The position numbers and the translations under genes were made by a program. A stretch of 64,000 nucleotides of DNA from Methanobrevibacter smithii ATCC 35061 (GTDB taxonomy: Archaea; Methanobacteriota; Methanobacteria; Methanobacteriales; Methanobacteriaceae), in the NCBI RefSeq assembly GCF_000016525.1, contig NC_009515.1:397001-461000 (forward strand), given 5' to 3'. Of the stretch, positions 1 through 64,000 are shown piece by piece (position 1 is the first letter of the stretch; each line of letters begins with the position of its first letter). The notes beneath the pieces were generated by a model, which saw only the letters and a list, made by a program, of their open reading frames with translations, ran no database searches and had not been told where the DNA came from.

Positions 1-2
1 CC

Positions 3-299
3 TATTCAATTTATGATTATATAAAAATGGGTGGAATTGTTAAAAATTATATGGATGAAAACGGACAGGCTCCAAATTACATAAATTACGAGGGTGCATA
101 TATTAGTTATTACGATTTACAGTACAATTTTGCTAAAATAACTGCAAATCATACTGACGGATCACATATGGATTTTGATAGAGAATATCATTTTGATAAA
201 GTTAATGACAGTATTTTATTAACTATATTGCCAATTGTATTGATTATTTTAGTTATTATGTTTATTTATATGATTTTTAAAAGACTATTGCACAGATAA
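3..299 (+). CDS. Pseudomurein-binding-repeat surface protein, C-terminal part (5' end outside window)
   Basis: The frame is open from the first bases of the window, so this is the tail of a longer gene; the ATG at 27 is probably internal. The first ~50 residues (VKNYMDENGQAPNYI, then a Tyr-rich stretch ending near NFAKIT) fit the pseudomurein-binding repeat found in cell-wall proteins of Methanobacteriales. A single membrane helix rich in Ile, Leu and Val follows, and the protein ends in a short basic tail (KRLLHR). That arrangement suggests a wall-associated, C-terminally anchored protein. What lies upstream is unknown. Frame and repeat are seen directly; the wall-binding role is inferred from the family. 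Confidence 0.65.
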   Translation, partial: YSIYDYIKMGGIVKNYMDENGQAPNYINYEGAYISYYDLQYNFAKITANHTDGSHMDFDREYHFDKVNDSILLTILPIVLIILVIMFIYMIFKRLLHR

Positions 300-332
300 G
301 GTTAAATTAACCTTTTTTATTTTTTTATTTTA
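299..332 (+). terminator. Hairpin plus T-tract terminator
   Basis: The self-complementary GGTTAAATTAACC (300-312) starts one base after the stop codon and is followed by a long T-rich run. It should end transcription of the surface-protein gene. Confidence 0.6.
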
Positions 333-383
333 AAATCAATAATGTTGTAAGCATCAATTATTGTTATTGCAATTGTTGTCACA

Positions 384-428
384 CCAACTGTTTTATATAC
401 TATAATAAATATATATTAAAACTGTAAA
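384..428 (+). promoter_or_regulatory. Promoter region with imperfect inverted repeat upstream of the MarR gene
   Basis: ACTGTTTTA (387-395) and TAAAACTGT (416-424) form a near-palindrome, one mismatch per arm, around a very AT-rich core that includes TATA-like sequence. MarR proteins usually bind palindromes overlapping their own promoter, so this could be an autoregulatory operator. The symmetry is seen; the role is inferred, and AT-rich DNA gives such matches by chance. Confidence 0.3.
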
Positions 429-452
429 TTTTCAAAAATAAAATTTATAAAA

Positions 453-941
453 ATGATTTTTATGAAATGTGACGTAAACTTGTTTAAAAACGACGATATT
501 AAATTTATTACATTTATTTCCATAATACACAGACAATATATGATATATTTAAATAATTATCTTAAAAAAGAAGGAATAACCGCATCACATGCACCTATAC
601 TTAGCTATTTATTATACAAAGACATATCCTATCAAGAAGAAATTGGAAATCATTTTAAAATAGATAAAGGAAGTATAGCTAGATCAATACAAAAACTACA
701 AGAAAAACAATTTATTAACAAGGAAATAGATGAAAATAACAGAAGAAAATACCAATTGTCTTTAACTGAAAAAGGCAGAACAGTTGCTTTAAAAATCATG
801 GATTTAAATAATGAATGGGAAAACCAAATATATTCAACCTGTAATACTGATGAAAAGCAGATAGTTGAACTAATGAGGAAAATAACCATATCATCAATAA
901 ACATTCAAAAAAACACACAAAAGGAGGAAAAAAATGGCTGA
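453..941 (+). CDS. MarR-family transcriptional regulator
   Basis: A 162-residue protein of normal MarR length. The winged helix-turn-helix lies at about residues 55-125: a recognition-helix region (KIDKGSIARSIQKL) followed by the wing (ENNRRKYQLSLTEKG), with long helices at both ends for dimerisation. MarR proteins respond to small molecules and often repress an adjacent exporter. Here the 3' end overlaps the MATE transporter gene by 8 bases, so the two are translationally coupled. The start could also be the ATG at 462; no strong ribosome binding site separates the two. The ligand is unknown. Confidence 0.85.
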   Translation: MIFMKCDVNLFKNDDIKFITFISIIHRQYMIYLNNYLKKEGITASHAPILSYLLYKDISYQEEIGNHFKIDKGSIARSIQKLQEKQFINKEIDENNRRKYQLSLTEKGRTVALKIMDLNNEWENQIYSTCNTDEKQIVELMRKITISSINIQKNTQKEEKNG

Positions 942-2319
942 TATGACCAAAGGAAAACATGCAAATATTGAATTAATAACTGGAGACCCTAAAAAAGCTA
1001 TTAATAAATTAGCTTGGCCTATGATGCTATCAATGCTTCTTATAATGCTTTATAATTTAGCAGATAGTGTATGGGTATCAGGACTTGGAGCAGATGCTCT
1101 AGCAGCACTAGGTTTTATAACACCACTATTTATGATTATTATCGGACTTGGAAACGGAATAGGTGCCGGTGCAAACTCATTAATCGCAAGAGCATTTGGG
1201 GCTAAAAAAGACGAATTAGCAAATAATGCTGCACTGCACTCTGTTGTATTAACTGTAATCATAGGAATTGTAATACCAATCATATTACTTCCGTTAATAC
1301 CTGAAATAGTTGTAATTATGGGTGGAGCCAGCGTTACAGAATTATGTATGGATTACAGTAAAGTTACATTTGGATTATTGATTGTATTTTTATTCTCATC
1401 AGTACTTTCATCAATATTAAGGTCAGAAGGAGATGTAAACAGAGCTACAATCGCAATAGCTATTACTGCAGTATTAAATATAATCATAGATCCGATTTTT
1501 ATATATTATTTAAATATGGGGATAGCTGGGGCTGCATGGGCAACCGTAATCTCTGCAGGAATTTCATGTATTGTAATGGCTTACTGGATATGGGTTAAAA
1601 AAGACACCTACATGAATTTAAGCTTTGATCAATTCAAAAAAAGCAAAGGAATCGTAATTGAAATTATGAAAGTAGCTATACCTTCCACTGCAGAGCAATT
1701 AATTATGTCCGGACTTACAATGGCAATAAATGCAATGCTTGTTATAGTTTCAACAACAACTGCAGTAGCAGTATATACTGCAAGTATGAGAATTGTATCA
1801 ATGGCAATGATTCCATTAATGGGAATAGCTACTGCACTTTTAACAGTAGCAGGAGCGGCATACGGTGCCCGTAACTATGAAAAATTAAAAACCAGTTTCA
1901 CATACAGTATCAAATTTGGATTAGTTATTTCATTGATTTTAGGAGCTCTAACATTTATCTTTGCACCACAAATCGCATTGCTGTTCTCATATTCTGCAGC
2001 AACAGCATATCTTACACCTCAAATTGCATTTGCACTTAGAATATTCTGTTTCTTCTTAATATTCGTACCGTTCGGTATTGCAGGATCATTTGTATTCCAA
2101 GGAGTTGGAAAAGGAACATCTTCATTACTAATAACTATCATAAGGTCATTATTTGCTGAAGTAGTCCTTGCATACTTGTTTGGAATAGTGTTAGGTTACG
2201 GAGAAATGGGTATTTTTGCAGGAGTAATTATTGGAAGCTTTATCGGTTCCATGTTTGGTTACAGCTGGGCAAGATTATTCATTAAAAAACTTAAAATTAA
2301 ATTTGGTCATGCCGACTAA
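934..2319 (+). CDS. MATE-family efflux transporter
   Basis: A polytopic protein of 461 residues with about 12 membrane helices, the usual MATE length. The start has a strong AGGAGG site inside the end of the MarR gene. MATE family features include the N-terminal segment around PMMLSMLLIMLYNLADSVWV and the two-fold repeat of six-helix halves, the second beginning near AIPSTAEQLIMSGL at about residue 250. Family members export cationic drugs or metabolites in exchange for Na+ or H+. Overlap with the MarR gene suggests substrate-induced expression. The substrate cannot be told from sequence. Confidence 0.9.
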   Translation: MADMTKGKHANIELITGDPKKAINKLAWPMMLSMLLIMLYNLADSVWVSGLGADALAALGFITPLFMIIIGLGNGIGAGANSLIARAFGAKKDELANNAALHSVVLTVIIGIVIPIILLPLIPEIVVIMGGASVTELCMDYSKVTFGLLIVFLFSSVLSSILRSEGDVNRATIAIAITAVLNIIIDPIFIYYLNMGIAGAAWATVISAGISCIVMAYWIWVKKDTYMNLSFDQFKKSKGIVIEIMKVAIPSTAEQLIMSGLTMAINAMLVIVSTTTAVAVYTASMRIVSMAMIPLMGIATALLTVAGAAYGARNYEKLKTSFTYSIKFGLVISLILGALTFIFAPQIALLFSYSAATAYLTPQIAFALRIFCFFLIFVPFGIAGSFVFQGVGKGTSSLLITIIRSLFAEVVLAYLFGIVLGYGEMGIFAGVIIGSFIGSMFGYSWARLFIKKLKIKFGHAD

Positions 2320-2490
2320 ATTTAATTCTTTTTCTTATTTTTTATTTTAATAAAAATAAAATATAGCTATTTTTAAAGCAAAAACCCACAAACTTATATG
2401 AAAACTAAAAATCAATTTTTCTTTTTACAGCAAATAATAATTTAAAATTTAAATAATATCATCCAAATAAATAATAGTTAAGGTGAATAT

Positions 2491-3168
2491 ATGAAGATAG
2501 TTGTAGCAATTGGAGGATCAATTTTATTAAAAGAATATGACTGTAAAAAATTCCAGGAATATAGTGAAATATTAAAATCATTAGCTAGCGAACATGAAAT
2601 ATTCGTTGTTGTAGGTGGAGGAAAACCTGCTAGAGAATATATTGGAGTTGTTCGTGAACTTGGAGCTGGTGAAGCTCAGTGCGATGATATTGGAATTGAA
2701 GTTACAAGAATTAATGCTAAATTGTTATTATCTGCACTTGGAGATGCTGCTTATCAGAAAGTACCTCATAACTTCCAGGAAGCTTTGGAATATTCAGCTA
2801 CCGGAAAAATAATTGTAATGGGTGGAACAGAACCTGCACACAGTACAGATGCAGTTTCCGCTATTTTAGCAGAATACATCCATGCAGATAAACTTATTAA
2901 CCTAACCTCTGTTGACGGAATGTATGATAAAGATCCGAACAAGTACGAAGATGCTAAGTTAATTAAAGAAATTACAGCTAGTGAAATGATAGAATTCATC
3001 AGCGGAAAAGACACCAAAGCCGGAACCTATGAATTCTTTGATATGACTGCAATTCAAATGATTAAAAGATCATCTCTTGAAACTGTAATAGCTAACGGTT
3101 ATGATTCTGAAAACTTAATTAAAGCTATTAATGGTGAGGAAGTAGGAACCAAAGTTATCAGCAAATAA
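2491..3168 (+). CDS. pyrH: Archaeal UMP kinase
   Basis: This 225-residue amino-acid-kinase-fold protein matches the short archaeal UMP kinase. It phosphorylates UMP to UDP in pyrimidine nucleotide synthesis in the cytoplasm. Visible features are the N-terminal phosphate-binding loop (AIGGSIL, residues 6-12), the glycine-rich [12 protein letters not shown] near residue 40, and the nucleotide-binding region with [13 protein letters not shown] around 148-160. The start is supported by AAGGTGA upstream. The tatD gene follows 12 bases later, so they are probably cotranscribed. Confidence 0.9.
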
Positions 3169-3180
3169 ATAGGTGATTAA

Positions 3181-3972
3181 GTGGAAAATCTTATTGATAT
3201 TGGCCTTAATTTAATGCATCCTTCTTTTAGAAAAAATAGAGAAAGTATAATTGAAGATGCCATTGATGAAGGTGTTTCCAAATTTATAATTACAGGAACC
3301 AATGTCAAAGCAAGTCAGATAGCTTGTGAATATGCATCCAATTATCCGGGAACTTTATATTCAACTTCCGGTGTTCATCCTCATGATGCAAAAACATGTG
3401 ATGACAATACTCTTTTGGAACTGGAAAAAATAGCTGAAAATGATTGTGTTATAGCTATTGGAGAATGCGGTCTTGATTATAACCGTGATTTTTCTCCAAG
3501 AGATGTTCAAAGAAAATGGTTTGAAAAACAGGTCGAATTAGCTGAAAATTTAGATATGCCTTTATTTTTACATGAAAGAGAGGCTCACAAAGATTTATAT
3601 GATATTTTAAAAAAGCATGAAGATGTTTGTGAAAAATCAGTAGTTCACTGTTTTACAGGAACCAAGCAGGAAGCTCAAAATTATATTGATTTGGGATGCT
3701 GCATTGGTGTTACCGGATGGATTTGTGATATGGAAAGAGGCAGTGACCTGCAGGATGCAGTAAGTATAATTCCAACCAACAAATTAATGATAGAAACAGA
3801 TGCTCCATTTTTAATACCTAAAAACTTTGATAAAAAACCTAAAAGTAATAAAAATGAACCCAAATATTTACCTCATATCCTAAAAACAATTGCTCATTAT
3901 AAAAACGATTATGATGTAGAAAAACTTGCAAAAGAAGTTACAAAAACTACTAAAGACTTTTTTAAAATATAA
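3181..3972 (+). CDS. tatD: TatD-family metal-dependent hydrolase (DNase-like)
   Basis: GTG start behind a TAGGTGAT site; 263 residues, typical for TatD. The protein resembles the Escherichia coli type closely: it opens with DIGLNLMHPSF rather than the usual HxH, then has GVHPHDAKT, AIGECGLDYNRDFS, HCFTGT, GITGW-like GVTGWICDMERG and IETDAPFLIP. These carry the metal-binding His, Glu and Asp residues of the TIM barrel. Family members are 3'-5' exonucleases or deoxyribonucleases. The marked similarity to bacterial TatD is unusual for an archaeon and may reflect transfer. Confidence 0.88.
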   Translation: MENLIDIGLNLMHPSFRKNRESIIEDAIDEGVSKFIITGTNVKASQIACEYASNYPGTLYSTSGVHPHDAKTCDDNTLLELEKIAENDCVIAIGECGLDYNRDFSPRDVQRKWFEKQVELAENLDMPLFLHEREAHKDLYDILKKHEDVCEKSVVHCFTGTKQEAQNYIDLGCCIGVTGWICDMERGSDLQDAVSIIPTNKLMIETDAPFLIPKNFDKKPKSNKNEPKYLPHILKTIAHYKNDYDVEKLAKEVTKTTKDFFKI

Positions 3973-3987
3973 AAATATGGTGATAAT

Positions 3988-4179
3988 ATGGCTGTAGAAC
4001 CACATAAACATTGTCCAATTTGCGGAACCCCTATACCTTTAAATGAACTTGTATGCTCTCCAGACTGTCAAAAAGTTTGGGATCAAAGACTTAATCAACA
4101 AAAGAAAAGCAGATATATGTTAACTGGAGTTATCATTCTTTTCTTAGCTATTTGGGCAGTAATGACTTTCATGAAATAA
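3988..4179 (+). CDS. Zinc-ribbon, single-pass membrane protein (DUF2116-like)
   Basis: A 63-residue protein starting after GGTGATAAT. The N-terminal half holds CPICGTPIP and CSPDCQKVW, four cysteines that should bind one zinc ion. The C-terminal half is a single hydrophobic helix (LTGVIILFLAIWAVM). This fits the short zinc-ribbon/membrane-anchor family usually labelled DUF2116 in methanogens. It lies between tatD and a YbjQ-like gene in the same direction, with nine bases to the next plausible start. The function is not known. Confidence 0.75.
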   Translation: MAVEPHKHCPICGTPIPLNELVCSPDCQKVWDQRLNQQKKSRYMLTGVIILFLAIWAVMTFMK

Positions 4180-4188
4180 GTGATGAAA

Positions 4189-4512
4189 ATGATATTGACA
4201 TCTGCAAACACACTGGAAAATAAGGAAATTGTTGAATATAAAGGTTTAGTAACCGGAGAATCCTTAATCGGTGCTAACATTTATAAAGATTTATTTTCCG
4301 GTGTTCGGGATGTTGTAGGCGGAAGAACCTCAAGATATGAAGAAGAAATCCAAAAAGCACGTGATATTGCACTGAACAGTATGGAAGAAAAAGCAGAATA
4401 TTTAGGTGCAAATGCTATTATCGGATTGAAAATTTCTTACGATAACTTAGGCGGTACTATGGGAAATACAATTCTTGTAACAGCTTACGGTACTGCTATA
4501 AAATACGAATAA
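4189..4512 (+). CDS. YbjQ/UPF0145-family protein
   Basis: A small pentamer-forming type protein of about 107 residues. The conserved run [18 protein letters not shown], the stretch [25 protein letters not shown] and the C-terminal [10 protein letters not shown] are hallmarks of the YbjQ (heavy-metal-binding-like) family. The frame is open from 4180, but the GTGATG there looks like the ribosome binding site for the ATG at 4189, which I prefer. A second gene with a related C-terminal domain follows one base after the stop. The biochemical role of the family is poorly defined. Confidence 0.8.
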
Positions 4513-4513
4513 T

Positions 4514-5368
4514 ATGAATCTTAAAGAAAGAATAGAAAATGTGGAAAACTTAAAAGAAGCTATTATCTGCATTTCTTTTGGAACATTTGTTGGTATTTTA
4601 ACTTATTATATTTTTTTATACTTCCATATTGATATTTATGGATGGAATTTTGGACTTATTTTTGCTCCATTAGCTGCAGGATATGCTGAAACCATATTGG
4701 CTAAACGAATAATTGGCGAAGATATTGGAGCCATCAGCGCATTTATTTTATTTCTTGTAACTGTAGTTTACGGTTTTATTATAGCCAATCCTACACTTGG
4801 AGTAAATGTAATCACTTTCGGATCAATAATTGTAATTTTACAGGCAGCTCTTCCCACACTTATTAACTATTTCTTTTTAGTTGTTATAATTGGAATAATC
4901 TCCTATTTCTTTGGGACATTTAAAAAAATTACAGATTATACCTATTCCAAATTATCTGACATGTATTATAAAATAACAGGAAAGCAAAAACCCATAAGAA
5001 CTATTGATGCGGAAGTTGTTGAAAATGAACTGGAAAGCAATAAACAAATAAATGATTTGGATTTTATATTCATAACCAGCTCACATCCAATCAATAAAAA
5101 AATAGAAATCATAGACCACTTTCATGCAACAGTATTTTTGGAAAGAGATAAAAAACTAATCCACATTGACCCTGAAAAATATGAAAAAGACACTTTAAAA
5201 ATGCTTAAAAAAGCTAAAGACAGTGTCCTAATCCAAATAGCTAATGAAATTAAAGCTCATGGAGGAAATGGAATCCTGGATTTAAAAATAGAATATGGGT
5301 TAATCGGTTTAGGTGGAGACAGTTTTCAAATTACTGCAATGGGAATGGGAGTTAAATTTAAAGATTAA
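4514..5368 (+). CDS. Membrane protein with C-terminal YbjQ-like domain
   Basis: 284 residues. The first ~140 contain four or five hydrophobic segments (for example ICISFGTFVGILTYY and FFLVVIIGIISYFFG). The rest is soluble and charged, and ends with a YbjQ-like pattern: FITSSHPINKK, an IANEIKAHGGNGILDLKIEY segment and ITAMGMGVKF. The gene starts one base after the previous YbjQ-like gene, so the two are coupled and may form one complex at the membrane. The domain assignment of the C-terminus rests on pattern similarity to its neighbour; function is unknown. Confidence 0.65.
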   Translation: MNLKERIENVENLKEAIICISFGTFVGILTYYIFLYFHIDIYGWNFGLIFAPLAAGYAETILAKRIIGEDIGAISAFILFLVTVVYGFIIANPTLGVNVITFGSIIVILQAALPTLINYFFLVVIIGIISYFFGTFKKITDYTYSKLSDMYYKITGKQKPIRTIDAEVVENELESNKQINDLDFIFITSSHPINKKIEIIDHFHATVFLERDKKLIHIDPEKYEKDTLKMLKKAKDSVLIQIANEIKAHGGNGILDLKIEYGLIGLGGDSFQITAMGMGVKFKD

Positions 5369-6177
5369 GGAACTACTCCCAGCATTTTAAGTGAAATATA
5401 CAAAACCACCAAACCAAATATCTGTTTTAATCTTTTTTCAGGAACCTTATGAGCTATTTTTGCACCATAATAAGCTAAAGGTACTGAAAACATTGCGATA
5501 ACTGCAAAATTAACTAAACTTACATAACCCAATGAATACGGAAACGGATTAACTCCCCAGCCAGATATTATATATGATACGGTCCCTCCAATAGCTGTTA
5601 GGCTAATAAATACTGATGAAATTCCGATAGCTTCAATCATTGAAAATCCGAATATTACAGTTAAAATTAGAATTATAAATACTCCTCCACCAACACCTAA
5701 AAGACCTGAGGAAATTCCAACCAATACCCCTACAACAGCTATGTTTATTAAATTAAATTTGGCTCTAGCTTTTGAAGTCTTTTTATCGGCAGACATCAAG
5801 TTACGAATAGCTATAAACAACAATAAACATCCAAATATGATTTTTAATATTTGTGTCGGCAGCATTGATGCAATCAGACCGCCCAATATGCCCCCAACAA
5901 TACCGAATAACCCCAGTCTTATTCCTGGTTTTAAAATATTGTCCATAACTTTTAAATGCCTGGATGCACCGCTTGTTGCTGTCGGAATAATAATGGCCAG
6001 ACTGGTTCCAAGAGATATCATCATGGCAAGTGACGGGTCAACTCCAAGATACTCCAACAGGAAATACTGGAATGGAACAATTAAAAATCCCCCTCCAACA
6101 CCTAAAAGACCTGATGCAAATCCTGCAACAACACCAATTAAAATTAAACCAATGAAATATTCTAATGTAAATATCAT
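5365..6177 (-). CDS. TauE/SafE-family anion permease
   Basis: A 270-residue membrane protein with about eight helices arranged as two related halves, each carrying a glycine-rich signature: ASGLLGVGGGFLIVP near residue 22 and SSGLLGVGGGVFIILIL near 155. This is the TauE/SafE family, which moves sulfite, sulfoacetate or similar organic anions across the membrane. It is convergent with, and overlaps by four bases, the preceding gene. The substrate is not predictable from sequence; no sulfur gene is adjacent. Confidence 0.85.
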   Translation of the reverse strand: MIFTLEYFIGLILIGVVAGFASGLLGVGGGFLIVPFQYFLLEYLGVDPSLAMMISLGTSLAIIIPTATSGASRHLKVMDNILKPGIRLGLFGIVGGILGGLIASMLPTQILKIIFGCLLLFIAIRNLMSADKKTSKARAKFNLINIAVVGVLVGISSGLLGVGGGVFIILILTVIFGFSMIEAIGISSVFISLTAIGGTVSYIISGWGVNPFPYSLGYVSLVNFAVIAMFSVPLAYYGAKIAHKVPEKRLKQIFGLVVLYISLKMLGVVP

Positions 6178-6231
6178 AAAAACACATATTCAGTAAATCT
6201 TTTAAATCATTAAAAACTTAAATTAATTTTA

Positions 6232-7314
6232 ATGAAAAGGAATAATATTATATTGGCCGGATTCATATTTATATTATTTGCAGGTGTACTTTTTATAACA
6301 GACATCTTCAATCCAATAATAAGGCCAATAACTCGAGTATTTCTAATGGGTTCTTCTAAAGGAAAAGATATTTTATTTTTTGGACTTTTTGGACTGTTTT
6401 TAATTTTAAGTCAAACATTTACCCTGAAAAATAAAGATATTGACTCTGACAAATACTTAAAAATAGCTATCTGTGTAGGATGTCTTTTGCTAATTTCAGG
6501 AATTATTGCCGAAATCCTGTTTAGACAGTCTTTAGGAATTCCATTAAATGTGACTTTTATGAGTGAAAGTTCACAGGCTGCAAGTACCAGTATTTTACAT
6601 ACCCATCTGCTGAAATCCATTTTTGGAGAAGCTGTAACCTCCCTGATCGGACCGTTTATCAGTAGCGGAATCAATACAGGAGTTGGATTATACACCTATG
6701 TTCCGAATATTGCTAAAACAGCAATCATATTATTCCCTATTTTATTTATATTGGAAATATTGGCCAATCAAAAACGTTTAGCTCCAACAGCAATCCTTTT
6801 AAGTTTCTTTTCAACCTGTTTACTTATTGGAGCATTAGATGGAGGAATGTTTTCCACACCTTCCATGTTAGGTATTTGCGGACTTTTTTTAGTTTACAGA
6901 AACCATTATTATTTCGATTATTATATCGGAGGAGTTGTTTTAAAAAATAAGAAAATATTAAATGATTCCAAAAAAGAATATCCCTACTACAAGGATGCAG
7001 GGTTAAGTGAAGTGAAATTCCATCTCCACAGACTACTGCCCTACATTATAGCTATTCTTTTTATAACTTTAAGAATTTCAATAGCTATTTTTGGAGCAAA
7101 TGATGAATATTACACACTTGAAGTCGTAAATCCTGCAGACAATATTGAACTAAATGATTTTCCAGTAGAAAGTATTCATCATAGTGAAAACAAAACAGTT
7201 TATACACTTGATTCCAATTATAATGAATTGAATTTAATCAAGGATTTGAAAATACCTCTAAACAATAAATGTGACTACTACACGATTTCATGGAACATTT
7301 ACTCATATATTTAA
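6232..7314 (+). CDS. Polytopic membrane protein, unknown function
   Basis: 360 residues with about eight hydrophobic segments up to residue ~290, then a hydrophilic C-terminal tail with Asn- and Asp-rich sequence that may face the outside. I recognise no family. There is no Shine-Dalgarno sequence before the ATG, while an AT-rich box lies about 28 bases upstream, so the mRNA may be leaderless. It is followed 36 bases later by a glycosyltransferase gene. That neighbour suggests a role in exporting or building a surface glycan, but this is inference from position only. Confidence 0.55.
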   Translation: MKRNNIILAGFIFILFAGVLFITDIFNPIIRPITRVFLMGSSKGKDILFFGLFGLFLILSQTFTLKNKDIDSDKYLKIAICVGCLLLISGIIAEILFRQSLGIPLNVTFMSESSQAASTSILHTHLLKSIFGEAVTSLIGPFISSGINTGVGLYTYVPNIAKTAIILFPILFILEILANQKRLAPTAILLSFFSTCLLIGALDGGMFSTPSMLGICGLFLVYRNHYYFDYYIGGVVLKNKKILNDSKKEYPYYKDAGLSEVKFHLHRLLPYIIAILFITLRISIAIFGANDEYYTLEVVNPADNIELNDFPVESIHHSENKTVYTLDSNYNELNLIKDLKIPLNNKCDYYTISWNIYSYI

Positions 7315-7316
7315 TA

Positions 7317-7333
7317 AAAACTTATAAGTTTTA
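7317..7333 (+). promoter_or_regulatory. TATA-like box for a probable leaderless transcript
   Basis: ACTTATAAGTTTTAAA is centred about 25 bases before the ATG at 7351. That spacing would put the transcription start at or next to the start codon. No ribosome binding site is visible there. Confidence 0.4.
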
Positions 7334-7350
7334 AAAATTAATATTAACAT

Positions 7351-9255
7351 ATGATTTTAAGCATTATTATACCTACATATAATGAAGAAGAATACCTTCC
7401 CTTACTTCTAGAAAGTATTAAACAGCAGGATTTCAGAGACTATGAAATAATTGTTGCTGATGCTAACTCTAAAGACAATACTGTAAAAATAGCTGAAGAA
7501 TACGGATGTATTGTTGTTGAAGGCGGAATGCCTGCAGTAGGTAGAAATAATGGTGCGAAAGTAGCTAAAGGTGAGTATTTACTATTTTTAGACTCTGATT
7601 TAAAACTTACCGAAGATTATCTTGCAAAAGTTATCTATGAATTTAAAATGGAAAGATTGGGTATTGCAATTACACAAATGAAACCCCTATCCAAAAAAAC
7701 AGAAGATAAAATCTTACATGATTTGGCCAATTTGTTTATGATAAGCGTTGAAAAAATAAAGCCACACGGTGCCGGATGTTATGGTATAATAACTAAAAGG
7801 GAATTGCATGAATGCTGCGGCGGATTTGATGAAGAATTAACTTTCGGTGAAGATACAGAATATATTGAAAGATTGGCCAAAAAAGAAAGATTTAAAGTAT
7901 TGAGAAATGCTAAAATTGGAGTTTCCACAAGAAGGCTTGAAGAGGAAGGACTTGCAACACTAGCTAAGCAATACGGTAAAAGTACTGTAAATGACTTTTT
8001 AGGCATTAGAACAGAAGCTTCAGATTTAAATTATGGTTTTGATCATGGAAAAGAACATATAAGCAAACATAAATTAGATAAAATTGCTCTGGAATCTGAA
8101 AAATTGGACCATTTGAAAAACAGCTATGATGAATCCAAACAAAAAATAAACACTGCAAAAGTCTATCTTAAAAAATCCAAAAAAACAAAAATCAGAGATA
8201 AAAAAGTAATTTTTTATTGTATCTGTGGAGAGGGAATGGGTCATGCTATCCGAAGCAGCGTAATAATCGACCGTATAAAAGACAAATATGACGTTTACAT
8301 TTTCAGCAGCGACCGTGCTTACAAATATTTAAATGAAAAATTTGACAATGTCTATAAAATCGGCGGATTCAACACAGTTTATATAAATAACAAAGTCAGC
8401 AATACAAAAACATTAATGAATGCCATTAAACGTAATCCTCTAAACATTAAAGAAGGATATGAAGAACTATATAAAAAAGCAAGAAAATTATCTCCTGACG
8501 TTATTGTTACTGATTTTGAAATCTATGCAACAATGGTTTCCAAACTTCTCAGCATTCCATTAATAAGTCTGGACAATATCCACATGATTACCCAAACTGC
8601 AATTGACTATCCTCCAAAGCATCAGGGAGAAATGCTAAAAGCAAAAGGTGTAATAAAGTCATATGTAATAAAACCGAAAATACATATTTTAACCAGCTTC
8701 TTTTATCCGAAAATCAAGCCTAAAAAAAGGGCGGTGCTCTATCCTCCAGTGATTCGTGAAGATATCTTAAAGCTGGAACCTACAATTGAAGATCACATTA
8801 TTGTCTATCAGACCAGTAAAGAAAGTGTGAAATTAGTCGAGCAATTGAAATCATTAAATGAAAAATTTATTGTTTACGGATTTAATAAGGACAAAACAGA
8901 CGAAAATCTGACTTACAAATTATTTAATGAAGATGAGTTCTACAATGATTTAGCCAGTGCCAAGGCAGTAATCTGTAATGGTGGATTTACCTTTATATCA
9001 GAAGCCATATCCCTTAAAAAACCAATATACAGCGTTCCAGCTATTGGAAACTTTGAACAAACATTAAACGGATTTTATGTTCAGAAATTAGGTTATGGAG
9101 AATATCATGAAAAGATGAGTCCTCAAGAAGTGGAAAAATTCTTAAAAAGGCTCTCCAAATATCAGAAAAAACTAGCTAAAGTTAAAAAAACAAATAACGA
9201 TGGAATTGTCAATGAATTAATATATCGTATTGAAAAATATAGTAAAAAAAGTTAA
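7351..9255 (+). CDS. Two-domain glycosyltransferase (GT2 plus MurG/GT1-like)
   Basis: 634 residues, two enzyme modules. Residues 1-225 are a GT-A fold family 2 transferase: SIIIPTYNEEEYLPLLLESI, the VADANSKDNT substrate loop, the DSD metal motif (LFLDSDLKL) and an ED pair in ELTFGEDTEYIERL. A charged linker (~235-285) leads to a GT-B domain starting near residue 290 with CGEGMGHAIRSSVII and the donor-binding CNGGFTFISEAISLKKP near 545. The combination suggests two successive sugar transfers in making a cytoplasmic glycan or glycolipid. Donor and acceptor are unknown. The preceding membrane protein may belong to the same pathway. Confidence 0.82.
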   Translation: MILSIIIPTYNEEEYLPLLLESIKQQDFRDYEIIVADANSKDNTVKIAEEYGCIVVEGGMPAVGRNNGAKVAKGEYLLFLDSDLKLTEDYLAKVIYEFKMERLGIAITQMKPLSKKTEDKILHDLANLFMISVEKIKPHGAGCYGIITKRELHECCGGFDEELTFGEDTEYIERLAKKERFKVLRNAKIGVSTRRLEEEGLATLAKQYGKSTVNDFLGIRTEASDLNYGFDHGKEHISKHKLDKIALESEKLDHLKNSYDESKQKINTAKVYLKKSKKTKIRDKKVIFYCICGEGMGHAIRSSVIIDRIKDKYDVYIFSSDRAYKYLNEKFDNVYKIGGFNTVYINNKVSNTKTLMNAIKRNPLNIKEGYEELYKKARKLSPDVIVTDFEIYATMVSKLLSIPLISLDNIHMITQTAIDYPPKHQGEMLKAKGVIKSYVIKPKIHILTSFFYPKIKPKKRAVLYPPVIREDILKLEPTIEDHIIVYQTSKESVKLVEQLKSLNEKFIVYGFNKDKTDENLTYKLFNEDEFYNDLASAKAVICNGGFTFISEAISLKKPIYSVPAIGNFEQTLNGFYVQKLGYGEYHEKMSPQEVEKFLKRLSKYQKKLAKVKKTNNDGIVNELIYRIEKYSKKS

Positions 9256-9266
9256 AATAGGGTGGT

Positions 9267-10199
9267 TTATAAAGTTACACCCATTTCAAGTTGTTCTGTT
9301 AATTCTTTATACCTGTTTCTTATAGTTACTTCAGTAACACCTGCAATATCTGCTACATCTCTTTGGGTTTTTCTCTCACCCAACAATACAGATGCAATAT
9401 ATAATGCAGCTGCAGCTACACCAGTTGGTCCTCTACCAGAAGTCAAACCTTTTTCCATTGCTTTTTCAATAATTTCAATAGCTCTGGATTGTGCTTCACC
9501 AGACAAACCTAATTCACTAGCAAATCTAGGCACATAATCGACCGGAGAAGTTGGAGGTAATTTAATGTTTAATTCCCTTGTAAGGAATCTGTAAGTCCTA
9601 CCTACTTCTTTTTTAGTAACTCTTGAAACTTCAGCTATTTCATCTAAAGTACGGGGAACATTACAACGTCTGCAAGCAGCATATAAAGAAGCAGCAACTA
9701 CTCCTTCAATACTCCTTCCACGAATAAGTTTGTTGTCCACTGCACTTCTGTATACTACAGATGCAGCTTCCCTCACACTTCTTGGAAGACCTAATCTTGA
9801 AGAATCTCTGTCCAGCTCACTTAATGCAAATGCCAAGTTACGTTCTGTAGCACCAGAAATCCTAATTTTTCTTTGCCATTTCCTTAATCTATACCATTGT
9901 GCTCTGTTTCTTGCAGGAATATCACGACCATAAATGTCCTTATTCCTCCAGTCAATCATAGTACTTAAACCTTTATCGTGAATGGTGTAAGTGATTGGAG
10001 CTCCAACCCTAGTACGTTTATCTCTTTGTTCGTGGTCAAATGCCCTCCATTCAGGACCCATATCCACTAGATTTTCATCAATAACTAATCCACAGTGAGC
10101 ACAAACTACTTCTGCCCTTTCATAATCACCAATTAATTCTGTGGAACCACATTCCGGACATACGGTTTGTTTATCTTTATCATAAACATCACCTTGCAT
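9267..10199 (-). CDS. tfb: Transcription initiation factor B (TFB)
   Basis: 310 residues, standard archaeal TFB length. The N-terminal zinc ribbon has CPEC at 14-17 and CAHC at 33-36, then the B-finger/linker region ([16 protein letters not shown]). Two cyclin-like repeats follow, at about residues 110-205 and 205-300, the second ending with a helix-turn-helix ([19 protein letters not shown]) that contacts the BRE. TFB recruits RNA polymerase to TBP-bound promoters. It lies 47 bases after gar1 on the same strand, a pairing common in archaea. Confidence 0.97.
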
Positions 10200-10246
10200 A
10201 ATTTCTTTTTCTGTTCTTTTATGTCCGACCTTTTTAGGGATTTCGT

Positions 10247-10534
10247 TTACTTTTTGTTTCGTGTTTTCACCCTCCTCTTCCTAGGTTTCTTAGATTTTGG
10301 TCTTGATACAAATAGTTTTTCACCATAGTTTCTCTTGATTTTATCTAAATTAGCAGATTTAAATAATTTAATTGAAACATACGGACTTTTAGTAGGTCCA
10401 AAAACATAGCTAACCTTGCCTATTTTAGTTTTATCGCTATTAAAAACAATACCACCAGGACTAGGTGTTTTAGATGATCTAGCTATTAATTTTCCAGAAT
10501 TTGCAATATGCAAACTATTTCCTAAAACTTTCAT
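10247..10534 (-). CDS. gar1: H/ACA RNP protein Gar1
   Basis: 95 residues. The core beta-barrel ([18 protein letters not shown], then [19 protein letters not shown]) is followed by a basic tail ([18 protein letters not shown]). Gar1 is the accessory subunit of the archaeal H/ACA ribonucleoprotein that makes pseudouridine in rRNA; it binds Cbf5 and helps substrate turnover. It is the first gene of a gar1-tfb unit and has AT-rich promoter sequence immediately upstream. Confidence 0.92.
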
Positions 10535-10582
10535 AAAAAATCAATCATAAAATAATCTGTATCAACTATTAATATGCATGTG

Positions 10583-10622
10583 ATAATATATAAATGTATC
10601 GATATATTTATATATCAATAAA
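10583..10622 (-). promoter_or_regulatory. Promoter of gar1-tfb
   Basis: On the minus strand two TATA-like boxes, GATATATAAATATATC and ACATTTATATATTATC, lie about 50-90 bases before the gar1 ATG. Either could bind TBP. The rest of the 10535-10663 gap shows nothing else I recognise. Confidence 0.5.
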
Positions 10623-10663
10623 ATTTGCTATTTAAATGTTTTACTATTTAATTGTCCTAAACA

Positions 10664-11401
10664 CTATTTTAACCCAGCAGCCTGAGACAAAGTTTTACCA
10701 CCATTAATAGCATCAATGATACCTAATTCCTTTACTTTAATAGCTAATGTTTGAGTCATGACCTGTTTAAACAAAGACTGAGGAATAATAACAACGCCGG
10801 TTTCATCACCATAGAAAAAGTCACCTGGTTGAATAGTCATATCCCCAACAGAAATATCCACATTGATTTCTCCCAATCCTAAAGCACTTCCTGCATTTGG
10901 AGCATAATCACAAGCAAAAATAGGATAATCCATATAATACAGAGCATCCAAATCTCTGACAGACCCATAAATTACAGTAGCTTTAACACCATTAGCTTTA
11001 GCACAGGTTGAAGCTAATTCACCCCATACAGACATGTCAGAATTATTGGTTTTAATAAATAATATATCTCCATCATTAGCTTCATCAATAGCTAATGCGG
11101 AAGTTCCCCAATCATCACTGTTGGTTTTGCAGGTAGTAATTCTACCCCAAACCCTTAATCTGTTAATAGGTTTCAATTCTTTGATAACACCTGATCTTCT
11201 TGAAATTCCGTTATATGCATCGGAAATTTGGCAGGTGGAAACACCTTCAAGTAAAGACTTCAAGTTAATATAATTTTTATAGTTTTTTTTATTGAAAACC
11301 AAATCTTCAATGGATATTTCACTTAAATCTATATCTTCCACATCAATTTTCTTATTTAAGTCTTTTTTATTGTGTAATAAATCACTAGGTGTTACTGACA
11401 T
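10664..11401 (-). CDS. RraA-like family protein
   Basis: 245 residues with a GTGATTT site before the ATG. Residues ~50-230 match the RraA/DlpA-like fold: STCQISDAYNGISRRSGV, GTSALAIDEANDGDILFI, the loop GVKATVIYGSVRDLDAL and GDFFYGDETGVVIIP. The GSVRD motif is where the Asp of HMG/CHA-type aldolases sits, so an aldolase or demethylase-like activity is possible; true RraA regulates RNase E, which archaea lack. An N-terminal extension of ~45 residues is specific to this protein. No neighbour clarifies the substrate. Confidence 0.7.
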   Translation of the reverse strand: MSVTPSDLLHNKKDLNKKIDVEDIDLSEISIEDLVFNKKNYKNYINLKSLLEGVSTCQISDAYNGISRRSGVIKELKPINRLRVWGRITTCKTNSDDWGTSALAIDEANDGDILFIKTNNSDMSVWGELASTCAKANGVKATVIYGSVRDLDALYYMDYPIFACDYAPNAGSALGLGEINVDISVGDMTIQPGDFFYGDETGVVIIPQSLFKQVMTQTLAIKVKELGIIDAINGGKTLSQAAGLK

Positions 11402-11849
11402 TAAATCACTTCTCTTAATTAATATATAGATATATGTAAGAACCGCTTAAAAAAGATTTTTCAAAAATTTTGACATAACTAACTAATTATATATATTAGT
11501 ATTTTCAAAATACTTAATGAAGTATAAAAAAATACTCACAATTATACTTAAAGAGTTTATTTACATTCATTATTACAATTTAATTATTATTCAATTTAAA
11601 AACAAAACAGGAGCAATTAATATTACTAACTAAATATAATCTTAAAAAATAAAGAAAAATAGCTAATATGTTCTATATAGGCTATAAATGAAATTAGTAA
11701 TATGCTCAGTAGATTTTAACTCTTTTTAGTGTATAAAAGATATCTTAACTAAAAGATATTAGATATGTTTATCAAGATTATTTCTTAAAATACCCAATTT
11801 TTAGAAAGATAAGAAAATAAGCCAATAAAAATAAAAAGGAGGCTTAACA
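11402..11849. other. Long AT-rich intergenic region with clustered palindromes and the dnaG promoter
   Basis: 448 bases without a credible gene on either strand. It contains ACTAAT...ATTAGT (11482-11500), the perfect AGTATTTT-C-AAAATACT (11498-11514) and AGTAT-A6-ATACT (11521-11536) close to the rraA-like promoter. A TATA box for dnaG lies at about 11731-11742. The leader before dnaG would be some 85 bases. Confidence 0.5.
11731..11742 (+). promoter_or_regulatory. TATA box of dnaG
   Basis: GTATAAAAGATA is preceded by a purine-poor BRE position and lies about 110 bases before the dnaG ATG. It is the best archaeal box A in this gap on the plus strand. Confidence 0.4.
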
Positions 11850-13109
11850 ATGGGAAAAGGAGAAGAATTAACTACAACAAAATACTTAATTCATGCACAA
11901 ATTAATGCAAATGGTATTGTAGAAAAACCAGATGTAGTCGGTGCAGTATTTGGACAAACAGAAGGATTATTAAGTAATGATTTAGATTTAAGAGAACTTC
12001 AAAGAACTGGAAGAATCGGCAGGATTCAGGTAATGATCCATTCCAATGGTGGAAGAGCTAAAGGAGAAATTGTAATTCCATCCAGCTTAGACAGAGTTGA
12101 AACCGCCATTCTTGCAGCATCACTTGAAACAATTAACCGTGTTGGACCCTGTGAAGCAGAAATTCACACAGTTAAAGTTGAAGATGTAAGAGCAGTTAAA
12201 AGAGAACAGGTTGTAAACCGTGCAAAGGAAATCTACAAAAACATGATTGAAAGTGCCAGCCCTGCAAGTATGAGAATGATTGAAGAAGTAAGAGAAGCAA
12301 TGCGTGTTCATGAAATTTCAGAATATGGTGAAGACAGATTGCCAGCAGGTCCAAGCATACACACTTCCGATGCAATTATTGTGGTAGAAGGTCGTAGCGA
12401 TGTATTGAACTTACTTAAATACGGCATCAAAAATACTGTGGCTGTTGAAGGAGTCAGTGTTCCACAATCCATAGGAAACCTAAGTAAAAAAAGAACAACA
12501 ACTGCATTTGTAGATGGAGACCGTGGTGGAGAACTTATTTTAAAAGAACTCCTGCAAATCGGAGATGTTGACTATATTACACGTGCTCCTAAAGGTAAAG
12601 AAGTTGAAGACCTTGAAAAAGATGAAGTATTGGTTGCCCTAAGGGACAAAGTTCCTACAGCACAATTTTTAGCTAATCACAATATATTAAGTGAATCTGA
12701 CAGCAAAAACTCCCATAAAAAACATAACGGCAAACACAACAACAAACATTCAAATAACAAACATCAACAACACGAAACTAAAGTCAAAGAAGAAGTGCAA
12801 ATTGAAGAAATTCCTATTGAAGATGACGAAACAAAATTAATGAAAGACATGTTAAAAGAATTTGAAGGCAGCGGCTGTGGAGCTATACTGGACGAAGCTT
12901 TAAACATGACTCAGGAAGTGGAAGTTGAAAACATTTATGAAGAAATTAAAAATATAGAAACAAGTGCAGACACAGTTATTTTTGATGGAATCATAAGTCA
13001 GAGACTTGTTGATGTTGCTTCATTAAAAGGAATTAAAAGATTAGTTGCATTTAGATCCATGAACATAGTTAAAAAACCGGATAACTTAAAAATAATAACC
13101 ATGGATTAA
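11850..13109 (+). CDS. dnaG: Archaeal DnaG-like primase
   Basis: 419 residues after a strong AAAGGAGG site. The TOPRIM domain is clear: IIVVEGRSDVLNLL near residue 175 supplies the Glu, and FVDGDRGGELIL near 220 supplies the DxD pair. The N-terminal region with the repeated helix pattern and the C-terminal VIFDGIISQRLVDVA match archaeal DnaG, which associates with the exosome in RNA decay and has primase activity in some species. A low-complexity His/Asn/Lys-rich segment at about 288-312 separates core and C-terminal domain and is not a family feature. A recombinase gene follows 12 bases later. Confidence 0.93.
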   Translation: MGKGEELTTTKYLIHAQINANGIVEKPDVVGAVFGQTEGLLSNDLDLRELQRTGRIGRIQVMIHSNGGRAKGEIVIPSSLDRVETAILAASLETINRVGPCEAEIHTVKVEDVRAVKREQVVNRAKEIYKNMIESASPASMRMIEEVREAMRVHEISEYGEDRLPAGPSIHTSDAIIVVEGRSDVLNLLKYGIKNTVAVEGVSVPQSIGNLSKKRTTTAFVDGDRGGELILKELLQIGDVDYITRAPKGKEVEDLEKDEVLVALRDKVPTAQFLANHNILSESDSKNSHKKHNGKHNNKHSNNKHQQHETKVKEEVQIEEIPIEDDETKLMKDMLKEFEGSGCGAILDEALNMTQEVEVENIYEEIKNIETSADTVIFDGIISQRLVDVASLKGIKRLVAFRSMNIVKKPDNLKIITMD

Positions 13110-13121
13110 TAAGGTGTCCTA

Positions 13122-14030
13122 ATGGAAACATATGATTTTAAAAATGAGATTATAGACAAAAACGGGAATAAAATAAATATTCTCGACGTTTATAATTTTA
13201 ATAAAATAAAAGAAAGTTACATAACTTCTTTAAAGAACAACAACTATTCACAAAACACCATCAAAACCTATTCATCAATAATACATAAATTTACTACTTA
13301 TCTAAAAAATCAAATAGCTATTTATAATGAAAAAGAGTTCATAAAATACTTCAATAGCTATATACTCTATTTAAAACAAGTGAAAAATGTTAGTCAAAAT
13401 TACATTTACCTGGTTACGGTAGTTGTCAAGAAGTTTCTTGAGTTTAACAATATTCATTTCTTAGATTCAATTACAACACCAAAAAGAATTAAATCACCAC
13501 CTAATTTTTTAACACAAAAAGAAGTAAAACAACTTCTGGACAGCATTACATGGGATGAAAATTCAGATAGTGATTTTCGCATCATTACCAAACTACGGGA
13601 CAAACTGATAGTGACCCTATTATATTCATCAGGACTGCGTGTTTCTGAACTTATAAACTTAAGTGTAGACAATGTAAATTTTGAAGGAAAACAGTTATCC
13701 ATTGTAGGCAAAAACAACAGCAGAGTTATTTTACTTGATGAATCAACCAAACAGTTAATACAAAAATATTTGGAAAAAAGAACACAGAAAAGCAATTATC
13801 TGGTAGTTAACAAAAGCGGAAATCCATTAACTCCACGATATGTTCAGCTAATGATAAAAAAATACGGAAATGAAAGCGGCATCGAAAAGAAAATAACACC
13901 TCACATTTTACGCCATTCCTATGCAACACATCTATTTGAACAGGGAGTGAATATCAAGATAATTCAGCAACTGCTTGGACACAGCAATTTGTCCACAACC
14001 CAAATTTACAGTCAGGACGCCAATAATTAA
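13122..14030 (+). CDS. Tyrosine recombinase (XerA/XerC-D-like)
   Basis: 302 residues with a core-binding SAM-like domain (about 25-115) and a catalytic domain (about 125-302). All catalytic positions can be seen: Arg in SSGLRVSEL near 171, Lys in GKNNSRVILL near 197, His261 and Arg264 in HILRHSYATH, His287 in LGHSN, and Tyr296 in TTQIYSQ. The protein ends only six residues after the tyrosine, shorter than most Xer proteins. Absence of phage genes nearby and tight spacing to dnaG suggest a chromosomal XerA for dimer resolution rather than a prophage integrase. Confidence 0.85.
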   Translation: METYDFKNEIIDKNGNKINILDVYNFNKIKESYITSLKNNNYSQNTIKTYSSIIHKFTTYLKNQIAIYNEKEFIKYFNSYILYLKQVKNVSQNYIYLVTVVVKKFLEFNNIHFLDSITTPKRIKSPPNFLTQKEVKQLLDSITWDENSDSDFRIITKLRDKLIVTLLYSSGLRVSELINLSVDNVNFEGKQLSIVGKNNSRVILLDESTKQLIQKYLEKRTQKSNYLVVNKSGNPLTPRYVQLMIKKYGNESGIEKKITPHILRHSYATHLFEQGVNIKIIQQLLGHSNLSTTQIYSQDANN

Positions 14031-14122
14031 CTCTTTTTTGCAATGTGCTTGTACAAAAAATTAAATAGTAAAAATGATAAACATATTAAAGTATGATGAT
14101 TTAAAAATCAAGGAGGAATACT

Positions 14123-14728
14123 ATGAATATGAATAATTATTATACTGCTAGAAAAAACATATTCCAAGGAATACGCGAATCTAGCACTGTCGCTAAAATA
14201 TTAATGTCATTTTTAATGGCTTGTTTTACAGGTTTAATGGCTCAAATTATCATTCCACTCCCATGGACTCCTGTGCCAATAACTGCACAAACATTTGCAG
14301 TGTTATGCTCCGGGTTAATACTCGGTAAAAGATACGGCTGTTTAAGTCAAATTTTATATGTTGCTCTTGGTGCAACTTGCGTACCATGGTTTGCTAGTAT
14401 GAGTGGTGGAATAGATGTTCTTCTTGGATCCAATTGCGGATACTTTATAGGATTTATTCTTGCATCCTACTTTATCGGTACTATAACTGACAAATATGCA
14501 GATGCACGTAACTTCACTAAAATGGCAGCAGTTATTGGAGTAGCTAACTTTGCAATAATTTACATTCCAGGACTTGTCGGATTAGCTTTATGGGCTTACA
14601 TGAGCCAAGGTGCAATGCTTTCAATCTCTGAATTATTAATTATGGGATTCATTCCATTTATTGTTGGAGATATTGTAAAAATATTAGGTGCAGCATCTGT
14701 TTCTAAAGTATTTTTACCAAAAGAATAA
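14123..14728 (+). CDS. bioY: Biotin transporter BioY (S component)
   Basis: 201 residues with six hydrophobic segments and the BioY signature: IPLPWTPVPITAQTFAVLC near 50, GYFIGFILASYF near 110 and the C-terminal GFIPFIVGDIVKILGA. BioY captures biotin and works alone or with an energy-coupling EcfA/EcfT module, which is not in this window. The start has an AAGGAGG site. It forms a single-gene unit bounded by its own terminator. No clear biotin operator was found upstream. Confidence 0.93.
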   Translation: MNMNNYYTARKNIFQGIRESSTVAKILMSFLMACFTGLMAQIIIPLPWTPVPITAQTFAVLCSGLILGKRYGCLSQILYVALGATCVPWFASMSGGIDVLLGSNCGYFIGFILASYFIGTITDKYADARNFTKMAAVIGVANFAIIYIPGLVGLALWAYMSQGAMLSISELLIMGFIPFIVGDIVKILGAASVSKVFLPKE

Positions 14729-14730
14729 AT

Positions 14731-14760
14731 AAGGTTTTTTAACCTTTTCTTTTTTTATTT
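14731..14760 (+). terminator. Terminator after bioY
   Basis: AAGGTT-TTTT-AACCTT (14731-14746) folds into a hairpin and is followed by a T-rich tract. Confidence 0.7.
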
Positions 14761-14769
14761 ACTGATATT

Positions 14770-15159
14770 ATGAAAATTAAATTAAGAGGACATCACTTGT
14801 TATGTCTTCAGGGATTTCAGGGTTATGGATACAACGACAGTTTTGTTAAAAATATGACATATATAAATAACCTGAGAAAATCTGAAAATACAACTATTAC
14901 CATTACAAATAAAGCTGATGATATCTGCAGATGCTGTCCAAATTTAAAAAATGACCTTTGCGGAAATGAAAAACAGAACGCAGAAATCATAAAGATGGAT
15001 AATGAAATCCTATCCAAAATAGATAATAGTAAAGAATATGATGCATTAAAGCTATTTAATGAAACTAAACATATTTTTAACAGCAAAAATAGTGTCAAAG
15101 ATATATGTGAAGACTGCTGTTGGCATGAAAAATGTCTATTTTATAAAAATTTAAAATAA
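14770..15159 (+). CDS. DUF1284-type cysteine-rich protein
   Basis: 129 residues opening with KIKLRGHHLLCLQGFQGYGY, the signature of the DUF1284 family. Eleven cysteines occur, including CRCC near residue 56, CEDCC near 117 and nearby single cysteines, which suggests an iron-sulfur or zinc site. The family is widespread in anaerobes and has no assigned function that I know. There is no strong ribosome binding site before the ATG. A tRNA gene follows. Confidence 0.8.
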   Translation: MKIKLRGHHLLCLQGFQGYGYNDSFVKNMTYINNLRKSENTTITITNKADDICRCCPNLKNDLCGNEKQNAEIIKMDNEILSKIDNSKEYDALKLFNETKHIFNSKNSVKDICEDCCWHEKCLFYKNLK

Positions 15160-15160
15160 A

Positions 15161-15178
15161 CCGATATATTTATATACT
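15161..15178 (+). promoter_or_regulatory. Promoter of the tRNA-Gln gene
   Basis: CCGATATATTTATATACT reads as BRE plus TATA box, about 50-60 bases before the mature tRNA. That leaves a short leader, which contains the inverted repeat TTGTAC-TACTG-GTACAA (about 15203-15219). Confidence 0.55.
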
Positions 15179-15227
15179 ACTTATCAAATAAATATAGAAT
15201 GTTGTACTACTGGTACAAACAAAATAT

Positions 15228-15299
15228 AGTCCCGTAGGGTAGTGGTAATCCTTCTAGGCTTTGGACCCGGAGACGGCGGTTCGACTCCGCTCGGGACTA
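15228..15299 (+). tRNA. tRNA-Gln (anticodon TTG)
   Basis: 72 bases folding as a cloverleaf. The acceptor stem pairs AGTCCCG with CGGGACT and the discriminator is A; CCA is not encoded. The D arm is GGGTAGTGGTAATCC and the T arm is GGCGG-TTCGACT-CCGCT. The anticodon loop CTTTGGA gives TTG, reading CAA. The anticodon stem CTAGG/CCCGG has one A-C mismatch, which is unusual. Archaeal tRNA-Gln is normally charged by the Glu-tRNA amidotransferase route. A T-run follows directly and probably terminates transcription. Confidence 0.9.
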
Positions 15300-15332
15300 T
15301 TTTTAAAAAAAACTTTTTTTGCTTGATATTTT

Positions 15333-16505
15333 ATGGAAAAATTACTTCTTATTGGAATAAATACTCGAAGTATGATTGAAAGCGGACTAAAACTAAATTA
15401 TACTATTTATTCAACTAGCTATTTTTCAACATCCGATGTTCCGTCAATTGAAAACCAGAAAATAATATTGGATGAAAGTATTAATCCTGACTGCGGTGTT
15501 TTTGAAGATAAATTCAGCAGCAAAAATATTTTAAATGTTTCCAAAGACTATCTTGATGAGGTAGATTATATTATTCCGATTTCAGGAATTTCACCAAATG
15601 ATTTTGAAAAAAAACATCAAAAAAAGATTCTGGGAAATAAAGACATCAGCAAAGTTGAAGACAAATACCGATTTTATAAAGAAATCCGAAACGAATTTTT
15701 AACTCCTGAAACTTTTTATGTGAATGATGTAGATGAAGCTGTTGAAATTCAAAAAAATAATCCTGAAGTTCAATATATTGCAAAACCACTTAAAGGATCA
15801 GGAGGATATAACACAAACTTATTAAATAATCAATCACAACTTCAATTAAACTGTGATGAAAAACTGATTGTTCAGGAATATATTGAAGGTATAAATTTAA
15901 GTTCTTCAGTATTGGGCAGTGAAAATGAAGCTGAAAACATTGTAAATTCAAGACTGCTAACCCAGCATGACTTTGAAAAAAACAGCCAGTTCAAATATGT
16001 TGGAAATATCCTTCCCCTAACCGAAAAATCAATATTGGCACCTGTAAAAAATACTGATGCAATAAACAGAGAAATGGCAGATACTTCTGAAAAACTAATC
16101 GGAAAATTTGAATTAATCGGATCAAATGGTGTAGATTTTATTTTAAATAAAAACGGATTATATGTAATTGAAATAAATCCCAGAATTCAGGGAACATTTG
16201 AATGTGTCCAGCAAGCTTTAGGAATCAATATGCTTGAAGCACATATCAAAGCCTGCCAAAATGAAATAATATCTATTGACAAAGCGAAATATTACAGCTA
16301 TAAAAAAATAATATACTCCCCCAAAACAGTAAAGTATGAAAAAATAGATTTAAACAACCTTTATGATATGCCTCATCTCGGATCAATTACACAAAAAGAT
16401 GAGCCGTTACTTACAATAATAGATAAAGATAAAGATTTTGATAAGTTATATGAAAAAGTAGAATCATCTAGCCAAACTGTAAATAAGCTAGTTAATAACT
16501 CCTAA
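15333..16505 (+). CDS. ATP-grasp ligase, substrate unknown
   Basis: 390 residues. A Rossmann-like N-terminal domain (LLIGINTRSM at the start) leads to an ATP-grasp region from about residue 110: YIAKPLKGSGGYNT (Lys and Gly-rich loop), LIVQEYIEG, and the metal-binding GVDFILNKNGLYVIEINPRIQGT near 270-290. The family couples ATP to amide or thioester bond formation. In methanogens related proteins serve cofactor pathways such as the tyramine-glutamate ligase of methanofuran synthesis, but I cannot assign this one. Its last 18 bases overlap a small gene on the opposite strand. Confidence 0.8.
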   Translation: MEKLLLIGINTRSMIESGLKLNYTIYSTSYFSTSDVPSIENQKIILDESINPDCGVFEDKFSSKNILNVSKDYLDEVDYIIPISGISPNDFEKKHQKKILGNKDISKVEDKYRFYKEIRNEFLTPETFYVNDVDEAVEIQKNNPEVQYIAKPLKGSGGYNTNLLNNQSQLQLNCDEKLIVQEYIEGINLSSSVLGSENEAENIVNSRLLTQHDFEKNSQFKYVGNILPLTEKSILAPVKNTDAINREMADTSEKLIGKFELIGSNGVDFILNKNGLYVIEINPRIQGTFECVQQALGINMLEAHIKACQNEIISIDKAKYYSYKKIIYSPKTVKYEKIDLNNLYDMPHLGSITQKDEPLLTIIDKDKDFDKLYEKVESSSQTVNKLVNNS

Positions 16506-16640
16506 TAAGTATAAAATAAATATAATTGTACCTATAGTTATCATAAACGTTACTATTATCATAGATCTAGTTAACCAGATAAATAATTTCGCCTTATTGT
16601 CAGGGTCCTTTAAAAATTGGTCTATAGGGTTACGTTGCAT
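16488..16640 (-). CDS. Small single-pass membrane protein (50 residues)
   Basis: An ATG at 16640 sits seven bases after an AGAGGTG ribosome binding site and opens 50 codons ending at TAG. The product starts MQRNPIDQFLKDPDNKAKLF, then has one long hydrophobic helix (about residues 26-48). A good binding site, a plausible charged-then-hydrophobic layout and a position just upstream of the ATP synthase operon's last gene region argue that it is real. It overlaps the 3' end of the convergent ATP-grasp gene by 18 bases. Function unknown. Confidence 0.7.
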   Translation of the reverse strand: MQRNPIDQFLKDPDNKAKLFIWLTRSMIIVTFMITIGTIIFILYLLGVIN

Positions 16641-16790
16641 AAATACACCTCTTTCTAGAATTTTCCAGTAATTAAAAATTTTTACAATAACTACTAAAAA
16701 TAACTTTTTTTAAATAAATAAAGCCTAACAAAGTTTAAAATTTAAAATAAATAATAAAAATAGATAGAAAATGAAGAAGTTAAGTAAAAC

Positions 16791-17486
16791 TTAAGCTTCT
16801 ACTTCAGCAGCTTCTTCTTCAATAGCTGCTTCTTTAGCCTCATTATCTTTCTTCTCGATAGTGGACCTGATCATTTTCAATCTAACAAAGTTTTCCCTTT
16901 CCATTTCCTGGAGTCTCATATCAATATATTTTTCAGTGTTTTCGAATCTTGGAATCATAATATGCTCTAACGCATTTACCCTACGTTTAGTAGCCTCAAT
17001 TTCTTCAGCAAGTAAGAAAATAGTTTTTTCCACTTCACCAAGTTCAATTAAGAATTTAATAGATTCTTCAAATTTCTTAGCAGCTTCATCTAATTGTATA
17101 GTGGTGTCAGAAAAGCTGTAACCTCTGTCAATAATGGATCTTTCTTCCATTTTAACATTGGTTACAGGAACTGATACACCCATAACACTTCTAGATTTAA
17201 TATCTACATCGATAGATTCTTTAACTGATAAAGATGCTTTCCTAACAGCTAAGTCACCCATAGCTATTTGAGCTTCAAGTAAAGCTTCATTAGCTTCTTT
17301 TAAGCTTCTTTCAGCAGCTTCACGAACACCTTTGACACGATCCAAAATATCAAAAAACTCTTTGATTAAAGCATCCCTTTTCTCTTTGAGTAAACCATGC
17401 CCTTTTACAGCGAGTTTAGTTCTATTTTTAAGAGATAATAATTCCATCCTTGTTGGATTTATTCCATCTATAATATCTTGTGCCAT
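16791..17486 (-). CDS. atpD: A-type ATP synthase subunit D
   Basis: 231 residues, mostly long helices; the N-terminal [21 protein letters not shown] is diagnostic of subunit D. It forms the central rotating stalk with subunit F inside the A3B3 head. It is the last gene of the minus-strand operon, starting 25 bases after atpB behind GGGTGAT. The C-terminal tail is Glu/Ala-rich. The stop is followed by AT-rich sequence with no strong hairpin. Confidence 0.96.
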
Positions 17487-17511
17487 TTAATCACCCGTTA
17501 TATGAATGAGC

Positions 17512-18900
17512 TTATTCTTTTGGAAGGTATTGTTCAATAAATTCTTCTTTAACACGTTTAAGTTCAGATTTAGGTAAGATTTTAAGTAAGTCCCAACCAA
17601 GATCTAAGGTTTCAATGATAGACCTATCTTCGTCTTTACTTTGAGTAATGAATTTACCTTCGAATTCTTCAGCAAATTCTAAGAATTTTTGATCCCTTTC
17701 GGTAAGAGCTTCTTCCCCTACAACAGCAACTAAGTCTCTTAATTCACGACCACCTGCATATGCAGAGTAAAGTTGGTCAGATACACCACTGTGATCATCA
17801 CGAGTTTTGTCTCCGCCGATACCACCACTCATCAAACGAGAAAGTGATGGAAGTACATCTACAGGAGGATAAATACCTTTCCTGTTGAGTTCTCTGCTTA
17901 ATACAATTTGTCCTTCAGTAATATAACCAGTTAAATCTGGAATTGGGTGAGTAATATCGTCTTGAGGCATAACTAAGATAGGCATTTGAGTAATAGAACC
18001 TTCTTTACCATCAATACGTCCTGCTCTTTCATATATGTTAGCTAAATCAGTATACATGTATCCAGGATATCCTCTTCTTCCAGGTACTTCATCCCTAGCT
18101 GCGGAAATTTCCCTTAATGCTTCACAGTAGTTGGTCATATCAGTTAAAATTACCAATACTTGCATACCTAAAGTAAATGCGAAATATTCTGCAGTAGTTA
18201 AAGCCATTTTAGGAGTTAAGATTCTTTCAATAGCTGGGTCATCAGCTAAGTTCATGAATACAGTTACTTTTTCAAGAGCTCCGGTACGTTCGAAATCTCT
18301 CATAAAGAAGTTAGCTTCTTCGTGAGTAATACCCATAGCAGCGAATATTACTGCAAACTCTGCATCGTCCCCAAGCACTTTAGCTTGTCTTGCGATTTGA
18401 GCTGCTAATTCGTTGTGAGGTAAACCAGAACCTGAGAAAATAGGAAGTTTTTGACCTCTTACTAAAGTGTTCATACCGTCAATGGTAGAGATACCAGTTT
18501 GAATAAATTCTTCAGGGAATTCACGAGAAGCTGGGTTCATTGGACTTCCATTAATATCTAATTCTTCATCAGGAATTATTTCTGGTCCGCCGTCAATAGG
18601 TTTACCGATACCATTGAACATACGACCCATCATATCTCTAGATACACCAATTTTAGCAGTTTGACCGGTGAATCTAGCTTTAGTATTTTTAGTGTTTAAG
18701 TCAGTTGTTCCTTCGAACACTTGAATAACTGCAACATCGTCAGTTACTTCAAGAACTTGTCCACTTCTTTTTTCACCATTAGGTGTTTCGATATCTACAA
18801 TTTCGTTGTAACCTACGCCTTCTACACCTTCAACAACCATTAAAGGACCGGAGACTTCGGAGATTGTAGTATATTCTCTTGTTTTAATATTTGTGTTCAT
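17512..18900 (-). CDS. atpB: A-type ATP synthase subunit B
   Basis: 462 residues, the regulatory non-catalytic subunit alternating with A in the head. The P-loop is modified ([12 protein letters not shown]), as expected for subunit B, and [12 protein letters not shown] and [11 protein letters not shown] are conserved. The N-terminal barrel starts at [15 protein letters not shown]. It begins two bases after the atpA stop, so translation is likely coupled. Confidence 0.97.
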
Positions 18901-18902
18901 AT

Positions 18903-20657
18903 TTAAGCCTCACTGCATTGTTTAGTAATAGCTGCTTGAATTTCTTCACATTTAGCTGCAAATTCGTCTTGTGGAATGTATTTCATTTTACCAATTTCTT
19001 CTTTAACAGGTAATGCTACTATGTTTTGAATAGGAACTCCCCTGCCAACAGCTGCAAGAGCTTCTTTATGGAATAATAAAATAGTTTTTAACATATTGTA
19101 TTGTTTGACAGGTGGACAATATGTATCAATGTCATCAAATGCATTTTGTTGTAAGAAATCTTCTCTTAACATACGAGTAGTTTCTAAAGTAGCTTGGTCA
19201 GCTTCAGGTAATGCATCAGGACCAACTAATTGTACAATTTCTTGAAGTTCTGATTCTTTTTGTAATAAAATCATAGCTTGATCACGAGTTTCTCTCCAAT
19301 CAGCAGCTACATTTTCAGCCCACCAGCCTTCAATACTGTCTACATATAAAGAATAACTTTGTAACCAGTCAATTGAAGGGAAGTGACGTTTATCTGCAAG
19401 AGATGCATCTAAAGCCCAAAATACTTTACAGATACGTAAAGTGTTCTGAGTAACAGGTTCAGATAAGTCCCCACCAGGAGGTGATACAGCACCAACAACA
19501 GTAATGGAAGCTACATCAGAAGTAGTACCAATAGTGTTTACTCTTCCTGCTCTTTCATAGAATTGAGCAAGTCTGGATGCTAAGTATGCAGGGTAACCTT
19601 CTTCCCCAGGCATTTCTTCAAGTCTTCCGGAAATCTCCCTCATAGCTTCAGCCCATCTTGAGGTTGAATCAGCCATAAGTGCTACATCGTAACCTTGGTC
19701 ACGGTAATATTCAGCAATAGTAATACCTGTGTATACACATGCTTCACGAGCTGCTACCGGCATGTTTGAAGTGTTTGCAATAAGAACAGTTCTGTCCATT
19801 AATGGGTTTCCAGTTTTAGGGTCATCAAGGTATGGGAATTCAGTAAGTACTTCAGTCATTTCGTTACCACGTTCTCCACATCCAATATAAATAACAATAT
19901 CTGCGTCTGCCCATTTAGCTAATTGCTGTTGGGTAACAGTTTTACCTGATCCGAAAGGACCTGGAATAGCTGCTGCTCCACCTTTAGCTACTGAAAAGAA
20001 AGTATCTTGTGCTCTTTGACCAGTTACAAGAGGTACATCAGGGTCCAATTTATCCACATATGGACGTCCTTTCCTTACAGGCCATTTTTGAAGCATTTGG
20101 ATTTTTTCGTCACCTTTATCAGTTGCAACTTCAGCAATGTCTTCTAATACTGTGTATTCACCTTCAGAAGCAATGCTTGTTAATTCACCTTCAATCATTG
20201 GAGGAACTAATATTTTTTGTAAAACTGCAGAAGTTTCTTGTACTTCACCAAGAACATCTCCACCTTTAACTTTGTCTCCAACTTTAGCTACTGGTTTGAA
20301 TGTCCATTTTTTCTCTTTACTGATAGATTCTGCATCTACTCCCCTAGCAATGAAATCACCAGATTCTTCTCTGATGAGTTCTAAAGGCCTTTGAATACCA
20401 TCAAAAATGGAACCCATTACACCAGGACCAAGTTCTACAGACAATGGACCTCCAGTACTTTCAACTACTTCACCTGGTTGAATACCAGCTGTTTCTTCAT
20501 ATACTTGAATGGTAGCGGTGTCACCTTCAAGCTCAATAATTTCCCCAATGAGCTTTTGTTCACCTACTCTAACCATTTCATACATCTGAGCTCCTCTCAT
20601 ACCATCCGCGATAATAACAGGCCCAGCAATTTTAATAATTTTTCCTTCGATAATCAT
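18903..20657 (-). CDS. atpA: A-type ATP synthase catalytic subunit A
   Basis: 584 residues with the catalytic P-loop GPFGSGKTV near residue 232, the Glu-containing [13 protein letters not shown] and [25 protein letters not shown]-type region (seen in shorter pieces at about 330-355), and the roughly 90-residue non-homologous insertion after residue ~110 that marks A/V-type subunits. It binds and forms ATP during rotation driven by the membrane part. The start overlaps atpF by four bases. Confidence 0.97.
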
Positions 20658-20971
20658 TTAACCATCTCTACCCCAATAACTCTTTTGATGAGATCTGCCA
20701 TTTGATCAGATGATCCTTCAGAGGACCCGTCTTTATCAGGTATCTCAATTATCATTGGTAATACACTAGAACCAATTTTCCTATTAATATGATTTCTAAT
20801 TTCGTTAGCTAATACTTGAGTAATAATTATAATTGAAATTTCTTCATCTAAAATTTTATCAAAAGCTGCGACAGCTTCTTCAGCAGAATTAGCTACTTCT
20901 GCTCTTTTAACTCCACCAAGTCTAAAACCTGATACAACATCAATATCTCCAATAATTGCTACAGAACTCAT
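20654..20971 (-). CDS. atpF: A-type ATP synthase subunit F
   Basis: 105 residues with the Rossmann-like fold opening [18 protein letters not shown] and the [15 protein letters not shown] segment. Subunit F sits on the central stalk with D. It overlaps its neighbours on both sides by four bases, typical of a tightly packed operon. Confidence 0.95.
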
Positions 20972-22122
20972 ATTAACATCTCCATAATTTTAGAGTTAGG
21001 GAATCCAGCTTCTCTTTTTGCTCTTGCAATAATTTTTAAATTTTTAATTTCAGTTTCTTTTTGACTTACATAACCAATAATTGGACCAATTCCTAATGGT
21101 TTTTTCATAGATAAAGATTTTGCACTTTTTGACAAGTAAGCATCTAAAGCTTTTTCAAATACTGCAATGGAAGCATTTTCATTATATTTAGCCATAGCAT
21201 CAGTTAATACATCAGAGTATTTAGTGCCTTCTAAACCGGATATTACATTTGTAACATCAGGAGATTCCATTAAATCTTTAAGTTTCCATTCACGTAATTG
21301 GTAACCGTCTTCTAATATATAAGGAGCAATATCATCATAAGACAAATTGTCTTTTTTTGCCCTTATAATCAATTTAAGATTAGCTATATCTACTTGAGTT
21401 CCAACATATGAGAATAAAATTTGTTTATTTTCATCAGCAGGAACATTGGAAGAACGTAATAAACTTTCTAAATAATATTTATCTAAAGCAGATTCTAATG
21501 CAAGAACCATACCACTATTTTCGTATTTTGGAAGAGCATCTTCTAATACAGCAGCATATTCTGTGCCGTCCAAACTTGTAACTACATCAGTTACTCCGTC
21601 AGCATCAATTAAAGAACGTAAATCTTCATATAAAACTCCACGTGGAATTAATAAATCTTCAGTTTCTTCTTCAGTAAGGCCAACTTCTTTAGCAGTTAAA
21701 AGACTTTTAATGTTATTAATATCAGTTTTTTTAGACATTACAACAAAAGAACTTCTAATTTCCTTTGGAGCAATTCTTGCTACAAATTCATAAGTATCAG
21801 CACATTGAATATCTAATGCTTTATCAACAGGATATTCTTCTAATACGTCAGCATAATCAGGAACACCTTTAAGATAATTTTCAAATTCGTGAACATTGTT
21901 TGTTTCAACAATTTCAGATAATTGTTTTTCATCAAATAATCTTCCTTTTCTTGCACGTACGCTTGCACTAGGAGTAAGATATGGATAAATATCCAAAATT
22001 GGTCTAGATGTAATGATTACGACTATTGCACCTATAACGATAACAGCAATTACACATAAAACTAAGAAAGTTTCATTTGTAAGACCTGCTGAACTAATAA
22101 GTGTTGCAATTTCATCAGCCAT
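20968..22122 (-). CDS. atpC: A-type ATP synthase subunit C
   Basis: 384 residues. The product is largely helical with three internally similar domains (compare VTDVVTSLDGTEYAAVLEDAL with VTNVISGLEGTKYSDVLTDAM). This is the funnel-shaped socket that joins the central stalk to the membrane ring. A hydrophobic N-terminal helix (FLVLCVIAVIVIGAIVVII) precedes the helical part; this extension is longer than in many subunit C proteins and could be a membrane anchor. Confidence 0.94.
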   Translation of the reverse strand: MADEIATLISSAGLTNETFLVLCVIAVIVIGAIVVIITSRPILDIYPYLTPSASVRARKGRLFDEKQLSEIVETNNVHEFENYLKGVPDYADVLEEYPVDKALDIQCADTYEFVARIAPKEIRSSFVVMSKKTDINNIKSLLTAKEVGLTEEETEDLLIPRGVLYEDLRSLIDADGVTDVVTSLDGTEYAAVLEDALPKYENSGMVLALESALDKYYLESLLRSSNVPADENKQILFSYVGTQVDIANLKLIIRAKKDNLSYDDIAPYILEDGYQLREWKLKDLMESPDVTNVISGLEGTKYSDVLTDAMAKYNENASIAVFEKALDAYLSKSAKSLSMKKPLGIGPIIGYVSQKETEIKNLKIIARAKREAGFPNSKIMEMLI

Positions 22123-22133
22123 AATTTATCCTC

Positions 22134-22760
22134 CTAATTTTTAAATAAAACATTAGCAACTTCACTACGTAATAATCCTTTAAATCTATCTAGTCTAGAT
22201 TCGATAGTGTTATTTACTTCAATGTCACCATTTCTAGTTTTGAGTATAGCTCCACCAATAGCATCAATAGGTTCACCTAATACTAAGGTTGTGCTTACAC
22301 CAGTTTTAGTTGCAAGGTCTGCAGATAATTTTTTCAAATGACCTTCAACTTTCGCAACATCAGATTCTTTAACTTGAACGATTAAATCTCCACCACCAAG
22401 TTCTTCAGTAGCTTCTTCAATCATTTTTATTAAGGATTCTGAATATTCTGCATCATCACTAGAAGCTTTAGCTTTTAAATCTTCAGTAGCTTTAGCAAAA
22501 GCTGCTTCAATGACTTCTTCTTTAGCTCCTAATTCTGCTCTACGAGCATTCATCTTAGCTTCGGAAATAATTTGCTGATATTTCATATCAGATTGTTTTT
22601 TACCATTATCTAAAATTTTATTCTTTTCTGCTTCAGCAGTTTTTTCAGCATCACTATTAATAGTTGCTATTTCTGCTTGTGCATCTTGAATAATTTTATC
22701 AGCTTTCTCCTGGGCTTCAGACTTAATGCTTTCAACAATTTTATTTGTGCCTGAGCTCAT
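22134..22760 (-). CDS. atpE: A-type ATP synthase subunit E
   Basis: 208 residues. The N-terminal half is an Ala/Glu/Lys-rich coiled coil (EAQEKADKIIQDAQAEI) and the C-terminal half is globular with the GGAILKTRNGDIEVNNTIESR signature (shown here across its conserved part). With subunit H it forms the peripheral stalk that holds the head against rotation. It follows atpK by 13 bases. Confidence 0.94.
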   Translation of the reverse strand: MSSGTNKIVESIKSEAQEKADKIIQDAQAEIATINSDAEKTAEAEKNKILDNGKKQSDMKYQQIISEAKMNARRAELGAKEEVIEAAFAKATEDLKAKASSDDAEYSESLIKMIEEATEELGGGDLIVQVKESDVAKVEGHLKKLSADLATKTGVSTTLVLGEPIDAIGGAILKTRNGDIEVNNTIESRLDRFKGLLRSEVANVLFKN

Positions 22761-22773
22761 ACAGATTGCCTCC

Positions 22774-23259
22774 TTAACCTAATATTCCACCGAATACCAT
22801 AAGTAAGATTGCAATCAAGAATCCATAAATAGCCTGAGTCTCTGGCAATGCAGAGAAAATAATACCTCTAGCAAACATGTCATTATCTTCAACAATAGCA
22901 CCTACAGATGAGGATGCTGCGATACCTTGTCCCATACCGGAACCTAAACCTGCGAAACCAATAGCTGCACCTACACCGATAGCTACAACACCTGCTTCAG
23001 TAGATAAACCTTCTCCTTGACCTAATAATCCAGAGAATACTAATAATAAGATTGCAATCAAGAATCCATAAATAGCCTGAGTCTCTGGCAATGCAGAGAA
23101 AATAATACCTCTAGCAAACATGTCATTATCTTCTGCAACTGCACCTACAGATCCAGCTGCTGCCATACCTTGCCCTAAACCGGAACCTAATCCAGCGAAA
23201 CCAATTGCTACTCCAGCACCAATAGCTGCTAAAGCAGTACCTAAAGCAATATCCACCAT
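22774..23259 (-). CDS. atpK: A-type ATP synthase membrane rotor subunit K (double hairpin)
   Basis: 161 residues, twice the basic proteolipid length, with four membrane helices in two tandem hairpins of 81 residues each. Each hairpin carries GFAGLGSG-GQG (Gln30 and Gln111) and SALPETQAIYGF (Glu59 and Glu140), so both ion-binding sites are intact. The LPETQ-type site with the helix-1 glutamine is the pattern linked to Na+ binding in related A-type synthases. The two halves share an 87-base perfect DNA repeat. Confidence 0.95.
   Translation of the reverse strand: MVDIALGTALAAIGAGVAIGFAGLGSGLGQGMAAAGSVGAVAEDNDMFARGIIFSALPETQAIYGFLIAILLLVFSGLLGQGEGLSTEAGVVAIGVGAAIGFAGLGSGMGQGIAASSSVGAIVEDNDMFARGIIFSALPETQAIYGFLIAILLMVFGGILG
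22804..22890 (-). repeat. atpK internal direct repeat, copy B
   Basis: Identical over 87 bases to 23047-23133, offset by 243 bases (81 codons). It encodes the loop and second helix of the second hairpin. Confidence 0.95.
23047..23133 (-). repeat. atpK internal direct repeat, copy A
   Basis: Partner of 22804-22890, encoding the matching part of the first hairpin. Flanking codons have diverged between the two hairpins while this block has not. Confidence 0.95.
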
Positions 23260-23312
23260 ATTTAATTCACCTTTGAATAATAATTAATTTTGATATATTT
23301 AAATAAAAAATT

Positions 23313-25316
23313 TTAATTTTTAAGTTTTGTAAAAGTTCTGTTTGCTTTGAAAGCTTGGAACTTGTTTTTACCTTCCATATAGAACTGTGAAAAGAACTCC
23401 ACGTAATGAAGACGTAAAGAGTTAATAAATGCACCTAAAATTTGGAACAAGAAGTTTGCAATATGTCCGAATATAAATATGAAAATTGCAAGAACAATAC
23501 CAATAACTGGAATCATATCATTACATAAGTTAGTTAAGATATTTACAGTCATAGCAATACCTCCTGTAGCTAAACATAATGCTAAAAGACGAGCATAAGA
23601 CAAGACATCTCCCATAAATCCGAAAACATCCATAACTCCATAAGCTCCATTAGCATATATTAACATAGCAAGACATGCAATTATTAAAACTGCTCCAATT
23701 CCGTATCCGATCATACCTATTGCAGGCATCATAAATCCTAATACTAAAAATATAATACCGGCTTCTAAAACAAACCAGCAAAGCTGAGATCCAATAGCTT
23801 CTTTTATTTCTCCATATCTGAAATTATTGATAGCTCCAATAACAAAACCAATATTAGTATAAATTATACCAATAGCTATTGCTATTATTAAAATAGTATC
23901 TGGATGTACAAAAGCTTCAACAGCAGGCACAACAGTAGGCAACTTATAATTCAACATTCTTTGTGTGAAATCTCCTAACAAACCATTAGTTAGAAGACCC
24001 AATATAATTGCCCAAATACCACACGCTGTAAGAATATAACCGAATGATTTCATTGTATCATTGAGTTTACCCATACCCCTTACTAAAACAACACCTATGA
24101 TAGCTACAATAGCACCATAAAATGCATCAGTTAAACAGTACCCGAATAAGAACGGGAACACAACTGCTACAAAGAATGTTGGATCTATAGCATTATATCT
24201 TACTGGAGAATACATATCCACAAGAACCTCATAAGGTTTTACATAACCTTTATTAGTTTGTAAAATAGGTACATCTTCATCATCAGTACCTTCAACATCA
24301 ATTAATTCAAAGGTACAATGTCCATCAGAACTTTTTTCTACTAATTGCTCAACTTTATCAGTATCTTTAACAGGTACCCATGCTTCTAACATATAGGTAT
24401 CTTTTGTTTGAACAAAAGCAGCAAGTATTTCATTCTTTTCTTTTTCATTTTCTAATTCTTCTTTAAGAGATAAAATATCGTCATCCCATCTTTCAGCAAT
24501 AGCTCTTAAATCACTTTTAGCTGAATTACGTTCAGATTCTATTGTTACCAATCTAGAATCAGCACTTGAGATAATTTGCTGTGGAGTTCCCTCAACATTG
24601 GAAACTTCAACTCTCTCAAAGTCAAATTTACGAAGTGTTGAATAAACATCTTCGCCGAATTCTTTTAAAGTCACTACGATAATATTTGCAGTTTCTTTAT
24701 CATCATTAGGGACTATAAAAACATCTAATTCATCAGTCAATTTACTTAAGTTACTTTCAATTTCTGAAGCAGACTCAGCATTAATCCTACCAACAGTTAT
24801 GGAAGTGTACTTAGAATCTTTTAAAAGAGCCAAGTCCATGTCTAAATTATATAAACGCTTAGCTAAACTTTTATTAGAAGTCAATACACTTGTTTCAGAG
24901 TCGAGTGCGGAAAATTTACCTTCAATAACTTTTGTTTCACTTTCAACTTGAGCCAAAAGGTCTTCTGCTTTATTTATTAAAGCTTCAGTATCTAAATCCC
25001 CAACTTCTTTTTGAATAGGCATTTCTGGACTAATAAAAGACTTTATTGTGTCTTTGATCCCATGGCCTTCGGATAAAGAATTTCCTAATAGTTCAGAAAT
25101 AGCACTTGTTTTCATTAAAAGTGAAGATAACTTACCAGTGAAAGCAGATGCTTTTGAAGGAGTTACTAACTCCGCTAATTCAGGATCTTGCTGAATACTA
25201 TCAGAAATCTCGTTGATTTGTACTAATCCTTGTTCGTGGAGTGCACTAACAGTAGGGGATATGTACTCATCAAGAGTAACGATTCTAATTTTACGCATTC
25301 TAGCTGTCTTGAACAT
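23313..25316 (-). CDS. atpI: A-type ATP synthase subunit I (a-subunit)
   Basis: About 667 residues. The N-terminal cytoplasmic half is a long coiled coil (about residues 80-350) that joins the peripheral stalks. The C-terminal half has about seven or eight membrane helices beside the rotor, including PFLFGYCLTDAFYG and SYARLLALCLATGGIAM, where the essential Arg of the ion channel sits. The frame is open to 25364, but the ATG at 25316 follows GTGAG at the right distance and lies just after the atpH stop, so I take that as the start. Confidence 0.94.
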   Translation of the reverse strand: MFKTARMRKIRIVTLDEYISPTVSALHEQGLVQINEISDSIQQDPELAELVTPSKASAFTGKLSSLLMKTSAISELLGNSLSEGHGIKDTIKSFISPEMPIQKEVGDLDTEALINKAEDLLAQVESETKVIEGKFSALDSETSVLTSNKSLAKRLYNLDMDLALLKDSKYTSITVGRINAESASEIESNLSKLTDELDVFIVPNDDKETANIIVVTLKEFGEDVYSTLRKFDFERVEVSNVEGTPQQIISSADSRLVTIESERNSAKSDLRAIAERWDDDILSLKEELENEKEKNEILAAFVQTKDTYMLEAWVPVKDTDKVEQLVEKSSDGHCTFELIDVEGTDDEDVPILQTNKGYVKPYEVLVDMYSPVRYNAIDPTFFVAVVFPFLFGYCLTDAFYGAIVAIIGVVLVRGMGKLNDTMKSFGYILTACGIWAIILGLLTNGLLGDFTQRMLNYKLPTVVPAVEAFVHPDTILIIAIAIGIIYTNIGFVIGAINNFRYGEIKEAIGSQLCWFVLEAGIIFLVLGFMMPAIGMIGYGIGAVLIIACLAMLIYANGAYGVMDVFGFMGDVLSYARLLALCLATGGIAMTVNILTNLCNDMIPVIGIVLAIFIFIFGHIANFLFQILGAFINSLRLHYVEFFSQFYMEGKNKFQAFKANRTFTKLKN

Positions 25317-25326
25317 TAATCTCACA

Positions 25327-25641
25327 CTATAAAACATTTTTGACAATAATAGAAGCAGCATCATCTACATTTGCCATAGCTTTTTCTTTTAAGGAAGCTA
25401 CATTAGCTTCTCCATCTTTAGCAATAGATTGTGCTTCTTTTTTAGCTTTGTCTTCTGCATCAAAAACAGTATTTTTAGCTTCTTCTTCTGCTGCTTTTTT
25501 TGCCTCATTTATAATATTTTCAGCATTTATTTTTGATTCATTTATCATGTCCACAGATTTGGACTCTGAATCAAGAATAAGTTGTTCAGCATCAGATTCA
25601 GCTTTTTTTATCATTGCGATAGCTTCTGATATCTCTGCCAT
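25327..25641 (-). CDS. atpH: A-type ATP synthase subunit H
   Basis: 104 residues, almost wholly an Ala/Glu/Lys/Asp coiled coil (for example AMIKKAESDAEQLILDSES). It pairs with subunit E in the peripheral stalk. This is the first gene of the operon; GGTGAT precedes the ATG and the TATA box lies about 40-50 bases upstream. Confidence 0.92.
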   Translation of the reverse strand: MAEISEAIAMIKKAESDAEQLILDSESKSVDMINESKINAENIINEAKKAAEEEAKNTVFDAEDKAKKEAQSIAKDGEANVASLKEKAMANVDDAASIIVKNVL

Positions 25642-25654
25642 AATTAATCACCAT

Positions 25655-25700
25655 GGTATATTAATCTTTATTGGGAAGCATATATATCTTTTACGATTTA
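25655..25700 (-). promoter_or_regulatory. Promoter of the ATP synthase operon
   Basis: On the minus strand CGTAAAAGATATATATG reads as BRE plus TATA box at about 25679-25695. Transcription would start near 25660 and give a leader of about 20 bases that carries the GGTGAT site. It is the only good promoter seen for the nine-gene operon. Confidence 0.6.
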
Positions 25701-25916
25701 TATTTAACATGCCCTAATTCACTGATTTAAGGAAAAATAAAAGAATAATCGAAAAATTAAGACAATAAACAACATAAAGACATTGAAAATTACAATTTGT
25801 TCAGAAAATTTTAAATAAATATAGCATATATTGAGCAATGTTTAATTTTAAAAGTAAAATTTTATACAGTCAGATAACGGTGCCATGAACATGTGAAATG
25901 TTAAAAAAAAGAGGAG
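25701..25916. other. Intergenic region upstream of the ATP synthase operon
   Basis: About 216 bases of AT-rich sequence. I see no gene longer than a few codons and no stable hairpin. It separates the operon promoter from the 3' end of a small membrane-protein gene. Confidence 0.5.
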
Positions 25917-26264
25917 TTACCTATAAAAATATTTTAAAATACTCATAGGTAATTTTTGCAGATATGCCAATACAGCTATTACAACAATAGCAAGACCAAT
26001 AATACCCAACAAATAGTTATACGGAGTAGCAAGTAAAGTATAACCGCTTATTCCAATAATAATTCCTTCAAAAAAGAAAACTGCCTTAGCCCATTGCGGT
26101 TTAGCAACAATAACAATATAAGCAATTCCAATTAAAACTAAAATAATTGCACTAGCTATACTGTCATTAGTTATTGTCTGAGTAAATAAAGGACGAACTC
26201 CTAAAAATATTACCAGAACAGCTAACAGAATTCCCAATAATTTAATATTTTTAACTTTAATCAT
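25917..26264 (-). CDS. Small polytopic membrane protein, unknown
   Basis: 115 residues with four hydrophobic segments (near 8-24, 36-54, 62-80 and 84-104) separated by very short loops and ending in a basic tail. No motif or family is recognisable. It is transcribed away from the gene at 26334, sharing a short AT-rich intergenic region. The sequence composition matches its neighbours and gives no sign of transfer. Confidence 0.65.
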   Translation of the reverse strand: MIKVKNIKLLGILLAVLVIFLGVRPLFTQTITNDSIASAIILVLIGIAYIVIVAKPQWAKAVFFFEGIIIGISGYTLLATPYNYLLGIIGLAIVVIAVLAYLQKLPMSILKYFYR

Positions 26265-26333
26265 GATTATTTCTTTTAAACTTTATAATATTTATATTAT
26301 AATAAAATATAATAGTAGATAAAGGTGATGAAA

Positions 26334-26669
26334 ATGGACAGAAGCGTATGGACTATTAACAACAAACATTTTACATTGATCCTAGATGCAAAAACAGAAA
26401 GCGGAAAAGTTAGTGACAGAAAATTCAGTCCAGGAGAAGACATCTGGACTAATGAAATACCTCAGCTTAAATTTGAAGATGAAAATACCCAAAAGGAATA
26501 TGATAATTTCATATCAGATTTGCTGATGTTATTGTCAGAACCTAATGTTGATCATGTCTTTATTGATGCTAAAATAGGTGAAGAATCAGAATATGATACT
26601 TCAGCCACTTATGAACCAGTAATAATAAGAAAAATAGAAGATTATGAAGTAGAAAAAATTATAAGTTAA
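26334..26669 (+). CDS. Small acidic hypothetical protein
   Basis: 111 residues, acidic, without membrane segments or recognised motifs. The frame is open from a GTG at 26325, but the GGTGATG there is best read as the ribosome binding site for the ATG at 26334 (MDRSVWTINNKH). It converges with the next gene, stops two bases apart. Function unknown. Confidence 0.65.
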   Translation: MDRSVWTINNKHFTLILDAKTESGKVSDRKFSPGEDIWTNEIPQLKFEDENTQKEYDNFISDLLMLLSEPNVDHVFIDAKIGEESEYDTSATYEPVIIRKIEDYEVEKIIS

Positions 26670-26671
26670 TC

Positions 26672-27010
26672 TTAAAACATGGCATTAGCTTTTTCCAATA
26701 CTTCATCAATAGTATTAAATTCCAAAGCATCTCCAGATTCGGCTTTGGTTTCGGTTGTTATTAAAACATTCGGACTTGTCCAAAGTAAAGAATATGCCAG
26801 ATATGCAACATTAACTATAAGCATAGGCATAAACAGGAATAATCCAATGAATAAAAAGAACATATGTGCTGCATAATTTCCATACCTTTTCTTTTTCATT
26901 AAAATATAATGATTTTCCTGCTGAGTAATTTTAAATTTCTCTTGAGCCAATTCCTCAGAAATATTATTCATTTCCTTGGAATTATCTGCTTTTAATATAA
27001 ACAATTTCAT
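26672..27010 (-). CDS. Hypothetical membrane protein
   Basis: 112 residues: a charged N-terminal domain of about 45 residues, two hydrophobic segments (about 48-85) and a soluble C-terminal stretch. No family recognised. It lies six bases after the nitroreductase stop on the same strand and may be the last gene of that transcript. Confidence 0.6.
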   Translation of the reverse strand: MKLFILKADNSKEMNNISEELAQEKFKITQQENHYILMKKKRYGNYAAHMFFLFIGLFLFMPMLIVNVAYLAYSLLWTSPNVLITTETKAESGDALEFNTIDEVLEKANAMF

Positions 27011-27016
27011 TATAAT

Positions 27017-27523
27017 CTAAATATATTCAACAAATTCATCAATTTCTTTTCTTGGAGTGTCTCTTGGTTCTGCATTTCCATATCCCAAAGGAGTAAACAA
27101 TACAGGAACTTCATTATCATTTAAATTTAAAAATTCTCTGGCCTTATCAGCTTTAAATGCTGCAATGTAACAGGTTCCAAGTCCAACATTAGTAGCTGCC
27201 AAAATAATATGGTCCATTACAATAGTTGCATCAATATCAGCTATGTTCTTTCCGTCCCAAGGTCTTGTCCATGCTTCATCAACATTAGCTACAACACATA
27301 ATACATAAGGAGCTTCCACAAACCATTTAGCCCCATAAATTTCAGACAAAGATTCTTTATTTTTTTTAGTGTCAATTACAAACACTTTAAAAGGCTGGTT
27401 ATTCACTCCTGTCGGAGCTATTGTAGCTGCTTTCAATACATATTCAAGTTTTTCATCTTCAACTTCCTTGTCCAAATATCCTCTTACACTATACCTTTTA
27501 TTAATTACATCATCAAAATCCAT
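27017..27523 (-). CDS. Nitroreductase-family flavoprotein
   Basis: 168 residues. The N-terminal FDDVINKRYSVRGYLDKEV supplies the FMN-phosphate-binding Arg residues, APTGVNNQPFKVFVI is the conserved second motif, and the C-terminal LGYGNAEPRDTPRK closes the fold. Family members use FMN and NAD(P)H to reduce nitro compounds, quinones or enones. It lies directly downstream of the citrate-synthase-like gene, five bases away, so it may act in that pathway or in redox balance; that link is inferred from position. Confidence 0.85.
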   Translation of the reverse strand: MDFDDVINKRYSVRGYLDKEVEDEKLEYVLKAATIAPTGVNNQPFKVFVIDTKKNKESLSEIYGAKWFVEAPYVLCVVANVDEAWTRPWDGKNIADIDATIVMDHIILAATNVGLGTCYIAAFKADKAREFLNLNDNEVPVLFTPLGYGNAEPRDTPRKEIDEFVEYI

Positions 27524-27528
27524 ATTAT

Positions 27529-28335
27529 CTACCTTCCAGGACCGTCATAAACAATGTCGTCAATGTCACAAAAACGTCTAAATTCATCTTCATCAATAGT
27601 TTCTTCATGAATATGAGCAATAATGCCCGGAACACGGCCAATAATAAATACCCCCAATCCTAATTTTGGGTCAAAACCTAAATCAGACAAAATTGCTGCA
27701 TTTGCCCCGTCAACATTTAAACGAATGTTTTTCTTTTGATAAAGCAAATCTTCAATGGCCAATGCCAATTTAGTATGGGGGCCAACACATCCTTCTTTTA
27801 TAACAAGTTCCATTAATTTATCTGCTCTTGGATCAGCATTATGATATCTGTGTCCAAAACCAGGAATTTTAGTATTTTTAGAGACAATATATTCATTGTA
27901 TAAATCAATAGCCAAACTAGCTATCTGTTTATTGTCAATATCTGCATCTCCGGTTAACATTAAAGAGTCAATCTTGGACTGGTATAATTCCATGGTTTTT
28001 TCAATAGCTCCTGCATGTTTATGTCCAAATGACAATAGCGCACCAGCTACAGCAGCATTTAACGGAGAACCTGAAGAGGCAACAAGTCTTGCTGTTTGTG
28101 TACTTGGAGGAGTGGCTCCGTGATCACAAAAAGAAACTAAAACATGATTAAATAATTTTCCCTCTTTTATTGAAGGCAATCTCCCTTTCAGAAGAAGAAA
28201 AACCATATCACTATATCTAATTTTTTCAATTAAATCTCTTTGATTGTATCCCCTAGTAACAATTTTATCAGGTTCCACTTTAGAAATAGCTGTTCTTAGT
28301 GAATGCTCGTTAATTTTAAAATTATTTTCCGACAT
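27529..28335 (-). CDS. Citrate-synthase-fold enzyme, citryl-CoA-lyase-like
   Basis: 268 residues, far shorter than citrate synthase (about 370-430) and close to the short citryl-CoA lyase type. Conserved features are SSGSPLNAAVAGALLSFG with the following HKHAG (active-site His), PGFGHRYHNADPRADKL (second His), and the late FIIGRVPGIIAHIHEE with the substrate-binding Arg. It could cleave citryl-CoA or a methylcitryl-like thioester to an oxo acid and an acyl-CoA, or run in reverse. Next to hydratase and PrpD-like genes, a cleavage role in an organic-acid pathway is plausible. Confidence 0.75.
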   Translation of the reverse strand: MSENNFKINEHSLRTAISKVEPDKIVTRGYNQRDLIEKIRYSDMVFLLLKGRLPSIKEGKLFNHVLVSFCDHGATPPSTQTARLVASSGSPLNAAVAGALLSFGHKHAGAIEKTMELYQSKIDSLMLTGDADIDNKQIASLAIDLYNEYIVSKNTKIPGFGHRYHNADPRADKLMELVIKEGCVGPHTKLALAIEDLLYQKKNIRLNVDGANAAILSDLGFDPKLGLGVFIIGRVPGIIAHIHEETIDEDEFRRFCDIDDIVYDGPGR

Positions 28336-28381
28336 TGTTTTAATTTCCTCAATTTAATAATTAAAATATAATTATAATCCA

Positions 28382-29254
28382 TTATAAATGTAATGTTGCA
28401 ACTCTCGGTTCTACAAAACAGGAAGGTCTGACTGAAACAATTCTAACACCGCTTGCCCTTTGATTACCTACATTAACAAATGAACCTAAAACTGTGGTTT
28501 TTCCACCAAAACCCAATGGTCCGATATTTGTTTCGTTTAATTTCTGAGTTACATAATTTTCCAAATCGCTTTGGGAATCTAAATTTCCATAAACAATTGA
28601 TTTTAACAGTAATGATGATGCCTCATAATGTGTACGGCCAATACCAACAGCAGGAACAGAAGGAGTGCATCCCAACATTTTAAGTGATTCGCTTAACCAG
28701 CCGATAGCTGTACCAATTACATTTTCAATTGATCTTTTATGATATACCCTATATGTCTTTGCCCTTATTTCAGGACCTCCTCCTTCCAGTATAAAATGGA
28801 TGTTTAAAGTGTCCGGAGAAATATTTCTTTTATATGTTGAATCCTCACTGAAAGAATCTATTAAAAAGGATGCTGCTTTCATCTGCCCAGGACGGTTATA
28901 CAATCCTTTTGATTGTTCAATTCGCTCAACATCATTACCTTTAACAGCCATAGGGCGGGCAGGCAAATTATTTAATCCTCTTTCAATTCCCTCATTAATC
29001 TGAGCTATTAACTCCCCTGTGATTTCTCTTTTTTCACCTATTTCAATGATTACATGAGGAATTCCTGTATCATCACATAAAGGGAATTTGGTCTTACTGG
29101 CTACTTTATAATTTTCTAAAATTTGATTTAAAGCCCACAAAGCATTTTCATTATCTTCAACAGAAATGGCTTTTTTTAATGCATTGAATTTATCTTCAGA
29201 GAGATTTGTACTGGCTTTAATTATTGCATTTGAAACATCTTCTATGATATCCAT
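28382..29254 (-). CDS. Class I fumarase/tartrate-dehydratase alpha-type subunit
   Basis: 290 residues. The frame is open to 29326, but the ATG at 29254 follows GAGTGATTAT and lies four bases after the preceding stop, so that start is preferred. Conserved pieces of the iron-sulfur hydro-lyase alpha domain are FPLCDDTGIPHVIIEIG (cluster Cys), GGGPEIRAKTYRV, LGCTPSVPAVGIGRTHYEA (second Cys) and GPLGFGGKTTVLG. The enzyme adds or removes water from a hydroxy acid. No beta-subunit gene occurs in this window, so it must pair with one elsewhere. Confidence 0.8.
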   Translation of the reverse strand: MDIIEDVSNAIIKASTNLSEDKFNALKKAISVEDNENALWALNQILENYKVASKTKFPLCDDTGIPHVIIEIGEKREITGELIAQINEGIERGLNNLPARPMAVKGNDVERIEQSKGLYNRPGQMKAASFLIDSFSEDSTYKRNISPDTLNIHFILEGGGPEIRAKTYRVYHKRSIENVIGTAIGWLSESLKMLGCTPSVPAVGIGRTHYEASSLLLKSIVYGNLDSQSDLENYVTQKLNETNIGPLGFGGKTTVLGSFVNVGNQRASGVRIVSVRPSCFVEPRVATLHL

Positions 29255-29258
29255 ATAA

Positions 29259-30161
29259 TCACTCAGGAATAGATAAATCATTAGATCCTTTAGGAGAAGA
29301 TATTGCATCACTATAATATTGGTCAATCATTCTTTTGACCAGTTTAACCTGTTTAATACGAGCAATAGCTTCTTTTTCAGAAGTATCCCAATTATGAGAC
29401 TGTGCTACTGAACCTCCTGTTTTTAAATATACTGGAGAAGCTACTTTAATAATCTTCGGAACTTCATAATGTCTGATAAATCCGCCAGTTGATTTCGGAT
29501 TTTCAGTATGCAAATCTAAAGGCATATACACTGCTTTACGAATAGCTGCAATCATAGGAATTTGCAAATCTCTAACTGGATTGAAAGAATTAAGACCGTT
29601 TTCTTCAAGTAATTTTGCAGATGCTGGATTTCCATGTCCAGTATGTGCAGACATTTTGAAATGAAGTGATTTCGGAAGTTCACCTGCTTTTCTCATCTGG
29701 TTTAAAGTCCAAAGTAAACCCTCATCATATAATAATATTCCACGAACTCCCAAATCGGCAGCTCTTTTAACGTCTTCAATTGCATAAACTAAATTGTCAT
29801 ATCCTCTTAAGCGATATCCTATCCTGCTTCCTTCCTTAGTATGGACAGTTGCACTGGTATCATAGGTAGCTCTTGGACCTACAGATAAAAAAAGTTCACA
29901 TTCATATTTTTTAGCCAGGTCAACCATTTCTGTAATTTCTTCATCAGTAAGCAGCATTATTCCTTTGGTTTGAGTAATACGATGAATAGTTATTTCATTT
30001 TTAGAAGCTTCCTTAAGTAAGGTATCCATTATTTTTGGAGATTGTATTCCTGGAACCTCAAAACGATACTGTCCTCCATCATTAAAACGTTTAAATGATT
30101 CAAAATCGCCATAAGCTCTTTTAATTCCAAGCTGTTCCAAGAATTCTTCAGTTTTTTTCAT
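29259..30161 (-). CDS. TIM-barrel protein resembling U32 peptidases
   Basis: 300 residues with alternating strand and helix pattern of a TIM barrel: ITIHRITQTKGIMLL, ECELFLSVGPRATYDTS, GVRGILLYDEGLLWTL, HFKMSAHTGHGNPAS and NSFNPVRDLQIPMIAAI. It recalls the U32 collagenase-like family, but I do not see the complete U32 signature. Acidic and His residues at strand ends suggest an enzyme. It sits between the PrpD-like and hydratase genes with gaps of four to five bases, so it is probably part of the same pathway. Confidence 0.55.
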   Translation of the reverse strand: MKKTEEFLEQLGIKRAYGDFESFKRFNDGGQYRFEVPGIQSPKIMDTLLKEASKNEITIHRITQTKGIMLLTDEEITEMVDLAKKYECELFLSVGPRATYDTSATVHTKEGSRIGYRLRGYDNLVYAIEDVKRAADLGVRGILLYDEGLLWTLNQMRKAGELPKSLHFKMSAHTGHGNPASAKLLEENGLNSFNPVRDLQIPMIAAIRKAVYMPLDLHTENPKSTGGFIRHYEVPKIIKVASPVYLKTGGSVAQSHNWDTSEKEAIARIKQVKLVKRMIDQYYSDAISSPKGSNDLSIPE

Positions 30162-30166
30162 AGTAT

Positions 30167-31564
30167 CTACTCATTTAATGTTTCCATAAGTTGTTTTATA
30201 GAATAATCTTCAATATTATCAACAACAAGCAATTTATTTAAATCAAAATCAGGATTCAAACTTTTGAATTTGTCAATTAAATCTTTTAATTGATATGGAT
30301 TTTCAAAATCACCTTTTGGCAATAATGTAATATTTTGGAAAATTCCCCCTCTGAAAGATTCATCCAACTTAATAATAACATTTGATGGTCTTTTATTTGG
30401 ATATAGCTCATCCAATCCACTATCAGAAACAATGATTATTTTACTGGCCAGATTCTTAATACTGTTAACTTTATCAACTGTTGAATAGCTATCAAGCAGG
30501 CCAAATTCAATTAACTGATTTAAATCATCCAAATCAATTTCACCACAAACAAGCATAATGGCCACTGCATAAGGCAAACTCTGTTTTAATTCTTCGACAT
30601 TTTTCGGATTATAATTATCATGTTTAGCAGCTACATCATATGTTTTGATAATCACATTTCCAATATGCTCATACTCTTCACCTATACTTGCCTTTAGTTT
30701 TAAAACAGTATCTATTGAAGAGTGCAAATGTCTGCAAAACGGATATTTTTTAAAGTAAATGTCCCTGACCCTAACTTTACCCATATTTTTTAGAGCAACA
30801 TCTAAAGAAAAATCACTATCTGACAAAACCATTGTTTTTAAAAAACCTTCATCCCCATCAAAAATTGTTCCGGCACCAGTGAATCCGTTTAAAGCCAAAA
30901 ATGCAGATATTAATCCATTATAAACAGCTTTTCCAACATGAAGAACTTTGCCCATACTCCCATTATGGTCAGACTCTAAAAGACCTGCAGCCTGAGTTCC
31001 ACACAAACCTAAAGCATTTAATGTTTGGTTTTCATCAAGATTAAGCAATTTAGAAGCAACAGCACCTGCAACAAATGTTCCGACAGTTCCTGTTGTATGA
31101 AATCCATTGTTTCTATGTTGAGGATTGACAATTTGGCCCAGCATTATTCCGACTTCATAACCTGCAATAACCGCTTCTAAAAAAGATTTGCCGTCCAAAT
31201 CATAAGCTTCACTAATAGCCAAGGCAGTTGGGAAAATAACTGCACCCAAATGAATTTGTGCGCCTCTATGACCATCATCCAATTCCAAAACATGAGCTGA
31301 AATACCATTTAAAAAACCTGCATTCAGCAGATTTGTTTTAAAATTGGGCATACCAATAACAGAAGATTCCAGCTCAAACTCCATATTTCCAAAAAATAGT
31401 TCACTAATCGTATTGAAAGCTATTCTAGAAGATTCTTCATTTACTCCCCTATATGTGACTCCAAAAAAATCAATAAATGCTGCTTTTACCACATTAAGGG
31501 TTTCTTTTGATGCCTGTTCATAACGATAGTTTGAAATAAATTTGGAAATATTTTGTAAAAACAT
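30167..31564 (-). CDS. MmgE/PrpD-family protein (2-methylcitrate-dehydratase-like)
   Basis: 465 residues, the usual MmgE/PrpD length. The helical first domain includes AHVLELDDGHRGAQIHLGAV and AVIAGYEVGIMLGQIVNPQ, and the later RVRDIYFKKYPFCRHLHSSID matches the conserved active-site region. Known relatives dehydrate 2-methylcitrate, isomerise cis-aconitate to itaconate, or act on tartrate-like acids. With a citryl-CoA-lyase-type enzyme and a hydratase beside it, the substrate may be a branched or hydroxylated tricarboxylate. Confidence 0.82.
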   Translation of the reverse strand: MFLQNISKFISNYRYEQASKETLNVVKAAFIDFFGVTYRGVNEESSRIAFNTISELFFGNMEFELESSVIGMPNFKTNLLNAGFLNGISAHVLELDDGHRGAQIHLGAVIFPTALAISEAYDLDGKSFLEAVIAGYEVGIMLGQIVNPQHRNNGFHTTGTVGTFVAGAVASKLLNLDENQTLNALGLCGTQAAGLLESDHNGSMGKVLHVGKAVYNGLISAFLALNGFTGAGTIFDGDEGFLKTMVLSDSDFSLDVALKNMGKVRVRDIYFKKYPFCRHLHSSIDTVLKLKASIGEEYEHIGNVIIKTYDVAAKHDNYNPKNVEELKQSLPYAVAIMLVCGEIDLDDLNQLIEFGLLDSYSTVDKVNSIKNLASKIIIVSDSGLDELYPNKRPSNVIIKLDESFRGGIFQNITLLPKGDFENPYQLKDLIDKFKSLNPDFDLNKLLVVDNIEDYSIKQLMETLNE

Positions 31565-31628
31565 AAAACACCTTAATAATTAAATTGTAAAAATAGTCTT
31601 AAATAGTTAACTTAAATGGTGTTAAAAA

Positions 31629-32120
31629 TTAACACCAAGGTGTACCGCTTAGAACTAAAACTATGTGTGCAATTAATGCAGATCCAAGGTAAGTTCCAGT
31701 AATGATACAAATAGTTACTATCATACCTCTCCAACCCATAGCCTTGAACTGATCCCAGTTTTTACCAATACCAATACCAACATATGCCAAAAACACGGTT
31801 ACAATAGACAATAACTCTACTTGTCCCACATATTTAACTACAAATGGAGAAGTCGGTACCATAGGTATGGAAACTGCAATACCAATAAGACTTATGTAAA
31901 TAATTGAAGAGACATTAAATGGCAAATATCTCTCAAGCAATAAACCGGCCAAAGTTATAATAGATAAAATCAACATTCCAATAAGGGAATCAGATATCGG
32001 ATGTTTATAACCTATCCAATTTCCGACAACTGTGATAACTGAAAATATAACCAATAATAAAATCCAATTAATTATACCATGTGTTGAAACTGTTTCTGAA
32101 CCGTCAATTACATCAACCAT
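31629..32120 (-). CDS. Small polytopic membrane protein, partner of the upstream permease-like gene
   Basis: 163 residues with about five membrane helices (near 18-34, 45-62, 72-95, 100-118 and 133-158). I do not recognise a family. Its start overlaps the stop of the preceding DUF3100-like gene by one base, so they should be made in fixed ratio and may form a two-part transporter. The following PrpD-like gene starts 64 bases later. Transport of the pathway substrate is inferred from context. Confidence 0.6.
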   Translation of the reverse strand: MVDVIDGSETVSTHGIINWILLLVIFSVITVVGNWIGYKHPISDSLIGMLILSIITLAGLLLERYLPFNVSSIIYISLIGIAVSIPMVPTSPFVVKYVGQVELLSIVTVFLAYVGIGIGKNWDQFKAMGWRGMIVTICIITGTYLGSALIAHIVLVLSGTPWC

Positions 32121-33031
32121 TATTTTTCCTCCTCTAAATGAGAAACAGAAGTTTCTCTTCCAATTTTAGGTTCAAGCCAAGCATATAATTTTTGAGCTAA
32201 TGGAATAGCTAAAAATATACAGAAATAAATTCCAACACAGAAGGAAATTAAATTACTGAATCCTGCAAATGCCTGAATATTTGTACTCATACTTGCCGGG
32301 AAAGCATTTAACAATGGAGCTAATGCGGCTGCATTCATACTTGCACTGCCTACCCCTGTTGCCATTGCAAATGCATATGGATGAAGTGGTAAAACTGATA
32401 CACATAAACATGACAGAAAACTGATGTATAACGTTCCAATAACAGTTCCAATAATAAATACTGTTAAAACTCCCCTAGTTTCTGCAGAATCAAATCCAAA
32501 TTTATCAATAACAACTGCCACATTGGTTTCACGACCAATAGAATTAGTCATACCAATAGTTTCTTTTTTAAATCCTAAAAGCAATGCCACAGGAAGTGCT
32601 AAAAATACAGTTCCCAAATTACCAAACTCCTGTAAAACTAAAGCAGGACCAACATCAAGTAAAATATGGAATGACTGACCACTAGCTACTGCTAATTTTG
32701 CAAGCAACGGTCCTATAAATAACAGCATTGCACTTTCTGCAATTTTAGATTGTTTTTTAGTAATCCATTTAACTGGTTTTAATAAGAACAAAGCCAAACC
32801 AATAACCATTGCATATAACAACGGCATAATTACAACACAAATGTCTTTTGTAAGATTGAATTCAACAGGTCCTATAAATTCGGAAATAATAACCAAAAAA
32901 AGCACAGTAATATGTAATCTATAATCTTTCCATGGTGCTTTCTTTAAAATAGTTTTATCAGTCTTATCACGATATATGTGCTCAGTTCCCTTAACTTTTT
33001 CGTTTTTATCGCTAATCTGTGCCCACCCCAA
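32120..33031 (-). CDS. DUF3100-like polytopic membrane protein
   Basis: About 303 residues with eight or nine hydrophobic segments after a charged N-terminal ~35 residues. Glycine/alanine-rich stretches (AFAMATGVGSASMNAAALAPLL; shown here near residues 218-239) resemble carriers with a re-entrant substrate site. It matches my memory of DUF3100 proteins. The TTG at 33031 is the furthest start, but GGGGTGGG right after it could instead be a ribosome binding site, so the true start is uncertain. First gene of a six- to eight-gene minus-strand run. Confidence 0.6.
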   Translation of the reverse strand: MGWAQISDKNEKVKGTEHIYRDKTDKTILKKAPWKDYRLHITVLFLVIISEFIGPVEFNLTKDICVVIMPLLYAMVIGLALFLLKPVKWITKKQSKIAESAMLLFIGPLLAKLAVASGQSFHILLDVGPALVLQEFGNLGTVFLALPVALLLGFKKETIGMTNSIGRETNVAVVIDKFGFDSAETRGVLTVFIIGTVIGTLYISFLSCLCVSVLPLHPYAFAMATGVGSASMNAAALAPLLNAFPASMSTNIQAFAGFSNLISFCVGIYFCIFLAIPLAQKLYAWLEPKIGRETSVSHLEEEK

Positions 33032-33110
33032 CCTAATTTTATAAATATTATATTAAAATACCTATTACTTAATACATAATTCGACCTATTATATAAATTA
33101 ATACTATTCC
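33032..33110 (-). promoter_or_regulatory. Probable promoter of the organic-acid operon
   Basis: On the minus strand AATTTATATAATAGG lies about 65-75 bases before the proposed start, and TATTTATAAAATT about 20 bases before it. Either could serve as a TATA box. The remaining sequence to 33239 is AT-rich and carries nothing else I recognise. Confidence 0.4.
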
Positions 33111-33239
33111 AAGCTCAAAAATTCCTTTAATAGGAACAAAAACCCTTAAAAATTAAAATAAAATTCACAAAATAAGAACGATTAAATAAAGAATCAGAGC
33201 TGATAAAAATAAAAAATAAAAATATATGGTGGTTAATTT

Positions 33240-34487
33240 CTATAAATCCATCCTACAAATAGGTTTTGACAAATGACGCCTAGCAGAAACTGGTGTTTCA
33301 TAAAACTGACCATTTTTTAATTTTCTGAAAATTTTAATAGGAACTTTTTTATTATCATTAATTTTATTTCCGCATTTTTTACATTTAAATCCCTTATTTT
33401 TTCCAGCAGAAGTCATTCTTTTTCCACATTCACAAATAGGGTTTTTATATTCAACATCATTTAATTTAACAACTTGAAACTTTTCAATATTAAATGTATT
33501 TTGTTCTCCAATTCCCCCGAAGAGTTTAACAATATCCCCCGGTCTTAAATCAGATACAAGTTTTCTAAAATTTTTTGTTGGTTCATATGCTCCGCATTCA
33601 ATCTCACCAGAATCATCAAAAATGTAAAAAAACATATGGCCACCATCAATAATTGTTGGTTTGTTTTTTACAGTTCCCACAACTTCATAGCATCCAAACT
33701 GTTTCATACTAGCTATATCATCCGTTTTTTGAATGTGCATATCAGTGTGTTGATTAGTCTTGAAAATGCAATAATTTTCCACAGGTTCTTCAACCAGAAC
33801 TATTTTTTTAGCTCTCTCAAGAGCCTCAACAGTGTTTGATCTGATACCATACAAAACAGGACATGGAGTTTTAGGTTCTATAGCTATATAATCTTCACTA
33901 TAATCAACATTTTCAAAAGTTTCAGGATAAGTTTCCCTATCCATCAAATAAACGGAATCATAATCAATGTGTCTTTTAGTACCATAATTTTCAGGCACCC
34001 TATACGCCAACAGTTCATAAGTGAAATCCTCCAAAGGCAGCCCAATAGCTGCAATAGATCCAATAATTCCCCTTCCTTTCTTAAACTTATGAAGTTCACA
34101 GCCGATAGAATTTCCAAATTCTTCAGCTTCCTTAATTGTGATAAATGAATAAATAGCCTTAAATGAATATTCAACCATTTCATCAGTTATTTCACCACCA
34201 TAAAATACAACACCAGGATTTGTATTATCACAGTCAAACATAGCTAATTTTTCCACTTCATCCAAAACTATTTTCTTAGCTAAATCAGATTTATCATCAT
34301 TTAATATTTTAAAAGCAACACCGCCGTTTCCCCGTGTTTTGAATCTTGCAAATGGATTTAATCTAATTAAACGAGGACAACCAACAATTTCAATACCTAC
34401 TTCCTTTAATTTATCAATAATATGGCAGGCCAAATAAGTAGTACACATACCGTCTGGAGAGTCAGTATCATCAATCCCAATATGCAA
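33240..34487 (-). CDS. tiaS: tRNA(Ile2) agmatinylcytidine synthetase
   Basis: About 415 residues. It opens with LHIGIDDTDSPDGMCTTYL, the diagnostic ATP-binding start of TiaS, then an OB-fold region around residues 270-350 and a C-terminal zinc ribbon (CECGKRM and CKKCG). TiaS modifies C34 of the AUA-decoding tRNA-Ile with agmatine and is essential for reading AUA in archaea. The frame is open from a GTG at 34505, but that GTG is part of an AGGTGAT site; the TTG at 34487 is the preferred start. Confidence 0.93.
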   Translation of the reverse strand: MHIGIDDTDSPDGMCTTYLACHIIDKLKEVGIEIVGCPRLIRLNPFARFKTRGNGGVAFKILNDDKSDLAKKIVLDEVEKLAMFDCDNTNPGVVFYGGEITDEMVEYSFKAIYSFITIKEAEEFGNSIGCELHKFKKGRGIIGSIAAIGLPLEDFTYELLAYRVPENYGTKRHIDYDSVYLMDRETYPETFENVDYSEDYIAIEPKTPCPVLYGIRSNTVEALERAKKIVLVEEPVENYCIFKTNQHTDMHIQKTDDIASMKQFGCYEVVGTVKNKPTIIDGGHMFFYIFDDSGEIECGAYEPTKNFRKLVSDLRPGDIVKLFGGIGEQNTFNIEKFQVVKLNDVEYKNPICECGKRMTSAGKNKGFKCKKCGNKINDNKKVPIKIFRKLKNGQFYETPVSARRHLSKPICRMDL

Positions 34488-34566
34488 ATATTTAATTAAA
34501 ATCACCTATTATTAATATTATAAAAAACTATAATATAAACATATATTTACATAGAGGGATTAAATT

Positions 34567-35508
34567 ATGTTAAATCGAAGTAAAATGTTACAAGAAATAG
34601 ATAATTTATTAACCTCTGAAGGTTATAAAACATCTAACATTTACGATCAAGGATCATTTGACCTTGTAGCACGTAAAAACTTATTAATTTTACTTTTAAA
34701 AACTTTTTTAAATATAGACAGTATTAATGAAGCCAATGCTCATGAAATGAAACAATTAGCTAATATATTCCTTGCTTCCCCGATTATAATTGGTGAAAAA
34801 TCAAGAAACGGCATTCTGGAAGAAGGAGTAATCTATGAAAGATATGATATTCCTGCTATAAGTTTTGAAACCTTAAAAAATATGATACTTTACAAGGAAT
34901 ATCCTGAAATCCTTGCAGACAGAGGAGGATACTTTGTTAAAGTTGACGGTAATGTTATAAAGCAATACAGAGAAGAATATTCATTATCATTGAAAGATTT
35001 GGCTGATTTGGCTCATGTATCAAGAGCAACAATGTACAAATATGAAAATGAAATTGTCAGAGCCAATACAGAAACAGCTATGATTCTCGAAGAAATACTA
35101 AATACAAAAGTAACATTGGATATTGATTTATTAAAACCGACCATAAGCGAAGATATTGAATACAGTAATGTTGAAGGAGCAGATGATTTATCCAAACTTG
35201 GTTACGGTATTTTATCTACAAATAAAAGTCCTTTTGATGCTGTAGCAAAAATGAAAAGCTCAAAAGACAAATCATCATTATTAACTAATGTTGAGAAAAA
35301 CAGAAGTGAAAAAACTTTAAAAAGAATGGCTATCCCATTAAAAGATTTGTCAATGATTACATCTTCGGAACCTGTTTTTATAATAAATAATGACAAAATA
35401 AAAGATTCGCTTGGAACCATTCCTGTGATTAAATCCTGGGAATTGAAAGAATTTGAAAATCCTTCTGAATTATTGAAAATTATTAGAGAAAGAAAAGACA
35501 ACATGTGA
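34567..35508 (+). CDS. Archaeal HTH transcriptional regulator
   Basis: 313 residues. The N-terminal 125 residues resemble a nuclease-like fold without an obvious active site. The XRE-type helix-turn-helix lies at about 134-165 (YREEYSLSLKDLADLAHVSR, then TMYKYENE). The C-terminal part (about 200-313) is the effector/dimer domain. This layout matches a conserved family of archaeal putative regulators. It is divergent from tiaS with an AT-rich shared promoter, and the Cys-rich gene follows four bases later. Confidence 0.78.
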   Translation: MLNRSKMLQEIDNLLTSEGYKTSNIYDQGSFDLVARKNLLILLLKTFLNIDSINEANAHEMKQLANIFLASPIIIGEKSRNGILEEGVIYERYDIPAISFETLKNMILYKEYPEILADRGGYFVKVDGNVIKQYREEYSLSLKDLADLAHVSRATMYKYENEIVRANTETAMILEEILNTKVTLDIDLLKPTISEDIEYSNVEGADDLSKLGYGILSTNKSPFDAVAKMKSSKDKSSLLTNVEKNRSEKTLKRMAIPLKDLSMITSSEPVFIINNDKIKDSLGTIPVIKSWELKEFENPSELLKIIRERKDNM

Positions 35509-35512
35509 TAAT

Positions 35513-35911
35513 ATGGTAGAAAACTTAAAAATTGAAGGAATAAAAGATTATCCTATTAAATGGATTTGTAACTTTAGAGGGCAAAAAGCTATTGGAATTT
35601 GCGGATATTCTCAAAAAATAGCTATGTTTGCAGCAGATTCAAGAGTCTCAAAGATTCTTGAAGATATTGTAATCGGAACAAAAGAAGAACTTGAAGGCTA
35701 CGGCTGCGAAGAAAAAGACAGATGCTGCAACTTTGAATGTGAATTTTGTGAAATTAATCCAAGACAATACCTGCAAATTACTGGCAAAAAACCTTCAAAT
35801 AAAAACATTAAAGAATTAGAGCAAGGTTTGGAAAGTTTAAACCTTGAAATCAAACAAAAAAATCTAGTCCCATTTGACAACTATGAAATAGTAGATTTTA
35901 AGGAAGATTAA
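35513..35911 (+). CDS. Cysteine-rich hypothetical protein
   Basis: 132 residues with a GTGAT site before the ATG. A cluster of eight cysteines (GCEEKDRCCNFECEFCEINP region at about 63-82, plus two earlier) suggests a zinc or iron-sulfur site. No family is recognised. It appears cotranscribed with the upstream regulator and converges with the next gene, overlapping it by four bases. Function unknown. Confidence 0.65.
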   Translation: MVENLKIEGIKDYPIKWICNFRGQKAIGICGYSQKIAMFAADSRVSKILEDIVIGTKEELEGYGCEEKDRCCNFECEFCEINPRQYLQITGKKPSNKNIKELEQGLESLNLEIKQKNLVPFDNYEIVDFKED

Positions 35912-36657
35912 ATATTTTTCAATATTGTAACATCTTCCACAACTTCTTTTTTACTAGCTACACCAAAAGTCACCAAATCAACATAATCCAAAGTATTTAA
36001 AAAATCAAATGCTTCAGCAGGCTTTAAAATCCCTGCTGCCAAAATACGAGTCGCTATTATTTTTTTATCCAATTTTTCAATTTTAACTTTGAATTCCTGT
36101 CTTTCTTTTGGTAAAAATGAAGGAATATCCATCATATAAGCCAGTTTATTTATAGGAATCATATAATAATCAAACAAATCCAAAACAGGATTATCCATAA
36201 GCAAATCAGTAGTTTTATTTGGAAAAGCAGTTATTAATCCGGAGGCAGCAGATGTATCATTAATCTGAGACAAAATATTTGAAGTCAGATTCCAGTCATA
36301 ACCGTCAACAATAAACTCGTCAACAAGCATTAAAGGACAATCATAATTATCAAATAATTCAATATCATCTTCCCAATCCACCTCTTTAGCTACATCATAA
36401 TTGGGATTCATATAATCAACATCAGACTTTCCGACAGTAGCTACAACCTTCATGTCACAGCCCTCATCTAAAGCCATATCAAATCCTTTAATTAATGCAT
36501 CATCATTAACTAAGTTAATAGACCTAACTCCATGATTATAAGACTCAATGATAATATCAGCTATTGCATCAGGATTTCTATGCAAATCCAAATCATACAA
36601 TCTAGATCTATGGCCAAAATAAGGTTCAGCTATAAAAGGAGCATTACCTAAAATCAT
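35908..36657 (-). CDS. TIM-barrel-like hypothetical protein
   Basis: 249 residues from the ATG at 36657. Alternating strand and helix pattern (AIADIIIESYNHGVRSINLV, MKVVATVGKSDVDY, ASGLITAFPNKTTDLL, KIIATRILAAGILKPAEAF) suggests an aldo-keto-reductase-like barrel, but I cannot name a family. The frame stays open upstream to a stop at the neighbouring gene, and residues before the ATG read as protein (NKSVPRM). An ATT codon at 36702 sits after GTGAT and could be a rare start. Confidence 0.55.
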   Translation of the reverse strand: MILGNAPFIAEPYFGHRSRLYDLDLHRNPDAIADIIIESYNHGVRSINLVNDDALIKGFDMALDEGCDMKVVATVGKSDVDYMNPNYDVAKEVDWEDDIELFDNYDCPLMLVDEFIVDGYDWNLTSNILSQINDTSAASGLITAFPNKTTDLLMDNPVLDLFDYYMIPINKLAYMMDIPSFLPKERQEFKVKIEKLDKKIIATRILAAGILKPAEAFDFLNTLDYVDLVTFGVASKKEVVEDVTILKNI

Positions 36658-36717
36658 TCTGGGAACTGATTTGTTTTTAAATTCAAAATCATCTTGAAAA
36701 ATGAAATCACAACCAGA

Positions 36718-37059
36718 TTATTCTTCTTTTTCAACTACAACAGCAGTTCCATAAGCAAGAATCTCCTGCATAACATTAGAAATATCATTAGAATCAAAAC
36801 GTACTGCAACAATAGCATTTCCACCTAATTGTTTGGCATGTTCAATTAATCTTTCCAATGCTTCATCTCTTGAATCTTCCATCATGGAAACATATTCTTT
36901 AATTTCACCACCAACTAAAGAGCGTAAACCGGCAGATACCTGACCTCCTACACCTCTACTTCTAACAGTCAAACCATAGACAAAACCTTTTGTTTCAATA
37001 ATTTTAAAACCTGGTATTTCATTTGCAGTTGCTATTGGAAATTCATTTACAGATACCAT
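36718..37059 (-). CDS. YbjQ/UPF0145-family protein
   Basis: 113 residues: IIETKGFVYGLTVRSRGVGG, the helix RDEALERLIEHAKQLGGNAIVAVRF and the C-terminal EILAYGTAVVVEK are typical of the YbjQ family. It is the third protein with such a domain in this window. It precedes the TIM-barrel-like gene on the same strand. Relatives form pentamers; a metal- or ligand-binding role has been proposed but not settled. Confidence 0.85.
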   Translation of the reverse strand: MVSVNEFPIATANEIPGFKIIETKGFVYGLTVRSRGVGGQVSAGLRSLVGGEIKEYVSMMEDSRDEALERLIEHAKQLGGNAIVAVRFDSNDISNVMQEILAYGTAVVVEKEE

Positions 37060-37201
37060 AATAAAAACCTCATAAATATATGCAAAATAATTAAAATTTT
37101 AAATATTAAGAAATATAAAATTTTAATCAGTATTTATTTTATTAATTTATAAATTTAATAAATTTTTCTAATAAATAAAAACAAATAAAAATGGTGAAAT
37201 A

Positions 37202-38776
37202 ATGAAAGTACTTATTGCAGATGCAATTAATGAAAAAGGTATTGAAAATTTAAAGGAGGCTGCAGAAGTCGTTGTAGACACTACAATCACTCCTGAAGAA
37301 TTAGCAAATACAATTCATGAATATGAAGGTATTATCGTAAGAAGTAGAACAAAACTTACTAAAGAAGTTATTGACAAAGCAGACAATCTTAAAATAATCG
37401 CAAGAGCAGGTGTTGGAGTAGACAATATTGATTTAAATGCTGCTACCGAAAAAGGTATTATGGTAGTTAACTCTCCAGAATCAACCTCCATTACTGTAGC
37501 AGAACACACTATGGGATTATTACTCAGTCTTGCTCGTAAATCAGCAATTGCAGACAAATCTGTAAAAGAAGGTAAATGGGAAAAGAAAAAATTCATGGGT
37601 GTTGAACTCAGAAACAAAACCCTCGGTGTAATCGGAATGGGTAGAATCGGTTCACAGGTTGTAAACAGATGTAAAGCATTTGAAATGGATGCTGTAGCAT
37701 ACGACCCATACTTGCCTGAAGAAGTAGCTGCTCAAATGGGAGTGGAATTAACTGATTTGGAAACTGTCCTTAAAAAAGCTGATTTCATTACAATTCACGT
37801 ACCTCTTACTCCAGAAACAAAACATTTAATCTCTACAAAAGAGTTCGAAATAATGAAAGACACAGCATTTATTGCAAACTGTGCACGTGGTGGAATCATA
37901 GATGAAGATGCATTATATGAAGCATTGTCCAATGATAAAATTGGAGGAGCGGCTTTAGATGTATATGAAGAAGAACCTCCAGCTAAAGACTGCAAATTAT
38001 TCGAACTTGACAATATTGTATTAACTCCACATATTGCAGCTTCAACTAAAGAAGCACAAAGAGATGCTGCAATCATTGTAGCTGATGAAATTATCGATTT
38101 AATCAACGGAGGAACACCTCAAAATGTATTAAACCTCCCACGTATCGACAGAAACACCTATCAGGAAGTAACTCCTTACTTAGAATTATGTGAAAAATTA
38201 GGTAGTTTCATCTCACAAGCAGTAAACGGAAAAATTAAAGAAATTGAAGTTATTTACTCCGGAGAATTATCCAAAATCGACAATCTTGAAATGTTAACCA
38301 GAACTGTACTTCAGGGAGCAGTAAATCCATTTTTAAGCTCACCAGTTACTGCAGTAAATGCTTCCATTGTAGCTAAAAACAGAGGAATCATTGTAACTGA
38401 AGGCAAAACTGAAAATTCAAAAGGATATGATTCCTTAATTAAAGTAACTGCAAAAAGTGAAGATGATGAATTCTCTGCAGAAGGAACTACCTTACACGAC
38501 CCTAAAATCTTAAAAGTAAATGACTACTGGGTAGATGTAAAACCTGAAGGCCATATGTTCATAGCTAAATATGAAGATGTGCCTGGAAGCATCGGTAAAA
38601 TTGGCACCGCATTAGGTGAATACGGAATAAACATCGGAATTATGCAAGTGGGAAGAGATGAAAAAGGCGGAAGAGCTATTATGATCTTAACTCTTGATAA
38701 AGAAATTCCAAAAGAAGTAATAAAAGGAATCCAAGACTTAGACAATGTCTATGACGCTATTGGATTAGAATTATAA
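37202..38776 (+). CDS. serA: D-3-phosphoglycerate dehydrogenase
   Basis: 524 residues, the long form. Residues 1-310 are the NAD-dependent dehydrogenase with [15 protein letters not shown], the Rossmann motif [12 protein letters not shown] near 146, and catalytic HxxxE-Arg parts ([20 protein letters not shown] with the His). An allosteric substrate-binding domain (about 320-450) and a C-terminal ACT domain ([20 protein letters not shown]) follow. It makes 3-phosphohydroxypyruvate, the first step to serine, and the ACT domain usually gives serine feedback. Monocistronic, with its own terminator. Confidence 0.96.
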
Positions 38777-38780
38777 TAAA

Positions 38781-38819
38781 AAACAATTATTTCACCATAT
38801 TGTTTTTTATTTTTTTATT
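38781..38819 (+). terminator. Terminator after serA
   Basis: AAACAAT (38781-38787) pairs with ATTGTTT (38799-38805) across an 11-base loop, and a T-rich tract follows. Confidence 0.65.
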
Positions 38820-38915
38820 CTTTAAATTATCACTTAAAAAACACCACAATGAAAAAATAAAGATATCTAAAAATTTTCAATTTATAAAATAAACTTCATC
38901 ATTTAAACTATAAAA

Positions 38916-39101
38916 TCAATTCTTAACTATCATATGAGTTAAATCCTTCCTGGAAAATCTCATCAACTTCTCAAGCTCATCAGGAATATTTTAAGAAACT
39001 CTTTTAGGAGAACTATAATTAAAATTAGAAAACTCACAATAAGAAAAATATTTATCATTACTGAAATCTAAATGCTTACCCCACTTTTCACAGCAGTTTA
39101 A
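38916..39101 (-). pseudogene. Decayed coding remnant with an in-frame stop
   Basis: On the minus strand one frame reads as protein from about 39101: CCEKWGKHLDFSNDKYFSYC and on to SPKRVS, then a TAA at 38991-38993, then NIPDELEKLMRFSRKDLTHM to a TGA at 38916. Both halves share the same frame, which suggests a former gene broken by one nonsense change and lacking its 5' end. The family is not recognised. It lies beside the damaged insertion element, in a 475-base stretch without intact genes. Confidence 0.4.
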
Positions 39102-39201
39102 TTATATATGATTTTGGAATTGCATTCATTTTAACTTCTTATTGTATAGCTTTACCTAATAATATTCCAATATAAGTAACCAGTTAGAATTTTAGAATGA
39201 T

Positions 39202-39228
39202 TATAGTTACTAACCAAACTTTTATTAT
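39202..39228 (+). repeat. Left terminal inverted repeat of the IS element
   Basis: Starts TATAGTTAC and contains CCAAACTTTT. The reverse complement of 40552-40578 matches it at 23 of 27 positions. Confidence 0.75.
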
Positions 39229-39251
39229 AGATGTGTGATAGATTATAAAAT

Positions 39252-40632
39252 ATGTCAGGAAAATCTAAAATTAATGTTTTTAACAAAATGACAAAAACTG
39301 CTTTGGATGAAGAAATAAGTACTTATGTGGCATATCATAGATACTATCAGCGGTTAATTGCAGTTAAAATAGTTAGTGAAGGAAATACAATTGCAGATGC
39401 GGCAAATATATTGGGAAAATCTTATCAAACAGTTCATAGATGGATAAAAACTTGTGAATCTGAAGGATTAGAAGGTTTAAAACCATCATTTGGTGGTGGA
39501 AGGCCATCAAAATTAACTTATGATCAATTGATTGAATTAGATAAAATCATTGAAAAAACACCAAATATGTCAATGAAAGATGTACATCTTCTTGTTAATG
39601 AAAAATTCAATGTAGATTATAGTTTAAAGCAAATAGGAAAAATTGTGAGAAAATTAGGATACAATTACAGCAAAGCATATCCTAAATTTTCAAAATCACC
39701 TGAAGATGCAGAAGAACAATTAAAAAAAACTTAGAAGAACATAATATATCATCTAACGATATTATAGTCTTGTTTGATGAAGCATCCTTTCAAAATGAAC
39801 CATATACTCAAAAATCATTATATAAAAGAGGAACAAAACACACTCAAACTGTAAATCCTTTACAAATTCAAAATCAATGCCACAGGATCATTATCAATAA
39901 ATGGAAAATCAACCACCACAATCACAAATTCTTCAACAGCACCAGAAATAGCAATAGCACTCCTAAAATTAAGATGTATTAATACAAAAAATAAAAATGC
40001 CGTAAAATTATTAAATAAAATAATTGAAGAAGTTAAATTAACTGATGAAGAAATAGATGAAATTTTAATGGAAAACAATGAAAATAACAAAGTTTTTCAC
40101 AGAAAAAATAATAAAAACAATTGAAAAATATAAAGACGATACAACCTCAACAATTGCCAGAATCATTGGAAAACACTGCAATCGAGAATCACACAATAAT
40201 GTAAAAAAAAGAAGAGAAATAAAAAGAAAAATAACCTTAAATCTATTAGAAAAAGAAGACCTGATAACAAAAATGCAAAACGAACAAAGAATATGTTTAA
40301 TCTTAGATAATTACAGCATTCATAAGTCTGCATTCATCAAAAAAATAGCACTACCTCCCAATATTACATTAATATACCTTCCACCGTACTCTCCACATCT
40401 AAATCCAATAGAACAAATATGGAGACAAATGAAACGAGAAATTAAACATCATTACCTAGAATCAAGAGAATTTTTACAAGAATTAACAATAAAAACCTAC
40501 AAAAAATCGATTTATAAAACAAAAGTTCATGACAAATGGCTCGAAACATTTATAACAAAAGTTTGGCAACTAACTATATTTAGTAAAATAATGGCAAATT
40601 CACATAGACATAACTTGAAAATGAAAAAATAA
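39252..40632 (+). pseudogene. IS630-family DDE transposase, frameshifted
   Basis: Segment 1 (39252-39734) is the paired helix-turn-helix DNA-binding domain (AANILGKSYQTVHRWIKTCE; GGGRPSKLT). An A8 tract (39722-39729) could allow a -1 shift into segment 2, which carries the first catalytic Asp (VLFDEASF, codon at 39776). A second shift near 39875 moves to segment 3 (NATGSLSINGKSTTT), and a third near 40080-40110 to segment 4, with the second Asp (LILDNYSIH, 40306) and the Glu (SPHLNPIEQIW, 40411). The first shift may be programmed; the later ones look like damage. Confidence 0.82.
40552..40578 (-). repeat. Right terminal inverted repeat of the IS element
   Basis: Read on the minus strand it starts TATAGTTAG and contains CCAAACTTTT. 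It overlaps the end of the transposase reading frame, which runs on into flanking DNA to 40632. Confidence 0.75.
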
Positions 40633-40901
40633 CTTCTACCAACATCATCAAAAAACAAAAAAAAACTAGCAAGAATTATTATTTAATATTAAAACAATCA
40701 TAACTGAATGTTTATTTAATTTTGTAAATAAATTTAGAAAAACACCACCTTATTTTCATGATGCTTTTATAACTTCGAAATAATACTTTTCAAAGATGAG
40801 TAATATGTGTTTAAATAGTATAAAAAAGAAATAAAAATAATGTATATTTCTTAATATAAATATACTATTAAAATTCAACTCTAAAGGAGATATTGAAAAA
40901 G
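40633..40901 (+). promoter_or_regulatory. Intergenic region with promoter of the adhesin gene
   Basis: AT-rich, no gene seen. TTAATATAAATATAC (about 40851-40865) is the nearest TATA-like box and AAAGGAGA (about 40883-40890) the ribosome binding site for the adhesin-like gene. Confidence 0.45.
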
Positions 40902-43900
40902 ATGTTTAAAGATAAGTTTCTTATTTTTATAATATTAATAATTGCACTACTATCAATTAGTGTAGCTAGTGCTGAAGATGTATCATCAAATGCTACTGAC
41001 ACACAAGAAAGTGTTATATTAACACATGATGATTTAAGTACAAAAACAACTACTTCCACATATGATGAAAACACATCTTTAGAGTATGATAATTCACAAA
41101 GTGAAAATATACTTGAAACATACAAAGAGGATGTAAATTTTTCTAATGAAAACACACTAGGTGACGTGGAATCTAGTGATGATACTGCTTTTTTTAATAA
41201 TGATTTAATTTCTTCAAACGAACCTACTACTCAAAATAATATAATACATAATGAAAAACTGGTTAGCAAATCATTCACTCAATTGAAAGAGGAAATAGAA
41301 TTAGCTAGTGATACTTTAACACTTGATTCCAATTATAAAATGACTGCAAATGAAGAAAATAGTTTTAAAAATGGAATTTCCATCTTTAAAAACATTAATA
41401 TTGATGGAAATGGATTTACTATTGATGCAAATAACTTAAAAATGATTTTCAAAATAGGTAACAGATTCAGTGTTAGTTTATCTATTACTATAAGTAATTG
41501 TAATCTTGTTAATTGTGCATTTTATAATTATGGTTCTGATTCTAGTTTAACTGTAAATAATTGTAATTTTATTAATAGTTTGGATTATGCAATTTATAAT
41601 GCTGGTTCTGATTCTAGTTTAAGTATAAGTAATTGTAATCTTGTTAACAGCAAAATTAGTAATTCTGATTCTAGTTTGACTGTAAATAATTGTAATTTTA
41701 TTAATGGTTCAATTGAAAGTTCTGATTCTAGTTTAATCGTACGTAATTGTAATTTTGTTAACAGCCGAATTTATAATGGAGGTTATGATTCTAGTTTAAT
41801 CGTACGTAATTGTAGTTTTATTAACAACACTGCATACAATGGAGGTTGTGCAATTTATAATTCTGGTTCTGGTTTGACTGTAAATAATTGTAGTTTTATT
41901 AACAACACCGCAACAAATGATTGGGGAAGTGCAATTTATAATTCTGGTTCTGGTTTGACTGTAAATAATTGTAGTTTTATTAACAACACCGCAAACAATG
42001 GAGCTGGTGCAATTTATAATACTGAATCTGGTTTGACTGTAAGTAATTGTAGTTTTATTAACAACACCGCAAACAATGGAGCTGGTGCAATTTATAATTC
42101 TGGTTCTGGTTTGACTGTAAGTAATTGTAGTTTTATTAACAACACTGCAAACAATGGAGGTGCAATTCATAGTTCTTGTTCTAATTCTACAATAGTGAAC
42201 TGCAATTTTATTAACAACATTGCAAACAATGGAGCTGGTGCAATTCATAGTTCTTGTTCTAATTCCACTATAAGTAGCTGCAATTTTATTAACAACACTG
42301 CAAATCATGCTGGTGCAATTTATAATGCGGGTTCTGATTCTACAATGATGAACTGTAATTTTATTAACAATATTGCAAACAATGGAGGTGCAATTCATAG
42401 TTCTTGTTCTAATTCTACAATAGTGAACTGTAATTTTATTAACAACACTGCAAACAATGGAGGTGCAATTCATAATTTTGGTTCTATTACTGTAAGTAAT
42501 TCTAAATTTAAAGATAATAATGCAAGTAAAGGTGTTGCTATTTATAATGATGTTTATTCTCAAATTAGTATAGGTACTATTAACTTAAATAACAATACGT
42601 ATTCTGGAATTAATAACGGTAAAACATATATTTACAATATAGGCACTATTCTCACACCCGTAACAATTACTGTTTTAGAAAACAAAACTGTCAATTGCAG
42701 ATATAACAATGAAATAACATTATTTGCCACTATTACTACTAGTTTTGATGGAGCTAGTGTTGCTGGCGGAACATTAAACTTCATTATAGGTAGAAGCACT
42801 ATATCAACTGTAGCAACAAGCAATGATAATGGAACTTATAATTATACTTACAAGGTACCTTTCAGAAATATTTCTGAAATCATTAGTGCATCTTACAATA
42901 ATGCCAGTAATGCATATGTTTATAGTGGTATTTTAGATTCTAGAAATGTTACTAGTGTGAATATAATAGTTAATAATGTTGTAATGATTTACAAGGATGG
43001 GTCACGCTTATATGCAACTTTACTGGATGCTAAAGGCAACCCCCTAATTAATACTGCACTTTCATTTACAATTAATGGTGCAACATACAATAAAACTACA
43101 GACTTAAAAGGTATTGCTTCAATAGCTCTTAACTTAGAACATGGAATATACAATGCAGTTATTTCTTATGCTGGAAACAAAATGTATAAACCATCTAGTG
43201 TAAACAGCACTGTAACTATTAAATCATCAATTACTGGTCAAAACATTGTTAAAATGTATCAAAACGATACAAGATTCTATGCTAAATTCATTGACAGTAC
43301 TGGAAAAGCACTAACTAACACCGAAGTTAAATTTAACATTCATGGTGTTTTCTACACCAAAAAAACTGATAAAGATGGTGTAGCTGATATGGGTATTATG
43401 TTAAGACCTGGAACTTACATTTTAACTGCTTACAACCCAGTAACTGGTGAAGAAAAAGGATTTAACATAACTATAAGGTCATTAATTGTGCAAAACGATT
43501 TAACCAAATACTACTCAAATGCTTCCAAATTCCAAGCAACTATCTACAACAAAGATGGATCTTTAGCAGTGGGTAAAAATATAACATTCAATATCAACGG
43601 TGTATTCTATACTAAAACAACTGATTCAAATGGTGTTGCAAGCTTAGGAATTGCTTTGAGACCCGAAAACTATACTATTACAACAATGTATGATGGATTA
43701 GACATTGGAAACAAAGTCAAGGTCATACCAACTTTAGTAACTAAAGATTTAAACATGAAACACTTAGACGGTAGCAACTTCACCGCTTTAACTTTAGACG
43801 GTCAAGGAAAACCATTGGCTAACCAAAATATATCATTTAATGTAAATGGTGTATTCTATCACAAAGTTACCAATAAAGATGGTATAGCAAGCTTAGGAAT

Positions 43901-43982
43901 CAGACTAATGAGTGGAGAATACATTATAACTTCTTATTGGAATAACTTCCAAACAGGTAACACAATAAAAATCAACCCTTAA
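40902..43982 (+). CDS. Adhesin-like surface protein with beta-helix and Ig-like repeats
   Basis: About 1,026 residues. The signal peptide is a basic start plus FLIFIILIIALLSISVASA with cleavage near AEDV. A Ser/Thr/Asn-rich region of about 100 residues follows, then a right-handed beta-helix (about 150-560) built from repeats like NCSFINNTANNGAGAIYN. The C-terminus holds four or five Ig-like modules (FNINGVFYTKTTDSNGVASL type). It ends without a recognised wall-binding repeat. Such proteins mediate attachment in gut methanogens. The ATG at 40902 is preferred over a TTG at 40893. Confidence 0.88.
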   Translation: MFKDKFLIFIILIIALLSISVASAEDVSSNATDTQESVILTHDDLSTKTTTSTYDENTSLEYDNSQSENILETYKEDVNFSNENTLGDVESSDDTAFFNNDLISSNEPTTQNNIIHNEKLVSKSFTQLKEEIELASDTLTLDSNYKMTANEENSFKNGISIFKNINIDGNGFTIDANNLKMIFKIGNRFSVSLSITISNCNLVNCAFYNYGSDSSLTVNNCNFINSLDYAIYNAGSDSSLSISNCNLVNSKISNSDSSLTVNNCNFINGSIESSDSSLIVRNCNFVNSRIYNGGYDSSLIVRNCSFINNTAYNGGCAIYNSGSGLTVNNCSFINNTATNDWGSAIYNSGSGLTVNNCSFINNTANNGAGAIYNTESGLTVSNCSFINNTANNGAGAIYNSGSGLTVSNCSFINNTANNGGAIHSSCSNSTIVNCNFINNIANNGAGAIHSSCSNSTISSCNFINNTANHAGAIYNAGSDSTMMNCNFINNIANNGGAIHSSCSNSTIVNCNFINNTANNGGAIHNFGSITVSNSKFKDNNASKGVAIYNDVYSQISIGTINLNNNTYSGINNGKTYIYNIGTILTPVTITVLENKTVNCRYNNEITLFATITTSFDGASVAGGTLNFIIGRSTISTVATSNDNGTYNYTYKVPFRNISEIISASYNNASNAYVYSGILDSRNVTSVNIIVNNVVMIYKDGSRLYATLLDAKGNPLINTALSFTINGATYNKTTDLKGIASIALNLEHGIYNAVISYAGNKMYKPSSVNSTVTIKSSITGQNIVKMYQNDTRFYAKFIDSTGKALTNTEVKFNIHGVFYTKKTDKDGVADMGIMLRPGTYILTAYNPVTGEEKGFNITIRSLIVQNDLTKYYSNASKFQATIYNKDGSLAVGKNITFNINGVFYTKTTDSNGVASLGIALRPENYTITTMYDGLDIGNKVKVIPTLVTKDLNMKHLDGSNFTALTLDGQGKPLANQNISFNVNGVFYHKVTNKDGIASLGIRLMSGEYIITSYWNNFQTGNTIKINP
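41520..42480 (+). repeat. Tandem DNA repeats encoding the beta-helix coils
   Basis: Units of about 72-84 bases recur, with shared runs such as AATTGTAGTTTTATTAACAA and CTGGTTCTGGTTTGACTGTA. Neighbouring copies are nearly identical in DNA, so unit number could change by recombination. Confidence 0.85.
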
Positions 43983-44014
43983 AGAGAATTCCTAATTCTC
44001 TTAACTTTTTTTAA
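43982..44014 (+). terminator. Terminator after the adhesin gene
   Basis: AAGAGAATT-CCT-AATTCTCTT (43982-44002) has perfect nine-base arms, overlaps the end of the stop codon and is followed by a T-run. Confidence 0.8.
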
Positions 44015-44305
44015 TAGAAAATACAAAAATCAGCACCCTAAAAGAAAAAATAAGTAACTCTCAAATTTTTCACAAAAATCAAGAGCTATATAAAATAAAA
44101 ATTAAAGATTATTTCTAAATATCTCCAGCATCCATGCGATGAAATGAAAATAATTCCAGATAATGAAAATTCAAGCCCCCCATAATAATAGTTAAAGGAA
44201 AAAAGATTATAAACTACCATTATTTGTTTTTTAATGAAAAATACACTTAAAATTCAACATTAACTACAGAATTAAGATTTTAAAAATAAATAAAAAATTA
44301 GAGAA
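44015..44305. other. Intergenic region, nothing recognised
   Basis: About 290 bases between the adhesin terminator and the 3' end of the JAMM gene. Short open stretches occur but none has a ribosome binding site or protein-like composition. Confidence 0.5.
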
Positions 44306-45016
44306 TTATTCATCTTTTGGAAGCTTATAAATACGTTTAATATTTCCGTTTTCATCTAATTCAATTTGAATATTATCTCCATCACAAAGAGGAGGCAATT
44401 CTATATTGGAAATTATTGTAGGATTACTGTTTTGAGTTTTCATCTCGTATTCCCTGTAATCCTGATCTATATCTTCGTCTTCCAAGTCAAAATCATCTTC
44501 ATCATCAAAAAATCCCGGTTTTAACTCTTCACCATCTTTTAAAACATCGTCTTCATCAAAAAATTCGCTAATGTCTCCGTCAATTTCATCAGCATATTCC
44601 CCTACAGTATAATCCATAGGTTCTCCATACTTGTCATATGCCATAAATGTTTCCAAGCTATAGGGCAAACAGACAATCATGTGAAATAAACCATTTTTAG
44701 AAAATGTTTTTAAATCTGCACCGGAAGGATGTGCACTTGGTCCCGGATGGGAATGAACTGATCCCCAGTATTTTAAAGTAGGCGGCAGCATCTCAGTATG
44801 GACAACAGCTCCAACATCACAGGTTTCACCAGGTAAAAAAATCAGACTAGTAATATAAAGTATTTTATCTTTGATTTTACCGTCAAAAAAAGCTAAAAAT
44901 TCATTAGGATACGCTTTTTTAGCATAATAAATTACAGATTCAAGGACTTCCCTATCAACTCTAACTTCCTTGAATTCATCACTATCTGTATTAAATAATT
45001 TTGAAATAAAACCCAT
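44306..45016 (-). CDS. JAMM/MPN-domain metalloprotease-like protein with acidic tail
   Basis: 236 residues. The JAMM motif is complete: Glu39 in YPNEFLAFF, then His88, His90, Ser98 and Asp101 in HSHPGPSAHPSGAD. These bind zinc in isopeptidases that remove ubiquitin-like proteins, and in some archaeal desampylases. Residues ~140-195 are strongly acidic (EDDFDLEDEDIDQDY), not part of the catalytic fold. GTGAT precedes the ATG. Thg1 lies ten bases upstream on the same strand. The substrate is unknown. Confidence 0.82.
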   Translation of the reverse strand: MGFISKLFNTDSDEFKEVRVDREVLESVIYYAKKAYPNEFLAFFDGKIKDKILYITSLIFLPGETCDVGAVVHTEMLPPTLKYWGSVHSHPGPSAHPSGADLKTFSKNGLFHMIVCLPYSLETFMAYDKYGEPMDYTVGEYADEIDGDISEFFDEDDVLKDGEELKPGFFDDEDDFDLEDEDIDQDYREYEMKTQNSNPTIISNIELPPLCDGDNIQIELDENGNIKRIYKLPKDE

Positions 45017-45026
45017 AATATCACAA

Positions 45027-45746
45027 TTAAATTATATTTATATCCTTAAAAAAGTTTTCGCTGAAAATTGGAATTTCAAAATCCTCAAATAAAAAGCTAC
45101 GGTAAGATACCTGATTTTTATTTTCCTTTTTATTGTAACCTACGATTTCTTTATTTTGTTTATAAATAGCTATTCCCCGTTTTTTCCAATTATCAACATT
45201 GTTTAAATTTATCCCTTCATTAAATAAGAGTTCATGGATATCTGAAGACTTCAATCCTTTTATTTTTTCATTAGCTGTTTTATCACTATATTTTGATTTT
45301 AAAATATGAATTCCATAAGCATTTATGCAGTTTCTCCAGGCCTCGTCCTGTCTCCATTTAAAATATTTAGGAATATCCTTATCATTTATCGGAATAATTC
45401 TGCTGTCAAATGCAACCGGCTTGGCAATTTCCTTATTTAAATTGTATGTAAATGAACTGGCTGCAAAACTGGCTACTACTGAATTTATTTTTTCAATTCT
45501 GCCATTAAATGGAATATTATCCAAAAGAATGCTTATTTCATCTGAAAATGTGTAAATAAATACTGGAGCAAACTCATTGAATAAATCTTTAGACACTTTA
45601 ACCATCAATCCTGCAAAATCTTCATCATAGGGTTTTTCAAGGTTTAAATTTTTAGCTAATGAATGGAAACTTCTCCCATCCAGTCTTAAGATAATTCTTG
45701 AGTTTACAGGAACTTTCAAATCCCCGTAAACTTCATATTCCTTCAT
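45027..45746 (-). CDS. thg1: tRNA-His guanylyltransferase
   Basis: 239 residues. RIILRLDGRSFHSLAKNL and FIYTFSDEISILLDN carry the metal-binding Asp residues of the reversed-polymerase fold. Thg1-type enzymes add G at the 5' end of tRNA-His or repair tRNA 5' ends by 3'-to-5' addition. It starts three bases after the nadX stop, so the genes form one unit. Confidence 0.93.
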   Translation of the reverse strand: MKEYEVYGDLKVPVNSRIILRLDGRSFHSLAKNLNLEKPYDEDFAGLMVKVSKDLFNEFAPVFIYTFSDEISILLDNIPFNGRIEKINSVVASFAASSFTYNLNKEIAKPVAFDSRIIPINDKDIPKYFKWRQDEAWRNCINAYGIHILKSKYSDKTANEKIKGLKSSDIHELLFNEGINLNNVDNWKKRGIAIYKQNKEIVGYNKKENKNQVSYRSFLFEDFEIPIFSENFFKDINII

Positions 45747-45749
45747 TGC

Positions 45750-46514
45750 CTACAATCCTACAGTAATGGATTCATTGAAACTTTTAAGCAATTTAATTGC
45801 GGAAAGTGCAGCCAGCATACTGGTTTTCGGATTTGCACTGCATGGGAAATTTTTAGTAGTTGTTTTAAACTCTCCAAAATCTCCTTTTGCAGTAATTTCA
45901 TGGACATTTCTGTCTACATTCGGATCTACAATAATTTTTACATTAATGTCCTGATTACAGGCCAAACTTATAGTTGCAGCTACGTTAATATTAAGTGGAA
46001 ACTCTTTTACTGCTTCTGATGCCTTACCTTCAAATAAAACTTCCTCTTCATCAATATCTTTACCTAAAGATTTAGGAGATTTACGAGTAACCAGGTTAAC
46101 TTCTTCCAAATTAAAATCAGCTACAGCTTTAATACCGTCCAGTCCTACAACTGCTCCTGAAGGAAGGTGTATTCTTGTACCTTTCTTTTTACAAATATCA
46201 TTTACTTTACTGTAGAATTCCTTATCCATAAACGCACCAATACTCATAATAATCATATCTATACCATGAGACAATACATTTGGAGCATGTTCTTTAACAG
46301 AATCCGGAGAAGCACATTCCAAAACCAAATCCACTTTGTCCAACATGTCATTTAAATCTAAAACAGCTACACCATTAGCAAAAGATGCCAAGTTTTCTGC
46401 TCTTTCAACATCATTATCATAAAAATATTCAATATCTATATTATTATCTTCCGGAACAATAGTACTAGCTATAATATTAGCAATAGCACCACAGCCTATA
46501 ATTCCCACTTTCAT
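45750..46514 (-). CDS. nadX: L-aspartate dehydrogenase
   Basis: 254 residues, usual for NadX. The Rossmann start is KVGIIGCGAIANIIA, and conserved family features are LPSGAVVGLDGIKAV and INVAATISLACNQDINVKII, with the catalytic His in VHEITAKGDFG. It oxidises aspartate to iminoaspartate, the precursor that quinolinate synthase uses for NAD synthesis. GTGATTTT precedes the ATG. It heads the nadX-thg1-JAMM unit. Confidence 0.92.
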   Translation of the reverse strand: MKVGIIGCGAIANIIASTIVPEDNNIDIEYFYDNDVERAENLASFANGVAVLDLNDMLDKVDLVLECASPDSVKEHAPNVLSHGIDMIIMSIGAFMDKEFYSKVNDICKKKGTRIHLPSGAVVGLDGIKAVADFNLEEVNLVTRKSPKSLGKDIDEEEVLFEGKASEAVKEFPLNINVAATISLACNQDINVKIIVDPNVDRNVHEITAKGDFGEFKTTTKNFPCSANPKTSMLAALSAIKLLKSFNESITVGL

Positions 46515-46596
46515 AAAATCACAACAAAAAAAATAATTTAATTAAAAATACAAGAATAAATAAAAAAAATAAATAAAAAAAGATGAAAAATTAACC

Positions 46597-47004
46597 TTAG
46601 AATTTTTCAAATTCTGTTTGTGCTTTAGGCTCACTTTGTTTTGGAATTTGAGATTGTTGATTAGGAGAAATGGCTTCAGACACTGGTGGTTCATGTCTTA
46701 CTTTTTTCATATCTCTTGGATTAATCAACATTATATCGCCAATAGCTTGAACTTTATCAAAATCAATAGTTAATAAATCATTTTTAAAAGATCTTACATC
46801 ATGTTCTTCTTCTGGAGCAACCTGAAAACTTCTTTTCATAAGGTCTCTGAAACCTACTTGTTTTTTTTCAGGTTCAATAGCCCTTACTTGCAATTTAGAA
46901 ATTGTACCTAATCTAATATTAAGAATTACATCAGCCACTCTTCCGACATAGTGTCCTGTTACTGTATAAATATCTAATTCTTTTAAACTTGAAACTTCCA
47001 CCAT
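46597..47004 (-). CDS. PRC-barrel domain protein
   Basis: 135 residues from the ATG at 47004; the frame opens at a GTG at 47016, but GTGGTG there is likely the ribosome binding site. Residues ~1-85 form a PRC-barrel (ELDIYTVTGHYVGRVADVIL and GDIMLINPRDM), a small beta-barrel used in RNA processing and other roles. The C-terminus is a Gln/Pro/Ser-rich flexible tail. Common in methanogens; its partner is unknown. Confidence 0.8.
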   Translation of the reverse strand: MVEVSSLKELDIYTVTGHYVGRVADVILNIRLGTISKLQVRAIEPEKKQVGFRDLMKRSFQVAPEEEHDVRSFKNDLLTIDFDKVQAIGDIMLINPRDMKKVRHEPPVSEAISPNQQSQIPKQSEPKAQTEFEKF

Positions 47005-47206
47005 TTGATACACCACAATATGTAATCTAATTCGTGTTATACTTAAAGTAAATTAATAACTTTAACTTATTTTAAATTTATTTACTTGTTAATATAAATA
47101 GTTTATGATGTAACAAATTTTTAAGCAAAATAAGGCCTAAAACAAGGAAAAATATAAGAATATATTAAAATAAATATTTTAAAGAGAATACAAAGGAGAC
47201 TATAAA

Positions 47207-47929
47207 TTGTGGGACACAAGTAAAGATTATAGAATTTTAGTAGCAAACCATGCAAGAGAACAATATTTGAATATTATCCAAACTGCATCATTTAGAGGAA
47301 ACTGGAATAAAAAATTAGCTATTGAAACAGCAAAAAACATGAACAGTGATTTCCAATCATTGAGTTACTCTTATCTTGAAGGAGATGATTTAGTTAACTC
47401 TCCAGATGTTGCAGCAATAATTGAAAAAGGAGAAAAAATTGTTGAATGTTTAGGTGGAGACGGATGGAACAAATCTTTTATAAGCAATGCTCCTAAAGAG
47501 GATAAGGAAAAAACAATTGAAAATGTAGCTAAAGTAAGATTCTTTATAGACTCTGTTTTAGGCCTTAAAGACCGTTTAGCCCTAGGTCCCATCAATGATC
47601 CGATTATTGGAATTGATATAAAAGTTGGAGAAATAATGAGTGTTACAAAACATCCAAATGCAGATTCCTTAATGATATGTAATGTTAATTTAGGAAAAAG
47701 GGCCATAACTGTAGTTACAAATGATTTAAATGTAAAAGAAGGAAACAGTGTTGGCGTGTCATTACTTCCGCCACAGTCATTTATGGAAACAACCAGTGAA
47801 GGAATGTTTCTTGGAATGGACGGAAATATCTTAAAAGAAGTTGAAGGAAATCTCGGAGAAATGCCAAAAGGAATTCCTATGGATTCCCTTAATGAAACAC
47901 GTAATCTGGTAGAAGCCTTTCTAAAATAG
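47207..47929 (+). CDS. tRNA-binding (EMAP/Trbp111-like) domain protein
   Basis: 240 residues starting at a TTG with AAAGGAG upstream. The C-terminal ~110 residues form an OB-fold tRNA-binding domain: DIKVGEIMSVTKHPNADSLM, ITVVTNDLNVKEGNSVGVSL and FLGMDGNILKEVEG. The N-terminal helical domain (about 1-125) is not recognised. Such domains bind structured RNA and appear alone or fused to aminoacyl-tRNA synthetases, so a tRNA-related accessory role is likely. It converges with the aldehyde dehydrogenase gene, one base apart. Confidence 0.8.
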   Translation: MWDTSKDYRILVANHAREQYLNIIQTASFRGNWNKKLAIETAKNMNSDFQSLSYSYLEGDDLVNSPDVAAIIEKGEKIVECLGGDGWNKSFISNAPKEDKEKTIENVAKVRFFIDSVLGLKDRLALGPINDPIIGIDIKVGEIMSVTKHPNADSLMICNVNLGKRAITVVTNDLNVKEGNSVGVSLLPPQSFMETTSEGMFLGMDGNILKEVEGNLGEMPKGIPMDSLNETRNLVEAFLK

Positions 47930-47930
47930 G

Positions 47931-49343
47931 CTACCTTAAATTTAATCCTATTAATTTTTCCTTAGTCATTTCTTCTACTGCATATTTTACTCCTTCTTTT
48001 CCTGTTCCACTATTTTTAAATCCTCCGAAAGGCATGTTATCAGTTCTGAATGTAGATTGTTTATTTACAAAAACCGTACCTGCCTCAATTTCATTTGCAC
48101 ACCTTAATCCATCTCTAAAGTTTTCAGTAAATACTCCTGCCTGAAGACCATATTCTGTATCATTAGCTACTTTAATAGCTTCATCAGTTGATTTTACTTT
48201 TATAATCGGTGCAACTGGACCGAATGTTTCATTTACAACAACATCCATATCCGGAGTGACATTATCCAGTACTGTAGCTTCGTAAAATGCACCGTCTCTT
48301 TTTCCACCAGTCAGTATTTTGGCACCTGCCTTAACTGCATTATTAACTGTTTCTTCAACCATGCGAGCAGCATCTTCATCAATAAGTGTTCCCAATACTG
48401 TGTTTTTATCCATAGGATCACCCATTTTGATTTTTTTAGTTTCCCTAACCAATTTTTGCGTAAACTCATCAGCTATTGACTCATCAACAATAATCCTTTT
48501 AACGCCCATACATACCTGTCCGGCATTTAAATAAGCACCATTCATTACTCCGTTAACTGCCCTGTCAATATCCGCATCCTTTAGAACAACAAGAGGATCA
48601 TTACCTCCCAATTCCAAAGTAACTTTTTTCATTCCCGCTCTTGAAGCTATAAGCAGTCCGGTAGCTACACTTCCAGTAAATGAAATTTTATCTACTTTAG
48701 GAGATGTTACCAGTGCATCACCTACTTCTGAACCATATCCTGTTACAGTATTGATAACGCCATCTGGAAACTCCTCATTTACAAGTTCTGCAAATTTCAT
48801 AACTGTCAATGGTGCATTTATTGGAGGTTTTATAATTACAGTATTTTTACATGCAATAGCAGGAGCTATTTTATGAATTGATAAATTTAGGGGATAATTA
48901 AATGGAGTTATAGCTGCTACAACACCTAATGGAACCCTTTGAGTAAATGCAAAAAAACCTTTACCGTTTATCCCACCATCCAGCGGAACTGTTTCACCAT
49001 AAATTCTTTTAGCTTCTTCTGCTGAAAGTTTTAATGTTTCAATTGAACGGTTAACTTCAACAACAGACTCATTAATAGGTTTACCTACCTCTTTTGTAAG
49101 CAATTCAGCCAATTCATCTTTGTTATCTTTTAATTTTTCGTAAACTGCATATAATTTATTTGAAATTTTAAATGCAGACATTTCCTGAATAGAATCTTTA
49201 GCATTAACTGCAGCATCAATAGCCAAATCCACATTATTTAAATGGGAAACAGGAACTGTATCTATAACTTCCCCATTGTATGGATTTTTAACTTCCGCCA
49301 AATCATCAGCTGAAATATGTTTACCATTTATTAACATATCCAT
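47931..49343 (-). CDS. Aldehyde dehydrogenase (lactaldehyde/non-phosphorylating GAPDH type)
   Basis: 470 residues. NAD(P)-binding and catalytic features are FNYPLNLSIHKIAPAIA, the Glu motif TLELGGNDPLVVL near 250 and the Cys motif YLNAGQVCMGVKRIIV near 285. The C-terminal MPFGGFKNSGTGKEG is conserved. The closest type I recall is the archaeal lactaldehyde dehydrogenase proposed to supply lactate for coenzyme F420, with non-phosphorylating GAPDH as the alternative. The start has a clear AAGGTGAT. No F420 gene is adjacent. Confidence 0.85.
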   Translation of the reverse strand: MDMLINGKHISADDLAEVKNPYNGEVIDTVPVSHLNNVDLAIDAAVNAKDSIQEMSAFKISNKLYAVYEKLKDNKDELAELLTKEVGKPINESVVEVNRSIETLKLSAEEAKRIYGETVPLDGGINGKGFFAFTQRVPLGVVAAITPFNYPLNLSIHKIAPAIACKNTVIIKPPINAPLTVMKFAELVNEEFPDGVINTVTGYGSEVGDALVTSPKVDKISFTGSVATGLLIASRAGMKKVTLELGGNDPLVVLKDADIDRAVNGVMNGAYLNAGQVCMGVKRIIVDESIADEFTQKLVRETKKIKMGDPMDKNTVLGTLIDEDAARMVEETVNNAVKAGAKILTGGKRDGAFYEATVLDNVTPDMDVVVNETFGPVAPIIKVKSTDEAIKVANDTEYGLQAGVFTENFRDGLRCANEIEAGTVFVNKQSTFRTDNMPFGGFKNSGTGKEGVKYAVEEMTKEKLIGLNLR

Positions 49344-49413
49344 TTTATCACCTTATTTAATTATATTAAAAAAACATATATTTAAAGTAATTAACTGAAC
49401 AAATATTAATATT

Positions 49414-50016
49414 ATGGAAACTGCTAGATTTGAAACATTTGCTGATGCAATAATTGCAATAGCTATGACTGTACTTGTTCTAAAACTGCCCCAACCAGAA
49501 AGTGCAACAATTGCTGCTTTTTGGGCGTTGAAAACTTATTATCTTGCTTATTTCATCAGTTTTTTAACATTGTTCAACATATGGTACAGCAACCACAACC
49601 TATTCCAGATTGTAGAAAATATTGACAATACTGCAGTAATACTGAATGGAATCCTGATTTTTGAAATAACATTGATCCCCTATTTTACATTATGGTTAAC
49701 ACAGGATGCATATTCAATAGCTAGTGAAACCAGCTTTGGATTACTGTTTATTGGAATAAATATTGCATGTAACTTATCAGTTAGGGCTGTTCATAAAAGC
49801 GACCCCTATAATGACAAATTAATAAAAGCAGATTATGACAATCTATATGCATTAATCCCATTAACTGTAATTCTGATTGGTTTTGTATTAACTTACAGTG
49901 TTTTTATTCCAGGAATTTATATCAGCTGTTTAATTGCAGTTATAATGTGGATAGCTATAGCCAGAATACATAGAAAAGGTGTTGAAAAATGGAAAGTGAA
50001 AGATTTGAAGCATTAA
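49414..50016 (+). CDS. TMEM175-family membrane protein (first of pair)
   Basis: 200 residues with six membrane helices. The first helix carries RFETFADAIIAIAMTVLVL, the RxxxFxDAxxxxxxT pattern of the prokaryotic TMEM175 (DUF1211) family, whose studied members are tetrameric K+ channels. HNLF near residue 67 is a further family mark. No ribosome binding site precedes the ATG, and a TATA-like box about 30 bases upstream suggests a short or absent leader. The next gene starts inside its last 28 bases. Confidence 0.85.
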   Translation: METARFETFADAIIAIAMTVLVLKLPQPESATIAAFWALKTYYLAYFISFLTLFNIWYSNHNLFQIVENIDNTAVILNGILIFEITLIPYFTLWLTQDAYSIASETSFGLLFIGINIACNLSVRAVHKSDPYNDKLIKADYDNLYALIPLTVILIGFVLTYSVFIPGIYISCLIAVIMWIAIARIHRKGVEKWKVKDLKH

Positions 50017-50552
50017 TTGATGCAATTCTTGCAATCATAATAACAATAATTGTTTTAGAAATTCCAACACCTGCAAACGGCAGCTGGCAAGCTTTAGGAG
50101 AACTGCATCTGGAATTTATTGTTTATTTAATCAGTTTCATAGTTTGTTTTAACTACTGGAACTATCACAACAACTTATTCAGCATCGTAAACTATATTGA
50201 TTATAAAGTCATCTGGTCAAGTGGACTTTCAATATTTATATTGTCCCTGCTTCCTTATCTGACAAGTTTTGTAGCTAATAACTTCCATTCATTCTTTGCT
50301 CAGTCAATATATGGACTGGATTTCCTATTAGTTAATTTAATTTACATCTATACTTCAGAAAGTCTAAAAAATGCAGATAAAGGAAATATTGCTCTGCAAG
50401 TAGCACTAGATAAGAATTATGAATTTATAGCAACAATAGTTACCATCATAATCGGATATGTAATTGGTTATTTCTTCTATCCTCCAGCAATAATTGCTTC
50501 CTGTTTAGTTGCAATAATTATCATATGGTCCATGCCATACATAACTAAGTAA
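49989..50552 (+). CDS. TMEM175-family membrane protein (second of pair)
   Basis: 187 residues, six helices, opening with MESERFEALIDAILAIIITI, the same pattern as its neighbour but with Leu-Ile in place of Thr-Phe around the conserved site. NLFSIVNYID near 58 matches the first gene. The 28-base overlap means the two are coupled and likely made together, so a mixed channel is possible. It overlaps the 3' end of the convergent pilin gene by eight bases. Confidence 0.82.
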   Translation: MESERFEALIDAILAIIITIIVLEIPTPANGSWQALGELHLEFIVYLISFIVCFNYWNYHNNLFSIVNYIDYKVIWSSGLSIFILSLLPYLTSFVANNFHSFFAQSIYGLDFLLVNLIYIYTSESLKNADKGNIALQVALDKNYEFIATIVTIIIGYVIGYFFYPPAIIASCLVAIIIIWSMPYITK

Positions 50553-50730
50553 AATATTTTGATAAAGAATCTAACTTATTATTAAAGTTAGAAACTTCTT
50601 CACCTTTAATTTCACCAGACAGGCCAGTGATATAATTCCTGTAAAACATTAAAGTCAATAAAACAACCACTATAATCCCGCCAATCAATAAAATAAATTC
50701 TGCTGAAGTCTGACCTTTATTATCCAACAT
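50545..50730 (-). CDS. Class III signal-peptide (type IV pilin-like) protein
   Basis: 61 residues. The N-terminus MLDNKGQTSAEFILLIGG carries Q7-T-S-A-E-F, the class III signal-peptide motif cleaved by EppA before the Gln, followed by the hydrophobic assembly helix. The remaining ~30 residues are soluble. Such small pilins make up archaeal surface pili. It starts behind AGGTGAT, eight bases after the TadC-like gene, so both are one unit. Confidence 0.85.
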   Translation of the reverse strand: MLDNKGQTSAEFILLIGGIIVVVLLTLMFYRNYITGLSGEIKGEEVSNFNNKLDSLSKYFT

Positions 50731-50738
50731 ATTATCAC

Positions 50739-51659
50739 CTAACTTAAAAACATAGCACCTGCAAAATTGGAAATCAGATAAAATATCCCATAAGAAACCA
50801 GAGCCAACGGTACAGAAAACTTGATTCCCTTTTTAACATTCCCATACATTATTATGCTTACTATCAAACCAACCAAAACCGAATGAATTACCAGATAAAT
50901 CTGTCCTGCAAATGGCGCTGCCAAAATTAACTGTGTCTGCTTCCCAAAGCTTTGCATAAACTGGGAGTAAACACTAACCATCCCTAAAGCAAAAGGACTG
51001 GCTATTACTGCAGAAATTATTAAAAACATAACTGCCATCATAACAGAAGATTTTCTTTCGCGTTTTAGAGCCAGCATATCCCTTAAATTATTTGAAACAT
51101 CAAAAATGACATTGGCAATACTTGATCCGCTTTTACGGCTTCCCAATATTATTGTAAAAATCCTCTCAAGTTCTTTTGACTTTAATCTTTGAGCCATAGC
51201 CATCCATGCATCATCAAAGTTTCGCCCAACTTTAATCTCAGCAATTGCCCGTCTTGTTTCATCATATAAAGGCCCTTCACCATATTTGGACATATCTTCC
51301 ATTGCATTTTCAAAACTTAAACCAACTTTTAACATAGCTGAAAGCTGTCTTAAAAAGTCAGGAGCTGATTTTTCAATTTCTGCTGCCCTTTTTTCCTGTT
51401 TTATAAAAACATAAGTGGCAACAAAAGGAATTATTAACAAAGGTAAAAATAAAGACAAATCAGAAATTTTAAAAAATACAATAAATATTCCAATTACAAT
51501 ATCTGCAAATAAAATAAAAAATATTAAAATAGCTAAAAATTTAGATGCAACTATCCCAATGTCTCCGCTTAGCAAAAATTCCTGGACTTTGGATAATTGC
51601 TCTTCAGAAAGTTTATTTTCTAAAAATAAAGATAATGAATAAATAATTTTAGATTCCAT
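50739..51659 (-). CDS. Type II/IV secretion F-domain membrane protein (TadC/FlaJ-like)
   Basis: 306 residues with membrane segments near 40-60, 68-84, 205-225 and 240-300. The central cytoplasmic region has the T2SSF signature FLRQLSAMLKVGLSFENAM and the later GSRKSGSSIANVIFDV. It is the platform on which the pilus assembly ATPase acts. The pilin follows directly. No assembly ATPase or EppA peptidase gene lies within the window, so those must be elsewhere. Confidence 0.85.
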   Translation of the reverse strand: MESKIIYSLSLFLENKLSEEQLSKVQEFLLSGDIGIVASKFLAILIFFILFADIVIGIFIVFFKISDLSLFLPLLIIPFVATYVFIKQEKRAAEIEKSAPDFLRQLSAMLKVGLSFENAMEDMSKYGEGPLYDETRRAIAEIKVGRNFDDAWMAMAQRLKSKELERIFTIILGSRKSGSSIANVIFDVSNNLRDMLALKRERKSSVMMAVMFLIISAVIASPFALGMVSVYSQFMQSFGKQTQLILAAPFAGQIYLVIHSVLVGLIVSIIMYGNVKKGIKFSVPLALVSYGIFYLISNFAGAMFLS

Positions 51660-51723
51660 AGATTAAAATACAACTTTAAAATATATAAAATCTCAGTTGT
51701 AAATTAAATCAATTTTTGAAAAC

Positions 51724-52752
51724 TTATTCAATAATTAAAGGTAAATCACCAATTATTCTTCCTTTATTTTTTTCAATAGCTATTGTATCTTCAAGTCTGA
51801 CACCAAAATTATCTTCCAGATAAATTCCTGGTTCAACTGTAATAACCATGCCCTTCTCAATTACTGTTTTGTCCTTAGTTGAAAATGTAGGTATTTCATG
51901 AATATCCAAACCTACACTATGGCCTGTTGAGTGAATGTAATTATCACCATAACCATATTCACTTATAATATCACGAGCCACCTTATCAATTTCACAGCAT
52001 TTAAGACCTGGTTTAATTGCTTTTATAGCCTTATCATGAGCTTCTGCTACAATATCACAAATTTCATTTTGTTTTTCTGTATACACAATAGTTCTTGTAT
52101 TATCTGAACAGTACCCATGATATTTTGCTCCCCAGTCAATCAATATTGGTTTTTCCAACTGTTTATCCTGAGGTGTTGCATGAGGCAGACTTGAATTTGA
52201 ACCGCTTGTTACAATAGTATCAAAAGAACTGCCATTCGCACCATATTTTCTCATTAAGTTGTCCAATTCCAGAGCAACAATATTTTCAGGATTTGTATTG
52301 TTTAAAATATCCAAATCAACAAATGCTTTTTGAGCAATCTGTGTTGCTTTTTGGATTTTATCTATTTCATCAGCTGTTTTAATTTGTCTTTGAGCATCAA
52401 TAAATGTTTCAGATTTTATATTGAAAGAATCTTTGAATTTTTCATATGTACTGTAAACCAAACTCGGTTCAATAGCCAAATTGGAAATTCCTTCCTTTTT
52501 AAGCTCTCCAAGCATGTCTGAAAATGAAGTAAATTCTTTAACTTCAATTGTTGATGTTTTATTAGCTATCTCCATATCCATTTTTGATGCATAAATAATT
52601 GGATCTTCTTTTATAACACAAAAAGCAAAACTAGTAGGTCTGTAATTTGAAATATAGTGAATATTTGTAAATTGTGCAAGCAAATAACCCTGATACTCCT
52701 TTTTTTCCATGTCTTTTAAAATATTGTTAATATGAAATTCATTTATTTCCAT
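51724..52752 (-). CDS. M24 metallopeptidase (Xaa-Pro aminopeptidase-like)
   Basis: 342 residues from the ATG at 52752, which follows AAAGGTGT; the frame is open slightly further. An N-terminal creatinase-like domain (1-125) precedes the pita-bread catalytic domain. Metal ligands are visible: the Asp pair in LIDWGAKYHGYCSDNTRT, His in HSTGHSVGLDIHE, and Glu residues in TVEPGIYLE and VRLEDTIAI. It removes an N-terminal residue before proline in the cytoplasm. Monocistronic. Confidence 0.92.
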   Translation of the reverse strand: MEINEFHINNILKDMEKKEYQGYLLAQFTNIHYISNYRPTSFAFCVIKEDPIIYASKMDMEIANKTSTIEVKEFTSFSDMLGELKKEGISNLAIEPSLVYSTYEKFKDSFNIKSETFIDAQRQIKTADEIDKIQKATQIAQKAFVDLDILNNTNPENIVALELDNLMRKYGANGSSFDTIVTSGSNSSLPHATPQDKQLEKPILIDWGAKYHGYCSDNTRTIVYTEKQNEICDIVAEAHDKAIKAIKPGLKCCEIDKVARDIISEYGYGDNYIHSTGHSVGLDIHEIPTFSTKDKTVIEKGMVITVEPGIYLEDNFGVRLEDTIAIEKNKGRIIGDLPLIIE

Positions 52753-52879
52753 TTTTACACCTTTCATCAATAAACATTATATTTTTCTGGTTTTAATATC
52801 TTTCAAAATATTGGAACAACAGTCATATATAATTTTTATTTTAAAATTATTAAATAGCATTTAATCTAAACACAGGATA

Positions 52880-53035
52880 AAAATACTTAATGAAAAAGAA
52901 GACTGTTTTTATTTCAAATGCTTCAGTTAATAAGATTAGCAAAACTGCGGCAATATTTGACTTGAGCAGGCAATAACTAATAATAACAAATGACAGGTCC
53001 AGTTTTACAGGAGTTCCTTTACCCTAGGTGATTCT
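52880..53035 (+). other. Intergenic stretch with possible coding remnants
   Basis: A short frame from an ATG at 52890 reads MKKKTVFISNASVNKISKTA and stops after 28 codons; another from about 52991 gives 12 codons. Neither has a strong ribosome binding site. They may be debris of a lost gene, or chance. The GGTGAT site of the next gene ends the region. Confidence 0.25.
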
Positions 53036-53788
53036 ATGTTAAAATTATTTAATTTATTTAATATTGATGAGAAATATTTTGCAGATAAAAAAACCGTGAA
53101 AAAAAGATTTATAAAATTATTCGGAGGATTTTTATTAATAGCAATTCTAATATCACCATTTACATGGATTGGATTTTTATTTTTCTTGTTATTATTATTT
53201 GCATTAGGAGGAATATTCTTAATAGAATATTATAGTGATGAATTAGATGAAAAATATCACTTATACAATTTTAACAATTTTAGAAGATATTCTTATCAAA
53301 TATTTGCGTTTACTATTTTAGGATTTTCAACCACATCTTTATCTGTGCTTATGATGTGTTTGTGTGCTGAAGTAAATATTATAAAATCCATTTTAATAGC
53401 AATAATATTTGCACTGCCCTTTTTAGGAATCGGCCTTAAATTTAAAACATTTAACGATTCCAGCCTAGAAGAAAATGGAGAAATTGTTTATGATGCAGGC
53501 TACGAACCTAACTACTATTGGCCAGTACTGACTATCTGCTGCTATTTAGGATACACACAATGCCTCTACGAAACATCCCCAATAAACATAATAGGACTAC
53601 TAATATCCACAACAGCATGCTTCATATGGCTAATATACCCAAACAAAATCAACAAATACCTGCCATTTGAAAACAGGACAAAAAAAGGAGAAGCAATATA
53701 TTTAGCAATAGCATTAATCATATTCTTCATATTACTCCACCAATTTACTACAATCCCATTTACAGAAATTACAGGAATTACTAATTAA
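53036..53788 (+). CDS. Large polytopic membrane protein, tandem family copy 1
   Basis: 250 residues with six or seven hydrophobic segments, behind AGGTGATTCT. Family-specific motifs: GIGLKFKTFNDSSLEENGE, AGYEPNYYWPVLTICCYLGY, and PFENRTKKGEAIYLAIALI near the C-terminus. I do not recognise the family. The last two-thirds are nearly identical, in protein and DNA, to the gene at 55199, and related more distantly to the gene at 54214. Unlike those copies it lacks a small partner gene directly downstream. Function unknown. Confidence 0.7.
   Translation: MLKLFNLFNIDEKYFADKKTVKKRFIKLFGGFLLIAILISPFTWIGFLFFLLLLFALGGIFLIEYYSDELDEKYHLYNFNNFRRYSYQIFAFTILGFSTTSLSVLMMCLCAEVNIIKSILIAIIFALPFLGIGLKFKTFNDSSLEENGEIVYDAGYEPNYYWPVLTICCYLGYTQCLYETSPINIIGLLISTTACFIWLIYPNKINKYLPFENRTKKGEAIYLAIALIIFFILLHQFTTIPFTEITGITN
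53498..53578 (+). repeat. 81-base perfect direct repeat, copy 1
   Basis: Identical to 55667-55747. It encodes GYEPNYYWPVLTICCYLGYT and a few more residues, and is the longest identical block I found between the two genes. Confidence 0.9.
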
Positions 53789-54213
53789 AAAAAATAACTA
53801 GTAATCAACAAATCATGTTAAAAATAGGAAAATATTCAAAATAATAACAATCAAATAACAACTATTTATTATAACTCGTTGAAAATTTAGATAAAAATTA
53901 TATATATTTATTTAAAATTATTATATATAGTACATTATTTGAAAAAACTGAGAAAATAAATACCGGAATATTAATTGATGCACAAGCAGGATTTAACACA
54001 ATACAGACCTGCATAATGAATGAAAAATGAGTTAAACTGTTTCAACAGTTATCGCAGTGAGTTTTGGTCTAATGGGTCTTGGTTTAAACTGTCTATCAAC
54101 AGATACTCTCCGACATCCAATATGGAGTAATTTTAATAAAGCAGTGAAAAAAACTACTGCCAATTATTTATTTGAAATTGCAGAAGTTCCAGTTTATTAA
54201 GAAGGGTGTTAAT
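53789..54213 (+). pseudogene. Gap with probable gene remnant
   Basis: After TATA-like sequence near 53925, one frame reads EKINTGILIDAQAGFNTIQT to a TGA at about 54028. A shifted frame then reads TVSTVIAVSFGLMGLGLNCL and on to KKTTANYLFEIAEVPVY, ending at a TAA near 54199. The two pieces together look like one former gene with a frameshift and a membrane segment. The family is not recognised. It occupies the place where a small partner gene would be expected. Confidence 0.35.
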
Positions 54214-54933
54214 ATGAATAAATTTAATAAAATGTTAGATGACAATATGTTTTTTAGAAAATCATTTCTTAAAAAAGCAGCATTTTGGATGTATGCATTA
54301 TTTTTTATGGCAATGCTCTTAATTTTTAAATGGCATTGGTTAACCGCATACTTCATGATAATATATATTTCATTAACCATTGGTCCAGTGTTATTTTTCT
54401 ATTATCAAAGAGAAATTTACAAAAAACATGATTGGAAACAGTATATAACATTCTATCCAATAGAACGCTTTATGACTTTATGTTTTACTCCATCAACATT
54501 AGGAGTGTTTTTAATTGCATATTTATGTTGTTTCAATAAAATAAATGCATTTGTTTTAGCAATTATCTTTGTTTTACCTATGCTGGGAATCGGCTTAAGA
54601 CCAAATTGTTTCAATGACAAAAGCAGAAATAACAACTCATTAGGTTATAGGCCATTTATCTATCTTGGATTAAGTATGTTACTATGTTATATTGGTTTTC
54701 CACAAGTAATTTTCGAACACAATGTTATTAATCAAACAATATTATGTGCAATAACCTGTTTGGGATTTTTAGCTTTAATTTTCCCAGATAAAGGAAGTAA
54801 TTTATTAAGATTTAATAATAAAACCGAAAAAGGATTCTTATTATATATTATACTAATATTTATTGTATTTTTCATTGTGTTCCATTTTACAAATTCAGGA
54901 TTTTACTTAAAAATTTATTTAAACACATGGTGA
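54214..54933 (+). CDS. Large polytopic membrane protein, tandem family copy 2 (divergent)
   Basis: 239 residues from the ATG at 54214, which follows AAGGGTGT; an earlier in-frame start at 54172 lacks support. About six hydrophobic segments. It shares the family pattern AIIFVLPMLGIGLRPNCFND and the late FPDKGSNLLRFNNKTEKG with copies 1 and 3, but little else, so it diverged long ago. A small hydrophobic gene follows six bases later. Function unknown. Confidence 0.7.
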   Translation: MNKFNKMLDDNMFFRKSFLKKAAFWMYALFFMAMLLIFKWHWLTAYFMIIYISLTIGPVLFFYYQREIYKKHDWKQYITFYPIERFMTLCFTPSTLGVFLIAYLCCFNKINAFVLAIIFVLPMLGIGLRPNCFNDKSRNNNSLGYRPFIYLGLSMLLCYIGFPQVIFEHNVINQTILCAITCLGFLALIFPDKGSNLLRFNNKTEKGFLLYIILIFIVFFIVFHFTNSGFYLKIYLNTW

Positions 54934-54939
54934 ATTAAT

Positions 54940-55176
54940 ATGAACAAAAATTTTAAAAATTACATTACAATAGGAGTGCCATTTGTAATTTTTGTAGTGC
55001 ATAGCTTTTTAAACACTTATCTATGGATTATTTTTTCAATGATTGGATTAATAATAACTTATGCTTATTACAAGCAATCAAAAGAAAACAAATACTTAAA
55101 ATATGCTATGAGATTATACATGCTAAATTTTGTTTTTATAATCCTCAGATTACTAATCAGGTATTTAATGACTTAA
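54940..55176 (+). CDS. Small hydrophobic partner protein, copy A
   Basis: 78 residues, two or three hydrophobic segments, behind GGTGAAT. The C-terminal half (ITYAYYKQSKENKYLKYAM, then LYMLNFVFIIL) matches the small gene at 55975 position for position. It follows copy 2 by six bases and precedes copy 3 by 22 bases, so large and small genes alternate. A shared complex in the membrane is a reasonable inference. Confidence 0.65.
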   Translation: MNKNFKNYITIGVPFVIFVVHSFLNTYLWIIFSMIGLIITYAYYKQSKENKYLKYAMRLYMLNFVFIILRLLIRYLMT

Positions 55177-55198
55177 AATAACGATAGAGGAATAAATA

Positions 55199-55957
55199 AT
55201 GACAAACCTATTTAGTTTATTCAAATTAGATCCCAATAGAAAGTATTTTCCAAAAAAAGAAGATATTAAAAAAAGAGCAATCAAAAGTTATGGAATAATC
55301 CTATTCTTAGCAATAGCTACATCTAGCATCACATGGTTAGGATTTTTCTGTTTTCTTTTTTTTGTATTTGGAACATGTGGAGTATGGATTGTGGAGTATT
55401 ATGGTGACGAATTAGATGAAAAATATGGATTGTACAACTTCGCTAATTTCAGAGGATTTTCTCTCCAAATTTTCTCATTCATGCTTCTAGGAGCATCAAC
55501 CACCTCTTTATCTGTGCTTATGATATGTTTGTGTGCTGGAGTAAATATTATAAAATCAATTTTATTAGCAATAATATTTGCACTGCCTTTTTTAGGAATA
55601 GGGCTTAAATTTAAAACATTTAACGATTCCAGTTTAGAAGAAAATGGAGAAATTGTTTATGAAGCTGGCTACGAACCTAACTACTATTGGCCAGTACTGA
55701 CTATCTGCTGCTATTTAGGATACACACAATGCCTCTACGAAACATCCATAATAAACATGGCAGGATTACTAATATCCACAACAGCATGCTTCATATGGCT
55801 AACATTCCCTGACAAAATCAACAAATGTCTGCCATTTGAAAACAGAAGCAAAAAAGGAGAAGCAATATATTTAGCAATAGCATTAATCATATTCTTCATA
55901 TTACTTTACCAATTTACTACAATCCCATTTACAGAACTTACAGGAATTACTAATTAA
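55199..55957 (+). CDS. Large polytopic membrane protein, tandem family copy 3
   Basis: 252 residues, start behind AGAGGAAT. Same layout as the gene at 53036; residues from about 95 onward are almost the same (for example KFKTFNDSSLEENGEIVYEA and FENRSKKGEAIYLAIALI), while the first 60 are more different. The DNA of the 3' part is near-identical, pointing to recent duplication or gene conversion. The small partner follows 17 bases later. Function unknown. Confidence 0.7.
   Translation: MTNLFSLFKLDPNRKYFPKKEDIKKRAIKSYGIILFLAIATSSITWLGFFCFLFFVFGTCGVWIVEYYGDELDEKYGLYNFANFRGFSLQIFSFMLLGASTTSLSVLMICLCAGVNIIKSILLAIIFALPFLGIGLKFKTFNDSSLEENGEIVYEAGYEPNYYWPVLTICCYLGYTQCLYETSIINMAGLLISTTACFIWLTFPDKINKCLPFENRSKKGEAIYLAIALIIFFILLYQFTTIPFTELTGITN
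55667..55747 (+). repeat. 81-base perfect direct repeat, copy 3
   Basis: Partner of 53498-53578. Confidence 0.9.
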
Positions 55958-55974
55958 AAAAGGAGAATTAAAAA

Positions 55975-56202
55975 ATGAATGCAAAACAAACAATAGCTAT
56001 CATTATCCCAATAGCTATTTTCATTATTAAAAAATATATCAGTCTTTATATAACTATTCCAGTTTTAATAGCCGGATGTATCATAACATATTATTTATAC
56101 GCAAAATCTGATGAAGATAAATACTTAAGAGGTGCTCTTTCACTGTACGGGTTAAATTTCTTCTTTATCATACTTGGTATTGTGCTATATTATATACTAT
56201 AA
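55975..56202 (+). CDS. Small hydrophobic partner protein, copy B
   Basis: 75 residues with an AAGGAGAA ribosome binding site. Hydrophobic segments at about 6-22, 26-44 and 56-74 flank the charged AKSDEDKYLRGALSLYGLNF, which aligns with QSKENKYLKYAMRLYMLNF of copy A. It is the last gene of the tandem family; the M50 protease gene follows with its own promoter. Confidence 0.65.
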   Translation: MNAKQTIAIIIPIAIFIIKKYISLYITIPVLIAGCIITYYLYAKSDEDKYLRGALSLYGLNFFFIILGIVLYYIL

Positions 56203-56222
56203 AAAGCAATTTACTGAAAAAA

Positions 56223-56237
56223 TTTTTATATATAAAA
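56223..56237 (+). promoter_or_regulatory. TATA box of the M50 protease gene
   Basis: TTTTTATATATAAAA is centred about 25 bases before the ATG at 56255. Transcription would therefore begin at the start codon, giving a leaderless mRNA. Confidence 0.5.
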
Positions 56238-56254
56238 TTAGATATGTAAAAACC

Positions 56255-56893
56255 ATGTTTAAATTTACAAGCAATGAAGTGAGGGACTTAATAATTTCAT
56301 TTTTCGTTATCTCACTTTCTTTTTCAATATTGTATACAGGTAGAGATTTCTCTGCAATGTACTTTATATTACCTATTGTAATGGTAGGTGTAGGTTTAGG
56401 ATTTATTCTCCATGAACTTGGACATAAATTCAGTGCAATGCATTTTGGTTACTGGTCTGAATATCAGCTCTGGCCAGTTGGTTTGATTATTGCTTTAGCC
56501 AGTTCCTTTTGCGGAATTGTATTTGCAGCTCCAGGAGCAGTTTATACTTATGCAAATTTCTTAGATGACAGAACCAATGGTATAATATCTATAGCTGGAC
56601 CGGTAGTTAATATAGTACTTGCTATTATATTCCTATTAATAGCTGCTGCAGTTTATCCAATGGCATTTTTCAGTCAAACAATGCAAATCATATTCCTTGT
56701 CTGTTCACTTGGATTTACTATTAACAGCTATTTAGCTACATTTAACTTGATTCCTATTTGGAATTTAGACGGCAGTAAAGTACTTAGATGGAATGGATTA
56801 ATCTGGATTGTTACAATTGCTATTTCAGGAATTATGACTTATCTTTCTATGACAGTAGGTGTTGAAGGCATAATAAAGATTTTAATAGGATAA
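56255..56893 (+). CDS. M50-family intramembrane metalloprotease
   Basis: 212 residues from the ATG at 56255; the frame is open upstream, but no start there is supported. About six membrane helices. The zinc motif is His53-ELG-His57 in FILHELGHKFSAMHFG, and the third ligand lies in FNLIPIWNLDGSKVL near 175. M50 proteases cut membrane-bound substrates, often to release regulators. YcaO follows six bases after the stop, so the protease gene may lead that operon. The substrate is unknown; the tandem membrane proteins just upstream are possible targets. Confidence 0.85.
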   Translation: MFKFTSNEVRDLIISFFVISLSFSILYTGRDFSAMYFILPIVMVGVGLGFILHELGHKFSAMHFGYWSEYQLWPVGLIIALASSFCGIVFAAPGAVYTYANFLDDRTNGIISIAGPVVNIVLAIIFLLIAAAVYPMAFFSQTMQIIFLVCSLGFTINSYLATFNLIPIWNLDGSKVLRWNGLIWIVTIAISGIMTYLSMTVGVEGIIKILIG

Positions 56894-56899
56894 TGGACA

Positions 56900-58099
56900 A
56901 TGGAAAATCAAGAAATAACATTTTTTAAAGGGACACACAGGGTAATACCTCCTTCAAAAACAATCGAAAACAATGAAAGCAAAACAAAAATAGCCGGAAT
57001 AACTCGTATAACTGAAATAACCCATTTGGACAGAATTGGAATTCCTGTTTTTTCAGCTATCAGACCTACTGCTCAGGATGGTGGAATAAGCATATATGGA
57101 GGTAAAGGAATTACCCCAGACCATGCTAAAGCTTCAGCTATGATGGAGGGTTTTGAAAGATACTCTGCTGAAAAGCAGGAAAGTGATGAAACTTTTATTG
57201 CAACTTTAAATGAAATAGACGGAAATTATATTGATCCTATTTCTCTAAATTTACCGAAAGATTTCAGCAAAGATTTGCTTGACACAATGAATTTGGAATG
57301 GAGCATGTCAAGAGATCTGATTTCTGGAGAAGATTACTATATTCCATCTAATGCTATATACCACCCTTATGTTCCTGAAAATAATGTTCAGGGTTTATTT
57401 AAAGGAAATACCAATGGATTAGCTTCCGGAAATATTTTAGAAGAAGCTATTTTACACGGGATTTTCGAAGTTATTGAAAGAGATGCATGGAGTATTTTTG
57501 AACTTACCCATAAAAATTCAAAACAAATCGACCTTGAAAGTATTGACAGTGACAGTATTAATCAAATTCTTAATAAATACAAAGAAAATGGAATTAACAT
57601 TAAGCTAATGGATTTAACTGCAGATGTGGGCGTTCCTACAATAGCTTCATCTGCAGACGATACTGTTTTAAAAGATGCTGGATTATTGTCTTTAGGTATT
57701 GGAACTCATCTCAATCCCGAAATAGCTGTTTTACGTGCCCTTACTGAAGTAGCTCAAAGCAGAGCAACACAAATTCAGGGTGCTCGTGAAGATACTGTAA
57801 GAGCTGATTTTGCACGTAAAGCTGGTTATGAGCGTATGAAAAGAATCAATAGCCAATATTTTGAAGACGAAGAAAATAAAATATCTTTTAGTGATATTGA
57901 AGATAAAAGCACCAATTCCATAAATCAGGACATTGAAATTGTTAAAGATGAATTAGCAAAAAACGGATTAGATAAAATATTATATGCTGATTTAACACGT
58001 CCTGAACTTGGAGTAAGCGTAGTTCGTGTTGTGATTCCTACAATGGAACTCTATTCCCTAGACAATACCCGTGCAGGAGACCGCTGTTTAAAATTTTAG
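56900..58099 (+). CDS. YcaO protein, probable McrA-glycine thioamidation enzyme
   Basis: 399 residues. YcaO nucleotide-binding features: AKASAMMEGFERYSAEKQE near 75, EEAILHGIFEVIERDAWSIF near 180, and RALTEVAQSRATQIQGARED near 280. YcaO enzymes use ATP to activate backbone amides. In methanogens, a YcaO next to TfuA converts a glycine of methyl-coenzyme M reductase to thioglycine. TfuA follows here, which supports that role over peptide-antibiotic synthesis. Confidence 0.9.
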   Translation: MENQEITFFKGTHRVIPPSKTIENNESKTKIAGITRITEITHLDRIGIPVFSAIRPTAQDGGISIYGGKGITPDHAKASAMMEGFERYSAEKQESDETFIATLNEIDGNYIDPISLNLPKDFSKDLLDTMNLEWSMSRDLISGEDYYIPSNAIYHPYVPENNVQGLFKGNTNGLASGNILEEAILHGIFEVIERDAWSIFELTHKNSKQIDLESIDSDSINQILNKYKENGINIKLMDLTADVGVPTIASSADDTVLKDAGLLSLGIGTHLNPEIAVLRALTEVAQSRATQIQGAREDTVRADFARKAGYERMKRINSQYFEDEENKISFSDIEDKSTNSINQDIEIVKDELAKNGLDKILYADLTRPELGVSVVRVVIPTMELYSLDNTRAGDRCLKF

Positions 58100-58105
58100 A
58101 TTCAT

Positions 58106-58759
58106 ATGGTTAAAATAATAATTTATACGGGTTTATCACTTTCATTTGATGAAGCAAAAGAAATATTGGATAATCACGACGATGTTGAAGTTATTTATAA
58201 AAAACCCATCAAACGTGGAGATCTTGGATTGGCCATTAAAGAACATCCTGACATTATTGGAATAATTGACGGTGTTTTTCATCAGAATTCTGCAGTTGCC
58301 CATAGAGAAATCCTAAAAGCAATTGATGAAGGAATAACTGTTGTTGGATCATCCAGTATGGGTGCCCTAAGAGCTTCAGAACTGGATACTTTAGGTATGA
58401 AAGGAATCGGTTATGTTTATGAACAGTATGCAACTGGAAAAGTAACTTCTGATGATGATGTTGCAGTTATGCTTGACAGTGAAACTTTAGAGCAGTTATC
58501 CGAGCCTTTAATCAATATGGAGTATACATTTACAAAAGCCGTAAAAGAAAATATCATTACTGAAGATGAAAAGAATGAATTGCTTTCCATTGCCAAATCC
58601 ACATTCTATCCAAAAAGAAATTATGCACAAACATTAAACAGTTCAAAATTAGATGATGATACAAAGAATCGATTAGTTACCTTTATTCGTTTTTGCGAGG
58701 ATATTAAAAAAGAGGATGCAAAATCTTTAATAAGGTATATAACACGTGTGATAGAATGA
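58106..58759 (+). CDS. TfuA-like protein, thioamidation partner of YcaO
   Basis: 217 residues. IIYTGLSLSFDEAKEIL, then IIGIIDGVFHQNSAVAHREI and VVGSSSMGALRASELDTLGM are the conserved TfuA pieces. TfuA is thought to deliver sulfide to YcaO for thioamide formation. It starts six bases after ycaO and its stop overlaps the next gene (ATGA), so all three are translationally linked. Confidence 0.9.
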   Translation: MVKIIIYTGLSLSFDEAKEILDNHDDVEVIYKKPIKRGDLGLAIKEHPDIIGIIDGVFHQNSAVAHREILKAIDEGITVVGSSSMGALRASELDTLGMKGIGYVYEQYATGKVTSDDDVAVMLDSETLEQLSEPLINMEYTFTKAVKENIITEDEKNELLSIAKSTFYPKRNYAQTLNSSKLDDDTKNRLVTFIRFCEDIKKEDAKSLIRYITRVIE

Positions 58760-59766
58760 ATCTAGATGAAAAAGTTGAAAAAGTAAAAAACACACTTAAA
58801 AATCGTAAAGTTGCAATAGCTTTTTCCGGAGGTGCAGACAGTACATTACTTGCATATCTTGCATCTGAAGTTAGTGATGACCCAATAGCTATAACTATTG
58901 ATAATCACATATTTCCTACAGGTTTTATCAAACACTGTAAAAAAACAGCTAAAGAATTTGGAATCAGACATCAGATTATTGATTTGAATTTCTACGAACA
59001 TGAAAATTTACTGGCCAATAAATCAGACAGATGTTTTGTATGCAGAGATTTAATGTATGGGAATATTAAAAAGTATGCTGAAAAAAACGGTTATGAATCT
59101 GTTTTAGACGGAAATAATATAAGCGATTTGGTTTTAGATAGACCAGGAATACTAATTACATATAAAAACAATATTGAAAGTCCTTTTATTCATGCCAAAT
59201 TAACTTCTAAAGAGATTCATGAATACTTAAACAGACACAGTATTCCATTTTCAAGATCAACTACCTGTCTTGGAACCCGACTGCCTACCAACACCAGAAT
59301 GACCAGAGAAAATATTAAACAGATCAGTGACAGTGAAGATTACATCTATAAAAAAACAGAGTGTGAAATCGTCAAAGTTCGAAATAATAATGGGCTTGCC
59401 CTATGTGAAGTTGACAATTTAAATAAAATATCAAATGAAAATACATTAAAAGAAATAAACGCTAAATTAAAATCAATAGGTTTTAAAAAAGTAGCTTTAA
59501 ATTTATCAAAAATTGATGATGATGAAAGCATTGCTGTTGACTATTCAGAGGGTAGTTTCGAATACCAGCTCCCATATACAATAAATATTGAAAATACAAA
59601 AAATCAGCTAAAAGATAAAGTAATTTCAAGCGATTCTAAAAAAATAGCTGTCAAAAATCAGATAATCTATGAAAACGGATTAATTAAAGGTAATAACTTC
59701 CAGTCAGAAGAAGAATGTTTAAATAAGTTTATGGAATTATTGCCAGATATAAGAAGAAATGTATAA
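58756..59766 (+). CDS. LarE-like ATP-dependent sulfur transferase
   Basis: 336 residues. The PP-loop is S24-GGADS-T30 (AFSGGADSTLLAYLA). Cysteines occur at 93 and 96 (DRCFVCRDL) and 171 (TTCLGTRLP). The last matches the sulfur-donating Cys of LarE; the three together match LarE forms that hold an iron-sulfur cluster and pass on its extra sulfide. The C-terminal ~70 residues (about 270-336) are longer than usual for LarE. Four-base overlap with tfuA suggests it supplies sulfur for the thioamide, which is inference. Confidence 0.82.
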   Translation: MNLDEKVEKVKNTLKNRKVAIAFSGGADSTLLAYLASEVSDDPIAITIDNHIFPTGFIKHCKKTAKEFGIRHQIIDLNFYEHENLLANKSDRCFVCRDLMYGNIKKYAEKNGYESVLDGNNISDLVLDRPGILITYKNNIESPFIHAKLTSKEIHEYLNRHSIPFSRSTTCLGTRLPTNTRMTRENIKQISDSEDYIYKKTECEIVKVRNNNGLALCEVDNLNKISNENTLKEINAKLKSIGFKKVALNLSKIDDDESIAVDYSEGSFEYQLPYTINIENTKNQLKDKVISSDSKKIAVKNQIIYENGLIKGNNFQSEEECLNKFMELLPDIRRNV

Positions 59767-59769
59767 AAC

Positions 59770-60234
59770 TTATTTGTTTTTCATTTCTTCATATTTTTTT
59801 AAAACAATATCAGGCGTTTCTATATTTTTATCAAAACTTTCAGCGAATGTGTAATTTTTTTCTTCAGGATTATCAGTGTTTCTAAAGCCCTGAAGAACTA
59901 ATTGTTTTCCGTCAATTTTAAAGCCAACACCATCAGCTTCAACTTCAATCAAATTAATTTCTATTTCAGATGCATCTTCAAGTTTTGCATCTGCCTTAAC
60001 TTCATATTTTAAATTTAAGTTTTTATGAGGCATTAGCTCATTAATGGTTCTTTTTATAACAGATTCAAAAAGTTCTAAAAATTTTACAACAGGAGGGAAA
60101 TCATTGGCCCAGTAATAAGCAAGTACTGAATTCAAGACAATTTCATGTTCAACATAATCATCTTTAAGTCTTGCTCTAACACCAACAGAATTCCCATCCA
60201 TAACTTTTATTACCAAAACTGGATTAAGAGCCAT
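59770..60234 (-). CDS. Conserved hypothetical protein
   Basis: 154 residues from the ATG at 60234, which follows GTGGTG. Soluble, mixed strands and helices, with an Asp/Glu-rich middle (EIEINLIEVEADGVGFKID). No motif is recognised. It lies 11 bases after the CBS-domain gene on the same strand and is probably cotranscribed. It converges with the LarE-like gene. Confidence 0.6.
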   Translation of the reverse strand: MALNPVLVIKVMDGNSVGVRARLKDDYVEHEIVLNSVLAYYWANDFPPVVKFLELFESVIKRTINELMPHKNLNLKYEVKADAKLEDASEIEINLIEVEADGVGFKIDGKQLVLQGFRNTDNPEEKNYTFAESFDKNIETPDIVLKKYEEMKNK

Positions 60235-60245
60235 ATACACCACAC

Positions 60246-61085
60246 TTAATCCACTAAAGCTTTAATTAAATCACTAGCTCTTACAAGCCCTATTAACTCT
60301 CCTTCCACACCAATAACTGGAATTTGTTCAATATTTAATGTTTTCATTTTTTTAGCACAGTCAGATGCTTTAGTTTTAGAATTAACTACTTCAACTTTAT
60401 GTGTACCAACATCTTCAACAAGCTTGTCAGTGAATTTTAAACAATTTTTCTCAATATATAAAACAGAAGTACTGTCCCAGGACCATTTATCTCCTTCGGT
60501 TCCTACTGTAGAACTGTGTTCACTACGTTCTGAGATAATTTCTGATTCTTCAATAAAATCAGTTTCAGTTAAAATACCCACTAATTTAGCAGAATCATTT
60601 AAAGCTAAAACAGATTTAAGACCGAACTGTTTCATAGTTTCAAATGCAACATTTAGAGGAGTTTTATACCATGTTGTTGGAACTGTAGTAATCATGAAAT
60701 TTTCAACAGGATCATCACTTTCAAGTTTAATTAATGCATTGGATACCAAATCAAAGGAAGTGATAATACCTACCAAATCACCATTATCATCAACAACAGG
60801 AACTCTCCTAACATTATTATCAATCATTTTTTTAGCTACATCCTTAACATCGTCATCAGGACTTGCAGTAACCAAATCAGTACTCATTAAAATAGCTATT
60901 TGTTCTTCATCAGGATTGACAATTAAATCTGAACGAGTTATTAATCCCACTAGCTGTTTAGTGTCACCTTTAACAACAGGAAGAACCGCTTTATCTTCTT
61001 TCCTCATTAAGTCTAAAACTTTTTCACGGTTTCCAGGAACTGAAACACTAACAACATTTTTAGACATAGCTCTTTTTACTAACAT
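60246..61085 (-). CDS. Protein with four CBS domains
   Basis: 279 residues from the ATG at 61085, after AAGGTGT; the longer open frame adds a non-conserved hydrophobic stretch that I exclude. Four CBS motifs run in two pairs: KAVLPVVKGDTKQLVGLITR, VRRVPVVDDNGDLVGIITS, KSVLALNDSAKLVGILTETD and IEQIPVIGVEGELIGLVRAS. CBS pairs bind adenosine nucleotides or S-adenosylmethionine and report energy or methyl status. There is no attached effector domain, so it likely acts on a partner. Confidence 0.88.
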   Translation of the reverse strand: MLVKRAMSKNVVSVSVPGNREKVLDLMRKEDKAVLPVVKGDTKQLVGLITRSDLIVNPDEEQIAILMSTDLVTASPDDDVKDVAKKMIDNNVRRVPVVDDNGDLVGIITSFDLVSNALIKLESDDPVENFMITTVPTTWYKTPLNVAFETMKQFGLKSVLALNDSAKLVGILTETDFIEESEIISERSEHSSTVGTEGDKWSWDSTSVLYIEKNCLKFTDKLVEDVGTHKVEVVNSKTKASDCAKKMKTLNIEQIPVIGVEGELIGLVRASDLIKALVD

Positions 61086-61140
61086 GATAAACACCTTAAA
61101 ATAGTTTATTAAAAATATAAAAAAAGGGAATGTTGAAAAA

Positions 61141-61566
61141 TTAGTGAATAACCAACACCGCACATTTAGCAGCGTTAACTACTTTTTCAGCAACACTACC
61201 CATTATAAATCTGTCAAATCCGGATTTACCAGAACTACCAATAACAATCAAATCAATGTCTTCTTCTTTAGCTACTTCCAAGATAGTTTTAGCTGGTGAA
61301 CCTTCCCTAATAATTCCATGGAATTTTATACCTGAAGTTTCATCCATTTCTTCAAATTCTTTTATATTATCTTCAGAACGTTGCTTGAGTAATTGGTTTA
61401 ATTGATATACCTCATCATCCAATGGAAGCCCGTTAACAAAATTATTTTCAGTAACACTAAGCGCATAAATATCAGCACCAGTAGTTTTAGCTAAAAATAA
61501 TGCATGTTTTTCAGCTTTTTGAGCAAATTCTGACCCATCAGTTGGGACTAATATTTTTTTGTACAT
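61141..61566 (-). CDS. Universal stress protein (UspA family)
   Basis: 141 residues from the ATG at 61566, behind GGGAGATGG. The start KKILVPTDGSEFAQKAEKHA and the nucleotide-binding IDLIVIGSSGKSGFDRFIMGSVAEKVV (in the conserved GxxGxxxxxxxGS arrangement) are typical of ATP-binding UspA proteins. It lies upstream of the CBS-domain gene with a 55-base gap. Both may sense adenylate state. Confidence 0.9.
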   Translation of the reverse strand: MYKKILVPTDGSEFAQKAEKHALFLAKTTGADIYALSVTENNFVNGLPLDDEVYQLNQLLKQRSEDNIKEFEEMDETSGIKFHGIIREGSPAKTILEVAKEEDIDLIVIGSSGKSGFDRFIMGSVAEKVVNAAKCAVLVIH

Positions 61567-61608
61567 GTTTCCATCTCCCAAGTAATTTGACTTTATGTTT
61601 TATTTATA

Positions 61609-62766
61609 TCAAACATTTTTAATATGAATATCTCTGTTCATAATATATAATATATCTTTCGTTCCACAACGATTTATAATATTTAAATAAGGATTTTTTG
61701 AATATTTTTTAGAAATAAATAAGTTTGCTTCCTGATTAACATCAATAACCTGCTTTTCAATATATCGGTTAATCTCAAAATTACAGATATTGGTTGTTGC
61801 AGTTTTCAATAAATCTTTAGGATTCAAGTAATTTTTGTAATAAACAGACATTATCTTTAAGCTGAATTCCAATTCCCTAAACAAATTAGGTGAATTCAAC
61901 ATTAAATTGTCGCTGCCCAGCAGGGGTTTGATTCCTTTAGAAAACATCTCATTTAAAGGAGCCACACCAACATTTAAAGTGGCATTAGCTCTTGGACAAA
62001 CAACAACATTTGAATTTTTAATCAATTCCAAATCATTATTTCTCGGATTTGTACAGTGAACCAGCTGATTAAAATCAGCATCCACTCCCCTTTGAATTTC
62101 AGTTTTATTGAAATCCCTTAAGGAATCGTCCTGAAGATGCATTGATTCAGCTACATGAATTGAAGATATTTTACCTGCTTTCCTACATTCAGAAGTTATT
62201 AAACTAGCTACTTCATCACTAATCTCACCAAATCCGCTTAATGCAATACCGTCAGCCAATTTTAAAAGTTTGCGAATAGCTATTTTAACTTTTCTCAAAT
62301 CAGGATTTTGCCCATAGAAACTATCGTCACGGCCAAGAATAACAGGAGTTACAGGTAAATTTTTAGAAGCCTTTCTTAAAAGCTCAACACCTTTAATTCC
62401 GCCTTCCCGATAATCAATAAAATGAGTTGTCCCTGATTCGAACATATCCCACATTGACTTTTTCATAGCATCAATTATTTCGCCGTCTTCAGCATTAGCC
62501 AGTGCTTTATGTTTAACGCCATTTGGAGGTTTGACCATTTCCCCCAATGATAATCCGTAACCTTCATCCTTAATTATGGAATCTCCAATATGAGTGTGGC
62601 CATTTAAGAAAGTTGGGCAGACAATTGAATCTGTGGCATCTATAATTTTACCTTCACAGACATCTTTAGCCATTTCTATAATTTTGCCATCATCAATGAC
62701 AATGTTTTCACGAACTGGAGTTAAATCCTCTCCCTTTAATACAATCCCATCTTTAATTGTTAACAT
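61609..62766 (-). CDS. Amidohydrolase (cytosine-deaminase-like superfamily)
   Basis: 385 residues. The N-terminal metal motif is NGHTHIGDS (His57, His59); later ligands are His in SSIHVAESM, His in LVHCTNPRNN and Asp in LLGSDNLML. The short beta-sandwich at both ends is typical of deaminase or hydrolase members acting on ring amides or amidines. The substrate is not clear. A TATA box (CTATATATAAAAC) lies about 28 bases before the ATG with no ribosome binding site, so the mRNA may be leaderless. Confidence 0.82.
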   Translation of the reverse strand: MLTIKDGIVLKGEDLTPVRENIVIDDGKIIEMAKDVCEGKIIDATDSIVCPTFLNGHTHIGDSIIKDEGYGLSLGEMVKPPNGVKHKALANAEDGEIIDAMKKSMWDMFESGTTHFIDYREGGIKGVELLRKASKNLPVTPVILGRDDSFYGQNPDLRKVKIAIRKLLKLADGIALSGFGEISDEVASLITSECRKAGKISSIHVAESMHLQDDSLRDFNKTEIQRGVDADFNQLVHCTNPRNNDLELIKNSNVVVCPRANATLNVGVAPLNEMFSKGIKPLLGSDNLMLNSPNLFRELEFSLKIMSVYYKNYLNPKDLLKTATTNICNFEINRYIEKQVIDVNQEANLFISKKYSKNPYLNIINRCGTKDILYIMNRDIHIKNV

Positions 62767-62853
62767 TAAAAAAAAGTTTTCTAATTTGTTTTATATATAG
62801 ATTACCTATTGAATGGAAAGTTTTATAAAAATATAAGAAAATATATTATTCTG

Positions 62854-63567
62854 GTGAAGGGCTATATTTTAATTAATATAAATACAACCTCAATTAACTT
62901 CAAAAAAGAAATTAGAACACTTTTTATACCTCCCAAAATATGGCCTTTACGCCTTTCTTTAAGCATAATAGGAATGATTACTATTAACTCACAAGAAATA
63001 AGATATCTTTACAGAAATATTGTAAAATCCGGAAATGTGTATCGGATAAAATATAATAATAAAGACTATGGTGAGTTTAAAAAGTTATCTGATGCTTTAT
63101 ATGAAAGAGACGCTCTTTTTTACTGTAATTTTGATTATGATTTGCTTGTTGAATCAGATTTAGAAAATAAATACGAAAATATGAAATTACCTCCTTTTCC
63201 TGAAAAAAGACCCAAAGGCCGAATCAAAGGAAGCAAAATAAATAAAGAGGAAAGAGAAGGTAAAATTCATTTTGACCATAAAAAACGGGAATTTTTTGTA
63301 CAGAAAGGAGAAACTATTTTTGGATACTATAAAAGTATGACTGAAGCTTATTACTATAAAAAAAAGCTGATGGATAATAACTGGGATATGAATGCTCTAA
63401 AAACAATGATTAGCTTAAGAATAGACATTGATAAAAAATTAGACTTAAATAAGGAATATCCTGTTAAATTAAATTATTGTCCTAAATGTAGGCGTAAATT
63501 AAAAAATAAAGAAAAAGAATGTCCATATTGTGGAATAGACATTAAAGATTATTTATATAATAATTAA
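62854..63567 (+). CDS. Hypothetical protein with C-terminal zinc ribbon
   Basis: About 237 residues if the GTG at 62854 is the start. The frame is open from an ATG at 62809, but that lies before the TTTATAAAAATATA box at ~62822; an internal ATG at 62974 is a third option. The middle (IRYLYRNIVKSGNVYRIKYN; AYYYKKKLMDNNWD) suggests two short DNA-binding-like repeats, each with a strand-turn then helix. The end has CPKCRRKLKNKEKECPYCG, a zinc ribbon. Basic overall. A regulator is possible, not shown. Converges with carB. Confidence 0.6.
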   Translation: MKGYILININTTSINFKKEIRTLFIPPKIWPLRLSLSIIGMITINSQEIRYLYRNIVKSGNVYRIKYNNKDYGEFKKLSDALYERDALFYCNFDYDLLVESDLENKYENMKLPPFPEKRPKGRIKGSKINKEEREGKIHFDHKKREFFVQKGETIFGYYKSMTEAYYYKKKLMDNNWDMNALKTMISLRIDIDKKLDLNKEYPVKLNYCPKCRRKLKNKEKECPYCGIDIKDYLYNN

Positions 63568-63569
63568 CC

Positions 63570-64000
63570 TTATTCTCCATCAATATGTTCATTTAAAGAT
63601 TTTACTGTAATTTCATTATTTTGAACAGCTTCAATAGCATTTAAAGCAGCTCTAGCTCCAGACAAGGTAGTAACATAAGGTATACCAAGTTCAATAGCTA
63701 AACGTCTGATTATATATCCGTCCTGAGCAGACTGTTTACCTTCTGAAGTGTTGATAATCAGATCAATTTCCTTGTTTAAAATTGCATCCCTGATGTTTGG
63801 AGATCCTTGAGATACTTTTTTAATTTTTTCAATGTCAACACCCTTTGCCGCATCAGCAGTTCCGCTAGTTGCTGCAAGTTCAAAACCTAAATTAGCTGCT
63901 TTTTCAGCAATTGGACGGATTTTCTTTTTATCCTGTTCTTTTACGCTGATAAAGATTTTACCTTCTTTTGGTAAATCCATACCTGCAGCAAGCTGGGATT
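63570..64000 (-). CDS. carB: Carbamoyl-phosphate synthase large chain, C-terminal part (5' end outside window)
   Basis: The frame is open to the window edge (SQLAAGMDLPKEGKIFISV), so this is the end of a longer gene. The visible part is the methylglyoxal-synthase-like allosteric domain: AEKAANLGFELAATSGTADA, DLIINTSEGKQSAQDGYIIR and GIPYVTTLSGARAAL. CarB makes carbamoyl phosphate for pyrimidines and arginine, and this domain binds regulators such as UMP or ornithine. Confidence 0.93.
   Translation of the reverse strand, partial: SQLAAGMDLPKEGKIFISVKEQDKKKIRPIAEKAANLGFELAATSGTADAAKGVDIEKIKKVSQGSPNIRDAILNKEIDLIINTSEGKQSAQDGYIIRRLAIELGIPYVTTLSGARAALNAIEAVQNNEITVKSLNEHIDGE

Follow-up and report, generated by a model that had tools for sequence, protein, structure and literature searches.

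Four consecutive genes in the stretch of Methanobrevibacter smithii ATCC 35061 DNA analysed here (64,000 nucleotides; hereafter, the window) are, as our best guess, the core of an old biosynthetic set of nearly all Methanobacteria rather than a route for consuming organic acids. These genes encode an MmgE/PrpD-family polycarboxylate dehydratase (PrpD), a U32-like TIM-barrel protein, a divergent class I hydro-lyase alpha subunit (FumA2), and a short citrate-synthase-fold protein of the citryl-CoA-lyase type (CCL). We put close to an even chance on the proposal that these four proteins, together with an unlinked beta subunit (FumB2), represent an ancestral anabolic module of the Methanobacteria that makes 1,3,4,6-hexanetetracarboxylate (HTCA), the terminal acid of methanofurans a and c. 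The fuller version, in which the operon and FumB2 would constitute the HTCA pathway with methylcitrate-cycle-like enzymes of new substrate ranges, among them a U32-like lyase acting on C-C bonds and an iron-sulphur hydro-lyase of a new two-subunit kind, falls somewhat short of an even chance. Both the biosynthetic direction and the product are what we infer as best candidates. To our knowledge, no enzymes have so far been assigned to the synthesis of this tail, and none of the papers searched describes HTCA biosynthesis or names these genes.

The core lies within a run of seven genes on the minus strand (27017-33031), for which the gene positions, strand, and small gaps given in a preliminary description of the locus were all confirmed. 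Along that strand, a DUF3100 membrane protein gene (32120-33031; PF11299) overlaps by 1 base the gene for a small LysO-like membrane protein (31629-32120; weak LysO match); after a 64-base gap follow PrpD (30167-31564; PF03972/PF19305), the U32-like gene (29259-30161; 5-base gap; recognized by its fold model and PDB matches), FumA2 (28382-29254; 4-base gap; PF05681), CCL (27529-28335; 46-base gap; PF00285 and NF004866), and a nitroreductase-family flavoprotein gene outside the core (27017-27523; 5-base gap; PF00881). The families originally proposed for these genes hold; the U32 label is weak, but a TIM barrel is predicted. For FumA2, the TTG at 29326 in the open reading frame list would give an overlap with the U32-like gene, and the orthologues begin at the inner ATG. 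A weak terminator-like hairpin (31617-31637, minus strand) falls at the junction between the membrane pair and PrpD; overall, hairpins of this sort are no more numerous than chance would give. The run is flanked, also on the minus strand, by two conserved neighbours, upstream by TiaS (33240-34505; NF040849 match), which marks the site of insertion or excision, and downstream by the first A-type ATP synthase genes (23313-25641).

The order PrpD-U32-FumA2-CCL is identical in 12/12 representatives across the class Methanobacteria, among them Methanothermobacter thermautotrophicus, M. fervidus, and M. ruminantium, and in 48 of 52 related loci, which indicates a gene grouping beyond chance. A comparison of gene neighbourhoods had been suggested as a check on whether the genes keep company outside M. 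smithii; they do co-occur elsewhere, and the core is thus a real set. The U32-like protein, which is the most conserved member, was found in 129 of the 152 genomes of the class (in the genome set used, the phylum comprises the same 152 genomes, and a phylum-wide search added nothing); it is present in all 78 non-Methanosphaera genomes that are at least 90% complete and in 0/13 Methanosphaera genomes. Its pattern of presence and absence is shared by FumB2, a divergent beta subunit encoded outside the window (G000:C1:891168-891665). That the four genes are unrelated and owe their order to chance or to shared transcription alone might be argued from the foreign genes that interrupt the core in several genomes (loci L049, L096, and L037), but given the constant order across the class and the matching distribution of an unlinked fifth gene, we regard this as the most improbable of all readings considered.

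Methanosphaera has lost the set as a whole: no PrpD, citrate-synthase fold of any kind, FumA2, or FumB2 was found in this genus, the canonical fumarase is retained, and the operon is cleanly excised, with TiaS abutting the ATP synthase genes. Genes for molybdopterin and for acetyl-CoA synthase have disappeared from the same lineage as well. This joint loss is a single event on one branch, which limits its weight for a role in HTCA synthesis.

The remaining three genes of the run are later, separable additions to the four-enzyme core. Of the single organic-acid operon initially envisaged, the gene run and its core therefore stand, whereas the unity of function does not: the run is a real gene series but comprises more than one functional unit. 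The membrane pair is limited to the Methanobrevibacter side, where it is often duplicated or fused; in Methanothermobacter, Methanothermus, and other distant loci, the operon has no DUF3100 gene. From its sequence, the small LysO-like protein is predicted to be the second half of the DUF3100 transporter, to which it is fused in loci L089 and L092; the structure model of DUF3100 is poor (pLDDT 47). With regard to the nitroreductase, a copy that is 54-70% identical is retained in most Methanosphaera tested, and no close orthologue was found in Methanothermobacter or Methanothermus; a role for this protein as the reductase of the pathway is thus unsupported.

These distributions bear directly on the reading first given to the locus, namely that an environmental C5-C7 hydroxy acid (e.g., itaconate, citramalate, or methylcitrate) is imported and cleaved to serve as a nutrient. 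The membrane pair does precede the enzymes in Methanobrevibacter, and DUF3100 occurs in 42 of 52 related loci, with two copies in 27. However, all Methanobacteria other than Methanosphaera have the core, and it occurs without a preceding transporter in M. thermautotrophicus, for which CO2 is the sole carbon source (PMC3087415); that an organism living on CO2 alone carries the core argues for anabolism. Moreover, the membrane pair in bacteria mostly adjoins M20 amidohydrolases, a link also seen in locus L092, and no CoA-transferase or ligase gene lies nearby, in contrast to two bacterial citryl-CoA lyase operons. We thus rejected a catabolic uptake operon as the main reading and consider acid import very improbable.

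The other part of the preliminary description, joint chemistry by a dehydratase of the methylcitrate/aconitate type, a hydratase, and a citryl-CoA-type lyase, is supported by the protein families, the intact catalytic residues, and the strict co-occurrence. PrpD matches the Pfam N and C domains at 214 and 91 bits (cut-off 32), with active-site motifs of the H159, K207, and K272/H277 type kept in 82-84 of 85 sequences, but scores only 29 bits against the 2-methylcitrate dehydratase model TIGR02330 (cut-off 458). In a structure-database comparison its nearest solved relatives were iminodisuccinate epimerase (2hp3), whose substrate is a tetracarboxylate, a point in favour of the HTCA proposal, and IRG1/MmgE proteins. 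PrpD shares membership of the MmgE/PrpD family with iminodisuccinate epimerase and the IRG1 cis-aconitate decarboxylase, and the substrates of this family are tri- and tetracarboxylates; its sequence places PrpD in this family rather than with any one reaction type or substrate.

FumA2 is 30% identical to M. smithii's own fumarase alpha subunit, and it keeps the three cluster-cysteine motifs (LCDDTG in 72/73, GC[TS]P in 73/73, and [SC]C[FC]VEPR in 64/73 sequences). The fumarase motif CQDTG, present in 6/6 canonical paralogues, occurs in none of the 73 and is replaced by CDDTG; similarly, GPTTSxR is found in 3/3 canonical paralogues of FumB2 and in 0/14 FumB2 sequences, which carry APTTSNK, and ATGGCAA is replaced by TPPVAA. 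The lone alpha subunit has a partner, and both subunits keep their catalytic residues but show consistent changes in the pocket motifs of fumarase. Like two-subunit class I fumarases and tartrate dehydratases, the pair consists of an alpha and a beta part, with three cysteines for the cluster and the TT and K motifs in the beta part; the altered pocket and the unlinked alpha and beta genes set it apart from them. A functional tie between FumB2 and the Kor/SucC genes that adjoin it in M. smithii was rejected, as this adjacency is not conserved.

CCL exceeds the NCBIfam citryl-CoA lyase model NF004866 by a wide margin (451 bits; cut-off 245) and scores 88 bits against 421 for the methylcitrate synthase model (TIGR01800 or equivalent). 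It resembles its nearest solved structure, citryl-CoA lyase 6hxp (E=1e-48), in length, fold, and retained catalytic His/His/Asp motifs, and differs in lacking an adjoining citryl-CoA synthetase; cleavage of citryl-CoA by CCL is a prediction from sequence. A second CCL copy in M. thermautotrophicus, 99.9% identical across 747 bp, is in line with high flux. A contig scan with patterns from the M. smithii protein found Methanobacteriaceae only, and the relatives seen in other phyla come from plasmid records; in these, CCL relatives are linked to CoA-transferases in two proteobacteria, and the four-gene set was not found among the neighbourhoods read for CCL and FumA2 relatives. An aconitase bypass, in which CCL would make citrate, and PrpD and FumA2/FumB2 would convert it to isocitrate for 2-oxoglutarate, is chemically possible, and M. 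ruminantium has no other citrate-synthase-fold match. It is nevertheless improbable, since these methanogens form 2-oxoglutarate through an incomplete reductive branch, M. smithii has 2-oxoacid oxidoreductase and succinyl-CoA-synthetase-like genes, and Methanosphaera is viable without a citrate-synthase fold.

The U32-like protein matches PF01136 weakly (E=0.003; 17.4 bits, cut-off 22.4), a cut-off that its bacterial relatives exceed. It is modelled as a TIM barrel (pLDDT 84), with class II aldolases, methylisocitrate lyase (PrpB), and a U32 protein among the top PDB fold matches; K169 and K247 are kept in 88/88 sequences. No Pfam ICL match was found, the likeness to methylisocitrate lyase is at fold level only, and the model suggests that the barrel is probably a lyase or aldolase. 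With peptidase family U32 it shares the barrel fold and the weak profile match, differing in its below-cut-off Pfam score and its metabolic gene context. Related proteins also occur in sugar-acid and other biosynthetic-looking gene clusters; this finding, the methylisocitrate lyases among the fold matches, and the step-by-step match of the enzymes to PrpC, PrpD, AcnB, and PrpB would also suit a module, anabolic or housekeeping, that is specific to the Methanobacteria and uses methylcitrate-type chemistry for another product (e.g., interconversion of propionyl-CoA and a 2-oxo acid, or a tri- or tetracarboxylate solute not yet described). Any Methanobacteria-specific polycarboxylate fits the distribution equally well; however, no need for propionate is known to us in autotrophic Methanothermobacter, and the neighbourhoods give no hint of another product, and we thus regard this alternative as unlikely, if worth serious consideration.

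In the HTCA proposal, CCL would join (or split) an acyl-CoA and a 2-oxo acid via a citryl-CoA-type intermediate, PrpD would dehydrate the product to an acid of the aconitate type, FumA2/FumB2, as an iron-sulphur hydro-lyase, would add water to or remove it from a related acid, and the TIM barrel would make or break a C-C bond by aldol-type chemistry. For example, 2-oxoglutarate and a C5 acyl-CoA (at the level of glutaryl-CoA) could yield a hydroxy-tetracarboxylate, followed by dehydration; reduction by a reductase and attachment by an amide ligase would come later, with step order and exact substrates left flexible. Genes for the final reductase and the amide ligase were not found, and the simplest one-condensation route to HTCA needs no U32 lyase.

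The methanofurans of Methanocaldococcus jannaschii and Methanosarcina acetivorans lack the HTCA tail. The PrpD family is found in the makers of methanofurans a and c, M. thermautotrophicus and M. smithii, whereas neither of the two tail-less species, used as control genomes, has a member of it; the citrate-synthase fold is likewise absent from M. jannaschii. The terminal residues of methanofurans a and c are absent from other types (PMC8141765), and HTCA is both a methanofuran component and one of the major solutes in Methanothermobacter (PMC1224877). The core genes do not track methanofuran core synthesis as marked by MfnB, as Methanosphaera has MfnB and no operon, and an HTCA role fits only on condition that this genus can do without the tail. 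Since Methanosphaera retains MfnB and the main enzymes of the H4MPT branch (PMC9723798), the methanofuran core is presumably still made, and its methanofuran is predicted to lack the HTCA tail.

When CO2 is turned into methane, methanofuran is the first carrier of the carbon. The pathway to its core was reportedly established in M. jannaschii, which is without the tetracarboxylate tail, and for the tail of the methanofuran described first we know of no genes assigned so far. The five genes put forward here, present throughout the Methanobacteria (the methanogens that dominate the human gut and the rumen among them) with Methanosphaera as the only loss, make the question of the tail directly testable. 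Whatever the product, generic labels (citrate synthase, fumarase alpha, U32 peptidase) are corrected in a large archaeal group, and a partner is named for a fumarase subunit that had been an orphan.

Among known systems, the set as a whole is most readily compared with the tail of methanofurans a and c and with the 2-methylcitrate cycle (PrpC, PrpD, AcnB, and PrpB). With regard to the former, HTCA is reported from Methanothermobacter, a holder of the operon, and its skeleton is that of an alkyl-homocitrate once dehydrated and reduced. The 2-methylcitrate cycle likewise combines a citrate-synthase fold, an MmgE/PrpD dehydratase, a hydratase, and a TIM-barrel lyase; in the window, by contrast, CCL is of the citryl-CoA-lyase type rather than a methylcitrate synthase, a class I fumarase-type pair takes the place of an aconitase as the hydratase, the lyase is U32-like rather than of the ICL family, PrpD is closer to iminodisuccinate epimerase and IRG1 than to 2-methylcitrate dehydratase, and the host is a CO2-reducing methanogen.

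All seven minus-strand genes of the preliminary description (27017-33031) were found in the Methanobrevibacter smithii genome, a single contig of 1,853,160 bp, with the spacing and the family assignments it gave; the start of the fumarase-alpha-like gene FumA2 is most likely 29254 rather than the TTG at 29326. The order PrpD (MmgE/PrpD family), U32 (a U32-like TIM barrel), FumA2, and CCL (citryl-CoA-lyase-like) was observed in 12 of 12 representatives across the class Methanobacteria, and in distant members of the class these four genes alone adjoin one another, without the other members of the run. This core is usually flanked by TiaS and A-type ATP synthase genes (M. thermautotrophicus being among the genomes examined), and of 52 loci centred on PrpD relatives, 48 hold the four genes in order; the remaining 4 loci are short or carry no other core genes within reach. 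Several Methanobacteriaceae carry insertions of ATPase or transposase-like genes next to operon genes or in the gaps separating them (L042:6762-7952; L096:10831-12087; L037:5539-6763; L049:11070-12374), with the core order unbroken.

The DUF3100 membrane protein and its small LysO-like partner (separate genes at 31629-33031) are restricted to the Methanobrevibacter side of the class; DUF3100 was found at 42 of the 52 PrpD loci, including 27 with two tandem copies, and the pair is a single fused protein in M. ruminantium (L089:2330-3580) and at locus L092 (14551-15906). Outside methanogens, the pair forms a two-gene module in bacteria and one haloarchaeon, and three of the four such neighbourhoods examined place it next to M20 amidohydrolases; it looks like a two-part transporter. 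At L092 an amidohydrolase gene (12958-14184) lies between PrpD and the fused protein, an echo of the bacterial pairing. A close homologue of the nitroreductase is kept in most Methanosphaera tested and was not found in Methanothermobacter. A terminator-like hairpin separates the DUF3100 pair from PrpD, although the count of such sites is not above chance. Of the gene unit originally proposed, the four enzymes hold together, the DUF3100 pair and nitroreductase fall outside the core, and an unlinked gene must be added.

Class I hydro-lyases require a beta part. The M. smithii genome encodes exactly two fumarase-type alpha and two beta genes, and the second, divergent beta gene, FumB2 (891168-891665 of the chromosome), is unlinked to the operon; the distribution of its orthologue across the class parallels that of the operon. 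U32 is present in 129 of 152 Methanobacteria genomes and in 78 of the 91 that are at least 90% complete; all 13 near-complete genomes without it belong to one genus, identified as Methanosphaera by its inclusion of M. stadtmanae. Neither an MmgE/PrpD protein nor a citrate-synthase fold was found in 20 Methanosphaera genomes, none of which had more than one fumarase alpha (always the canonical, high-scoring type). FumB2 searches hit only the canonical beta in this genus, and in four Methanosphaera genomes TiaS directly abuts the ATP synthase genes. The absence of operon and FumB2 is a single loss on one branch, yet one that removed two separate loci together.

With regard to catalytic features, the citrate-synthase-fold His/His/Asp motifs are intact in CCL (closest solved structure, citryl-CoA lyase 6hxp), and PrpD retains its family motifs (closest solved relatives, iminodisuccinate epimerase and IRG1). 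FumA2 retains its three cluster cysteines, with CDDTG replacing CQDTG in 72 of 73 sequences; in FumB2 the fumarase motif GPTTSxR reads APTTSNK (14 of 14 sequences) and ATGGCAA reads TPPVAA. FumA2 and FumB2 share 30% and 36% identity, respectively, with their canonical paralogues, and these motif changes, consistent and limited to the pair, suggest that the substrate differs and that alpha and beta are dedicated partners. U32 is a predicted TIM barrel (pLDDT 84) whose top fold matches, at a TM of about 0.5, are class II aldolases, a U32 protein, and 2-methylisocitrate lyase; all 88 relatives checked retain lysines K169 and K247, which lie on predicted strands. In Thermomicrobium and Streptomyces, U32-like relatives neighbour mandelate-racemase-type proteins and sugar ABC transporters (L058:8906-12936; L059:9488-16843), which is compatible with an aldolase or lyase role for U32, and that branch may represent sugar-acid lyases. 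Another U32-like relative, on an Enterobacter plasmid (L061:11914-12852), lies in a run resembling a small biosynthetic cluster, with genes for an aminotransferase, iron-containing redox enzymes, an M14 peptidase, and an MFS exporter. M. thermautotrophicus carries a second CCL copy (L193:6110-6856 versus L086:6516-7262; 99.9% identical, 1 mismatch in 747 bp) adjoining phosphate-transport genes, and in genome G003 the second copy, at a comparable position next to such genes, is diverged; the near-identity suggests dosage selection or recent gene conversion.

CO2 suffices for growth of M. thermautotrophicus (PMC3087415), and because this organism also carries the universal core, a catabolic role for the core is unlikely. 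Uptake and cleavage of an environmental acid as a nutrient, as initially proposed, accordingly appears very improbable. We instead regard the core plus FumB2 as, with high probability, a real, conserved, and co-lost biosynthetic module.

To our knowledge, 1,3,4,6-hexanetetracarboxylate (HTCA), the tail acid of methanofuran-a/c, is the sole unusual polycarboxylate of Methanobacteria; labelling studies of HTCA reportedly date from 1987 and 1994, and White is said to have described M. smithii methanofuran in 1988 as methanofuran-c, a hydroxylated form. 1,3,4,6-Tetracarboxyhexane is both a methanofuran component and a major solute of the Marburg strain (PMC1224877), terminal residues distinguish methanofurans a and c (PMC8141765), and a 4,5,7-tricarboxyheptanoyl tail is present in a Methanothermobacter formylmethanofuran dehydrogenase structure (PMC13397495). 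HTCA is our tentative candidate for the product of the module, with somewhat less than an even chance of being correct. The citrate-synthase fold could join a glutaryl-level acyl-CoA to 2-oxoglutarate, yielding the entire C10 skeleton, which would then be dehydrated and reduced to HTCA; a possible alternative is an aldol step from pyruvate employing the U32 barrel, neither route being favoured over the other. MfnB, a core methanofuran enzyme, is retained in all 20 Methanosphaera genomes. Among controls, the PrpD family is absent from M. jannaschii and M. acetivorans and the citrate-synthase fold from M. jannaschii, as expected if the core makes the HTCA tail and equally for any Methanobacteria-specific trait. 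As for known systems, the four core activities pair one to one with methylcitrate-cycle reactions (condensation, dehydration, hydration, and cleavage by a lyase), but no core member falls within the methylcitrate family models.
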